Shown piece by piece: positions 1-44,574 of a stretch of DNA of 44,574 nucleotides (position 1 is its first letter; each line of letters opens with the position of its first letter). Source of the stretch: Nitrospirota bacterium (lineage in GTDB: Bacteria; Nitrospirota; Thermodesulfovibrionia; Thermodesulfovibrionales; UBA6898); the NCBI GenBank assembly GCA_003252075.1, contig QKDO01000112.1, positions 1 through 44,574 on the forward strand. The letters run 5' to 3'. A program made the position numbers and the translations under genes. The notes beneath the pieces are model-generated. The model saw only the letters and a list, made by a program, of their open reading frames with translations. It had not been told where the DNA came from and did not search any database.

Positions 1-152
1 TTTCTCTGTTTTGTTAAGAAGAATCCTTTTTTCTCTACGGAGTTTTTATTACAAAAAATACTTATATATCGGTTGGTTATATCGCTAATTCACATTTTCA
101 CCGTACCTATTCTCTATTACTGTATTTTTAAAATAATACTAATAAAAGAGCA
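1..152. other. AT-rich intergenic stretch at the window edge
   Basis: This stretch lies downstream of prfB (minus strand) and is markedly AT-rich. I see no reading frame with a ribosome binding site and no clean hairpin plus T-tract. The gene that often follows prfB (lysS) is not visible before the window ends. Confidence 0.4.
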
Positions 153-1263
153 CTAAGATTTTCTTGCCTTTGCTTTTAACGACTCTTTGAGAAATATATC
201 AATATCCTCATCGAGAACCGAGTCTACATCACCGATTTCAGAACCTGTCTTGTGATCTTTTGCAATCCTGTATGGCTGGAGTACATAAGAACGGATCTGG
301 CTTCCCCAGGCTATATCCTTCTTATCGCCTGCCAGTTCTTCCATTTTCTTTTCTTTTGCTTTTATTTCAAGGTCATACAGCCGAGCCTTGAGGACTTTTA
401 GCGCAACAGCCCTGTTCTTATGCTGTGAACGCTCATTCTGGCAGCTTACCACAATACCGGTCGGGAGATGGGTAAGACGCACCGCAGACGAAGTCTTGTT
501 TACATGCTGCCCACCCGCTCCCGAAGCCCTAAAGGTGTCCATCTTTACATCTTCATCCCGTATATCTATCTGTACATCGTCCTCTATCTCAGGGCTTACG
601 ATAACAGAGGCAAAAGATGTATGCCTCCTTTTATTCGTGTCAAACGGAGATATTCTTACCAGGCGATGTACGCCGGCCTCAGAGCGGAGGTATCCGTAAG
701 CATAATCACCGTTAATCGTAAGCGTAGCGTTCTTTATGCCGGCTTCTTCTCCTGGCTGCATGTCAACAATCTGCGCTTGGAATCCCTTTCGCTCTGCCCA
801 GCGAAGATACATTCTCATGAGCATCTGCGCCCAATCCTGACTTTCTATACCCCCGGCCCCGGAATGAATCGTGAGGATGGCATTGTTCTTGTCAAGTTCT
901 CCGGAGAGTAAAGTCTGAAGCTCAAGAAGTTCCAAAATATTCTTAAAGGATACAATTTCGTTCTGGATTTCCTTCAGGAACAGATTTCCTTCCTCCTCAT
1001 CAAGGATGCCAAGGGATTCTTCAATATAAAGGAGCCGCTGCTCAAGGAGTTCGAAAGGAAGTACAATATTCTCCAGGCGGGCTTTTTCCTTGAGCAGATC
1101 TTTTGATTTTTCCGGAGAAGACCAGACTTCTTCCAATAAAAGATCTTCGCTTATTTTCTGCAGAGAATCCTTTTTCCCTACAATATCAAAGATACCCTCT
1201 GAGAGCCTCAGTTTTCTTTCTGAGTGAGGAGATTTCGTCTTTGAATTCAGAGTGCATAAGCAT
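153..1263 (-). CDS. prfB: Peptide chain release factor 2 (RF2), with programmed +1 frameshift
   Basis: RF2 recognises UGA and UAA stop codons in the ribosomal A site and triggers peptide release. The long frame carries the UGA/UAA-reading SPF tripeptide (in RISPFDTNKRRH) and the catalytic GGQ loop (SGAGGQHVNKT). The gene begins in another frame: ATG at 1263, about 25 codons ending ...RGYL, then an in-frame TGA at 1188-1186. Slipping +1 at CTT-T enters the main frame as DIVGKKDS and runs to TAG at 153-155. This is the classical RF2 autoregulatory frameshift and not a mutation. The start ATG has GGAGG 5 nt upstream; the lnt stop codon lies inside that region, leaving only 2 nt between the genes, so the pair is co-transcribed and probably translationally coupled. 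A second in-frame ATG at 1257 is less well spaced. Identification is very secure. Confidence 0.95.
1186..1200 (-). promoter_or_regulatory. RF2 programmed +1 ribosomal frameshift site
   Basis: Read on the minus strand the site is AGA GGG TAT CTT TGA T. It has the slippery CTT codon, the in-frame UGA recognised by RF2 itself, and a Shine-Dalgarno-like AGAGGG three bases before CTT. In the known RF2 mechanism, low RF2 lets the ribosome pause at UGA and slip +1, so the protein controls its own synthesis. The usual AGG GGG is here AGA GGG. Confidence 0.93.
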
Positions 1264-1265
1264 GG

Positions 1266-2813
1266 TTACCTCCGCGAAAATAAATTAACCGCCAGTACGA
1301 TCGATATTACTATGCACAGATAGGAGAAAAGATCACCATATCTGGTATAAAACGTCCGTGTACTATCGGTTGTTATATTTTTTGTAAGAACCTCTCTTGC
1401 AAACAGACCGGACTGGGCCACGATCCTGCCGTTACTGTCGATAAATCCCGATATCCCGGTATTGGCCGCTCGTATAAGTGGTTTCCGGTTTTCTATAGCC
1501 CTGAAAACAGCCATACTGAAATGCTGATACGGTCCGGCCGTCTTCCCAAACCAGGCGTCGTTGGTTATGGTAACGATAAAATCGCCACCGCTGACAAAGA
1601 ATTTTCTCACCAGACCGGGAAATATCACCTCATAACAGACTACCGTACCAAATGACCCTAATTCTGTCTCTGCCCGCGTGTACTGCCGTCCAGGCACGTA
1701 ATCCCCAATGCCTGCAACGAGCTTATCGACAAAAAAAAGAATGCTTCTGAGAGGCACATACTCTCCGAAGGGAACAAGATGTATTTTATCATAGGTGAAG
1801 CTCTTTTTTCCTTCACGATCAAGGAGTATGACGCTGTTGGTAAGCTCGGTTCTCCCGCGCATGCGGTCTTTGACCATGACGCTGCCAAAAAGGAGATAGG
1901 AGCCGATATCTTTCTGGAACTGCATGAGCTTATCGGTGTTTCGCGTGTCATAATCGAAGTAAAAGGGTACGGCAGTTTCCGGCCAGACAAGTAGCGAGGG
2001 GCCGGCGGAAAGAGCCTCCCGGGAAAGGTTTTCATATACGGCCAATACTTCTTGCTGATATGATGGTTCCCATTTTCTGTCCTGTTCAATATTGCCCTGA
2101 ATAACACTGATGGTTAACGAAGAACCCGGGCGGTGTTCAGACAACCGGAACGCGCCGTAACCATATGCAGCGGCAATAAGGACTAAAAGAGAGACAGAGC
2201 CGGCAACGGTATAGGAAAGGGGGAAAAGGGGCATCTTGTTCAGGCGTTTCCGGGTCAGCAGAAGATCTGCGCCGGCACCGTTTATTGCGAGAATAAGGAA
2301 TGATATCCCGTAAATTCCCGTGATGTCAGCTACCTGGATCATCGAGAGGAAGCGATACTGACTGTATCCGATGCTTGACCAGGGGAAGCCGGTCAGTGCA
2401 TAGGAACGAGCGAATTCAAGCGTTACCCAAAGCACCGGCGCAATGAAAAGTGCGGGCAGTTTTGTCTTTCTGTAGATCTGGATAAACAGCACGGAAAAGA
2501 CAGCGGGGAAAAGCGCCAGATAGCAGCACAGGAGCAGGACAATGCAAATACTGACCGCAAAGGACACGCCGCCATAATAGTTTATCGAATGGTAGATCCA
2601 GTAGAGCGTCCCAAAAAAATAGACCAGCCCAAAGACAAAACCTGACCCAAAGGCCTCTTTCCCGTTCTTCTTCCACAGGGAATGTAGGAGCGGAACTAAG
2701 GCGACCCATGCCAGGGGAGCGAGACCGGCAGCAGGAAACGAAAGCGCTGTCAGTATGCCCGAGGCAATGGCAGGTAGCACGGGCAACATACTCTTATAAA
2801 AAGTGTTTTTCAT
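1266..2813 (-). CDS. lnt: Apolipoprotein N-acyltransferase
   Basis: Lnt adds the third acyl chain to the N-terminal cysteine of lipoproteins in the inner membrane, using a phospholipid donor. The 515-residue length is normal for the family. The N-terminal ~215 residues are a run of hydrophobic membrane segments; residues ~230-480 form the nitrilase-fold domain. The catalytic triad is visible: Glu279 in LVWPET, Lys343 in YDKIHLVPFGEY and Cys393 in VVCYEVIFPG. A last membrane segment ends the protein (~490-512). No strong ribosome binding site precedes the ATG at 2813. The stop TAA overlaps the prfB Shine-Dalgarno (GGAGGTAA), so lnt and prfB form an operon. Several lipoprotein genes lie in this window (4712, 20956) as likely substrates. 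Confidence 0.93.
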   Translation of the reverse strand: MKNTFYKSMLPVLPAIASGILTALSFPAAGLAPLAWVALVPLLHSLWKKNGKEAFGSGFVFGLVYFFGTLYWIYHSINYYGGVSFAVSICIVLLLCCYLALFPAVFSVLFIQIYRKTKLPALFIAPVLWVTLEFARSYALTGFPWSSIGYSQYRFLSMIQVADITGIYGISFLILAINGAGADLLLTRKRLNKMPLFPLSYTVAGSVSLLVLIAAAYGYGAFRLSEHRPGSSLTISVIQGNIEQDRKWEPSYQQEVLAVYENLSREALSAGPSLLVWPETAVPFYFDYDTRNTDKLMQFQKDIGSYLLFGSVMVKDRMRGRTELTNSVILLDREGKKSFTYDKIHLVPFGEYVPLRSILFFVDKLVAGIGDYVPGRQYTRAETELGSFGTVVCYEVIFPGLVRKFFVSGGDFIVTITNDAWFGKTAGPYQHFSMAVFRAIENRKPLIRAANTGISGFIDSNGRIVAQSGLFAREVLTKNITTDSTRTFYTRYGDLFSYLCIVISIVLAVNLFSRR

Positions 2814-2816
2814 GTA

Positions 2817-2846
2817 TTGACAATCAAAAAACGTAATAGGTATAGT
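2817..2846 (+). promoter_or_regulatory. Sigma70-type promoter of tRNA-Phe
   Basis: TTGACA at 2817-2822 and TATAGT at 2841-2846 are separated by 18 nt, which places the start near 2853, a few bases before the tRNA. The -35 box lies immediately upstream of the divergent lnt start. Confidence 0.75.
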
Positions 2847-2856
2847 TATAAACCGT

Positions 2857-2932
2857 GGGCAGTTAGCTCAGTTGGTAGAGCACGGGTCTGAAAAACCCGG
2901 TGTCCGCAGTTCAATTCTGCGACTGCCCACCA
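2857..2932 (+). tRNA. tRNA-Phe (anticodon GAA)
   Basis: The 76-nt cloverleaf is complete: acceptor GGGCAGT pairs with ACTGCCC, the D arm is GCTC...GAGC, the anticodon stem is CGGGT/ACCCG with loop CTGAAAA (GAA at 2890-2892), and the T arm is CGCAG-TTCAATT-CTGCG. Discriminator A is followed by an encoded CCA. No integrase gene or repeated tRNA 3' end is visible nearby, so there is no sign of an island using it. Confidence 0.96.
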
Positions 2933-3035
2933 TGATTTTATTGGTCTGTAGTACTAGAGTCAAGCCAAATCCCTGACTCCTGAAGTCCTGCCGTCGTATA
3001 CTGTCCTCGCCTACGCGAGCGTGGAAAGAGGAACC

Positions 3036-4568
3036 TTAGAACAGACCCCGGTCAAGTGTCCGGTACTGAATCGCCTCTGCTATATGGCGAGAAGCGATAT
3101 CCTGAGCCTGCTCAAGATCAGCAATGGTGCGGGACAGCTTGAGGATGCGGGAATAGGCACGGGCAGAAAGTCCGAGCTTCTGCATGGCACGCTCAAGGAT
3201 GTTCAGGGCATCGCCTTCGAGACTGCAGTATTTCTTGATATGGCGGGTCTTCATCTGCCCGTTACAGAATATCTTATCTTTCACGAACCGCTCCAGTTGC
3301 AGATTGCGTGTTGCCATGACCCGCCTGCAGATATCATGAGAACACTCTCCGGAATAGTCAGCGGAGAGGTCTCTATATGGCACCGCAGGGACTTCAACAT
3401 GAATATCGATCCTGTCGAGGAGCGGCCCCGAGATTTTTCTGCGGTATCTCTGGATCTGACCGGGAGTGCAGGTGCAGGAATGTTGCGGGTCCCCGAGATA
3501 TCCGCACGGGCAGGGGTTCATGGCACTTACGAGCATAAAGGAGGCCGGGTATGTTATGGAAGCAACAGCCCTCGATACGGTTACTTCGCCGTTCTCAAGC
3601 GGTTGGCGCAACACCTCAAGGACATTCCTTTTGAATTCGGGCGTTTCATCGAGGAAAAGCACGCCATGATGCGCGAGACTGACCTCGCCGGGTTTGGGAA
3701 CCTGTCCGCCGCCGATGAGCGCAACATCGGATATGGTATGGTGGGGGGCCCGGAATGGCCGTGTCGCCAACAGGGGCTGACCCTCCTTGAGGATCCCTGC
3801 CACACTGTGTATCCGCGTAGTTTCAAGAGCCTCATCAAAGGTCATCTGAGGGAGAATGGTCGGAAGGCGTTTCGCCAGCATGGTCTTTCCTGATCCCGGA
3901 GGGCCGACGAGGAGCAGATTATGTCCGCCTGCAGCAGCAACCTCAAGTGCACGCTTTGCATGCTCCTGACCCTTTACCTCGGAAAAGTCGTCCTCATAGA
4001 GAGAAAGGTCCTGCATGGTCATCGAAATATCCAGCGTAACAGGATCAACGCTCTTTTCCCCCCGGAGAAAGGATATGACATCCGGCAGATTATCCATGCC
4101 CAAGACTGCGACACCGCGGACAACTGCAGCCTCAGGCGCATTCTCTTTGGGCACGATCAGTCCTTTCAGCCCGAGATCCCTGGCCCTGATCGCCATGGAC
4201 AGTGCCCCGCGTACGGGCTTGATCCTGCCGTCAAGAGAGAGCTCGCCGGTAATAAGATATCCCTTGGCCGCTTCCGGATCGATGATCCCTTCTGAAGTTA
4301 CGATACCAATTGCGACAGGCAGGTCATAGGAGGAACCTTCTTTCTTCAGGTCGGCAGGAGCAAGATTGACCGTGATCTGTTTAAGGGGGAAACTGAAACC
4401 GATGTTCTTCAGTGCAGCAGGCACCCTGTCGCGACTTTCTTTCACCGCCGTATCCGGGAGCCCGACCATGGAGAAATGGGGCAGCCCCCGGGAGGATATG
4501 TCGACTTCGACCTCGACCGGGTATGCGTCTATACCTACAATGCTGGCACTGAGTATCTTCGAGAGCAT
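3036..4568 (-). CDS. comM: ComM/YifB-type Mg-chelatase-like AAA+ ATPase
   Basis: ComM is a hexameric AAA+ helicase that promotes branch migration of incoming DNA during natural transformation; YifB homologues also occur in non-competent bacteria. The order is the family's: an N-terminal S5/Lon-protease-like domain (LSKILSAS...[13 protein letters not shown]), a central AAA+ domain with Walker A GPPGSGKT (~222-229) and LFLDE-type Walker B, a CPCGY...CTC cysteine cluster, and a C-terminal Mg-chelatase-C domain. I place the start at ATG 4568 (MLSKILS, the usual family N-terminus) with AAGAG 4-5 nt upstream; a TTG five codons earlier is open but less likely. The gene is monocistronic and divergent from the lipoprotein gene at 4712. 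Confidence 0.92.
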
Positions 4569-4651
4569 ATATCTCTTCGTCAATAAAAAACGTCACAAGG
4601 ATAGCATTATCAGGACGCAAAAACAAGGGTCTTTCCGATGTCGCTATCGTA

Positions 4652-4680
4652 TTGCAAAAAAGGGGATGAAGGGTTATTAT
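4652..4680 (+). promoter_or_regulatory. Candidate promoter of the 4712 lipoprotein gene
   Basis: TTGCAA at 4652-4657 and TATTAT at 4675-4680 with a 17-nt spacer would start transcription near 4687, 25 nt before the ATG and just upstream of a GGGGG ribosome binding site. Confidence 0.55.
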
Positions 4681-4711
4681 TACCAAGGAATAAGGTAGTT
4701 CAGGGGGATGT

Positions 4712-5137
4712 ATGAAGAAGATAGCGCTTGTCCTTCTCGTCTGTTGTGTCGCGGTTGCCTGCGGCGGGAAAAAAGAGGTGAAGCAGGTATCACCGGAGTC
4801 GAAGACGACTACAGAGGCATTTGTGCTCGCTGAGACCATAAGGACGGCGTTTATCAACAAGGATACCGCTACTCTTCAGAAGAGCTCCACGGAAACCGGA
4901 CTGAGGGACATTACCGCCAATACGAAGAGTTTTGACAAAGTTGAGCTTTCCTTTACCCCGCGATGGGTAGAGATCGAGGCCAGCCAGCTGACGGTGAACA
5001 TCGCCTGGAAAAGCACCTGGGTACGTTCGGGGCAACGGAGCGACGAACGGGGCATGGCGGTCTTTGTGATGGAAGGTACGCCGCTCAGGGTGTCGAAGAT
5101 CCTCAGGGCGAATCCGTTCGTCTTCCCTGAAAAATAA
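4712..5137 (+). CDS. Small predicted lipoprotein of unknown function
   Basis: The 141-residue protein starts with a lipoprotein signal peptide (MKKIALVLLVCCVAVAC) whose lipobox cysteine is Cys17, followed by GGKKE. The mature part (~125 residues) mixes helix and beta strands ending in TPLRVSKILRANPFVF; the alternation and size would suit an NTF2/SnoaL-like fold, but I cannot confirm it. The start has GGGGG just upstream. The mature N-terminus KEVKQVSPES resembles that of the BamD-like lipoprotein at 20956 (STVKQASPED). It is convergent with the fmdB-type gene (11-nt gap). Asp or Glu is not at +2 after Cys (Gly-Gly), so outer-membrane sorting is possible. Confidence 0.75.
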   Translation: MKKIALVLLVCCVAVACGGKKEVKQVSPESKTTTEAFVLAETIRTAFINKDTATLQKSSTETGLRDITANTKSFDKVELSFTPRWVEIEASQLTVNIAWKSTWVRSGQRSDERGMAVFVMEGTPLRVSKILRANPFVFPEK

Positions 5138-5148
5138 TATGCAGTAAA

Positions 5149-5364
5149 CTATTTGCAGGAACTGCAGGAGCCTTTGCTACAGGAGGTGCATCCTGCTGAA
5201 GAAGAGCCAGCAAAGGGTTTTTCCACTCCACTCATGCCAAAGGCAGAAAGCTTCTTCATAAGGTCCTTGGACGAGCATTTTGGACAGCAGATCTCCCGGC
5301 TGCCGTACACGAGGATCTCGAAATCCTCACCGCATTCTCTGCACCGGTATTCATAAATGGGCAT
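5149..5364 (-). CDS. FmdB-family zinc ribbon regulatory protein
   Basis: The 71-residue protein opens with MPIYEYRCRECGEDFE, the hallmark of FmdB/CxxC-CxxC-SSSS proteins, and carries paired CxxC knuckles (CREC ... CPKC) expected to bind zinc. The tail is rich in Gly, Ser and Cys (GCTSCSKGSCSSCK), giving additional metal-binding residues. FmdB was named from regulation of a formamidase operon in Methylophilus; in most bacteria its role is unknown. It starts 12 nt after the transaldolase stop, so the two genes are one transcription unit. Confidence 0.85.
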   Translation of the reverse strand: MPIYEYRCRECGEDFEILVYGSREICCPKCSSKDLMKKLSAFGMSGVEKPFAGSSSAGCTSCSKGSCSSCK

Positions 5365-5376
5365 GGTGTGTCCCCG

Positions 5377-6039
5377 CTACTTCTTGAGCTGCGTTTTCTT
5401 CGGCACTTTTTCCCAGTCCTTCAGGAATTTGGCAAGGCCGATGTCCGTAAGCGGATGTTTGGCGAGTTGTGCTATGACCGCATAGGGTATGGTGGCGATA
5501 TGCGCACCCATGCGAGCAGCCTCAAGTACATGCAGGGGGTTCCGTACGCTTGCAACGATAACTTCGGTCTCAAAGAGATAGTTCTCATAGATCTCCATGA
5601 TATCAGCAACGACGTCCATGCCCTGGTGGCTGATGTCATCGAGGCGGCCGACAAAAGGACTGACATAGGTCGCCCCAGCCTTTGCCGCGAGAAGCGCCTG
5701 GTTTGCAGAGAATATGAGCGTAACGTTCGTCTTTATGCCCATGGATGAGAGCTTCTTGACTGCCTTCAGCCCTTCCTCGATCATCGGTATCTTGACCACA
5801 ATATTCTTATGGATCTTTGCGAGCGCTCTGGCCTCCCTGAGCATCTCATCAGCAGTGATGCCGACAACCTCGCCGTTGACCGGTCCTTTCACAATGCTGC
5901 AGATGGACTTCAATAGCTGCACCGGTTCCTTTCCTTCCTTCGCGATGAGCGAAGGATTGGTCGTTACCCCGTCTATGAGGCCGAGCTCCCAGGCCTTTTT
6001 GATCTCGTCAATATTTGCGGTGTCGATAAAGAATTTCAT
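5377..6039 (-). CDS. tal: Small transaldolase (TalC/fructose-6-phosphate aldolase type)
   Basis: This 220-residue class I aldolase belongs to the small, decameric transaldolase subfamily. It would transfer dihydroxyacetone units between sedoheptulose-7-phosphate and glyceraldehyde-3-phosphate in the pentose phosphate pathway. Diagnostic features are FFIDTAN at the N-terminus, [14 protein letters not shown], the Schiff-base lysine Lys83 in VVKIPM, and [23 protein letters not shown] near residue 125 completes the barrel signature. The start ATG has AGAGGA upstream. Sequence alone does not separate transaldolase from fructose-6-phosphate aldolase activity. It leads a two-gene operon with the FmdB-type gene. 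Confidence 0.92.
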
Positions 6040-6067
6040 GACAATCCTCTCTGCTGCAATTTATTTA

Positions 6068-6076
6068 AGTATACCA
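6068..6076 (-). promoter_or_regulatory. Extended -10 promoter of the transaldolase operon
   Basis: On the minus strand TGGTATACT gives a -10 TATACT (6073-6068) preceded by the TG of an extended -10 element. The predicted start is about 22 nt before the ATG. No good -35 box is visible, as expected for this promoter class. Confidence 0.5.
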
Positions 6077-6103
6077 AAATCTCCGCGCTTTTTTACCCGA
6101 GGC

Positions 6104-7297
6104 TCAGGCGCCATGCGCAAGCACCGGCTCCTGATAGAGCGTCCGTAAACAATAGGCCTCTTCGATAAGCTCTATGAGATGTATCACCGGCCTGTTCTTG
6201 ATGGCCTGTCCGAGATGGAGCATGCAGCCGGGGCAGGAGGTGACAATGGTCCCTGCGCCGGTATCCAGAAGATTCTCTGCCTGTCGTTTTTGCAAGTTCT
6301 GAGACATTTCCCGGTAAGAGACACTAAAGGTGCCACCGAACCCGCAACAGCCTGATTCTAATGGCTCTTTAAGCGTGAGCCCTGCTTTCGTAATGATCTC
6401 CCTTGGCTCTTGCCAGATCCCGAGGCTGTGCCTGAGATGACAGGGATCATGATATGTTGTTGAGGCGTCGATAGCGCTCTTCTGCTCCAGCTTGTCGCTG
6501 AGAAAGACCGATATGTCCATGGCCTTGTCGACATGTTTGCCGATCAATGAGGCATAGCCATGGCTGAGGGTCAGGGTGCATGTGGGACAGAGGCTCAGGA
6601 TAGCTTCGACCCTGAGCCTGCTCAAGACACGGTGGTTCTGCTTTGCTAGGGCAGCGGCCTCTTCATCCATGCCGAGAGCCCGGAGCGGCGCACCGCAACA
6701 GACCTCATCTTTTGGCAGGATGACCTCGTATCCCAGCGACTGTAGCACGTTTACAAGCGACTCGCCGAGATGGGGCAGGAAAAAGTTCACGCTGCAACCG
6801 GTGAAGACTGCAACACGACCCTTTTTCTTCGGGACTTTATGCACCTGTTCGATGACATGGAACGGCTGGTCAGGAAGCTCCGGACGAAAGGGAATGAGCT
6901 TCCGTTTTGAAAGAATCGGGAGCAGGATGTCACGGCTCACGGACAGAATTTTGAAGCTCAGGTCAGGCCAGGATGTCGAGAACTTGACAAGGTACCTGAG
7001 GAACGCTCTTTTTCTATCTGATTTTCTGAGCATATGCCGGCCCCGGTAGATGGCTTCAGGAATATCGATCCCCAGCGGACAGATGCCCGAACAGGCGCCG
7101 CAGAGAATACAGCTGAAGAGGCGGTCGTTCAGGAGGGGTGAAGGAATGAGACGTCCTTCGGAAAGACCCTTTACCAGGGCAAGGCGGCCCCGCGCACTCA
7201 TACCCTCTGTCGCGGCCAGTTCATAGGTAGGACAGACTGCCTTGCAGCTTCCGCAGAGCGTGCATTGCGACAGATCAGGGACAAGAGCGTGTTGCAT
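6104..7297 (-). CDS. GlcF-like (Fe-S)-binding protein of the glycolate/lactate oxidase type
   Basis: The protein carries two [4Fe-4S] ferredoxin motifs near the N-terminus (CTLCGSCKAVCP and CILCGACSGICP) and two CCG domains (DEVCCGAPLRALG and SGCCGFGGTFSV), the layout of GlcF, LldE/HdrD-like electron-transfer subunits. GlcF passes electrons from an FAD subunit (GlcD/GlcE) oxidising a 2-hydroxyacid. No GlcD-like gene is in the window, so the partner is elsewhere or unknown. I choose ATG 7297 (MQHALVPDL); a start at 7315 (MIYNTG) is also open. Neither has a Shine-Dalgarno. A TATAAT (7309-7304) sits 6 nt before ATG 7297, which may make a leaderless transcript. It follows larE by a short gap on the same strand. 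Confidence 0.82.
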   Translation of the reverse strand: MQHALVPDLSQCTLCGSCKAVCPTYELAATEGMSARGRLALVKGLSEGRLIPSPLLNDRLFSCILCGACSGICPLGIDIPEAIYRGRHMLRKSDRKRAFLRYLVKFSTSWPDLSFKILSVSRDILLPILSKRKLIPFRPELPDQPFHVIEQVHKVPKKKGRVAVFTGCSVNFFLPHLGESLVNVLQSLGYEVILPKDEVCCGAPLRALGMDEEAAALAKQNHRVLSRLRVEAILSLCPTCTLTLSHGYASLIGKHVDKAMDISVFLSDKLEQKSAIDASTTYHDPCHLRHSLGIWQEPREIITKAGLTLKEPLESGCCGFGGTFSVSYREMSQNLQKRQAENLLDTGAGTIVTSCPGCMLHLGQAIKNRPVIHLIELIEEAYCLRTLYQEPVLAHGA

Positions 7298-7344
7298 ACC
7301 GGTATTATAAATCATTATCAGGAGGCAAGTCAGACCGTGAAGGG

Positions 7345-8196
7345 CTAGAGACTCTCCCTGTTTTGATGAACCACAGGGGGCAGCGACCGGTTCATGCTGC
7401 CGCTTCTGAAGCCGTCAAGATCAAGGGAGACGAAGCTGAAGCCGAAGGCGTGCAAGGCATCGGCAACGCGATAACGGACATCTTTTTCCAGAAAGAAGGA
7501 CAGGTCTTTTTCCGGCACTTCAATGCGCGCCATGTCCTCATGCACTCTGACCCGTACGGTTGATATGCCGAGATTCCTGAGAAATTCCTCCGCCTTTTCC
7601 ACGCGTTTCAGGAGAGCGGGCGTTATGCGCTGGCCATAAGGAAAGCGGGAGGAAAGACAGGGTGAAGCCGGCCTGTCCCATGTCTCGAGCCCGAGGTCTT
7701 TTGAGAGCAGCCGGATATCCTGCTTCGAAAGACAGCTTTCAGCAAGCGGGCTTCTGACACGATACTGTGCGGCCGCTTTTCTGCCGGGACGGTAGTCGTT
7801 CAGGTCATCGGCATTGCTGCCATCGAAGATGAAGCGGTAGTTCTCATGTTCCGCGATTTCCCGCAATCTCCGGAAAAGGTCCTGTTTGCAGTAAAAGCAG
7901 CGGTCCGGCGGGTTGGTGATAAACAATTCATTCTGCATCTCACCGGTACGGATCACTCTGTGCTCAGCACCTTCCCGCTTTGCAAAGGAGACAGCCTGAT
8001 CGATATCTTGTTCCGGTACGGTCTCCGAGCATCCGGTCACGGCAAGGAACCGGATGCCGGCCATCTTTATGGCTCTGAGCAGAAAGGAGCTGTCAACGCC
8101 TCCCGAGAAGGCCAGTACCGCGCTCTCCGCATCAATGAGCAGAGCAAGGAGGTGCCTGAATTTTCCCCGATGGGGTTCGCGTACTTCATCGCTCAC
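7345..8196 (-). CDS. larE: LarE-family ATP-dependent sulfur transferase
   Basis: LarE adenylates and then sulfurates a nicotinic-acid-derived precursor to make the nickel-pincer cofactor of lactate racemase-type enzymes. The 283-residue protein has the PP-loop SGGVDSS (~31-37) and the family motif SPCLSSRFPYG with the sulfur-donor position Cys180. A CxxC (Cys100-Cys103, RCFYCK) is also present; three such cysteines occur in LarE proteins reported to use a [4Fe-4S] cluster and recycle, unlike the sacrificial single-cysteine type. The start is GTG, overlapping the RNase G stop (CTGTGA, 4 nt). No larA, larB or larC is in the window, so the cofactor's user is not local. Confidence 0.88.
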   Translation of the reverse strand: MSDEVREPHRGKFRHLLALLIDAESAVLAFSGGVDSSFLLRAIKMAGIRFLAVTGCSETVPEQDIDQAVSFAKREGAEHRVIRTGEMQNELFITNPPDRCFYCKQDLFRRLREIAEHENYRFIFDGSNADDLNDYRPGRKAAAQYRVRSPLAESCLSKQDIRLLSKDLGLETWDRPASPCLSSRFPYGQRITPALLKRVEKAEEFLRNLGISTVRVRVHEDMARIEVPEKDLSFFLEKDVRYRVADALHAFGFSFVSLDLDGFRSGSMNRSLPPVVHQNRESL

Positions 8197-9698
8197 AGGG
8201 AGGTGACCTCGTAATTCTCCTGGTGCATCTTGCTGTCTGCCCTGATGATCACCTTGGCACCATATTGCTTTTCAACGTCCTCAATGCCGAGCATTTCCTC
8301 GTCGGAGAGCAGCTCGGCAACAAGCGGGTGCGCCGTGATAATGATTTTGGTGCTTCCGTGGCGTGCCATTTTCTTGATCGTGCGGAGGATCTCATAGGAA
8401 AGTGTGTCAGGGGACTTCACGAAACCCTTTCCTTCACAGTACGGGCAGGTGGTGCAGAGCGTCCTGCCGAGGCTTTCCCGGACCCGCTTTCTGGTCATCT
8501 GTATAAGGCCGAGCTCGGAGATATGCAGGATCGTGTTCTTTGCCCTGTCCCGTTTCATGGCATCGGAAAAGGCATTGAAGAGCTTTTCCCTGCTCTCAAG
8601 CTTTTCCATGTCAATGAAATCTATAATGATGATGCCGCCGAGGTTCCTCAGCCGTATCTGATAGGCGATTTCTTTCACAGCCTCAAGGTTCGTTTTCAGG
8701 ATCGTATCTTCAAGACCTTCCTTTCCTACGAACTTGCCGGTATTGACATCAATAACGGTCATGGCCTCTGTCTGGTCAACAACGATATATCCTCCTGACT
8801 TCAGCCATACCTTGCGGCCGATGGCGCGGGAGATGTCCAGCTCTATGCCGAAGGCATCAAAAATCGGCTCTGAATCCTCGTAAAGTTCTATCTTTCCGAG
8901 CAGCTTGGGGAAGTAGGTCTTCACGAATTCAAGGGTGCGGTGGTACTCCTCAGGAGAATCAATGACAAGACGCTCCACGTTCTGGCTCATAAGGTCACGT
9001 ATGGACCGGAAGGCCAAATCGAGGTCGCTGTAAAGAAGCCCGCGTGCCGGTACGCGGTCTTTTTTCTGTTTCAGGTTCTCCCAGAGCAGGAGGAGGAACT
9101 CCAGGTCTTTCCGGATGTCCTCTTCAGGCGAGTCTTCGCTTGCGGTGCGTATGATGAGACCATAGCCTTCCGGCCGAATGCTTTCCACAATGGCCTTGAG
9201 CCGGGAGCGCTCATCCTCGTTCGTTATTCTCCGCGAGATGCCGATGTGATCAACATCCGGCATGAGCACAAGATATCTGCCCGGCAGGGTTATATAGGAG
9301 GTGACCCGCGCACCTTTGCTTCCAAGAGGGTTCTTGGATACCTGGACCAGAATTTCCTGGCCATCCTGGAGCACTTCATCGATTGGCATTTCCGAGCGGG
9401 TTTTCTTGGGAAAGAGCTCGATGGACTGGTCCTTGTCCTCATCCTCGAACAGCGGTGCGTATTCGTCCGTTTCAGAACGGATATCAGCGACATACAGAAA
9501 GGCCGCTTTTTCCAGGCCGATATCCACGAAGGCAGACTGCATGCCCGGAAGTATCTTGACGACTTTTCCCTTATAGATGTTGCCGACGAGGCTCGCATCA
9601 CGCTGGCGTTCGACATAGAACTCAACGACCTGACCGCCTTCAAGAAGCGCTACGCGCGTCTCGCCCTGTGTTACGTTGATCAGGATCTCGCTGCCCAT
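8193..9698 (-). CDS. rng: Ribonuclease G/E family endoribonuclease
   Basis: RNase G cuts single-stranded AU-rich RNA and trims the 5' end of 16S rRNA. The ~500-residue length without a long C-terminal scaffold matches RNase G rather than RNase E. An S1 RNA-binding domain occupies ~35-125 (GNIYKGKVVKILPGMQSAF), followed by the DNase-I-like core with the catalytic aspartates in VIDVNTGK and IIIIDFIDM, and a zinc-link CTTCPYCEGKG. I take ATG 9698 (MGSEILINVTQGETR), matching the usual RNase G N-terminus, with GGAGG ~10 nt upstream; an upstream GTG at 9728 is open but adds ten unconserved residues. It overlaps the radical SAM gene by 19 nt and larE by 4 nt, so the three are translationally linked. 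Confidence 0.93.
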   Translation of the reverse strand: MGSEILINVTQGETRVALLEGGQVVEFYVERQRDASLVGNIYKGKVVKILPGMQSAFVDIGLEKAAFLYVADIRSETDEYAPLFEDEDKDQSIELFPKKTRSEMPIDEVLQDGQEILVQVSKNPLGSKGARVTSYITLPGRYLVLMPDVDHIGISRRITNEDERSRLKAIVESIRPEGYGLIIRTASEDSPEEDIRKDLEFLLLLWENLKQKKDRVPARGLLYSDLDLAFRSIRDLMSQNVERLVIDSPEEYHRTLEFVKTYFPKLLGKIELYEDSEPIFDAFGIELDISRAIGRKVWLKSGGYIVVDQTEAMTVIDVNTGKFVGKEGLEDTILKTNLEAVKEIAYQIRLRNLGGIIIIDFIDMEKLESREKLFNAFSDAMKRDRAKNTILHISELGLIQMTRKRVRESLGRTLCTTCPYCEGKGFVKSPDTLSYEILRTIKKMARHGSTKIIITAHPLVAELLSDEEMLGIEDVEKQYGAKVIIRADSKMHQENYEVTSL

Positions 9699-12160
9699 GC
9701 GGGTGCATCCTCCAGAGGTTCTTTCCACATACCATCCCAGCCGAACATGGAAAGTCTTGTTATCTCAAGCTCATCTGCAGACCGGCCGAAAAGAAGGGGA
9801 ATCAGTTCGTCGATCCGCACCTTTAGCTCACCGAGGTCTTTTACCGTAAGGAGGAAGGTAGTCTCTCCGCTTTGCCGTACCTCCTCAACCATCTCATCTA
9901 TGCGGAATGAGCCATGTTTTCTCTGAACCGTCATATCCTTGTTGTCAAGATAGGCATCAAGGGAAAGCCCCTGTTTACCCGAGATTTCATAGATATATCT
10001 TACAACAAAACCGGTAAGGGATTTTTCGTTCTTTCCGATCGCCTTCATGCCCGTTGCCCGGAGGCTGTCAGGAAGATTTTCCTGAAGAGACAAAAGACCG
10101 GACTGGATATTAAAAGGAGGGATAAGCTCGATATCAAGATACTCCTTCAATCCCGCAGAGCCGACTCCCAGGGCAGGGCCGAAGGAGACCTTTGGATTGG
10201 GATGAAACCCTTCGGTGTATTTGAAGGGGAATGCGGCCCGCCTCATTGCGCGGACAAGCGCTGTGGTTGTTTCAAGATGGGAGAGGTAACGCCCTTTAAG
10301 CGTTTTTGCATACTGGAGTCTGATTTTGATGGACATGCTCTCGACAGGAAAGCGGCCCGATGACCGCGTACCTTCAGGCAGAGGCAGGGCAGTCGTTGAC
10401 GTCTCCCTATCTTCTGTCCGGGAACCGCTGGGACTGCAGGCAAGGCCGCAGGCATGGCACACGGTCCTGCAGTCGGGCGTGAATGTGGCAGAGACGGCAT
10501 TTTGGTATTCCTTCCAGAGAAAGCTCTTCGTTACCCCGGTGTCAATATGATCCCAGGGAAGGGGCGCATCCCCGGCGTACGCCCGCTCTGAAAAGACCGA
10601 GGCGTTTACCCCGGTGCTCTCCATCGCCTGGTACCACTTTGCAGGATTGAAATACTCTTTCCATGCATCGAGCCTGCATCCAAGCTTCCAGGCAGCCTCG
10701 ATGAGAAGGGAAAGGCTTTCATCGCCCCGGGAAAAAGCAGCTTCGAGCACGGACATCTCCGGATCATGTCCCCGGAACTGGACACCCCTTCTCAGGAGGG
10801 TGGCCTTTACCTGACGGTTCTTCTCCATGAGCGTATCGATAGGGTTCTGTCCGCACCACTGGAACGGGGTATGCGGCTTCGGTACAAAGGGGGAAACGCC
10901 CACGCTGAGTGTCGCCTGCCTTCCCGTAAGTCTCTTGGAAGTCTTTATCGCCTGGTGGACCATATCGGGGATTGCAGAAATATCCTCATCGGTCTCCGTA
11001 GGCAGGCCGATCATGAAATAGAGCTTGAGGTTCTGCCATCCCGCCCTGAAGAGTGTCTCGATCGCCTGGGCATACCTGTCACCGGTAAAGTCCTTGTTGA
11101 TGACGGCACGCAGTCTGTCCGTTCCCGCTTCCGGTGCAATGGTAAAACCCGATTTTCTGACGGCCCTCAGCTCTCTGAGCATTTCTTCATTGACTGAACC
11201 GACGCGGAGCGAGGGAAGGGAGAGGGAGACACGCTTGTGCGAGTAATTTCGGTTGAACTCCCGCATGAGATAATTCAGGCAGGCATAATCACCGGAACTG
11301 AGAGAGGTAAAGGAGACCGTATCATATCCTGTCGAAAGAAGGCTTTGTCCGGCGATCTTCAGTACGGTTTCCGGCGAGCGTTCACGCACAGGGCGGTATA
11401 TCATTCCTGCCTGACAGAACCTGCATCCCATGGTGCAGCCTCTGGAGATCTCTATATTTACCCGATCGTGGACTATGGCAGTGAACGGTACGACAGGCTC
11501 CGTGGGAAAAGGGGCGGCATCGAGGGAAGTTATATAGCGGCGCCTCGTACCCGCGCCTTTTCCAAGAAATGGCACATAGACACCTTCTATTTCAGAAAGC
11601 GCTTTCAGGAGCATACTCCGGTCTTGCGGTCGGTCCTGTTTCCAGCTGTGGAGCACCGAGAGGATCTCCGTTACTGCCTCCTCACCGTCGCCGATGAGAA
11701 AGGCATCGATGAACGGAGACATGGGCTGAGGGTTAACCGTACAAGGGCCGCCTGCAAGGATGAGCGGCATATCTTTTCTTTCAAGGCGCTGCTCTGTCCG
11801 CAGGGGAATTCCCGCAAGATCAAGCATGTTCAGAACCGTGGGATAGGAGAGTTCATACTGGAGGCTGAACCCGACCATATCGAACGCATGCAGGGGGGTG
11901 CCTGATTCCAGCGAGGAAAGCGCCTCCCGGTGTTCCCTGAGTGCTGCCTCAAGGTCAGGCCAGGGGGAAAAGACACGCTCTGCAGCTGCAAAGGGAAGAT
12001 CATTGATGATCTTATAGAGGATCTTCAGTCCCAGGTGTGACATTCCTACATCGTAAATGTCAGGGAATGCAAGGGCTACCGAGACAGATGACCTCTTATG
12101 CACAGCATTATATTCGCTGTTCATATACCTGCTCGGTTTCAGAACGTGCAAAAGATTCAC
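9680..12160 (-). CDS. B12-binding-type radical SAM protein fused to a DUF2344 (TIGR03936) domain
   Basis: The N-terminal ~600 residues are the TIGR03960 radical SAM family: KPSRYMNSEYN near the start, VALAFPDIYDVGMSHLG in a cobalamin-binding-like region, and the cluster motif CTMGCRFC (CxxxCxxC). After a CHACGLAC cysteine patch, the last ~230 residues are a TIGR03936/DUF2344 domain (LQYAKTLKGRYLSHLE ... FHPNPKVSFGPALGVG). The two modules are often separate adjacent genes beside RNase G and ribosomal protein genes L21/L27; here they are fused. A role in RNA or ribosome modification is inferred from that context only. The start is uncertain: GTG 12160 is family-like in length, TTG 12151 is an alternative, and the frame is open further upstream without conservation. 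Confidence 0.85.
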   Translation of the reverse strand: MNLLHVLKPSRYMNSEYNAVHKRSSVSVALAFPDIYDVGMSHLGLKILYKIINDLPFAAAERVFSPWPDLEAALREHREALSSLESGTPLHAFDMVGFSLQYELSYPTVLNMLDLAGIPLRTEQRLERKDMPLILAGGPCTVNPQPMSPFIDAFLIGDGEEAVTEILSVLHSWKQDRPQDRSMLLKALSEIEGVYVPFLGKGAGTRRRYITSLDAAPFPTEPVVPFTAIVHDRVNIEISRGCTMGCRFCQAGMIYRPVRERSPETVLKIAGQSLLSTGYDTVSFTSLSSGDYACLNYLMREFNRNYSHKRVSLSLPSLRVGSVNEEMLRELRAVRKSGFTIAPEAGTDRLRAVINKDFTGDRYAQAIETLFRAGWQNLKLYFMIGLPTETDEDISAIPDMVHQAIKTSKRLTGRQATLSVGVSPFVPKPHTPFQWCGQNPIDTLMEKNRQVKATLLRRGVQFRGHDPEMSVLEAAFSRGDESLSLLIEAAWKLGCRLDAWKEYFNPAKWYQAMESTGVNASVFSERAYAGDAPLPWDHIDTGVTKSFLWKEYQNAVSATFTPDCRTVCHACGLACSPSGSRTEDRETSTTALPLPEGTRSSGRFPVESMSIKIRLQYAKTLKGRYLSHLETTTALVRAMRRAAFPFKYTEGFHPNPKVSFGPALGVGSAGLKEYLDIELIPPFNIQSGLLSLQENLPDSLRATGMKAIGKNEKSLTGFVVRYIYEISGKQGLSLDAYLDNKDMTVQRKHGSFRIDEMVEEVRQSGETTFLLTVKDLGELKVRIDELIPLLFGRSADELEITRLSMFGWDGMWKEPLEDAPAWAARS

Positions 12161-12318
12161 CCATAACGATAGCACTCGCCCGGAGGCTTTGGCAAGGAAG
12201 GGTATGCAAATCCCTGCGCTCGGAAGGCGCGAGATGTGATAGGGCTTGACCGCCGCAAAAATGCACCTGCACACCGTTCGCTGCAGATAACAGGGATGCC
12301 GAAAAACGCGCTGGACAC

Positions 12319-12334
12319 CACGGAAGTTTCCGTG
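12319..12334. repeat. 16-bp perfect palindrome, possible operator
   Basis: CACGGAAGTTTCCGTG reads CACGGAA-GT-TTCCGTG, a perfect dyad, about 160 nt before the chosen radical SAM start. Its short loop makes a protein-binding site likelier than a terminator. No second copy is seen in the window. Confidence 0.35.
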
Positions 12335-12601
12335 TTTGAGTATTGTTTTATACGATTTCAAAGCAACAGATTACAGGAGACAGGGATGGTTGCTCGTCCT
12401 CACAGGAGTCAACGCGAGTTTCGCTTAACCATAACCGAGGAGTTTGCCCAGTAGCTCCGGGAATCCGCTGACATTCGGTGCTTGGTCCCATGCTGAAAGG
12501 AGTCCCAAAACTATTAATAATTATTGCACGAAAGTCTCAGTGCGGATGAAACGATAATAGGTGATGGTCTCCGGAAGAAAGCTTCATACTTATTGAGGGG
12601 G

Positions 12602-12641
12602 GCGAAAGGAAGCGCGATTCGTCCGCCGCGCCTCCTTTCGC
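12602..12641 (-). terminator. Strong hairpin after the small exported protein gene
   Basis: GCGAAAGGAAGCGCG (12602-12616) pairs with CGCGCCTCCTTTCGC (12627-12641) across a 10-nt loop. On the minus strand all 15 pairs form, one as G-U. No U-tract follows in either direction, so it may be a 3'-end stabiliser or a non-canonical terminator. Confidence 0.5.
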
Positions 12642-12649
12642 TAATAAAA

Positions 12650-13009
12650 TTAATATCCCGAGGCCTTTTTCCCCGACATGATCATGATCTCGACTGCGAT
12701 GGATTTGCCTTCTCTTTCATGAAACTTCACTGTCAACTCTTGACCTGCCTTGAGGTCGCTTAAGGCTTTCTTCTCTTTACCCATCATTATTTTCGTCATG
12801 TCGTTTGTTGTGAATATCACGTTACCTTTCCATCTGTTATCGGTCGCTGTCGACACTCCTTCAACAGAATGAACGGTCACTGTCTTGGCTTTTGCATCGA
12901 CAGAAACGACCGGCCCCTTGAGGGAAAACATCTCTTCTGCGGCAATGGCGACTACGGCAAAAGATACAAGAAAAATCACTGCTAAGCCTATAGAGAGAAT
13001 TTTTTTCAT
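12650..13009 (-). CDS. Small exported protein of unknown function
   Basis: This 119-residue protein begins with a clear Sec signal peptide (MKKILSIGLAVIFLVSFAVVAIAAEE), with predicted cleavage after AIA or AA. The mature ~95 residues are beta-rich: VVSVDAKAKTVTVHS, NVIFTTNDMTKI, ALSDLKAGQELTVKF and ISVEIMIM-like strands resemble OB-like periplasmic domains such as the DUF5666 group, but I do not assign a family. The alternation of strands and lack of cysteines suggest a small soluble barrel. A very good ribosome binding site (AAGGAGG) precedes the ATG, a promoter lies at 13090-13117, and a hairpin follows the stop, so the gene is probably single and well expressed. Confidence 0.82.
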   Translation of the reverse strand: MKKILSIGLAVIFLVSFAVVAIAAEEMFSLKGPVVSVDAKAKTVTVHSVEGVSTATDNRWKGNVIFTTNDMTKIMMGKEKKALSDLKAGQELTVKFHEREGKSIAVEIMIMSGKKASGY

Positions 13010-13089
13010 CTTATTTCACCTCCTTCCGCTGGCAGAGAGCCCTATGTATAGGAAATGCTTTTTCTTTTGCAATGCCCCTGTCTGCCCTT

Positions 13090-13117
13090 ATACTATCACA
13101 CAGCCCCCTTTTGTCAA
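13090..13117 (-). promoter_or_regulatory. Promoter of the small exported protein gene
   Basis: On the minus strand TTGACA (13117-13112) is followed after 16 nt by TAGTAT (13095-13090); TATAAG two bases further is an alternative -10. The predicted 5' leader is about 70-75 nt and ends in an AAGGAGG ribosome binding site. Confidence 0.55.
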
Positions 13118-13447
13118 TTGAGGAAATCGGCAACGAAAAGTGACCCACCTCAGCAGATCCCCGGAGCTCTTTGGAGCCAGTCGGAGAGAGGATCAAAGGA
13201 AAGGAAATGCCGGCAGTGGAAACCACCCGTAAGATTCGTTGCGCGTACCACGGGGACAGAAAGAAGACCAGGCAGTCCCTCAGCAGACGACCTGGCGGCG
13301 ACCGGCAGTTTGTCAGAATTCTGGGCGCCGTATTGGTCTGCGCCGTAGAGGCTGTGGCCATGGCATGCTCCGAAGCACGTATCGCTGGTACAGCCATCCG
13401 GGATGTCGCGCTCAATACATGTGGTAGAATGATTTATAACAGGTCAA
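13118..13447. other. Non-coding region upstream of glycogen phosphorylase
   Basis: No supported gene. A plus-strand frame from ATG 13207 has an A/G-rich upstream sequence but runs 125 nt into glgP in another frame and shows no recognisable motif. A possible -10 (TAGAAT, 13425-13430, preceded by TGTGG) may drive glgP. Confidence 0.45.
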
Positions 13448-15994
13448 ATGAACAAACAAAAAAGAGTCACCAGTCCGATATATACTTTTTTCCCCGTAGA
13501 GGTCAAGGGATTCGACGCTCTTGCAGAGCTTGCGCTGGACATGCGCTGGTCATGGAATCATTCGGCAGATGAAATATGGATGCAACTCGATCCGGTGCTT
13601 TGGAATCTCACTCACAGCCCCTGGGTTGTCCTGCAGACCGTGTCTCGGGCTCAACTCCAGCGAGTATTGGCCGATGCTGCTTTCCAAAAAAAAGTCGAAG
13701 ACCTCTTGCAAACCAAGTATCAAGAGACGTCATCTCCTGCGTGGTTTCAGCAAAACCATTTAGAATCTCCACTGACCTGTGTCGCTTATTTCAGCATGGA
13801 ATTCATGTTGAGCGAGGCTCTGCCCATCTATTCCGGCGGACTCGGCAACGTAGCCGGAGATCAGCTGAAAGCTGCAAGCGATCTGGGCGTGCCGATAGTC
13901 GGCGTAGGGCTGCTCTATCAGCAGGGATATTTCCGCCAAGTGATAGATCAGAACGGCGTCCAGCAAGCCCTCTTCCCGTACAATGATCCAGGTCAATTGC
14001 CGATTACGCCGCTTCGTCAACCGAACGGCGAGTGGCTGCGGATAGAGGTTGCATTTCCCGGCTACTCGGTATGGCTGAGGGCCTGGCAGGTTCAAGTGGG
14101 AAGAGTAAAGCTGTATCTGCTTGACAGCAATGACGCAGCGAACTTCCCTGCCCATAGAGGTATTACTAGTGAGCTGTACGGAGGCGGGCCCGAGTTGAGA
14201 CTGATGCAGGAGATGGTACTTGGAATTGCCGGCTGGCGGCTGCTCTGTGCACTCGATATCAAGCCCGAGGTCTGCCACATGAACGAAGGGCATGCAGCCT
14301 TCGCTGTACTGGAGCGCTGTTGTTGCTTTATGGAAGAGACCGGCCAGCCTTTCAAGGTCGCCCTGGCTGTTACCCGTGCGGGTAATCTCTTCACGACCCA
14401 TACGCCGGTGGCAGCGGGTTTTGATCGTTTCGAACCTTCACTTATGGAGAAATACCTTGCCGGGTATGCAAAAAACAGGCTGCATGTTTCACTCCGGGAT
14501 TTGCTGGCACTTGGCCGTCAGAATCCGCACGATTCCTCGGAATACTTTAATATGGCTTATCTGGCCTTACGGGGAAGTCGGGCCATCAATGGAGTCAGCA
14601 GATTGCATGGAGAGGTGAGCCGGCGTATCTTTCAGTCCTTGTTTCCGCGCTGGCCGGAAAGCGAGGTGCCGGTTGGACATGTGACCAATGGGGTCCATAT
14701 GCCATCATGGGATTCTCCAGAGGCCGACGAACTCTGGACCGGAGCTTGTGGAAAAGATCGTTGGATGGGAACAATTGAAACCCTGGAAGAGAAGATTCGC
14801 AGTGTCCCCGATACCCTGTTCTGGGAGTGCCGCTCATCCGCCCGCCAATCTCTTATTGAGGACGTCCGCGAGCGGCTCGCACGACAATTGGCAGTTTCGG
14901 GTGCAGCGATTGAAGAAGTCGAAAATGCGAAGCATATTTTTAATCGCAACACATTGACCCTTGGCTTCGCCCGCCGTTTTGTGGCTTATAAGCGGCCGAA
15001 CCTTTTGCTGCACAACCCTGAAAGGCTTCTTGGAATACTCTTCAACCAGCAGCATCCGGTGCAACTTATCATTGCAGGCAAGGCGCATCCCGCCGATCAG
15101 CAGGGCCAGGCCATGATTCAAGAGTGGATGCAGTTCATCGACCGACATGATGCACATAAACATGTTGTTTTCCTCAGTGACTATGACATGCTTTTGACTG
15201 AACGTCTCGTCCAGGGGGTGGATGTCTGGATTAATACGCCGCGGCGACCCTGGGAGGCCTGCGGTACAAGCGGCATGAAGGTGCTCGTCAATGGAGGGCT
15301 CAATCTCTCGGAACTTGACGGCTGGTGGGCCGAGGCATACACTCCGGAAGTGGGATGGGCACTGGGCGATGGCAAGGAGCATGGCAATGACCCGGGTTGG
15401 GACGCAGCTGAAGCCGAAACGCTCTACAATCTCCTTGAACAAAAGGTGATACCCGAATTTTATAGTCGTGATGAAAGCGGTATTCCCACTGCTTGGGTAG
15501 CTCACATGCGTGAGAGCATGGCTCAGTTGACGCCCATTTTTTCCGCAAATCGAGCTGTCTGTGATTATGCGGAGCAATACTATATCCCGGCTGCTGCTAC
15601 GTACCGTGAGCGTGCTGCTGAAAAGGGTAAAGAGGGAGCACGGATAGTGAGTTGGCAGCATTCCACAGAGCTTAATTGGGGCAATCTGCGCTTTGGTGAT
15701 TTACATGTCGAGACCGATGAAAGTCAGCATTTAGTAAAGATTCCTGTCTATCTCAACGGAATAGACGCCCATAGTGTATTAGTGGAACTTTATGCCGATG
15801 GAGTGAATGGCGGCGGGCCGGAGCGCTGGGAGATGGCGCGCGGACAGCAGTTCATCGGCGCTGAGAATGGTTACATATACAGTGTGAAGGTTCCATCTAC
15901 ACGTATAGCCTCAAACTATACCGTGCGTGTAAGCCCGCATCACCCGGGCATTGCGGTTCCTCTTGAAATAAACCATATCCTTTGGCAGCGATAA
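13448..15994 (+). CDS. glgP: Alpha-glucan (glycogen/maltodextrin) phosphorylase
   Basis: The enzyme releases glucose-1-phosphate from alpha-1,4-glucans with inorganic phosphate and pyridoxal phosphate (GT35 family). The 848-residue protein belongs to the TIGR02094 branch: an N-terminal DUF3417-like segment (FDALAELALDMRWSWNHSADEIW), the GGLGNVAGDQLKAASDLGVP motif, and the PLP-lysine Lys611 in TSGMKVLVNGGLNLSELDG. A C-terminal ~100-residue beta domain ends the protein. ATG 13448 has only a weak AGG upstream. No glycogen synthase or debranching gene is in the window. The gene stands alone between non-coding stretches and is convergent with the minus-strand block at 16160-20274. Its codon choice looks less GC-biased than the flanking housekeeping genes, a hint of a different history. 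Confidence 0.93.
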   Translation: MNKQKRVTSPIYTFFPVEVKGFDALAELALDMRWSWNHSADEIWMQLDPVLWNLTHSPWVVLQTVSRAQLQRVLADAAFQKKVEDLLQTKYQETSSPAWFQQNHLESPLTCVAYFSMEFMLSEALPIYSGGLGNVAGDQLKAASDLGVPIVGVGLLYQQGYFRQVIDQNGVQQALFPYNDPGQLPITPLRQPNGEWLRIEVAFPGYSVWLRAWQVQVGRVKLYLLDSNDAANFPAHRGITSELYGGGPELRLMQEMVLGIAGWRLLCALDIKPEVCHMNEGHAAFAVLERCCCFMEETGQPFKVALAVTRAGNLFTTHTPVAAGFDRFEPSLMEKYLAGYAKNRLHVSLRDLLALGRQNPHDSSEYFNMAYLALRGSRAINGVSRLHGEVSRRIFQSLFPRWPESEVPVGHVTNGVHMPSWDSPEADELWTGACGKDRWMGTIETLEEKIRSVPDTLFWECRSSARQSLIEDVRERLARQLAVSGAAIEEVENAKHIFNRNTLTLGFARRFVAYKRPNLLLHNPERLLGILFNQQHPVQLIIAGKAHPADQQGQAMIQEWMQFIDRHDAHKHVVFLSDYDMLLTERLVQGVDVWINTPRRPWEACGTSGMKVLVNGGLNLSELDGWWAEAYTPEVGWALGDGKEHGNDPGWDAAEAETLYNLLEQKVIPEFYSRDESGIPTAWVAHMRESMAQLTPIFSANRAVCDYAEQYYIPAAATYRERAAEKGKEGARIVSWQHSTELNWGNLRFGDLHVETDESQHLVKIPVYLNGIDAHSVLVELYADGVNGGGPERWEMARGQQFIGAENGYIYSVKVPSTRIASNYTVRVSPHHPGIAVPLEINHILWQR

Positions 15995-15999
15995 GCAGA

Positions 16000-16019
16000 C
16001 AGCGTAGTGCACAACGCTG
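16000..16019 (+). terminator. Weak hairpin after glgP
   Basis: CAGCGT (16000-16005) pairs with ACGCTG (16014-16019) around an 8-nt loop, starting 6 nt after the glgP stop. There is no T-tract, so termination efficiency is doubtful. Confidence 0.3.
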
Positions 16020-16122
16020 AAGGCCCACCGGCACCCAAGGCGAAACTGCCTGCTCATGATTCATTGAGTACGACTCTCGCTGTGGCACAAAGATGAGGGC
16101 AGGGCTTCTCAATTCCTCAATA

Positions 16123-16143
16123 GGTGTTAGGCATGCTAACGCC
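16123..16143 (-). terminator. Hairpin after the small Cys-rich ORF
   Basis: On the minus strand GGCGTTAG-CATGC-CTAACACC folds into a stem with five uninterrupted pairs plus two outer G-C pairs, about 17 nt after the stop of the ORF at 16160-16363. It lacks a U-tract. Confidence 0.35.
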
Positions 16144-16159
16144 AAATGTTCCTCACATC

Positions 16160-16363
16160 TCATTCTCCACAGGATCTCTCAGAGGCTCTGGCAACGGGAC
16201 TCGCCATGTCTTTCTTCACCGGTACCGCAGAGTACGCAGCAAACTTTTGGCACTCAAACCCGGTCTTCATGCAAATGCGTACATAATTGTCACTGCACTT
16301 TATGCAGGGGGGCAAGCAACCCTTGATTCCTGTCACAATGAAACGATACTCGCGTGGATTCAT
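16160..16363 (-). CDS. Hypothetical 67-residue cysteine-rich protein
   Basis: I do not recognise this protein. It begins MNPREYRFIVTGIKG and carries a cysteine cluster Cys16-x3-Cys20-x2-Cys23 (CLPPCIKC), then Cys31 and Cys38 (ICMKTGFEC), and a final Cys64 four residues from the end. The spacing suggests a small zinc or Fe-S site in a soluble cytoplasmic protein. Support for a real gene: GGGAGG lies 5 nt before the ATG (GGGAGGAATTAATG), an excellent ribosome binding site; the frame is closed by a hairpin downstream; and it lies on the same strand as degP, which ends 178 nt upstream after its own hairpin. No signal peptide is present. An upstream in-frame start exists seven codons earlier but ignores the ribosome binding site. 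Confidence 0.6.
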   Translation of the reverse strand: MNPREYRFIVTGIKGCLPPCIKCSDNYVRICMKTGFECQKFAAYSAVPVKKDMASPVARASERSCGE

Positions 16364-16495
16364 TAATTCCTCCCAGCTATACAAGCAACACTCGCACTCC
16401 CTACTACAACGCGACAGATGGCAGGGATCTTCTCGGCGCTGAGCAATAATCTATGTAACATTTCCCTATCCCGCTGTGCGGCTGTTGCGAGACAT

Positions 16496-16528
16496 CCGGC
16501 AAGGAGACAACAAGGTCTCTCTTGCCGG
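16496..16528 (-). terminator. Hairpin after degP
   Basis: CCGGCAAGGAGAC (16496-16508) pairs with GTCTCTCTTGCCGG (16515-16528) with a one-base bulge and a 6-nt loop. It starts 12 nt beyond the degP stop on the minus strand. There is no U-tract. Confidence 0.5.
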
Positions 16529-16540
16529 TTGTCTCTTCTC

Positions 16541-17998
16541 CTACCCTATCGGTACAGCTACAAAAAGATTGTTTTCTCCTCTGTGCACAAGGAAGAGGAT
16601 GCTTTCTCCCTCTTTTGTCTCTTCGATCTTATGCAAAAGTGCTTGAGCGTCTTTTAGCGGTTTGCGGTTTGCCTCCTGGATGATGTCGCCCTTCTGGAGC
16701 CCAGCATGGGCCGCAGGGCTTCCCGGTTCAACATGGGATACTAAAACCCCTGAATCCTCCTTTATGCCAAGTGCTGTTGCGATTTGAGGCGTGACATCTT
16801 GGATCGTTATCCCAATCTTTTTCCGGGATGACGTTTTCACAATTTCGGCCTTTTCCTCCATTTCTCCGAGCTTTGCCTCTTTGGTGATCACAGAACCGTT
16901 TCGAGAAAGCTTTACAGAGACAGTTTTTCCCACTCCAGTTTCACTTACAATCCTGGGCAGTTCTTTGGAGTTCTTGATATCTTTGCCATCGAATGCGAGG
17001 ATAACATCTCCCTGTTCGATGCCTGCTCGTTCAGCCGGGCTGTTTTTGAAGACCTGTGATACCAGGGCGCCCTTCCGCTCCTTGAGCTCAAAAGACCGCG
17101 CAAGGGGCTCTGTTACTTCCTGTATTCCCACGCCAAGCCATGCACGCGTGACTTTCCCCTTATCCTTAAGCTGGGGAAGAACTTCTTTGGCCATGTTTAC
17201 CGGTATCGCAAACCCTATGCCCTGACCCGATGCGATTATCGCCGTGTTAATCCCTATCACCTCCCCGTTAATATTGAGGAGTGGCCCCCCGCTGTTCCCG
17301 GGGTTGATGGATGCATCCGTCTGTATGAAATCGTCATAGGGGCCTGAGCCGATGATCCGTCCCTTGGCGCTCACGATTCCCGCGGTCACGGTCTGTTCGA
17401 GACCGAAAGGACTCCCAATAGCGACCACCCAGCTTCCCACCTTGAGGTCATCAGAATTCCCCATTGCAACAGGGTGCAGCCCAGAAGCCCCATCGATTTT
17501 AATAAGTGCGAGGTCGGTCTTGGGGTCCCTCCCTGCTACTTTGGCGTCAAACTCCTTACCGTCAGCAAGTTTGACCTTAATCTCATCAGCATTCTCGACC
17601 ACATGGTTGTTTGTCATAATGTAGCCCTCACGGTCGATGATGAAACCAGACCCCAAACTGTTCTGTTCAAAGCCATCTGAAGAATAGCTCTGAGGCCTGA
17701 GACCAAAGAAGTCGCCAAAGGGGTCCATGTCCTGGAAAGGATTTCCAAAGAAATGGCGAAATACCGGCCCGCCGCCTTTTATTGTCTTGACTGTCTGGAT
17801 ATTCACTATCCCGGAGCGAACCTTTTCCGCTAGATCACTGAAATTAGCGGGAATCATGGCCATACCGGAAGATCCTGAGACCCCGGCACCTGCTGTATGA
17901 GACAACCTCACTGCGCTAGATAGTCCGTACCCTAATCCCAGCATTGATATCGCCAAGACCAGAGCGATAAGAATTCTGCTGAATTTCCTTTGTTCCAT
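16541..17998 (-). CDS. degP: DegP/HtrA periplasmic serine endoprotease (Do family)
   Basis: Do-type proteases degrade or refold damaged envelope proteins. The 485-residue protein has an N-terminal signal anchor (~8-28), a trypsin-like domain with the triad His132 (MTNNHVVENADE), Asp162 (DPKTDLALIK) and Ser236 (NPGNSGGPL), and two PDZ domains (~285-370 and ~395-480; GVLVSHVEPGSPAAHAGLQKGD). The segment FGNPFQDMDPFGDFFG resembles the LA-loop region. AAGGAGG lies 7 nt before the ATG. It lies 205 nt downstream of a regulator/kinase pair on the same strand, the arrangement of an envelope-stress response. Between them is an inverted repeat (18092-18107) that could be the regulator's site. A signal-anchor form rather than a cleaved one is possible. 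Confidence 0.93.
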   Translation of the reverse strand: MEQRKFSRILIALVLAISMLGLGYGLSSAVRLSHTAGAGVSGSSGMAMIPANFSDLAEKVRSGIVNIQTVKTIKGGGPVFRHFFGNPFQDMDPFGDFFGLRPQSYSSDGFEQNSLGSGFIIDREGYIMTNNHVVENADEIKVKLADGKEFDAKVAGRDPKTDLALIKIDGASGLHPVAMGNSDDLKVGSWVVAIGSPFGLEQTVTAGIVSAKGRIIGSGPYDDFIQTDASINPGNSGGPLLNINGEVIGINTAIIASGQGIGFAIPVNMAKEVLPQLKDKGKVTRAWLGVGIQEVTEPLARSFELKERKGALVSQVFKNSPAERAGIEQGDVILAFDGKDIKNSKELPRIVSETGVGKTVSVKLSRNGSVITKEAKLGEMEEKAEIVKTSSRKKIGITIQDVTPQIATALGIKEDSGVLVSHVEPGSPAAHAGLQKGDIIQEANRKPLKDAQALLHKIEETKEGESILFLVHRGENNLFVAVPIG

Positions 17999-18091
17999 AG
18001 TGTGCCTCCTTAGTTTGGCGGGCTTGAGATGAAGCCCTCGCTTATTGACTCTATTTTAGACCTCAATTCTTAACCAAAAGCTGATCGGAAG

Positions 18092-18107
18092 ATTACAAAA
18101 AGGTAAT
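18092..18107. promoter_or_regulatory. Inverted repeat upstream of degP, candidate response-regulator site
   Basis: ATTAC-AAAAAG-GTAAT is a 5-bp dyad with a 6-bp spacer, about 95 nt upstream of the degP start, in the gap after the kinase gene. OmpR-family regulators of the CusR/CopR kind bind paired half-sites of this size. The assignment is inference. Confidence 0.35.
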
Positions 18108-18203
18108 GTTGGAGGCTAGAGAGTTTGTGTGAGAGGTAGTTCCCGAGACTGGCAGCTGTTGCTTCTTAGTAAGATGTGGACCAGGAATCCTGAAGTGTAT
18201 CGA

Positions 18204-19619
18204 TCAATGCGAGGCAGATTTCGGAAGTATGATGGTAAAGGTGCTCCCTTGGTTCAGCCTGCTTACAACGCTGATATCTCCTCCGTGGGCTCTCGCAATG
18301 GACCTGGCAAGACTAAGGCCAAGTCCTGTCCCCGGTTGTGACCTGCTTTGATCGCAGCGATAAAATCGATCGAAAATATGCAGAAGATCAGACTGAGGGA
18401 TGCCAATTCCCGTATCTTTCACCGAAACAACAACCTCTTCTTTGCCATTTCCTGTAACAGAGACCTCTACGGACCCTCCTGATTGCGTATACTTGACTGC
18501 ATTGTCCAAAACATTGGAAAGCATCCTCTGGAGCATCCGTATATCACCATGGACAAAGCCCTTTTCACCCACGTGGCAGCTCAGGCTTACCCCTTTGTCT
18601 TCAGCCATGGGTTCAAACAATTCGCATGCGCTACGGACAAGACCTGAGATATCAATTACCTCATGGGAGAGACTGCGTATTCCGGATTCCGTCTTGGAGA
18701 TCATAAGCATGGTGTTAATCATGTCGAGAAGCCGGTCGCATTCCTCAATGGTGCTGGCTGCCATATTCTCATAGTCATCCAGGGATTTGCCCGTACTGAG
18801 GGTCACCTCCGCGCCTCCCCTGATTCTGGTGATGGGGCTTCTCAAGTCATGGGCAATGTTATCGCTCATCTCTTTTATCTCCGCAAGCAAGACTTGAATA
18901 CGGTCAAGCATTTGGTTGAATGTGACTGCAAGCTGGTCGATTTCATCGCCACTGCCCTTAACGGGAACCCGCTCCTGAAGGATGCCGCCCGATATCTTAC
19001 GGGCTGTACGAGTGACTGCATCAACGCCGGACACAGCGCGTCTCGCCATAAACCACCCAACTCCGGCGGCAATGACAATCAGAAAACTCATGGTGATGAT
19101 AAAGATCCCCTTAAATGCGTCGAGAACGTGGGAATAACTCTCCATGGCCTGTCCAACCTGCAAAATCATGGTAGGGCTGAGCATCGCATAAAGGACTCGA
19201 ACTTTGTCTTTGCGGTTTGAAATCACAATCGTCTTAAAGACGGAGGCATTACCCTGAAGCAGACCTTGTATGGCATCTTTTTCAATGCCAATATCCTGCC
19301 AGTAAGAGACGTTGGTAGACGAGTAAACCTGTCCATCCAATTGGAGAAGACGAAAGAATACTTTCTTAACTCCCGCAGCCTGGGCCTCTATTATCGTGGC
19401 GTTTTCCACTGCAAAGACACCTTCAGTCCTGAGGAGCACGGAAAACCTTTGTACCTGACTCAGGAGTTCCTGATCTGTACGCTCGCGGATAACTTTAGTG
19501 ATGAAGGTATAGAACAAAAGAAAAGCAACAATAGATGACAGAGTAAAGACCCCTGCATACCAGAGAGTCAGTCGGAACGCAAGGGTATTTCTGATGCTAA
19601 GCAGTTTCCTTAAGAACAT
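18204..19619 (-). CDS. Sensor histidine kinase (CusS/CpxA-like architecture)
   Basis: The protein is an inner-membrane kinase that would phosphorylate the adjacent regulator. Order: transmembrane helix (~16-40), periplasmic sensor region (~45-170), second membrane helix (~172-193), HAMP linker (~193-248), HisKA domain with phospho-acceptor His257 (IAHDLRSPITR), and HATPase with the N box NVLDNAVKYT, G1 box DTGIGIP and GTGLGLSLA. I choose ATG 19619 (MFLRKLL) with GGAGTGG upstream; an upstream GTG is open. It overlaps the regulator gene by 23 nt, so the two are co-translated. The architecture matches both metal-sensing (CusS) and envelope-stress (CpxA) kinases; its degP neighbour favours envelope stress. 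Stimulus unknown. Confidence 0.9.
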   Translation of the reverse strand: MFLRKLLSIRNTLAFRLTLWYAGVFTLSSIVAFLLFYTFITKVIRERTDQELLSQVQRFSVLLRTEGVFAVENATIIEAQAAGVKKVFFRLLQLDGQVYSSTNVSYWQDIGIEKDAIQGLLQGNASVFKTIVISNRKDKVRVLYAMLSPTMILQVGQAMESYSHVLDAFKGIFIITMSFLIVIAAGVGWFMARRAVSGVDAVTRTARKISGGILQERVPVKGSGDEIDQLAVTFNQMLDRIQVLLAEIKEMSDNIAHDLRSPITRIRGGAEVTLSTGKSLDDYENMAASTIEECDRLLDMINTMLMISKTESGIRSLSHEVIDISGLVRSACELFEPMAEDKGVSLSCHVGEKGFVHGDIRMLQRMLSNVLDNAVKYTQSGGSVEVSVTGNGKEEVVVSVKDTGIGIPQSDLLHIFDRFYRCDQSRSQPGTGLGLSLARSIARAHGGDISVVSRLNQGSTFTIILPKSASH

Positions 19620-20274
19620 ATCCCACTCCACGAATGGTGTGGATCAACTTCCTTGCGAAATCTCTATCGATTTTATCCCTCAGTCTGCAGATCCTTGCTT
19701 CTACCACATTGGTTTGGGGATCGAAATTGTAATCCCACACATGCTCCATAATCATGGTCTTTGAAACCACTTTTCCCGAATTCCGCATAAGATACTCAAG
19801 AAGAGAAAATTCCATGGGCTGCAATTCAATATTTCTGCCTTCTCGAGTCACTGCACGAGTAATGAGGTTCATCGAGAGATCCCCGATAATCAAACGCGTT
19901 GGTTCTGCCTGGCCGCCCGCTCGTCGCATTAAAGCCTGAAGCCGGGCAAGGAGTTCTGAAAAGGCGAAGGGCTTCGCAAGGTAGTCGTCGCTTCCGGTCT
20001 GAAGCCCTTTGACGCGGTCATCCACTGACCCCCTGGCGCTCAGGATAATGACCGGCGTATGGATACGCTCTAAACGCATCTGTTTTATGAGAGACAAACC
20101 GTCGAGTTTTGGCAGCATGATATCAATTATGGCTGCATCGTAGGATTCTGTTAGCGCCATATGAAGGCCGTTTTCACCATCCGGGACATGATCTATTGCA
20201 TACCCGACAGACTTCAGTCCTTTCATAATGAAAGATGCTATCTTGGCATCATCTTCGACCAGCAGGATTCGCAT
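19597..20274 (-). CDS. OmpR-family response regulator
   Basis: The 225-residue protein has a receiver domain with acidic residues EDD (7-9), phospho-acceptor Asp51 (IIDIMLPKLDG) and Lys101-region SDDYLAKPFAF, followed by an OmpR/PhoB winged helix (EFSLLEYLMRNSGKVVSKTM ... RDKIDRDF ... IRGVGYVL). It is the first gene of the operon with the kinase and probably degP. The ATG at 20274 lacks a strong ribosome binding site. The gene is of the CusR/CzcR/CopR size and style, so a metal or redox signal is possible, but the downstream protease makes envelope quality control the likelier output. A promoter candidate lies at 20342-20372. Confidence 0.92.
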   Translation of the reverse strand: MRILLVEDDAKIASFIMKGLKSVGYAIDHVPDGENGLHMALTESYDAAIIDIMLPKLDGLSLIKQMRLERIHTPVIILSARGSVDDRVKGLQTGSDDYLAKPFAFSELLARLQALMRRAGGQAEPTRLIIGDLSMNLITRAVTREGRNIELQPMEFSLLEYLMRNSGKVVSKTMIMEHVWDYNFDPQTNVVEARICRLRDKIDRDFARKLIHTIRGVGYVLKETA

Positions 20275-20341
20275 AACTACGTCAAATAAAAAATCTTTAA
20301 ACGTGATGCTAACCCGTTGCCTGATTGCCTTGGCATAAACT

Positions 20342-20372
20342 ATTATAACTGCGTTTCCTCCTATATTGTCCA
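20342..20372 (-). promoter_or_regulatory. Candidate promoter of the regulator-kinase operon
   Basis: On the minus strand a perfect TATAAT (20347-20342) follows TGGACA (20372-20367) after 19 nt, giving a start near 20335 and a ~60-nt leader before the regulator ATG. The spacer is longer than ideal. Confidence 0.5.
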
Positions 20373-20577
20373 GGTGGCGCCCGGCATGGCGACGGTCTTG
20401 ATGCCACCTTCAGCAATCTGCCGTGGTTGCTCTGTCATGAAATACACGGGTTGCAGGCTGCGAGCCTAAACAGAATGGTAGAAAACATGCATGCCGCGGA
20501 TTCCTTACGTAAAGCCGAATCAGTTTCGGTTTGTGATATTTTTCGCTTAGCCGGTGCAGTCGAGATCGTAAGGCTGC

Positions 20578-20622
20578 CGTATGCGTGAACCAGAGGCGTG
20601 CATACGTTAGGGTGAAACCCTA
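20578..20622. other. Tandem hairpins, possible structured RNA
   Basis: CGTATGC (20578-20584) pairs with GCATACG (20600-20606); three further pairs (two G-U) extend it to 10 bp around a 9-nt loop. Two bases later TAGGGT-GAA-ACCCTA (20608-20622) forms a 6-bp stem. No gene is directly downstream on either strand, and I recognise no known RNA family. Confidence 0.35.
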
Positions 20623-20955
20623 CTTTCAGCAAAGTTGTTCCGATATCCAATGATCACTGCAAGAAATAAACACTGCCGACTGTCTCGCCGGGGACTCAGG
20701 CTGAAAATTGGTAAGTATTTCCTGTTCAGTTGTGAGGAGCATGTTTTGGGGCGAAGTCTTTGACAGGTTCTATTATCAATACCGATTGACTGGCAGGTGA
20801 AAATGACGTTGCCGGGTCGATCTACGCGAATTAATTTCACATTGTCGTCTTGGGGAAGTTGTGACTTCTTGACCGTGTCATTACGTTGGTGGTTGCGGGT
20901 CCGCGAAATATGGCGAAGCTTGACTTCACCTATTCGTTACGGCTTTAATACCAGC

Positions 20956-21744
20956 ATGAAAACCGTGAAAATAATAGGACTTTTCATTCTAGTTGTCTTG
21001 GCCGCTTCGCTTTTTTCCTGTTCAGGAAAATCTACGGTGAAGCAGGCCTCACCGGAAGACTTCAATCCTGAGCTTTCATTTGAGAAGGCGAACAAGCTTA
21101 TCGAAAGCAAGGATTACGATCAGGCCAGGACCCTACTTCTTGAGATAAAGAACCGGGATCTTACGAAGAAATATGCGCCCCTTGCCCAGTTGAGAATTGC
21201 CGACTCATATGTAAAGGAAGAAGAGCCGGAGCTTGCGGTCGCCGAATACCGCAGGTTCCTTGAGATCTATCCCGACCATCAGCATGCATCCTATGCCCAG
21301 TATCAGATCGCGATGGTCTATTTTAATCAGATCGAAAGCCCTGAGCGCGGTTACGGAGGAGCCGCGAAGGCGCTGGTCGAGTTTGAAAAGCTGAAGAAGG
21401 ACTATCCGCGGAATCCCTACAAGGAACTTGTCGATATACACATCGAAAAGTGCAGGGATACGATGGCTGACTATGAATATCTTGTTGGCGAATTCTATCT
21501 TAAAAAGGGGGCCTATGAGGCAACCATCGCCCGGCTTGAAGGCCTGCTCAAGCAGTACCCTGATTACAAAAAAGAGGACAGGGTTCTGCTCAGCCTCGGC
21601 ATAGCATATAAGAACTCTGGTCAGAGGGAAAAGTCAGAGATGATGCTGAACCGCCTTCTTGAGAAATATCCGAACAGCAGGCTGACGAAAGAGGCGAATA
21701 AGGAGCTGTCAGCATGGTCAAAAAAGGAAGAGAAGAAGAAATAG
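20956..21744 (+). CDS. bamD: BamD-like outer-membrane assembly lipoprotein with TPR repeats
   Basis: BamD is the essential TPR lipoprotein of the beta-barrel assembly (BAM) complex in the outer membrane. The 262-residue protein has a lipoprotein signal (MKTVKIIGLFILVVLAASLFSC, Cys22) and then five or so TPR-like helix pairs (LSFEKANKLIESKDYDQART, VAEYRRFLEIYPDHQHASYA, EFEKLKKDYPRNPYKELV, GAYEATIARLEGLLKQYP, MMLNRLLEKYPNSRLTKEA). The fold and length (BamD is ~245 residues) support the call. Alternatively it could be a YbgF/CpoB-like TPR lipoprotein. The ATG at 20956 has no ribosome binding site, and a -10-like TTTAAT ends 6 nt before it. The mature N-terminus resembles that of the lipoprotein at 4712. 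The next gene begins 16 nt downstream. Confidence 0.82.
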   Translation: MKTVKIIGLFILVVLAASLFSCSGKSTVKQASPEDFNPELSFEKANKLIESKDYDQARTLLLEIKNRDLTKKYAPLAQLRIADSYVKEEEPELAVAEYRRFLEIYPDHQHASYAQYQIAMVYFNQIESPERGYGGAAKALVEFEKLKKDYPRNPYKELVDIHIEKCRDTMADYEYLVGEFYLKKGAYEATIARLEGLLKQYPDYKKEDRVLLSLGIAYKNSGQREKSEMMLNRLLEKYPNSRLTKEANKELSAWSKKEEKKK

Positions 21745-21760
21745 CCTCGCTTGGCGTCCT

Positions 21761-22402
21761 GTGAACTACTATCCTGCATTCCTTGATATTTCCGGCAAAA
21801 AGGTCGTTGTTGTCGGCGGGGGTGCTATTGCCGAGAGAAAGGTCCTTGCGCTGATGAAGGCTGGGGCTGTTGTGACCGTTGTCAGTCCGGTGCTTACGCC
21901 ACGGCTTTCCCGGGAGAAAGAGAAGAAGACAGTACGACATATCGGGAGGGGGTACCGGAAGGGAGACCTCAAAGGAAGCTTTCTGGTGATCGCAGCTACG
22001 GACACGCCTGCCGTAAACAGCAGGGTTGCGCGAGACGCTCCGTCACCTGTCAATGTAGTCGATGTCCCGAAGGAGTGCACGTTCATCGCCCCCTCAGTGG
22101 TCCGAAGGGGTCCGCTCACGATTGCAATATCGACCGGAGGGAAAAGTCCGGCCTTCGCCGGAACCCTGCGTAGAGAGCTTGAAAGAATATATGGTCCCGA
22201 AGTGGGAGGATATCTGACCTTCATGGGGACGGTCAGAAAAAAGGCGCTTGCTGTTGTTTGCGACGGAAAAAGGAGAGAGCGGTTACTGAAGGACCTCGCC
22301 TCGGAACAGGTTCTGCATCTCCTGCGCACAAAAGGGCTTGCGTATGTCGTAACGATGGCAGAAGAGCGGCTTCGTAAATTTACGGCATCATGTCGTTCCT
22401 GA
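21761..22402 (+). CDS. Precorrin-2 dehydrogenase / sirohydrochlorin-type NAD-dependent dehydrogenase
   Basis: This family (CysG N-terminal half, SirC, Met8) oxidises precorrin-2 to sirohydrochlorin with NAD, for siroheme, haem d1 or alternative haem synthesis. The 213-residue protein begins MNYYPAFLDISGKKVVVVGGG with the NAD-binding GGGxIAERKV; conserved VNVVDVPKECTFIAPSVVRRG carries the catalytic Asp, and GKSPAFAGTLRRELE belongs to the dimer domain. The length shows the stand-alone dehydrogenase, without a methyltransferase half. The start is GTG 21761, 16 nt after the bamD-like stop. Its 3' end overlaps the convergent acyl-ligase gene by 15 bp. In alternative-haem organisms it typically neighbours hemA; that gene is not in the window. 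Confidence 0.9.
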   Translation: MNYYPAFLDISGKKVVVVGGGAIAERKVLALMKAGAVVTVVSPVLTPRLSREKEKKTVRHIGRGYRKGDLKGSFLVIAATDTPAVNSRVARDAPSPVNVVDVPKECTFIAPSVVRRGPLTIAISTGGKSPAFAGTLRRELERIYGPEVGGYLTFMGTVRKKALAVVCDGKRRERLLKDLASEQVLHLLRTKGLAYVVTMAEERLRKFTASCRS

Positions 22403-25042
22403 CAGTTCTCTGACCTTCTCCTGCAGGACGGATGCGAAATACTGGTAGTCATCCATGGCTGCGGGTTTTTTTGTATAATCCAGGCCTGTGGCAGAAAGCG
22501 GGGCGCCGAACGTTATGGTGATCTTTGCAGGCCGGGGCCAGGAAGCACTTCGCGGCAGCGCCTCAAATGCTCCCGCAATATATGCAGGCACTACGGGCAC
22601 TCCCATCTCGACCGCCAGGATGCCTACCCCTTTTTTGAACTCGAGAAGTTTCCCGTCAGGAGAGCGCCCTCCTTCAGGGAAGACGCAGATGGAGCGGCCG
22701 TGCCTTAGAACATAGGCGGATGTCTGGAGCGCCCGGTTCAGATAAGAAGCTGAGTCAATGGGGATCACGTGCGCAATTTTCGCGAACATGCTTTTCAGGA
22801 AACCCGTGAAGAAATCGCTGATTCCGAGGAGATAGAGGTTCTTGAAATGAGAAAAAGGCAGGGAAAGCACAACCACGAACCCGTCGAGATAGCTGATATG
22901 GTTCGGCGCTATAATAAAGCTTCCCGCAGGAGAGATATGTTCCAACCCTTGTGCCTCAAGGCGGAAGAAGAGCTTCATGAAGGTTTTCAGCAGTGCATGG
23001 GCGATCCGCGAAGGAAGCATCAACGATCCGGGCTTCTCCAGCCGTATCTGTTCTTCAGGCTCTGCTGCGATGATCTCTTTCCATCCGGCCTTCTCAGCTC
23101 TCTCTGCCTGAAGGCCTGTAGATGAGAGGCGGACTTTTTCGATAAGCTCGCTGACGGTATGAATGTCCGTGATGAAGTTCTCCGGGAGCTTCAGAGAAAA
23201 GATCCTTTCAAGGGTTACCACCAGTTCGATTTTCGAGAGAGAGTCAAGCCCGAGGTCGAGCTCAAGATTGTCTTCCGGCAGGATTTCCTGATCACCCTTT
23301 GCAAGCTCCCTGACTGCGCTGACAACATTCTTTTCTATGGCATCGCTGGGGGACTCGGGCTGCTGAACAACCATGCTTTCCTTTTTTCTGACTGTTTGGG
23401 CTTGATCCGGCTTGATCAAAAAACGTCGCAGTTTGCCGAGCGGAGTTCTCGGCAGGGGTTCTTTTTGAAGCGAGAAGCCGGCTATCCTCATATAGGAAGG
23501 GAGTCTGCCGGAGATATCATTGATTTCCCATTTGATCGCTTCCTGCAAGTTCGAGATGCCTGCCTGTTTCGCATACGCAAAGTCAGGGACGATCACGGCG
23601 TGCAGTGCCTCTGTTATGCCCTGATGTTCAATGCCGGTGATGCAGAGTTCTTTGATCAGTTTTGAGCCGAGGTACATCTTTTCTGCATCTTCAGGATAGA
23701 TGTTCTTGCCGGAACTTAAGACAATCACCTCCTTGGATCGTCCGGTGATGAAGAGGTAGCCGTCCCGATCTATCCTGCCGATGTCGCCTGTCCTGAACCA
23801 ACTGTCATGCAGCACCGCATTCGTTGCAGACGGGTTGTTGTAGTATCCTTTCATGACCATGGGGCCGTTTATCTCGATCTCACCTTCGCCTTCCGGAGAG
23901 GGATTTACGATACGTATTCTGACCGACGGCAAGGGTTTTCCCGCAGATCCCGGCTTCCGTTTTTCTACCGGATTGAAGGTAACGATAGGGGCTGTCTCCG
24001 TGAGGCCGTAGCCTTCAAGCACCGTGAAGCCGAGTGCCTCAAGATCCAGCATTATGGAAGGGTCCAGACGGGCACCACCGCTGGTAAAGAAGCGAAAACG
24101 CGGACCAAAGGCACGATGGACCGAGCCAAAGACGAGCTTCCCGACCGATATGCCAAACCGTTTCCACAGCAAGCCGGAAAGACGCAGCAGAAGGCCTGCA
24201 AGGGAGGCCAGCGGTCCCGGCCGTGCCTGAATCCGGGTGATGATGCCGTTTCTCAGCAGGCCGAGGAGCTGTGGCACGCCGACTAGGACGCTCACTCCTG
24301 TTTCCTGTATTGCCGCGAGCATATCAGGCCCTTTCATGCTCTGCGGATAGGTCACCGTACCCCCGAGAAGAAGAGGGACCAGGAACGTACACATGAAGGC
24401 GTAGGTATGATGAAGGGGCAGGACTGCAAGAACCGTATCCTCATGGGATACGATACGGGCAGCGATGGCCGCATCGGCATCGGAACAAAAATTTCCCTGT
24501 GAAAGCATGACGCCTTTAGGTTTTCCCGTTGTGCCCGATGTATAGATGAGCGAAGCAATGTCTTCAGTTCCGATTGCCGGAAAAGTGCTTTTCGGGGATG
24601 AATGCTTCGCGGCAGTGAAATCCGCTGAGTCGAAATTGAGAAGCATCATGGGGGGGGACTGAACCTGGCCGGCATGCTCTTTCCATGCAGAGAGCTGACC
24701 CGCCGTCTTGCTGCTGTGAAAGACGAACTTGGCCTCGGCGTCGGAAAGAAGGTTCAGCACTTCTTCTGCGCCCAGTTGGGCATCAAGGGGAACGGCTGCG
24801 CCCCCTGCCAGAAGTATTGCAAGGTAGGCTGAACACCATTCGGGCCTGTTCTCCGACAGGATAGCGATTCGGTCTGCCTTTCTGACGCCTGCACGCATGA
24901 GAAAGGAGGCAATACCGGTTATATCGGCAGCGAGATCGCGGTATGCAAGGGTTTTCCAGCTGTCCGCAAAGTAAAAAAAGGCCGTTTTTTCCGGAAAGGT
25001 CAGGGCAGCAGAAAGAATACGTTCTGCGATGTTATGTTCCAT
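22388..25042 (-). CDS. Three-domain acyl-CoA/ACP ligase - acyl carrier - PlsC acyltransferase
   Basis: One 884-residue polypeptide joins an adenylate-forming ligase (residues ~5-545; P-loop YTSGTTGKPKG at 167-177, GYGLTE at 344-349, Lys537 in TPLGKLRR), an acyl-carrier domain (~565-640; phosphopantetheine Ser601 in LGLDSLSK), and a PlsC/LPLAT acyltransferase (~680-880; NHISYLD with His715 and Asp720, FPEGGRS at 789-795). It resembles the Aas acyl-ACP synthetase/acyltransferase with the order reversed and a built-in carrier. It would activate a fatty acid, tether it, and pass it to a lysophospholipid or other acceptor. Membrane association is likely. Substrate is unknown. The 3' end overlaps the dehydrogenase gene by 15 bp; the 5' side is divergent from the ThiF-like gene. 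Confidence 0.87.
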   Translation of the reverse strand: MEHNIAERILSAALTFPEKTAFFYFADSWKTLAYRDLAADITGIASFLMRAGVRKADRIAILSENRPEWCSAYLAILLAGGAAVPLDAQLGAEEVLNLLSDAEAKFVFHSSKTAGQLSAWKEHAGQVQSPPMMLLNFDSADFTAAKHSSPKSTFPAIGTEDIASLIYTSGTTGKPKGVMLSQGNFCSDADAAIAARIVSHEDTVLAVLPLHHTYAFMCTFLVPLLLGGTVTYPQSMKGPDMLAAIQETGVSVLVGVPQLLGLLRNGIITRIQARPGPLASLAGLLLRLSGLLWKRFGISVGKLVFGSVHRAFGPRFRFFTSGGARLDPSIMLDLEALGFTVLEGYGLTETAPIVTFNPVEKRKPGSAGKPLPSVRIRIVNPSPEGEGEIEINGPMVMKGYYNNPSATNAVLHDSWFRTGDIGRIDRDGYLFITGRSKEVIVLSSGKNIYPEDAEKMYLGSKLIKELCITGIEHQGITEALHAVIVPDFAYAKQAGISNLQEAIKWEINDISGRLPSYMRIAGFSLQKEPLPRTPLGKLRRFLIKPDQAQTVRKKESMVVQQPESPSDAIEKNVVSAVRELAKGDQEILPEDNLELDLGLDSLSKIELVVTLERIFSLKLPENFITDIHTVSELIEKVRLSSTGLQAERAEKAGWKEIIAAEPEEQIRLEKPGSLMLPSRIAHALLKTFMKLFFRLEAQGLEHISPAGSFIIAPNHISYLDGFVVVLSLPFSHFKNLYLLGISDFFTGFLKSMFAKIAHVIPIDSASYLNRALQTSAYVLRHGRSICVFPEGGRSPDGKLLEFKKGVGILAVEMGVPVVPAYIAGAFEALPRSASWPRPAKITITFGAPLSATGLDYTKKPAAMDDYQYFASVLQEKVRELSGTT

Positions 25043-25057
25043 GCAACCCGTGCGTCA

Positions 25058-25086
25058 TTGAAGGTTTATCGGACATCTGGTATACT
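25058..25086 (+). promoter_or_regulatory. Promoter of the ThiF/MoeB-like gene
   Basis: TTGAAG (25058-25063) and TATACT (25081-25086) stand 17 nt apart; the -10 is also preceded by TGG, an extended -10. The predicted start near 25093 leaves a ~60-nt leader. Confidence 0.65.
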
Positions 25087-25154
25087 TTTTCACGCATTGC
25101 TGCCTTGCTACATCATACCATGTTTACCGGCAGCCGGCTGAGGGGAGGGTCGTC

Positions 25155-25892
25155 ATGGCTTTTACCGAAGAAGAACTCAAAAGATACAACCGCCAGATGA
25201 TGATGGAAGGCTGGGGAGAGGAGACCCAGCGCAAGATAAAGAAGGCAACGGTCTTCATCGCGGGAGCAGGCGGTCTCGGCTCGCCGGTCTCGATCTATCT
25301 TGCGGTTGCAGGTGTCGGCAACATCCGCATCTGCGATTTTGATTCTCCTGACTGGTCGAACCTCAATCGTCAGATTCTGCATAACCACAATAGGATCGGG
25401 ACGAACAAGGCGGTCTCTGCCAAGCAGACACTCGAAGAGATGAACCCGCACATCACCATAACTGCCTTCCCAGAAAAAATCGTTGCAGAAAACGTCGATG
25501 ACCTCGTGGGGAGTGCGGACCTCATTCTTGATTGCATGGATAATTTCCCGACCCGTTACCTCCTCAATGAAAGCGCACTGCGGAAAAAGATCCCCATGGT
25601 GCATGGCAGCATCTGGGGTCTGGATGGCCGCCTCACCTTTATACAGTCTCCTGCAACACCCTGTCTGCAGTGTTACTTCCCTGAATCACCACCCAAGGAG
25701 GTTTTTCCGGTATTGGGAGCAACACCGGGCGTTATCGGTACGCTTCAGGCAATGGAGGCCCTCAAGTATCTTTCCGGCATCGGCACACCACTGCGGGGAA
25801 AGCTCCTCGTCTGGTCAGGGCAGGATATGAGCTTCAGAACGTTCAAAGGCTTCAGAGACCCGCACTGTCCTGCCTGCGGAGCAACACAGTGA
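25155..25892 (+). CDS. ThiF/MoeB/HesA-family adenylyltransferase (E1-like)
   Basis: Such enzymes adenylate the C-terminal glycine of a ubiquitin-like sulfur carrier (ThiS, MoaD) to allow sulfur transfer. The 245-residue protein has the nucleotide loop GAGGLGSP (~38-45), the DFDSPDWSNLNRQ segment (Arg finger region), the CMDN motif of the adenylation site, and two CxxC zinc knuckles (CLQC and CPAC) near the C-terminus. No rhodanese domain is present, so it is of the short ThiF/HesA type. GAGGGGAGGG precedes the ATG. Its stop overlaps the start of a 58-codon ORF by GTGA; the usual carrier protein gene is not otherwise seen. Whether it serves thiamine, molybdopterin or another thiolation cannot be told from sequence. 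Confidence 0.9.
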   Translation: MAFTEEELKRYNRQMMMEGWGEETQRKIKKATVFIAGAGGLGSPVSIYLAVAGVGNIRICDFDSPDWSNLNRQILHNHNRIGTNKAVSAKQTLEEMNPHITITAFPEKIVAENVDDLVGSADLILDCMDNFPTRYLLNESALRKKIPMVHGSIWGLDGRLTFIQSPATPCLQCYFPESPPKEVFPVLGATPGVIGTLQAMEALKYLSGIGTPLRGKLLVWSGQDMSFRTFKGFRDPHCPACGATQ

Positions 25893-26065
25893 CCGGCAAA
25901 GGTTGCAGGCTCCCCTCACCGGCGAAAGTCAGGGATGCGGCAACATCCCATTGGTATGGCGATGGAAGGGAAACGATTGTGCTGACCGGAGCGATTTATC
26001 GCCGTACAGTGAGCATGCTGCGGGTGGACAGCCCAGATACGACCGTGCAGTGCGGAAAAATATAA
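25889..26065 (+). CDS. Candidate 58-residue protein, translationally coupled to the ThiF-like gene
   Basis: I do not recognise this ORF. It begins with GTG whose last two bases lie in the ThiF stop (GTGA overlap), eight bases after GGAG, and ends with TAA 13 nt before the next gene's ATG, so it fits exactly into the gap. The translation starts MTGKGCRLPSPAKVRDAA, continues through SHWYGDGRETIVLTGAIYRR and ends TTVQCGKI. It is not a ThiS/MoaD-like carrier: there is no C-terminal Gly-Gly. Alternating hydrophobic and charged residues in its second half suggest beta strands. The GC-rich codon pattern resembles its neighbours. The same DNA also holds a GGGATG/CATCCC hairpin (25932-25949), so a leader RNA is the alternative reading. 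Confidence 0.5.
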   Translation: MTGKGCRLPSPAKVRDAATSHWYGDGRETIVLTGAIYRRTVSMLRVDSPDTTVQCGKI

Positions 26066-26078
26066 ACAGGACAGAGCC

Positions 26079-27404
26079 ATGAATTTTACCTTGCGGCAGA
26101 AGATATTTCTGGGCTACATCGTCATGATATCTTTCACGCTTCTTGTGGGGTTCTATGCCATCTTCAGCCTCAAGGAACTGAATACCATCACGCAGAACAC
26201 GGTATTCAATTCCATTGCGACCAGCGGGCGGCTGGCAAAGCTCAATGACAGCATTTTGGCCCAGGACCTGCATGAAAAGCGTTTTCTCATACTCCAGCAG
26301 CAGGATGCGGAGAATCTTTTCTGGTCCCGCAGCAAAGAGTTCAGGGATATACTTTCGGAAATCAACAAGACCGAGACGTATCTCTCCACAAACATTCAGT
26401 CCATCCTCTCCCTGCATGACAGTTACAGTGCCCTTTTTACCCGGGAGACACAGCTGATAAGGGAAAACAGGACGAAGGAAGCTGAAGATGTCTCTGTCCG
26501 GGAAACAAAGGCTGTCTTTAACAAAATATTACTCGGCTTGAAGGATATCGACCGCAAGATCAACTCTCAGCAGAACGTATTCATCAACAAGTCAAACACC
26601 CTGAGCGAGCGGGCGCTTCTCATTACGATTGTTCTGAGCGCCACATCTTTTGCCTTCGGCCTGCTCTTTGCTTCCCTGCTCACAAACCATCTCAATGCCG
26701 CGATAGAACAGCTCAAAGAGGCAACGAATATGATACGGAGCGGAGATTTTGACAGCATGCCCGATATCAAGGGTGCTGACGAGCTCGCCGATCTTGCCAT
26801 ATCCTTCCGGGAGATGTCCTCACGCCTTAAGGAACTGGAAGAGATCAACCTCGATGCAAATCCGCTGACAAAGCTGCCCGGTAATCTCGCGATCGAGAAA
26901 GAACTCCTGGTTCGCCTGAATGAGACCCAGCGATTTTCCTTCTGTCTCATCGACCTGGATAATTTCAAGGCCTATAACGACCGGTACAGCTACGCCAGAG
27001 GGAGCGATCTTATCAAGTGGCTCTCCGAGATGTTGGTGGGCATTAAAAGTGAATACGGAGAACCTGAGGACTTTCTCGGGCATATCGGAGGCGATGATTT
27101 TGTTCTGATCTGCTCACCTGACAGGGTCCAGCCTATCTGCAACAAGATCATAGAGGAGTTCGACAAGGGCATCATCGAGCATTATGACCCCGAAGACGCA
27201 AAAAAAGGATTTATTATCTCCATTGACAGGAATGATAAACCGGCAATCTTCGGCATTATGACCGTATCCATTGCCGTGGTAAATACGGACAGGACGCTTG
27301 TACGGGATCCCAAGGAAGTCTCCCAGAAAGTGGCAGAGCTGAAACAGTATGCGAAGTCATTTGCCAAGAGCATCTACATCATGGACCGCAGACGGGCCCG
27401 CTAG
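26079..27404 (+). CDS. Membrane-bound HAMP-GGDEF-like signalling protein
   Basis: The 441-residue protein has a transmembrane helix (~9-30), an extracytoplasmic helical sensor (~35-175), a second helix (~178-202), a HAMP linker (~200-255) and a GGDEF-type domain (~262-435). The signature loop reads GGDDF (337-341) and the substrate-binding segment IDLDNFKAYNDRYSYARGSD is intact. GGDEF domains make cyclic di-GMP from two GTP; an Asp for Glu at the fourth signature position is seen in a recurrent subgroup, and activity cannot be assumed. No EAL or RxxD inhibitory site is obvious. AGGACAG precedes the ATG. It follows the 58-codon ORF closely and probably shares its transcript. Confidence 0.85.
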   Translation: MNFTLRQKIFLGYIVMISFTLLVGFYAIFSLKELNTITQNTVFNSIATSGRLAKLNDSILAQDLHEKRFLILQQQDAENLFWSRSKEFRDILSEINKTETYLSTNIQSILSLHDSYSALFTRETQLIRENRTKEAEDVSVRETKAVFNKILLGLKDIDRKINSQQNVFINKSNTLSERALLITIVLSATSFAFGLLFASLLTNHLNAAIEQLKEATNMIRSGDFDSMPDIKGADELADLAISFREMSSRLKELEEINLDANPLTKLPGNLAIEKELLVRLNETQRFSFCLIDLDNFKAYNDRYSYARGSDLIKWLSEMLVGIKSEYGEPEDFLGHIGGDDFVLICSPDRVQPICNKIIEEFDKGIIEHYDPEDAKKGFIISIDRNDKPAIFGIMTVSIAVVNTDRTLVRDPKEVSQKVAELKQYAKSFAKSIYIMDRRRAR

Positions 27405-27467
27405 CCCGATGGCATGGACATGCAGACAAGCGGGAAAGCCTTCCGGAGCGCTGAGCGCTCATAACCG

Positions 27468-28871
27468 CTACTTTGCGAGCCCGGTCTTTTTTGCGGCATC
27501 AGCAACAGCATGGGCAACGGATGATGCTACTTTCCGGTCGAAGATGCTCGGGATGATATAGTCTTCGTGCAGTTCATCCTGCGCAATTATATGGGCAATC
27601 GCCTGTGCAGCAGCGAACTTGACCGCCTCGTTCACTCCTTTTGCCTTTACGTCAAGAAGGCCCCTGAAAATGCCGGGAAAGCCCAGCACATTATTGATCT
27701 GGTTCGGATAGTCCGACCTTCCCGTAGCAAGTACCTTTGCAAGAGGCAGGGCGTCTTCCGGTGACACCTCCGGGTCAGGATTGGCGAGGGCAAAGACAAT
27801 CGGGTCCTTGGCCATTTTTTTAATGTCAGATGCCGGGATGACATTCGGGCCTGAGAGACCGATAAATACATTGGCGTCCCGTAAAACCTCTGAGATGGTT
27901 CCCTTGATTTTTCTCGGGTTCGAAGTTTTGGCGAGAAGTTTTTTATAGGGGTTCATATACTGTCTCCTGCCTTTGTAGATGGCCCCTGTCCTGTCGCAGA
28001 CAATAATATCTTTGATGCCATATGCTGTGAGCATGTTGGCATTTGCGATCCCGGCAGCGCCCGCGCCGGCGATTACGACGCGGAATTTTCTGATGTCCTT
28101 CCTGAGCAGCCTTCCGACGTTAATCAGCGCGGCAAGGACAACAACTGCAGTGCCGTGCTGATCGTCGTGGAAGACCGGGATGTCGAGCATCTGCTGGAGC
28201 CGTCGCTCTATCTCGAAGCAGCGGGGGCCCGAGATGTCTTCGAGATTGATACCTCCGAAGGGAACAGCGATGTTTTTCACGGTGGCTATGATCTCTTCCG
28301 TGTCCCTGGTGTTCAGTGCGATAGGGAATGCGTTAATGCCGCCGAATTCCTTAAAGAGCATTGCCTTGCCCTCCATCACCGGCATGGCGGCCTCCGGACC
28401 GATATCTCCGAGGCCGAGCACGGCAGTTCCGTCGGTCACAACAGCTACCGAATTCCCCTTGATCGTATAGCGGTAGGCATGCTCCCTATGTTCATGGATG
28501 TCCATACAGATGCGGGCAACCCCCGGTGTATAGACCTTTGAGAGATCAGCCCTGTCTTTAACGGCGATCTTGTTGTGGATCTCGATCTTGCCGCCCTCGT
28601 GTGCAGAGAAGGTCCTGTCCATGACCCTGAGCACGCGAATGCCTCTCATATCCTTTATGGCATGGGTAATTGTTTTTTCGTGCTCTGCGTCACGGGCATT
28701 TATGGTCACATCCCTGACGATCTTGCCCTTTTCGACACGCACGATATCGACAGATCCGAGATCCCCTCCTGCCAGGCTGAGCACGGTAGCAAGCTGGGCA
28801 AACATGCCGATGCGGTTATCTATCTCAAGGCGAAGCGTTATACTGTAACTCGGGCTCGGTTGCTGGGTCAT
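27468..28871 (-). CDS. NAD(P)-dependent malic enzyme with N-terminal ACT domain
   Basis: Malic enzyme decarboxylates malate to pyruvate. The 467-residue protein has an N-terminal ACT-like regulatory domain (~8-85; ITLRLEIDNRIGMFAQLATVLS), followed by the malic core: DLSKVYTPGVARICMDI with the catalytic Tyr, KGNSVAVVTDGTAVLGLG, PVMEGKAMLFKEFG with the catalytic Lys, FHDDQHGTA with metal ligands, and the nucleotide fold VVIAGAGAAGIANANML. The ACT domain suggests allosteric control by a small metabolite such as an amino acid. I choose ATG 28871 (MTQQPSPSY) with GGAGG upstream; the frame remains open beyond but is not conserved. Divergent from sdhCAB, so malate supply and succinate/fumarate conversion are encoded back to back. 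Confidence 0.92.
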   Translation of the reverse strand: MTQQPSPSYSITLRLEIDNRIGMFAQLATVLSLAGGDLGSVDIVRVEKGKIVRDVTINARDAEHEKTITHAIKDMRGIRVLRVMDRTFSAHEGGKIEIHNKIAVKDRADLSKVYTPGVARICMDIHEHREHAYRYTIKGNSVAVVTDGTAVLGLGDIGPEAAMPVMEGKAMLFKEFGGINAFPIALNTRDTEEIIATVKNIAVPFGGINLEDISGPRCFEIERRLQQMLDIPVFHDDQHGTAVVVLAALINVGRLLRKDIRKFRVVIAGAGAAGIANANMLTAYGIKDIIVCDRTGAIYKGRRQYMNPYKKLLAKTSNPRKIKGTISEVLRDANVFIGLSGPNVIPASDIKKMAKDPIVFALANPDPEVSPEDALPLAKVLATGRSDYPNQINNVLGFPGIFRGLLDVKAKGVNEAVKFAAAQAIAHIIAQDELHEDYIIPSIFDRKVASSVAHAVADAAKKTGLAK

Positions 28872-29001
28872 GATTTTCCTCCAGAGTTCAATAGTATTTT
28901 CATTATCCCACAGTTCGTCGTATAATACATACGATTTTTCCGGCATTGACTGATCGGACCACCCTGGAGAAGCTGTACGCGGGGGCAATAAGGACAAAGA
29001 C

Positions 29002-29676
29002 GTGACGCTTATCAAAAACATGGTCGGCAGAAAAATCGTAATGTCTATCACCGGGCTTGCACTGGTCTCTTTTGTCTGCATACACCTGCTCGGCAACATA
29101 TCGCTTTTCAGCGGTCCTGATGGTATCAATGCCTATGCAAAGATGCTCCATAGCCTCGGCCCTTTTCTCTGGGTTGTCCGTTTGATAATGGCTGCTGCTC
29201 TCGGTCTGCATATGGTTTTCGGCATATTGCTCACGCTTGAGAACCGGACTTCCCGGGCCCAAAAATATGCGGTCAACAAGCATCTCAGCGCAACTGTTGC
29301 GGGCAAAAACATGATATGGACAGGACTGCTCATAGCCCTGTACCTTGGCTATCACCTTCTGCATTTTACCGGTCAGATGATCATGCCGGAGTTTTCTTCA
29401 AGCCGGAACCTTGATGCCCTGGGGCGGCCTGATGTCTTCAGCATGGTCGTGCACAGTTTCCAGCATACGGTTGTCTCGGTCGTATATGTCACGGCAATGG
29501 CCGCGGTCGGTCTTCACCTCTCCCACGGCCTGCAGAGCATGGTCCAGACACTGGGTCTGAACAATGAACGCACGTTGCCGGTTATGGTAAAGGTTGGCGC
29601 AGCAGCGGCCCTTGTCCTGTTCCTTGGCTACGCGGCAATTCCCGCAGGTATTGTGAGCAGGCTGGTAGGGAGATAA
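29002..29676 (+). CDS. sdhC: Succinate dehydrogenase/fumarate reductase cytochrome b subunit
   Basis: The membrane anchor of a quinone-linked succinate dehydrogenase/fumarate reductase. The 224-residue protein has about five hydrophobic helices (VMSITGLALVSFVCIHLLG; VVRLIMAAALGLHMVFGI; MIWTGLLIALYLGYHLLHF; TVVSVVYVTAMAAVGLHLSH; VGAAAALVLFLGYAAI) with histidines positioned to hold two haems b (for example in IHLLG, GLHMV, YHLLHF, HSFQH and GLHLSH). This is the b558, class B type single anchor, so there is no sdhD. Start GTG 29002 with AAGGA upstream. Co-transcribed with sdhA, 6 nt apart. Direction (succinate oxidation or fumarate reduction) cannot be told from sequence. Confidence 0.92.
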   Translation: MTLIKNMVGRKIVMSITGLALVSFVCIHLLGNISLFSGPDGINAYAKMLHSLGPFLWVVRLIMAAALGLHMVFGILLTLENRTSRAQKYAVNKHLSATVAGKNMIWTGLLIALYLGYHLLHFTGQMIMPEFSSSRNLDALGRPDVFSMVVHSFQHTVVSVVYVTAMAAVGLHLSHGLQSMVQTLGLNNERTLPVMVKVGAAAALVLFLGYAAIPAGIVSRLVGR

Positions 29677-29682
29677 TCGGTT

Positions 29683-31596
29683 ATGATCCTTGACGGCAAA
29701 TCCCCGTCTGGTCCGCTTGCAGAGAAATGGGACCGACGCAGGCAGGAGCTGAAGCTGGTGAACCCGGCAAACAAGAGGAGATACAAGATCCTCGTGGTGG
29801 GGACCGGCCTTGCCGGGGCTTCTGCGGCAGCTACTCTCGGAGAACTCGGCTATACGGTCGAGGCGTTCTGTTTTCAGGACAGTCCGCGCAGAGGCCACAG
29901 TATTGCTGCGCAGGGAGGGATAAACGCTGCAAAAAATTATCCGAATGACGGCGACAGCATCTATCGACTGTTCTACGACACGGTCAAGGGCGGAGACTTC
30001 AGGGCCCGGGAGGCAAATGTCTACCGTCTTGCCATGCTCAGCAATAATATCATCGATCAATGCGTTGCCCAGGGAGTCCCTTTTGCCCGGGACTATGCAG
30101 GGTATCTTGACAACCGATCCTTTGGCGGGGCGCAGGTCTCAAGGACCTTTTATGCACGGGGCCAGACCGGTCAGCAGCTCCTGTTAGGCGCGTACGGCGC
30201 CCTCTCTCGCCAGATTCATGCCGGCACGGTCAGGCTTTATCCCCGGACCGAGATGCTTGATTTGGTTGTCATCAATGGTCATGCAAAAGGGATAACAATA
30301 AGGGATCTCACAACCGGCGCAATTCGGAGCCACACAGGTGATGCGGTCTGCCTCTGTACCGGCGGATATGGGAATGTCTTCTATCTCTCGACCAACGCCA
30401 TGGGTTCGAATGTTACGGCAACATACCGTGCATATAAAAAGGGCGCCTTCTTTGCCAACCCCTGCTTTACGCAGATCCATCCGACCTGCATCCCGGTTAC
30501 CGGAGACCATCAGTCAAAGCTTACGCTCATGTCCGAGTCCCTGAGAAATGACGGCAGAGTATGGGTACCGAAGAAAAAAGCTGACGAGCGGAAGCCGCAT
30601 GAGATATCAGAAGACGAGCGCGATTATTTCCTCGAAAGGAAATACCCGAGTTTCGGCAACCTTGCGCCAAGGGATATTGCCTCCCGTGCTGCGAAGGAGG
30701 TATGCGATGAAGGCCGCGGTGTAGGCCCGGGAGGCCGCGGTGTTTATCTGGACTTCGCAGATGCGATCCAACGCCTTGGAAAGGATAAGATATCGGAACG
30801 GTACGGCAACCTCTTCGAGATGTATGAGAAGATCACGGCAGAAAATGCCTACGATCGGCCCATGCGCATCTATCCAGCACCGCATTACACTATGGGAGGG
30901 CTCTGGGTCGACTACAACCTGCAGAGCAACATCCCCGGCCTCTACGTGTTAGGCGAAGCGAACTTTTCAGACCACGGCGCAAATCGGCTTGGCGCGAGTG
31001 CTCTTATGCAGGGGCTTGCGGACGGGTATTTTATCATCTCGTATACCATTGCGGATTATCTGGCGCGAACAGGACCGGGTAGTGCATCTGCGGACCATGC
31101 CGAATTTCTGCGGTCCATCGGGGAGGTTGATGCGGCATCGAAGAAGCTGCTTTCGATCAACGGCAGAAGGACGGTGAATGATTTTCATAGAGAGCTCGGC
31201 AGGATCATGTGGGAGCATGTCGGCATGGCGCGGCGCAGGGAGAGCCTTGAGCTGGCACTGAAGCGCATACCAGAACTCAGGGCTGAATTCTGGAGCAATG
31301 TGAGGGTCCCGGGAAGCGGAGCTGACCTGAACCAGGAACTCGAAAAGGCCGGCCGCGTTGCGGACTTTCTCGAATTCGGCGAACTCATGGCTCTCGATGC
31401 GCTTTTGCGCGAAGAGTCCTGCGGGGGACACTTCAGGGTTGAACATCAGATGCCCGACGGAGAAGCGAAGCGGGATGACGACAATTTCTGTTATGTGGCT
31501 GCATGGGAATTCAGGGGGGTCGGCAAGAAGCCCGAGCTTCATAAAGAGCCGTTGACTTTTGAGCATATACCGCTTGCAACGAGGAGCTATAAATAA
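29683..31596 (+). CDS. sdhA: Succinate dehydrogenase/fumarate reductase flavoprotein subunit
   Basis: The catalytic FAD subunit interconverts succinate and fumarate. The 637-residue protein has the dinucleotide motif [19 protein letters not shown] (~37-55), the covalent FAD histidine His72 ([12 protein letters not shown]), the [11 protein letters not shown] substrate loop region, and the [11 protein letters not shown] and [10 protein letters not shown] motifs with catalytic arginine. The C-terminal domain (~470-620) is present. The start ATG 29683 precedes a ~33-residue extension before the FAD motif, as in Bdellovibrio/Nitrospira-type class B enzymes. The stop overlaps the sdhB ATG by one base (TAATG), so translation is coupled. 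Confidence 0.94.
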
Positions 31597-32360
31597 TGGA
31601 CCTTACCCTGTTTGTATGGAGGCAGAGGGGGCAGCTGGACAAGGGGAGGCTCGAACAGTACGCGGCGAGAAATATAAGCCCTGACATGTCGTTTCTGGAG
31701 ATGCTCGATACCGTAAATGAAGGCCTGATCGCGGAAGGCAGAGAAGCGATTGCCTTTGACCATGACTGCAGGGAAGGCATTTGCGGCATGTGCTCTCAGG
31801 TTATCAACGGCATTCCTCATGGCCCGCAGGAAAAGACAACGGTCTGTCAGCTCCATATGCGCCACTTCAAGGATGGCGACACGATCTATATCGAACCCTG
31901 GAGAGCGAAGGCCTTTCCGGTGATCAGGGACCTGATCGTAGACCGGTCAAGTCTCGACCGTATTATTCAGTCCGGAGGATATGCATCTGTGCATACCGGA
32001 GGTGTCCCCGATGCAAATGCCGTGCTGGTGCCGAAGCAGGATGTTGATATTGCCATGGATGCAGCCGAGTGCATCGGCTGCGGGGCCTGTGTCGCTGCAT
32101 GTCCTAACGGCGCTGCCATGCTCTTCACTGCTGCCAAGGTGACCCACCTTGCGATGCTGCCGCAGGGTCGGGTTGAGGCTGCCCGGCGCGTATGTGTCAT
32201 GACAGAGACCATGCTCAGGGAAGGATTCGGAAGCTGCAGCAACCACTACGAATGCCAGGCAGTCTGCCCGAAGGGGATTAAGGTTTCGTTCATAGCGAAA
32301 CTGAACAGGGAGTACCTGAAATCGTTCATGGGAAATCCCGGCTGTTCAACAGGCGAATAG
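31596..32360 (+). CDS. sdhB: Succinate dehydrogenase/fumarate reductase iron-sulfur subunit
   Basis: The electron-transfer subunit links the flavin to the cytochrome. The 254-residue protein carries a [2Fe-2S] plant-ferredoxin motif (Cys58, Cys63, Cys66 in CREGICGMC, and Cys84) and a C-terminal ferredoxin domain with [12 protein letters not shown] (Cys159-Cys169 region) plus later cysteines [12 protein letters not shown] for the [4Fe-4S] and [3Fe-4S] clusters. The last gene of sdhCAB; no hairpin terminator is visible after it, and the livK promoter region follows 30 nt later. Confidence 0.94.
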
Positions 32361-32391
32361 CCGGAAGGGCGCTCGTTCTTTGGTTATTTTT

Positions 32392-32419
32392 CTTGCAATT
32401 TGGGAGGCGAATCTATAAA
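32392..32419 (+). promoter_or_regulatory. Candidate promoter of the liv operon
   Basis: CTTGCA (32392-32397) and TATAAA (32414-32419) are 16 nt apart, giving a ~75-nt leader that ends in GAGGAGG. The -35 is imperfect. Confidence 0.4.
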
Positions 32420-32502
32420 ATTTCTTTATTAGTCTATTAAGTCTATTCCGCCGCACAAGGAACTTTTTTGAAAATGTAAAAAAACTTTCGTGAGGAGGAA
32501 AC

Positions 32503-33693
32503 ATGAAACGTCTGACCCTGATCATCCTTATTGCCTTTGCACTGAGCCTTTCCGCATCAACCCTCTTCGCTGCAGAGACCTTTGACCTCGTGATCCCGCT
32601 GCCGCTGACCGGCAAGCAGGCAAAGTTCGGCGAGATGATGAAAAGGTCCTATGAGATCGCCGCAGAAGAGATCAATGCAAAGGGCGGCATCAAGAAAAAG
32701 AAGCTTAACCTTTCTTTTGAGGACTCCGGCGCGAAACCGGAGACTGCCCGTGCGATTGTCGAAAAGCTGATCGACACAAAAAAACAGCCGCTGATCGTCG
32801 GAGAATACACCTCGTCATGCGCTAAGGCCGTTGCAGCGGTCGCCGAGGAGCGCAAGACGCCGTATCTTGTAGTTGCCAGTGCGGATGACGACATAACCAG
32901 GCAGGACTACAAGTACGTATTTCGTCAGAATGCCGTGAATGCCCATTATGCAGACGGGTTAGTCAGTTTTATAAAGAATGTAGCGAAGCCGAAGACGATG
33001 GCTATCCTCTACGAAAGCTCTGCATTCGGCAACTCGGGTGCTGACGCCATGGAAAAAGATGCCCAGAAGATTGGCGTGAAGGTGGTCCTGAAAGAAAAGT
33101 ACGAGGCCGGGTCCGTTGATTTCAAGCCGCTGCTTTCCAAGGTCAAGGCTGCCCGGCCTGACGTCATCTATATGGTCTCCTATGTCATGGATGCGTCGCT
33201 GCTCATGAAGCAGATCAAGGAGCTCCGGGTCGACGCAAAGCTGTTTGCCGGAGGGGCTGCAGGGTTCGCAATCCCCGAGTTCATTGACAATGCGAAGGAT
33301 GCCGCGGAATACGTTGTAACGGCTTCGCTTTGGTGTTTCAAGATGAAGCTGCCCGGCGCGAAGGAGTATGCCGAAAAGTACAAGAAGCTTTACGGCGATT
33401 ATCCATCCTACCACGGAGCCTCGGCTTACTCTGCTCTGTATGTGGTGAAAGATGCCCTCGAACGGGCGAAGTCCTGGACACCTGACGGTATTCGTGACGC
33501 TCTCAAGGCAACAAATATTTCCACTGCCTTCGCGGCGATCAAGTTTGAGAACAAGGAGGGATACCAGAACCAGAATTTCATGGACACGATTGTCATGCAG
33601 GTTGTCAACGGCGAGCATGAGTGCGTATATCCCGATAACGTTGCCAATCAAAAGTATGTCTTTCCGATCCCGACCTGGAGAGAGAGACGGTAG
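32503..33693 (+). CDS. livK: Branched-chain amino-acid ABC transporter, substrate-binding protein
   Basis: A periplasmic binding protein of the LivJ/LivK family. The 396-residue protein has a signal peptide (MKRLTLIILIAFALSLSASTLFAAE, cleavage after LFA) and a type I binding-protein fold: TFDLVIPLPLTGKQAKFGEMM, LNLSFEDSGAKPETA, LIVGEYTSSCAKAVAAVAEE, PKTMAILYESSAFG, DVIYMVSYVMDASLLMKQIK and YDYPSYHGASAYSAL-like segments. No lipobox, so it is soluble. GAGGAGG lies 4 nt before the ATG. It heads livKHMGF. Amino acids are the usual ligands, but related proteins bind urea, amides or aromatic acids; the ligand is not determinable here. Confidence 0.92.
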   Translation: MKRLTLIILIAFALSLSASTLFAAETFDLVIPLPLTGKQAKFGEMMKRSYEIAAEEINAKGGIKKKKLNLSFEDSGAKPETARAIVEKLIDTKKQPLIVGEYTSSCAKAVAAVAEERKTPYLVVASADDDITRQDYKYVFRQNAVNAHYADGLVSFIKNVAKPKTMAILYESSAFGNSGADAMEKDAQKIGVKVVLKEKYEAGSVDFKPLLSKVKAARPDVIYMVSYVMDASLLMKQIKELRVDAKLFAGGAAGFAIPEFIDNAKDAAEYVVTASLWCFKMKLPGAKEYAEKYKKLYGDYPSYHGASAYSALYVVKDALERAKSWTPDGIRDALKATNISTAFAAIKFENKEGYQNQNFMDTIVMQVVNGEHECVYPDNVANQKYVFPIPTWRERR

Positions 33694-33737
33694 CAGGGCC
33701 GGACAGGGCTTAAGGAAGAGAGCTGGCAAGGTGAAGC

Positions 33738-34667
33738 GTGACATCAGTTCAGCTTGAAGTACTGCTGCAGACACTGATATCAGGCCTCCTTCTGGGGGGC
33801 CTGTATGCCCTGATCGGCATCGGCATGACCCTGATCATGGGTGTCATGAAGATCATCAACCTCGCCCACGGCGAACTGATGATGGTCGCCATGTATATTG
33901 CGTATGTCCTCTTCTCATCATTCCATATCGATCCGTATCTTTCTATTCTTATAGCAGCTCCGGCATTATTTGGCCTCGGCGTCCTGCTTCAGAAGTATCT
34001 CATAAATCCGGTGCTGAAGGTCGAGGCTATCATTCCGGAAAACCAGGTCATCCTTACCGTCGGCATCGGTATGGTGCTTGCCAACATCGCCACGATCATA
34101 TTCTCATCGGACTACAAGACTACGCCGGTCGAATATGCAACCAAGGCATGGTACCTGTCGGATTACTGGAGGGAATCTCCGATCGAACTCTCGCTTTCCA
34201 TGCCTTGGTCAGTCTCGTTCTGCGTTGCCCTTGTTATCACAGCTAGCCTCTGGTTCTTCCTTACCAAGACAGATATGGGCAAGTCCATCCGGGCGACTGC
34301 CCAGGACAAGGACGCAGCCCTTCTCATGGGCGTCAATGTCGAAAGGATGCGGGTGTTTACCTTCGGTCTCGGCTCTGCCCTTGTGGGCTCTGCAGGGTGC
34401 CTTTTCATCCCGATCTACTACCTCTATCCAGACTTGGGGGGCCAGTTTACGCTCATCGCCTTTGTTATCACGATCCTCGGAGGCCTTGGCTCAACAGTCG
34501 GGGCAATCGTCGGGGGTCTCATCCTGGGAGTATTCGAATCCCTGACTGCAACCTACGCAGGCATGGGATGGGCGCCGGTGGGCAGATTCATGATCTTCGT
34601 GGCTGCGCTTATCTTTGTGCCGGGGGGCATTATGTCGCTCTTCAAGAAGCGGAGGCTCGGAAAATGA
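33738..34667 (+). CDS. livH: Branched-chain amino-acid ABC transporter permease LivH
   Basis: The 309-residue inner-membrane permease has about eight hydrophobic helices and the family pattern GGLYALIGIGMTLIMGVMKIINLAHGELMM-type N-terminus, NQVILTVGIGMVLAN, and AQDKDAALLMGVNVERM in the cytoplasmic coupling loop, followed by FTLIAFVITILGGLGSTVGA. The start is GTG 33738 with AAGGTG just upstream. It overlaps livM by four bases (ATGA), showing translational coupling. It forms the translocation channel with LivM. Confidence 0.93.
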   Translation: MTSVQLEVLLQTLISGLLLGGLYALIGIGMTLIMGVMKIINLAHGELMMVAMYIAYVLFSSFHIDPYLSILIAAPALFGLGVLLQKYLINPVLKVEAIIPENQVILTVGIGMVLANIATIIFSSDYKTTPVEYATKAWYLSDYWRESPIELSLSMPWSVSFCVALVITASLWFFLTKTDMGKSIRATAQDKDAALLMGVNVERMRVFTFGLGSALVGSAGCLFIPIYYLYPDLGGQFTLIAFVITILGGLGSTVGAIVGGLILGVFESLTATYAGMGWAPVGRFMIFVAALIFVPGGIMSLFKKRRLGK

Positions 34668-35602
34668 GGAAGGCACTTCCTCTCATTATCGCCGGACTGC
34701 TCGCTGTGCTTCCCCTGCTCGGCCTGAGCTCTTACTGGATGCATATCCTGATCCTCGTGATCATGTGGTCGGTGATCGGCATGGCATGGAACCTCCTTGG
34801 CGGATACTGCGGTCAGGTCTCCTTCGGGCATGCCGCCTTCTTCGGCGTGGGAGCCTATACTGCAGGCATTCTTTATAACAAGGCGCACCTGTCTGCATGG
34901 TGGGGCATGCCGCTCAGCATAGTATTTGTGACCATCGTTGCCCTGATTATCGGCTACATCTGTCTGAGACTTCGCGGACCGTTTTTTGCGCTTGGCACGC
35001 TGGCCATCGGCGTCATCCTGCGAGTTACTGCCGAAAACCTTACGGGCATCACTGAGGGCGATCTCGGCATCATGCTCCAGGAACGGACCTGGATCGATAA
35101 GACATGGTATTTCTACATAGTTCTCGCGCTGGCTGTTGTAACATTTATTGCGGTCAAGATGATCATTGAATCGAAGCTCGGCTACTATTTTGTCGCGATC
35201 CGCGAGGATCAGGATGCAGCCGAGTCCCTCGGCATCAACACGACGCTCTACAAGACTGTTGCGCTCAGCCTGAGCGCTGTCTTCACCGGCCTTGCAGGAG
35301 CATTTTATATGAACTATATGGGATACATTGACCCCAAGATCGTTTTTGCCCTGCACGACATCTCGATCGTCACGATCATGGTCGTTATGGTAGGCGGTGT
35401 TGCAACCTACTGGGGGCCTTTTGTGGGAGCTATCATCATGGTCTTTCTTGCGGAGATCATTCGGACTATCCCCAAGCTCGGTGCTGCGCACCATACCTTT
35501 TTCGGCATCCTGCTGATTGTCATCATCATATTCCTGCCGAACGGTATTGTTGGCGATCTGCCGAAGCTGAAGAAACTCTTAAGGATAGGGAAGGCAGCAT
35601 AA
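34664..35602 (+). CDS. livM: Branched-chain amino-acid ABC transporter permease LivM
   Basis: The 312-residue permease shows ~8-9 membrane helices and LivM hallmarks: WNLLGGYCGQVSFGHAAFFG, LRLRGPFFALGTLAIGVI, REDQDAAESLGINTTLYK (coupling loop) and GGVATYWGPFVGAIIM, ending FLPNGIVG. ATG 34664 overlaps the livH stop (ATGA). The stop overlaps the livG ATG by one base (TAATG). It pairs with LivH. Confidence 0.94.
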   Translation: MRKALPLIIAGLLAVLPLLGLSSYWMHILILVIMWSVIGMAWNLLGGYCGQVSFGHAAFFGVGAYTAGILYNKAHLSAWWGMPLSIVFVTIVALIIGYICLRLRGPFFALGTLAIGVILRVTAENLTGITEGDLGIMLQERTWIDKTWYFYIVLALAVVTFIAVKMIIESKLGYYFVAIREDQDAAESLGINTTLYKTVALSLSAVFTGLAGAFYMNYMGYIDPKIVFALHDISIVTIMVVMVGGVATYWGPFVGAIIMVFLAEIIRTIPKLGAAHHTFFGILLIVIIIFLPNGIVGDLPKLKKLLRIGKAA

Positions 35603-36324
35603 TGGCAATGCTTGAAGTTAAAGGCGTTTCGCGTTTCTTCGGCGGTCTCGCAGCGCTGACCGATATATCTTTTGGCGTTGAGAAAGGGGACATCCTCGGC
35701 CTGATCGGGCCGAACGGGGCAGGAAAGACCACCATGTTCAATGTTGTGAACGGGTTCTATCCCCCTTCCAAGGGTGAAGTCTATTTCAAACAGAAGAAGA
35801 TATCCGGACTCAAACCTCATCAGATCTGCAAGATGGGGATCGCCAGAACCTTTCAGGTAGTAAAGCCCCTCCAGAGGATGAGCGTCCTTGACAATGTCAT
35901 CGCCTCTGCTTTCCTGAGAGTAAAAACAAGGACCCGGGCTGAAGAAATAGCTTTGGATACGATAAAGTTTACCGGCCTGCTTGATGACCGGGATGTGATT
36001 TCGAAGGGCCTCCCCTTGGGAAAACGAAAAAAGCTCGAGATAGCACGGGCTCTTGCCACACAGCCTGAGATGCTTCTGCTTGACGAATCCTTTGCAGGAC
36101 TAAACCCCGCAGAACTCGACGAGTCCATCGGGATCATAAGGAGGATAAAGGAAAGAGGCATAACCATCATGATCATAGAGCATCATATGAAGGTCATTAT
36201 GGCAATTTCCGACAAGATCGTTGTTTTAAGCTATGGACAGAAACTGGCTGAAGGGACGCCAAAAGAGATAGGGAACAATCCCCTTGTGGTAGAGGCGTAT
36301 CTTGGAGAGGCAGAGAGTGCTTGA
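35602..36324 (+). CDS. livG: Branched-chain amino-acid ABC transporter ATPase LivG
   Basis: The 240-residue ATPase has Walker A GPNGAGKTT (~36-44), the LivG-typical NVVNGFYPPSKGEV and GIARTFQVVKPLQRMSVLDN, and Walker B LLLDESFAGLNP with catalytic Glu. The signature motif reads LPLGKRKKLEIARAL instead of the common LSYGQQR; the replacement keeps Gly and the basic tail, so function is likely but altered. The usual ~255-residue length is slightly shortened. It overlaps livM by one base and livF by 8. Confidence 0.92.
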   Translation: MAMLEVKGVSRFFGGLAALTDISFGVEKGDILGLIGPNGAGKTTMFNVVNGFYPPSKGEVYFKQKKISGLKPHQICKMGIARTFQVVKPLQRMSVLDNVIASAFLRVKTRTRAEEIALDTIKFTGLLDDRDVISKGLPLGKRKKLEIARALATQPEMLLLDESFAGLNPAELDESIGIIRRIKERGITIMIIEHHMKVIMAISDKIVVLSYGQKLAEGTPKEIGNNPLVVEAYLGEAESA

Positions 36325-37021
36325 GATAAGAAATATAGACGTTTTCTATGGTGATGTCCAGGTGATATGGGATGTTGCCTTTGAGGTCAAAAAAGGGGAG
36401 ATCGTTGCGCTCATAGGAGCAAACGGAGCAGGGAAGTCGACTACCCTGAAGACCATTTCGGGAATAGTGAGGCCCAGGAAGGGTGAGGTGATCTTTGACG
36501 GCGCCCCGATTCATACCATTGAACCCTACAAACTCATAGAGAAGGGATTGGCCCTCTGTCCTGAGGCGAGAAGACTTTTTGTGGAGATGACCGTGGAAGA
36601 GAACCTGGACATGGGGTCGTTGAAGGGTGAGGCGAAAAAGCAGCGACAGAAGACGAAGGAGATGGTATTTGAGCTCTTTCCGAGACTCGGGGAGCGGAGG
36701 AGACAGCTTGCCGGGACGCTAAGCGGCGGAGAGCAGCAGATGGTCGCCATAGGACGAGGCCTGATGTCGCTGCCGAAATTGCTGATGTTTGATGAACCTT
36801 CCCTCGGACTTGCCCCCATCCTGGTCCGCGAGGTATTCAATGTCATAAAGCGGATACGGGAAGCAGGGACCACGGTCCTTATCGTTGAGCAGAACACCAA
36901 GCAGACCCTTGCGGTTGCTGACAGGGCCTATGTGCTCGAGACCGGCAAGATAACACTTCAGGGGACGGGGCAGGGGCTACTCAATGACGAGCATGTGAAG
37001 AAAGCGTATCTGGGAGTCTAG
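36317..37021 (+). CDS. livF: Branched-chain amino-acid ABC transporter ATPase LivF
   Basis: The 234-residue ATPase has Walker A GANGAGKSTTLKTISG, an LSGGEQQMVAIGRGLM signature, Walker B LLMFDEPSLGLAP and VLIVEQN with the switch region. I choose GTG 36317 (VLEIRNIDVFYGDVQ), 4 nt after GGAGAGG and giving the family-normal N-terminus; a TTG at 36302 is open. It pairs with LivG as the heterodimeric ATPase. Confidence 0.93.
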   Translation: MLEIRNIDVFYGDVQVIWDVAFEVKKGEIVALIGANGAGKSTTLKTISGIVRPRKGEVIFDGAPIHTIEPYKLIEKGLALCPEARRLFVEMTVEENLDMGSLKGEAKKQRQKTKEMVFELFPRLGERRRQLAGTLSGGEQQMVAIGRGLMSLPKLLMFDEPSLGLAPILVREVFNVIKRIREAGTTVLIVEQNTKQTLAVADRAYVLETGKITLQGTGQGLLNDEHVKKAYLGV

Positions 37022-37043
37022 GTCCTAACCAAGGAGGTTGCAT

Positions 37044-37688
37044 ATGTTTGTTGCCGATTGGATGACAAAAAAAGTTATTACTATTTCTCCTGACGACAGC
37101 GTTTCCGATGCCGTCAAGCTGATGAAGGAGAAGAAGATAAAGCACATCCCCGTGGTCAGGGATGAGAAGCTGAAGGGCATCATCTCGGACAGGGACATCA
37201 GGGAGTTCAGCCCTTCCAAGGCAACATCACTTGATGTATATGAGCTTCATTACCTCCTTGCAACTACCAAAGTAAAAGAGATGATGAAGAGCAAGGTTAT
37301 TACCACTTCTCCCGAAACGCCGGTAGAAGAGGCTGCGATGGTTATGCATGACCAGAATATAGGGAGCTTGCCTGTGCTGGAAAAAGGAAAACTTGCCGGC
37401 ATCATCTCGGACAGGGATATTTTCCGGGTGCTGGTTGATATAACCGGTGTGCGGCACGGCGGCCATCGGGTAAGCGTTACGGTCGAGGATCGGCCCGGTT
37501 CGGTGAGAGAGGTTGCCGATATCATTCGGAAGCATAGCTTCAGTCTCCAGAGCGTGCTGACATCGTATGAAAAGGCACCGAAAGGTTTTCGTTATGTTGT
37601 CATCCGCTGTTACGGAGAGGGAAAGTTTGGCGCGCTCAAGGCTGAGCTCATGGGAACCTTCAGGGGAGTGAAGATAGACAAAGGCTGA
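37044..37688 (+). CDS. CBS-pair and ACT-domain protein
   Basis: The 214-residue protein holds two CBS motifs (VADWMTKKVITISPDDSVSD ... IKHIPVVRDEKLKGIISDRDI; then VKEMMKSKVITTSPETPVEE ... GSLPVLEKGKLAGIISDRDI) and a C-terminal ACT domain (~145-214; VSVTVEDRPGSVREVADIIR). CBS pairs bind adenine nucleotides and ACT domains bind amino acids, so it looks like a cytoplasmic sensor of amino-acid or energy state, which suits its place 22 nt after livF. AGGAGG precedes ATG 37044; a TTG two codons upstream is open. What it regulates is not visible. Confidence 0.9.
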   Translation: MFVADWMTKKVITISPDDSVSDAVKLMKEKKIKHIPVVRDEKLKGIISDRDIREFSPSKATSLDVYELHYLLATTKVKEMMKSKVITTSPETPVEEAAMVMHDQNIGSLPVLEKGKLAGIISDRDIFRVLVDITGVRHGGHRVSVTVEDRPGSVREVADIIRKHSFSLQSVLTSYEKAPKGFRYVVIRCYGEGKFGALKAELMGTFRGVKIDKG

Positions 37689-37690
37689 GA

Positions 37691-38182
37691 TCAGGCAGAC
37701 ATGCTAGGTGAATGGGAGACTGGATCGGCGATTGACGATTCGGCCCGCCACTTCAGTTTCTTCAGGTAGCGTCGAGCTGAACCTGTGCCGAAGAAATTCA
37801 TTATCCTGATCTTCACGGAGCCGGGGAAAAGCATGCCTGCCTGTTCGATCAGGATTGTCTGGGTGAAGACGCATCCGTCTTTCTGATCGGCAATCTCATA
37901 AATCTCCTGGATATATCCTCTTCCTGGAAGCGTACCGCCCTTCAGATGCAGCACGCAGCGCACCGGTGCTTCGTACTCCATGAGCTCTGCGGTATAGTTG
38001 TTCTCGCCTCCGATAAGATGATATCTGATGCGATACTGTGCCCCGGCCTGAGGTTCACCAACCTTGACGGGAATTACCTTCTTTATTTTCGGGTTCCATG
38101 CCATGCAATGAACCGGGTTTGCGACAAGGCCCCAGAGCTTTTCCGGCCGCACCGCGATATGTATGTGGTTCTTTAGTACCAT
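37691..38182 (-). CDS. SRPBCC (START/Bet v1-like) domain protein
   Basis: The 163-residue protein starts MVLKNHIHIAVRPEKLWGLV, typical of SRPBCC/polyketide-cyclase-like ligand-binding proteins, with WNPKIKKVIPVKVGEPQAGAQY, YEAPVRCVLHLKG and TQTILIEQAGMLFPG following. Such proteins form a helix-grip with a hydrophobic pocket; ligand unknown. No signal peptide. The start is ATG 38182; the promoter has an extended -10 (TGGTATAAT) only ~25 nt upstream, and no Shine-Dalgarno is visible in the short leader. Convergent with the CBS-ACT gene (2 nt between stops) and divergent from the Cys-rich repeat gene. Confidence 0.85.
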   Translation of the reverse strand: MVLKNHIHIAVRPEKLWGLVANPVHCMAWNPKIKKVIPVKVGEPQAGAQYRIRYHLIGGENNYTAELMEYEAPVRCVLHLKGGTLPGRGYIQEIYEIADQKDGCVFTQTILIEQAGMLFPGSVKIRIMNFFGTGSARRYLKKLKWRAESSIADPVSHSPSMSA

Positions 38183-38206
38183 GATGAAGAGGGTTCTGAT
38201 GATGGA

Positions 38207-38215
38207 ATTATACCA
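38207..38215 (-). promoter_or_regulatory. Extended -10 promoter of the SRPBCC gene
   Basis: On the minus strand TGGTATAAT gives a perfect -10 (38212-38207) with the TG extension. The predicted start is near 38200, leaving about 18 nt of leader. No -35 consensus is visible. Confidence 0.55.
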
Positions 38216-38260
38216 GATGACAAAACTCGGCATGAGATGGGAATTCTGGGAATATTTTCG

Positions 38261-38289
38261 TTGTAAATGAGGAGCCCTTTTTATATAAT
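38261..38289 (+). promoter_or_regulatory. Promoter of the Cys-rich repeat protein gene
   Basis: TTGTAA (38261-38266) and a perfect TATAAT (38284-38289) have a 17-nt spacer, predicting a start near 38297 and a ~20-nt leader with AAGGAGG. This is one of the best promoters in the window, arguing for strong expression. Confidence 0.75.
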
Positions 38290-38317
38290 CAACCGTATAA
38301 AAAGCAAGGAGGATGAT

Positions 38318-39106
38318 ATGTTCAAAAAGTTCGGAATTCTGATATTGGCAGTGCTGTTTGTAGGTTCCATGGCCTGGGTGCCTGTTATTGACTCTGTCGG
38401 CGCAGCAGTGAAATGTGACTGCAAGGCCGGAGAAAAGGGTTGTACCTGCGGCAAGGGCTGCGGCTGCGAGCACTGCAAGACGGGCAAGGGCGAGTGCAGA
38501 TGCCATGCAGGCGGAAAGGGCTGTGCCTGTGGCAAGGACTGTAAATGTGAGCATTGCATGACCGGCAAAGGCGAATGCCACTGCAAGGCCGGAGAAAAGG
38601 GTTGTACCTGCGGCAAGGGCTGCGGCTGCGAGCACTGCAAGACGGGCAAGGGCGAGTGCAAGTGTCATGCAGGCGGAAAGGGATGCCAGTGTGGAAAAGA
38701 CTGTAAATGTGCTCATTGCATGGCAAGTGGCACGGATGCATCGGTACAGAAACCGACCGCGGATGCCGAATATGCAAAGACCATGAAATCCAAAGGCGGT
38801 GATTTCACGGTAACCTATACCAGCGATCCGGATGCAATACCGGTCAATAAGATCATAAGCTGGAAACTGAAGGTCGAGACAGCGGATGGGCAGGCAGTTA
38901 AAGATGCGGAGATTGCAGTGAATGGCGATATGCCTGAGCATGGACATGGTCTTCCGACCCAGCCGCAGGTTACCAAGAATTTTGGTGACGGGACCTACCT
39001 TGTCGAAGGAATAAAGTTCAGCATGCCCGGCTGGTGGACCATGACCTTTGCTGTCAAGGCCGCCGGGAAATCCGACGCAGTGACGTTTAACCTGCAGGTG
39101 AAATAG
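38318..39106 (+). CDS. Secreted protein with four 27-residue Cys-rich repeats and a YtkA/FixH-like domain
   Basis: The 262-residue protein has a signal peptide (~1-29; MFKKFGILILAVLFVGSMAW) and then four contiguous repeats of exactly 27 residues (33-140), each CxC-x6-CxC-x3-CxC-x2-C, i.e. seven cysteines, 28 in all, with Lys/Gly between. Units 1 and 3 (KAGEKGCTCGKGCGCEHC) and units 2 and 4 (HAGGKGC.CGKDCKC.HC) form two types. The C-terminal ~100 residues (~160-262) resemble the YtkA/FixH-like beta domain (WKLKVETADGQAVKDAEI, MPEHGHG, GIKFSMPGWWTMTF), a family linked to copper and oxidase assembly. The whole looks like an extracytoplasmic metal-binding protein; metal and role are inference. 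AAGGAGG lies 5 nt before the ATG and a very strong promoter is upstream. MauG follows 17 nt later. Confidence 0.85.
   Translation: MFKKFGILILAVLFVGSMAWVPVIDSVGAAVKCDCKAGEKGCTCGKGCGCEHCKTGKGECRCHAGGKGCACGKDCKCEHCMTGKGECHCKAGEKGCTCGKGCGCEHCKTGKGECKCHAGGKGCQCGKDCKCAHCMASGTDASVQKPTADAEYAKTMKSKGGDFTVTYTSDPDAIPVNKIISWKLKVETADGQAVKDAEIAVNGDMPEHGHGLPTQPQVTKNFGDGTYLVEGIKFSMPGWWTMTFAVKAAGKSDAVTFNLQVK
38414..38737 (+). repeat. Coding tandem repeat: 4 x 81 bp (2 x 162 bp)
   Basis: Four 81-bp units encode the cysteine repeats. A higher-order unit of 162 bp is duplicated: 38418-38498 is identical to 38580-38660 over 81 bases. The identity is exact at DNA level, implying a recent duplication or gene conversion, and potential copy-number change by slippage. 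Confidence 0.9.
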
Positions 39107-39123
39107 CTTCTGCGTAGTGGCCC

Positions 39124-40389
39124 ATGCGAAGAAATAACAGGGTCTTTTCTGTTTGGCGCTGCGTAATTGCAGCCATACTGATTGCCCTCTCCATGCCGGG
39201 TCTCCTCCCGGCATGGGAGGCTGCAGCAGAAACAGGGGACCATCAGGAGATACCGCTATGGACCGAAGAAGAGAAAAAGGAACTGAGCGCTCTTTCACTT
39301 TCTTCCCTGCCTCCCCTGCCCAAGGACCCTTCCAATAAGTACGCAGACGATCCTAAAGCCATAGCGCTAGGCAAGAAGATTTTTTTTGACAAGCGGTTCA
39401 GTGCGAATGGCAAGGTCTCCTGCGCAACCTGCCATGACCCTGAGACGACCTTTACGGACAAGCTGCCGCTTGCAAAGGGCATGGGGACCACAACACGCAG
39501 GACCATGCCGCTCATTGGCACTGCATACCTTTCCTGGTTTTTTTGGGATGGAAGAAAGGACAGCCTCTGGTCTCAGGCAATTGGCCCGATCGAAAGCTCT
39601 GTTGAGCATGGATTTACCCGCTCCATGTGCGCGCATCTCATCACGGACTTGTACAAGAAAGAATACGAAGAACTCTTCGGCAGGCTGCCAAAGTTAGATC
39701 ATAAAAGCTGCCCGCCCAAGGCGAGTCCGGGAACAGGGAACCCGGCAGCACTGAGGGCCTGGAAGTCGATGAAGCCTGAGGATCGTGTGGCGGTCAACAG
39801 AATATATGCAAACATCGGCAAGGCGATTGCGGCGTTTGTGCGACAGATCCTACCTGCGCCCGCTCCCTTTGACCGGTATGTTGACGCCGTAGTACAGAAT
39901 GATGCAGAGAAGGCGCGCGAACTCATGGGTAATGACGCTGTTGATGGCTTGAAGCTCTTCATCGGCAAGGCAAAATGCACCAACTGCCATATAGGGCCGC
40001 TTTTTACGAACAGCAGCTTTCATGATATCGGACTGAACAACCCTAAAGACAATGGAAGGGCTGACGGCATAGATAAAGTGTTGTCTGACGAGTTCAACTG
40101 TCTCGGCAAATATAGCGATGCAAGACCGGAAGAATGCTTGGAGCTGAGATTCATTGACACGAACAAGGCGAAATACCGCGGCGCATTCAAGACACCCACC
40201 CTGCGCAATGTTGCAGAAAGGCCTCCCTATATGCATGCAGGACAGCTTAAGACCCTTTCCGAAGTTCTGAGCTTTTATCGCAGGAATGCAAGTGACGAGC
40301 TTGAACACCGGGACTTTTCTGATCAGGAGCTTGCGAAGATCGAGGCTTTTCTCAAGACCCTGAGCGCTCCGCTGAACTATCCGAAGTAA
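39124..40389 (+). CDS. MauG/cytochrome c peroxidase-type di-haem protein
   Basis: The 421-residue protein has a signal peptide (~1-36), two haem-c sites Cys100-Ala-Thr-Cys-His104 and Cys285-Thr-Asn-Cys-His289, and the CCP/MauG pattern (NGKVSCATCHDPETTF; FFWDGRKDSLWSQA; GPIESSVEHG; KYRGAFKTPTLRNVAERPPYMHAG). Such proteins reduce hydrogen peroxide with cytochrome c or carry out post-translational oxidations. ~420 residues is larger than CcpA (~330) and like MauG-related family members. The start ATG 39124, 17 nt after the Cys-rich gene stop, indicates one operon. Periplasmic location. No terminator hairpin seen after it. Confidence 0.88.
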   Translation: MRRNNRVFSVWRCVIAAILIALSMPGLLPAWEAAAETGDHQEIPLWTEEEKKELSALSLSSLPPLPKDPSNKYADDPKAIALGKKIFFDKRFSANGKVSCATCHDPETTFTDKLPLAKGMGTTTRRTMPLIGTAYLSWFFWDGRKDSLWSQAIGPIESSVEHGFTRSMCAHLITDLYKKEYEELFGRLPKLDHKSCPPKASPGTGNPAALRAWKSMKPEDRVAVNRIYANIGKAIAAFVRQILPAPAPFDRYVDAVVQNDAEKARELMGNDAVDGLKLFIGKAKCTNCHIGPLFTNSSFHDIGLNNPKDNGRADGIDKVLSDEFNCLGKYSDARPEECLELRFIDTNKAKYRGAFKTPTLRNVAERPPYMHAGQLKTLSEVLSFYRRNASDELEHRDFSDQELAKIEAFLKTLSAPLNYPK

Positions 40390-40458
40390 GAGTGTGATGC
40401 CGGAGAAAAAGAGAAAGGACTCCTGCTGCAGACGCACTGTTGTAACAAATGCCCGCGC

Positions 40459-40671
40459 CTATGCAGCTTCGAGATGTCTTTCCAGATGGTGCATGATGAA
40501 ACACTCGCCGTTGTGTGTCCAGATATACCCTTCCGTAAAAGATTCGCATTCCGCGTTCCTGCACTGATAGGTGTTCTGGACCGTCGTTACGGCACCATCG
40601 GCTGTATCAATGCTCTCAACCAGGGTGCTACCTGCCGGTATCATCCGGCAATCACAAATTGGACAGAACAT
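40459..40671 (-). CDS. Small zinc-ribbon-like protein
   Basis: This 70-residue ORF starts MFCPICDCRMIPAGSTLVES and has a CPIC(D)C cluster and a second CRNAEC pair, consistent with a zinc-binding ribbon. AAGGGGGG lies upstream of its ATG, supporting translation. It ends GYIWTHNGECFIMHHLERHLEAA with a His-rich tail. No family is recognised with confidence. It lies 102 nt downstream of mnmG on the same strand and is convergent with the peroxidase gene. No signal peptide. Confidence 0.65.
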   Translation of the reverse strand: MFCPICDCRMIPAGSTLVESIDTADGAVTTVQNTYQCRNAECESFTEGYIWTHNGECFIMHHLERHLEAA

Positions 40672-40773
40672 CTTTCTTCCCCCCTTAAAGTCAGAAAGAT
40701 TCTGCTTCTTATGTCCATTATATCTTGAATACCGGTTTAGTCAACGAAATTCCGCTCAGGCGGCAGTCAAGGG

Positions 40774-42651
40774 TTAGGCGGATCTCGTGCGCCGCATCTT
40801 CTCCAGGGCCACCATGATGATCGAAAGCGCTGCGGGCGTCATACCCTGGATCCTGGCGGCCTGACCAAGGCTCACCGGTCTCACCTCCTCAAGCTTCACG
40901 AAGATCTCACGCGAGATGCCGGGCAGACAACGATAGTCAAAATCAGGCGGGATCTTTTTGTCCTCAAGACGTGAGAGCTTGCCGGCTGTTTCCATCTGCT
41001 GCCTGATGTACCCCTGGTACTTTATCTGTATCTCGACCTGCCGCTCCACATCCTCTCCCAGCGGTCTTTCCGGCGGAGCAACCTGCTTGATGACGGCGTA
41101 TGTGACCTCCGGACGCTTCAAAAGCTGTTCGAGTCCGATATCCTCCGTGATCTCTGCTGTGTCCAGGCTTTTCAGGAGCGGATTGATCACTGACGGTTTG
41201 ACCCTGACCTTCCCCAGCCTTCCGGTCTCTTCTGCTATAGCAGATCTCTTATGAACAAAACGTTTGTAGGTGCCATCGTCAAGCAGTCCGATGGCGTGGC
41301 CTTTTTCCATGAGCCTGAGGTCGGCATTATCATGGCGCAGGAGAAGCCGGTATTCAGCGCGGGAAGTGAACATCCGGTATGGCTCCTTTGTACCCTTTGT
41401 CACCAGATCATCGATGAGGACCCCGATATACGCCTCATGGCGGGCCAGGACAAGCGGCTCCCTGTTCAGGACCAGATGCGCCGCGTTGATCCCTGCCATA
41501 AGCCCCTGTGCAGCAGCCTCTTCATATCCGGATGTCCCGTTAATCTGCCCTGCGAGGAAGAGGCCATCTATGACCTTGGTCTCGAGCGAGTGCCTCATCT
41601 GTGTAGGAAATGCAAAATCGTATTCGATCGCATAAGCAGGACGCATGATCTCGACCTGTTCAAGCCCCGGGATAGTTCTCAGGAACCGGACCTGTATATC
41701 ATAGGGGAGACTGGTAGAGACGCCGTTGGCGTAGTACTCCGTTGTCTCAAGTCCTTCCGGCTCGAGGAACACCTGGTGCCGTTCCTTGTCAGCAAATTTT
41801 ACGATCTTGTCCTCGATCGACGGGCAGTAACGGGGTCCGATGCCGGTGATTTTCCCGCTGTACATGGCAGATCGGCCGAGGTTCTCCCTGATGATCCGGT
41901 GCGTTTCAGCATTCGTATGCGTGATATAGCAGGGAAGCTGAGGATTGACGATCCGGTCGGTGCTGTGCGAGAACGGCACAGGTGGATCGTCTCCAAACTG
42001 CGCCTCCATTCCTGAGAAATCAATGCTTTTGGCATCCAGACGCGCCGGCGTGCCGGTCTTGAGCCTGCCCAGGTTCAGACCGAGCCGTGCCAGGTTGCCG
42101 GAAAGGTTTTTGGCGGGAAATTCTCCTGCCCTTCCAGCGTCAAAGCTTTCGTGACCGATATGCATGAGGCCCCGCAGAAATGTCCCGGTTGTGACAATGA
42201 TAGCCCTGGCATGGTAGAATGTTCCCCACGATGTCAGAACACCCCTGACCTTACCGTCTTCTGCGATAATATCATCGATCATGGCTTGCTTAATATCAAG
42301 GTGCTTCTGCTGTTCCAGTGCCGACCGCATCCTGATCCGGTAGAGCACCCTGTCTGCTTGTGTGCGCAATGACCAGACTGCGGGCCCCTTGGACTTGTTC
42401 AGCATCCTGAACTGTATGCCAGCACGGTCAATTACCTTTGCCATTTCTCCACCGAGAGCATCGATCTCACGGACCAGATGTCCTTTAGCAAGGCCCCCGA
42501 TGGCAGGGTTGCAGGACATCTGCGCAATGGTATCAAGGTTCATGGTGAAGAGGCCGGTGGAAAGGCCCATACGCGCTGAGGCAAGGGCAGCTTCGCAGCC
42601 CGCATGGCCCGCCCCGATGACGATCACATCATATGTTTTGGTTGTTTCCAT
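40774..42651 (-). CDS. mnmG: tRNA uridine-5-carboxymethylaminomethyl modification enzyme MnmG
   Basis: MnmG (GidA), with MnmE, installs cmnm5 on wobble uridine of several tRNAs using FAD and 5,10-methylene-THF/glycine. The 625-residue protein has the FAD-binding VIGAGHAGCEAALASARMG, SCNPAIGGLAKGHLVREIDALGG, and a C-terminal helical domain (~565-625; GYIRQQMETAGKL) for MnmE and tRNA binding. I choose ATG 42651 (METTKTYD); an ATG 13 codons upstream (42690) is open. TATAAT (42666-42661) ends 9 nt before ATG 42651 and no Shine-Dalgarno is seen, so initiation may be leaderless. mnmE is not in the window. Confidence 0.93.
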   Translation of the reverse strand: METTKTYDVIVIGAGHAGCEAALASARMGLSTGLFTMNLDTIAQMSCNPAIGGLAKGHLVREIDALGGEMAKVIDRAGIQFRMLNKSKGPAVWSLRTQADRVLYRIRMRSALEQQKHLDIKQAMIDDIIAEDGKVRGVLTSWGTFYHARAIIVTTGTFLRGLMHIGHESFDAGRAGEFPAKNLSGNLARLGLNLGRLKTGTPARLDAKSIDFSGMEAQFGDDPPVPFSHSTDRIVNPQLPCYITHTNAETHRIIRENLGRSAMYSGKITGIGPRYCPSIEDKIVKFADKERHQVFLEPEGLETTEYYANGVSTSLPYDIQVRFLRTIPGLEQVEIMRPAYAIEYDFAFPTQMRHSLETKVIDGLFLAGQINGTSGYEEAAAQGLMAGINAAHLVLNREPLVLARHEAYIGVLIDDLVTKGTKEPYRMFTSRAEYRLLLRHDNADLRLMEKGHAIGLLDDGTYKRFVHKRSAIAEETGRLGKVRVKPSVINPLLKSLDTAEITEDIGLEQLLKRPEVTYAVIKQVAPPERPLGEDVERQVEIQIKYQGYIRQQMETAGKLSRLEDKKIPPDFDYRCLPGISREIFVKLEEVRPVSLGQAARIQGMTPAALSIIMVALEKMRRTRSA

Positions 42652-42660
42652 GAAAATACT

Positions 42661-42666
42661 ATTATA
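42661..42666 (-). promoter_or_regulatory. -10 box just before mnmG
   Basis: A perfect TATAAT on the minus strand (42666-42661) stands 9 nt before the mnmG ATG. There is no good -35 at 17 nt (TGCGCC). It overlaps the intergenic space of the divergent dehydrogenase gene. Confidence 0.4.
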
Positions 42667-42704
42667 AGATAATTTACGGTACTGGCGCACAGGAGGGACA
42701 GCAT

Positions 42705-43559
42705 ATGAAAACGGGATTTATAGGGCTGGGACATCTCGGCAAGGCAATGGCCAGAAGACTCGTGGCTGAAGGCATCGAACTGGCGGTCTGGAACAGGACA
42801 GCGGAAAAGGCGGCTGATCTGGGAGCGGCAGTCGCCGCCAGTCCCGCTGATCTTGCGGCGAGAACGGACGTTATATTTATGAATCTCTTCGACAGCGAGG
42901 CTGTCCGCTCCGTGGTCAGCGGCGCGGAAGGCATCTTGGACGCTGACTGCAGCGGAAGGATTATCATCGATACCAGCACGAACCACTTCGAAGACGTCAC
43001 GCACTTTCACGAGATGCTGAAGGAGAAGGGGGCATACTACCTTGAGGCTCCGGTGCTCGGCAGCGTTGTTCCGGCTTTACAGGGCAGCCTCACCGTTCTG
43101 GTCAGCGGCGAAAGGCACGCCTATGAAAGAGCATTACCACTGATCGAAAAGATCGGCAGGAACATCTTCTATCTTGAAAAGCCGGCGCTCGCGACCAGGA
43201 TGAAGCTCATCAACAACCTCGTGCTCGGCTCGTTTATGGCGACCCTTGCAGAAGCTATCGCCTTAGCCGAAGCCGTGGACATAGACAAGGCAAGGGCGAT
43301 TGACATGCTCCTTGCCGGTGCAGGCAACGCGGGCGTACTGCATGCGAAGAAGGAGAATATCCTCAAAGAAGACTTCTCGACCCAGTTCTCGTCTGCGCTC
43401 ATCTACAAGGACCTGCATTATCTGCAGGATCTTGCCTTTACCCTGAAACGTCCGCTCTTCACCGGAGCTGTGGCCAAGGAGCTCTTCGGCATGACCTTCA
43501 ACAGGGGGATCGCTGACCAGGATTTCTCCGCGGTCTATGAGGTGATCCGGGGGCTCTGA
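42705..43559 (+). CDS. NAD(P)-dependent beta-hydroxyacid dehydrogenase (3-hydroxyisobutyrate/GLYR family)
   Basis: The 284-residue enzyme has the Rossmann motif GFIGLGHLGKAMARRL (~4-19), the substrate site GSVVPALQGSLTVLVSG (~119-135), and the catalytic Lys167 with Asn171 (KLINNLVLG). The helical C-terminal half is typical. It would oxidise or reduce a 3- or 4-carbon beta-hydroxyacid, for example 3-hydroxyisobutyrate, tartronate semialdehyde or succinic semialdehyde. A valine or glyoxylate link to the liv operon is only suggestive. AGGAGGG lies before the ATG. It is followed directly by the cyclophilin-like gene (1-nt gap). Confidence 0.9.
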   Translation: MKTGFIGLGHLGKAMARRLVAEGIELAVWNRTAEKAADLGAAVAASPADLAARTDVIFMNLFDSEAVRSVVSGAEGILDADCSGRIIIDTSTNHFEDVTHFHEMLKEKGAYYLEAPVLGSVVPALQGSLTVLVSGERHAYERALPLIEKIGRNIFYLEKPALATRMKLINNLVLGSFMATLAEAIALAEAVDIDKARAIDMLLAGAGNAGVLHAKKENILKEDFSTQFSSALIYKDLHYLQDLAFTLKRPLFTGAVAKELFGMTFNRGIADQDFSAVYEVIRGL

Positions 43560-43560
43560 T

Positions 43561-43944
43561 ATGTCATCCAAAATACGGATCATGGCAGGAGATATCACGG
43601 TGGACGCAAAGCTGTTCGATACTGATTGCGCGGCTGCGATTGCCGCCATACTGCCGATAGAGGCTGTTCCCAACGAATGGGGAGACGAGTTCTATTGCGA
43701 GATACCGCTTATCATGTCACATGACCATACCGCAACGGTCAAGGTGAACATCGGCGACATCGGCTACTGGCCTCCGGGAAGGGCCCTCGCCATTTTCTTC
43801 GGCCCGACACCGCTGAGCACCGGAACGAAACCTGTCCCTGCAAGCGAGGTGAATATCGTGGGCAGGATCATGGGAGATGCGCTTGTCCTGAGAAAAGCAA
43901 AGGGGATACAAAAGCTGACCATAGTCGAAGTCAAGCCGTTATAG
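43561..43944 (+). CDS. Cyclophilin-like domain protein (TM1367 type)
   Basis: The 127-residue protein resembles the small archaeal/bacterial cyclophilin-fold family exemplified by TM1367: RIMAGDITVDAKLFDTDCA, NEWGDEFYCEIPLIM, NIGDIGYWPPGRALAIFFGPTP. No peptidyl-prolyl isomerase active-site residues of classic cyclophilins are visible, so enzyme activity is doubtful. It begins one base after the dehydrogenase stop, so the pair is a tight operon. Confidence 0.82.
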   Translation: MSSKIRIMAGDITVDAKLFDTDCAAAIAAILPIEAVPNEWGDEFYCEIPLIMSHDHTATVKVNIGDIGYWPPGRALAIFFGPTPLSTGTKPVPASEVNIVGRIMGDALVLRKAKGIQKLTIVEVKPL

Positions 43945-43962
43945 CGAAAACTGAAACTATCC

Positions 43963-44337
43963 ATGATCTCCAGGCTTCTTGCTGACCTGACCGTAGTTAT
44001 TCATTTCCTCTGGATCGTTTTTTTGATCTTCGGGGCGTTTGCGGGCAGGATACACAGGATCATCAAATATATCCATATCGGCGGGTTGGCCTTTGCGCTT
44101 ATGCTCCAAGTCTTTGGCTGGTACTGTCCCCTGACCCATCTCGAGGTTTGGCTGAGGGCGCACCATGATCCGGCACAGGCATATGCCGGTTCCTATATCA
44201 TCCACTATCTCGAAAAGGTGATTTATGTGGAAGTGGACAGATGGACCATCCTTGTCCTTACGATAGTGCTCTGCCTGTTCAATGTCTGGATTTATAGGAG
44301 GGGAAGAAAGGGCTGCAGTATCCGGCCGAACAAATGA
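43963..44337 (+). CDS. DUF2784 family membrane protein
   Basis: The 124-residue protein has three to four hydrophobic segments (LLADLTVVIHFLWIVFLIFG; YIHIGGLAFALMLQVFGWYC; WTILVLTIVLCLFNVWI) and the DUF2784 hallmark LADLTVVIHFLWIVFLI...GWYCPLTHLE. The family is of unknown function. It is the third gene after the dehydrogenase, 18 nt from the previous stop. Confidence 0.85.
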   Translation: MISRLLADLTVVIHFLWIVFLIFGAFAGRIHRIIKYIHIGGLAFALMLQVFGWYCPLTHLEVWLRAHHDPAQAYAGSYIIHYLEKVIYVEVDRWTILVLTIVLCLFNVWIYRRGRKGCSIRPNK

Positions 44338-44452
44338 AAATAGATATTGTTTCCTGCAGAAAACCGAATAGTATATCGGCTCTCTGGAAAAGTTACGATA
44401 CATAGGCGACGTTAAGGGATAAATGGATCATTATGCGCGATGTCAGGTCTGC

Positions 44453-44458
44453 TATACT
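44453..44458 (+). promoter_or_regulatory. -10 box upstream of the HU-type gene
   Basis: TATACT at 44453-44458 would start transcription near 44466, 30 nt before the HU-type ATG, with AAGGAGG in the leader. No strong -35 is visible 17 nt upstream. Confidence 0.45.
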
Positions 44459-44495
44459 ATGGGAAATTTACCCTATGACAAGGAGGATTACTACT

Positions 44496-44574
44496 ATGGC
44501 AAAGGCAATGACGAAGTCGCAGATTGTGGAGCATCTGGCAAAGAAGGCGGACCTTAAGAAGACACAGGCTGCCT
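44496..44574 (+). CDS. HU/IHF-type DNA-binding protein, partial (cut by window edge)
   Basis: Only the first 26 codons are present. They read MAKAMTKSQIVEHLAKKADL then KKTQAA, the N-terminal helix-turn-helix dimer region of HU/IHF proteins. AAGGAGG lies 9 nt before the ATG. The HU family compacts nucleoid DNA. The remainder is outside the window. Confidence 0.8.
   Translation, partial: MAKAMTKSQIVEHLAKKADLKKTQAA

Follow-up and report, generated by a model that had tools for sequence, protein, structure and literature searches.

What is the function of an exported protein that carries 28 cysteines ahead of a YtkA domain, and whose gene directly precedes that of a MauG-type di-haem enzyme? Such a gene pair is present in a contig of 44,574 nucleotides from a Nitrospirota bacterium. 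This whole stretch of DNA was analysed and is called the window here.

Gene organization and the cysteine array

The first gene (38318..39106, + strand) encodes the exported Cys-array and YtkA protein of 262 aa, defined by its open reading frame, Pfam matches and orthologues. The sequence AAGGAGG before its ATG reads as a ribosome-binding site (38306..38312, +). Further upstream is a sigma-70-type promoter, TTGTAA-17-TATAAT (38261..38289, +), with 10 of 12 consensus matches. The sequence-only reading had called this promoter very strong; the promoter is present, but its strength is a judgement from the consensus only, and the region has four promoter-like sites where shuffling gives an expectation of 1.8. 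Directly upstream of the promoter, the opposite strand carries a small SRPBCC-like ORF (window 37691-38180, -), which is outside the module.

Residues 1-30 (MFKKFGILILAVLFVGSMAWVPVIDSVGAA; 38318..38407, +) constitute a predicted Sec-type signal peptide, recognized by sequence features and kept in the orthologues; it reads without a twin Arg. The YtkA domain (PF13115; residues 157-243; 38786..39046, +) shows a Pfam score of 55.1 bits against a cut-off of 25.9 (E 1.3e-14). The gene for the di-haem enzyme of 421 aa (39124..40389, +) starts 17 nt after the stop codon of the first gene. The enzyme matches PF03150 (CCP_MauG) with 127.4 bits against a cut-off of 25.6 (E 9e-37) and has two haem c motifs, CATCH (C100-H104; 39421..39435, +) and CTNCH (C285-H289; 39976..39990, +).

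Between the signal peptide and the YtkA domain, four units of 27 residues constitute the cysteine array (residues 33-140). They are unit 1 (residues 33-59; 38414..38494), unit 2 (residues 60-86; 38495..38575), unit 3 (residues 87-113; 38576..38656) and unit 4 (residues 114-140; 38657..38737), all on the + strand, the last with a diverged tail. The spacing in each unit is CxC-x6-CxC-x3-CxC-x2-C, and all 28 cysteines of the protein are in the array. The seven-cysteine spacing is observed four times; when the same residues were shuffled 20,000 times, at least one instance appeared in only 75 shuffles. TRF detected periods of 81 bp and 162 bp. Units 1 and 3 are near-identical with two codon differences, indicating that the array grew via a recent duplication of two units. 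The signal peptide, the four units of seven cysteines, the YtkA domain with MPEHGHG and the MauG-family gene 17 nt downstream had all been described in the sequence-only reading, and they were borne out by the ORF reading, TRF and Pfam.

The array together with the YtkA domain and an adjacent MauG gene is observed at six other loci (UBA6898, UBA6905, G217, G113 C4, G113 C10, and G186), so the absence from other genomes that would have refuted the sequence-only reading is not observed. In two further array copies, the enzyme is a remnant (G113 C18) or is unlinked (G124). G113 thus has three array copies, with two complete pairs elsewhere in the genome. Its remnant is a truncated di-haem enzyme of 87 residues adjoining an intact Cys-array YtkA gene (L036:5847-6110). 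Another exported CxC protein of ~126 aa (CNCGxxCxCDTMSRNAGKCTCGKxM), without a Pfam match, is encoded beside this array gene and remnant in G113 (L036:6431-6811) and on another contig of the window's own genome (C49; L002:1510-1890, -). A relative of it is carried by Desulfobacterota (L263).

The array is not a widespread secreted family. In 246 Nitrospirota genomes, profile matches were confined to the family of the window, apart from a sixth, weak match (E 6e-4) in G023 from another family. In 247 genomes of Desulfobacterota, the phylum of L068, the single weak match belongs to another CxC protein family. Plasmid records yielded YtkA matches only and no array. Among the curated metallothionein families of Pfam, none was above the cut-off, the best being PF02068 at E 2.

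The array-bearing lineage forms a single clade of the enzyme tree (support 1.0), and the array-less G388 is nested within it (0.93). This topology indicates that the array was gained once and lost once. As G388 has the pair without the array, the array is dispensable. The sequence-only reading had placed the cysteine array at the centre of the system. The array is real, but it is a lineage-specific addition, and what is conserved is the pair of YtkA and MauG.

A CxC-rich spacing is typical of thiolate clusters, and the array probably binds metal. Alternatively, it could be a secreted disulfide-rich, adhesive or structural domain, or a sulfur/thiol redox relay. Export of the protein fits this explanation, as do the variable unit number (the core motif CGKxCxCxHC is present in 2-5 copies per protein) and the window's own genome, which has three DsbA-like matches and one VKOR. 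On the other hand, the seven cysteines per unit and the mostly odd totals argue against a closed disulfide fold: the mature proteins of nine array genes have 28, 28, 15, 21, 21, 36, 27, 35, and 35 cysteines (odd in six of nine; the 36 of G124 counts one signal-peptide Cys). Considering also the thiolate-cluster spacing and the fusion to a copper-type YtkA domain wherever the array is found, a disulfide, structural or relay function is quite unlikely. The DsbA-like and VKOR genes make periplasmic thiol oxidation a real concern for a metal-binding array, whose cysteines would presumably be reduced; early Cu(I) loading may be one way to protect them.

Thiolate clusters of the CxC type are not specific for any one metal. 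The array, gained only once, could handle zinc, cadmium, mercury or arsenic after a chance fusion to a YtkA-MauG pair with an unrelated copper function. The fusion persists, however, in every genome of the clade that has the pair, G388 excepted, and in all three copies in G113. The YtkA domain also points to copper, as do nearby copC and copD genes: in G217, a gene for CopC (E 5e-17) and one for a CopD-like protein, which falls slightly short of the Pfam cut-off (E 9e-7), are located ~2 kb from the pair. We consider a non-copper array improbable, and the binding of copper in particular is slightly favoured.

Distribution of the YtkA-MauG gene pair

Full-length relatives of the array protein are confined to the genus and family of the window. 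Relatives of its C-terminal part are distributed more widely among 396 Nitrospirota genomes. Most relatives outside the family contain two YtkA domains (~280 aa) and no Cys array, and their genes are followed immediately by the same di-haem gene. Among 84,980 species-level genomes, 191 relatives were detected. The 80 loci retained from these belong to Nitrospirota, Chloroflexota, Desulfobacterota, Pseudomonadota, Gemmatimonadota, Acidobacteriota, and Rokubacteria; the partnership is spread over at least six bacterial phyla. An adjacent di-haem gene on the same strand accompanies 80 of 89 distinct G-W-W (GWW) domains, being downstream in 76 and upstream in 4.

The co-occurrence is strict also at the genome level. 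The partner-clade enzyme, defined by a score over 580 bits to profile A3, is present in 18 of the 396 Nitrospirota genomes, and a GWW-type YtkA gene is found in precisely those 18. Eight cases of unlinked YtkA genes were inspected, with a ninth genome, that of L084, as a control. The enzyme is encoded elsewhere in the genome in six of them (G124 and the genomes of L097, L101, L115, L126, and L057, the last at a contig end). These unlinked enzymes score 556-607 bits, and other paralogues score less than 100. The two cases without the enzyme (L064 and L095) are both metagenome bins.

Because the scan of 84,980 genomes was partly seeded with the pattern [IML]KF[SNQ]M[PT]GW, the unbiased counts exclude its loci and come from samples of the Pfam family. 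In Nitrospirota, GWW is observed in 19/19 adjacent versus 1/98 non-adjacent domains (Fisher p 6e-21, which is not a probability, GWW being a single clade). The sole non-adjacent GWW domain is the G124 copy, whose enzyme is unlinked. In Pseudomonadota, HxH and GWW are observed together in 15/15 adjacent (11/11 without the four centre genomes) versus 0/37 non-adjacent domains. GWW domains are one clade in the tree (support 0.84), which implies a single retained origin. The correlations of the Trp and HxH residues with the enzyme are thus not independent, and the Trp may be conserved for other reasons. For this reason, the association between Trp and MauG was dropped as independent evidence.

No wider conserved operon was recognized. 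Clustering of neighbours at 88 loci revealed nothing beyond the pair that is common to more than 14 loci, and the genes common to several loci are generic regulators or transporters, or reading-frame artefacts. Genome-wide, copper genes are not a regular feature of the neighbourhood outside the pair.

Several other genes were observed near the pair. At three loci (L060:7745-9226, L063:5323-6699, and L076:7570-9111), the gene after the di-haem gene encodes a YtkA domain of the MPEMGHG type and a long C-terminal part, which in L063 matches a Phenol_MetA_deg-type beta-barrel in Pfam. In some Nitrospirota, the pair may thus have a further partner in the outer membrane. An exported protein of 321 aa (HHPxGGAGLGQxGPIRTVSATTL) without a Pfam match is encoded near the pair in G388 and G113 (L041:1930-3846 and L038:11154-12119). 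An extra single-YtkA gene without the metal loop is found in G388 and near the pair in G217.

A literature search for MauG together with YtkA, with most subscription papers outside its scope, returned nothing relevant. The YtkA-MauG partnership is widespread and apparently undescribed. The cysteine array is a local elaboration of this conserved, putatively protein-modifying partnership.

The YtkA domain, the di-haem enzyme and their possible mechanism

The structure model of the YtkA domain (pLDDT 93.3) is a beta-sandwich most closely related to CrdA of H. pylori, including the Ag-bound structure 9ll4 (Z 13.4, rmsd 1.9, 100 residues). The next unrelated fold match is far below, at Z 9.2. CrdA is also the sole sequence match in PDB (E 3.5e-4); in this alignment, the CrdA loop MPEMPGM is paired with MPEHGHG of the window (38930..38950, +). 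The Met-rich Cu(I) loop of the CrdA type, MMxEMPGMxxMxEM, is absent. In its place, H208 and H210 are candidate copper ligands. H208 is conserved in 100% of the partnered clade versus 6% of the other YtkA domains, which carry Met there; H210 is common to part of the wider YtkA family. It is very likely that the domain binds copper, although the change from the Met loop to HxH, which took place in the same ancestor, makes this an extrapolation.

Two tryptophans are specific to the partnered clade in the column comparison. W182 (38861..38863, +) is present in 98% of the clade and W239 (39032..39034, +) in 100%, versus 0% of the other YtkA domains in both cases. W239 is a candidate substrate of the di-haem enzyme. 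These residues could instead serve as a docking surface or as structural residues.

In the enzyme, W141 (of FWDGR, an inter-haem-type Trp) and E161 are conserved among the partners. Y385 (40276..40278, +) is conserved in 96% of 80 partner enzymes. Residues 351-391 (132-172 of the aligned fragment) and residues 260-300 of MauG align at equal length, with Y385 on Tyr294, a haem ligand of MauG. Tyr-His ligation characterizes MauG and BthA, versus the Met-His ligation that canonical bCCPs require (PMC6405878). Judging from the alignment, Y385 occupies the distal position of the six-coordinate haem, as Tyr does in MauG-type enzymes. The curated models were not reached: the enzyme scores 162.1 bits to TIGR03791 (MauG equivalog; cut-off 443.85), with no mau genes adjoining, and 135.6 bits to TIGR04039 (MbnH; cut-off 362.85), and its partner protein does not match TIGR04052 at E up to 10. 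It is thus a MauG-type enzyme that falls in neither named group, although the MbnH structure 6e1c is among the structures matched. The genome of the window has a second, distant MauG-like di-haem gene (L045:9352-10422, contig C75) beside a DsbA-like gene (C75:23438-23728).

One explanation of the pair is a copper chaperone accompanied by an ordinary peroxidase, which would remove the peroxide that copper would turn into radicals, with Trp used for electron transfer or docking. The fold of the enzyme model (pLDDT 77) does not favour MauG (Z 21.0) over bCCPs (Z 22.9), although the identity to MauG is higher (32-33%), and the operon link and co-occurrence fit any functional coupling. Nevertheless, Tyr is found instead of Met at the second-haem ligand position, and the strict one-to-one tie to a YtkA subclade exceeds the need for a general peroxidase. 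This explanation is therefore rather unlikely. The sequence-only reading had proposed a metal buffer coupled to peroxide handling. An extracytoplasmic role with soft metals fits the copper context of YtkA, CrdA and CopC, but the emphasis on peroxide does not agree with the Tyr ligand, a mark of the long-range or protein-modifying oxidation of the MauG/BthA type, or with the link of the enzyme to a YtkA subclade that has acquired two Trp.

Modification of a YtkA-domain Trp by the partner enzyme has an even or slightly better chance. The known product of MauG is a Trp-Trp cross-link, in methylamine dehydrogenase (PMC6405878, PMC3912023). By analogy, W182 and W239, both specific to the enzyme-linked clade, could be cross-linked into a TTQ-like redox cofactor or a covalent staple. 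However, the partner is a small metal-binding fold rather than a dehydrogenase, and the operon includes no other subunits; such a cross-link is the least probable of the alternatives considered.

We give even chances to the reading of the locus as a two-protein extracytoplasmic copper module, in which Trp is modified by the MauG partner and to which a thiolate array has been attached in this lineage. Copper would enter the M-P-x-H-x-H-G loop of the CrdA-like YtkA domain. With peroxide or by electron hole-hopping, the di-haem enzyme would oxidise W239 and/or W182 to kynurenine or a similar product. As has been suggested for MopE/SACCP and CorA/CorB, the modified Trp may complete or tune the copper site. 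The array of 2-5 units would act as an exported, metallothionein-like thiolate buffer of high capacity for Cu(I) or comparable soft ions, and metal may flow from it to the YtkA copper site, which it would feed or protect.

MauG-like di-haem enzymes are common, but to our knowledge substrates have been established for very few of them. A constant partner that is inherited together with the enzyme, and that combines two Trp specific to its subclade with a His-x-His metal loop, provides a short list of candidate substrate residues, and the partnership extends to culturable Pseudomonadota. If the copper module is real, protein-derived copper ligands made by MauG arose on at least one further fold, and far more widely than in methanotrophs. 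The Cys array is a test case for a metallothionein outside the bacterial cytoplasm.

Comparison with known systems

CrdA is periplasmic and binds Cu (PMC9182242). It shares the beta-sandwich and the position of the metal loop with the YtkA domain here (PDB 9ll2, 9ll4). It differs in its Met-rich loop without His, in the absence of Trp at the W239 position, and in an operon with an efflux pump instead of MauG. The YtkA domains of CtaK and YcnJ from Bacillus subtilis support copper delivery to cytochrome oxidase (PMC13344008, PMC12362106), and no other studied YtkA domains were reported as of 2025 (PMC12362106). They are likewise extracytoplasmic PF13115 domains, but no MauG partner is described for them and they have no Cys array.

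The MbnP/MbnH system is a precedent for Trp modification by a MauG-like partner. It, too, comprises two genes, one for a MauG-like di-haem enzyme and the other for an exported protein with a conserved Trp, and it is distributed far beyond methanotrophs and methanobactin producers (PMC3621798). The partner here has the YtkA/CrdA fold, not that of MbnP.

CorA and MopE have a Cu site of two His and a Trp-derived kynurenine and are encoded beside co-transcribed MauG-like CCPs; in M. alcaliphilum, knock-out of the partner enzyme did not abolish the inferred copper function of the partner (PMC3912023). The pair here resembles MopE/SACCP and CorA/CorB in the combination of a copper-type partner with a MauG-like CCP, with two invariant His and an enzyme-linked Trp. 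The difference is that MopE and CorA have another fold size (15-21 strands), are surface-attached and lack a Cys array. Neither structure was among the PDB sequence matches or the fold matches listed, comparisons that a remote relation might escape. It is conceivable, at somewhat less than even chances, that the pair represents a hitherto undescribed group of copper proteins spanning several phyla. In this group, a ligand or cofactor derived from Trp would be made within the CrdA/YtkA fold by a MauG-type enzyme, independently of the MopE/CorA and MbnP folds, with a thiolate-array fusion in one Nitrospirota lineage.

The array resembles metallothioneins (SmtA, MymT) in being Cys-rich, with CxC/CxxC clusters and repeats, and in being likely unfolded without metal. 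Known bacterial metallothioneins are cytosolic (PMC7558416), while this array is exported and fused to a folded domain. Csp1 provides extracytoplasmic thiol-based storage of Cu(I) (PMC7558416). This protein is exported via Tat and folds as a rigid four-helix bundle, whereas the array here is a repeat of Gly, Lys and Cys behind a Sec-type signal.
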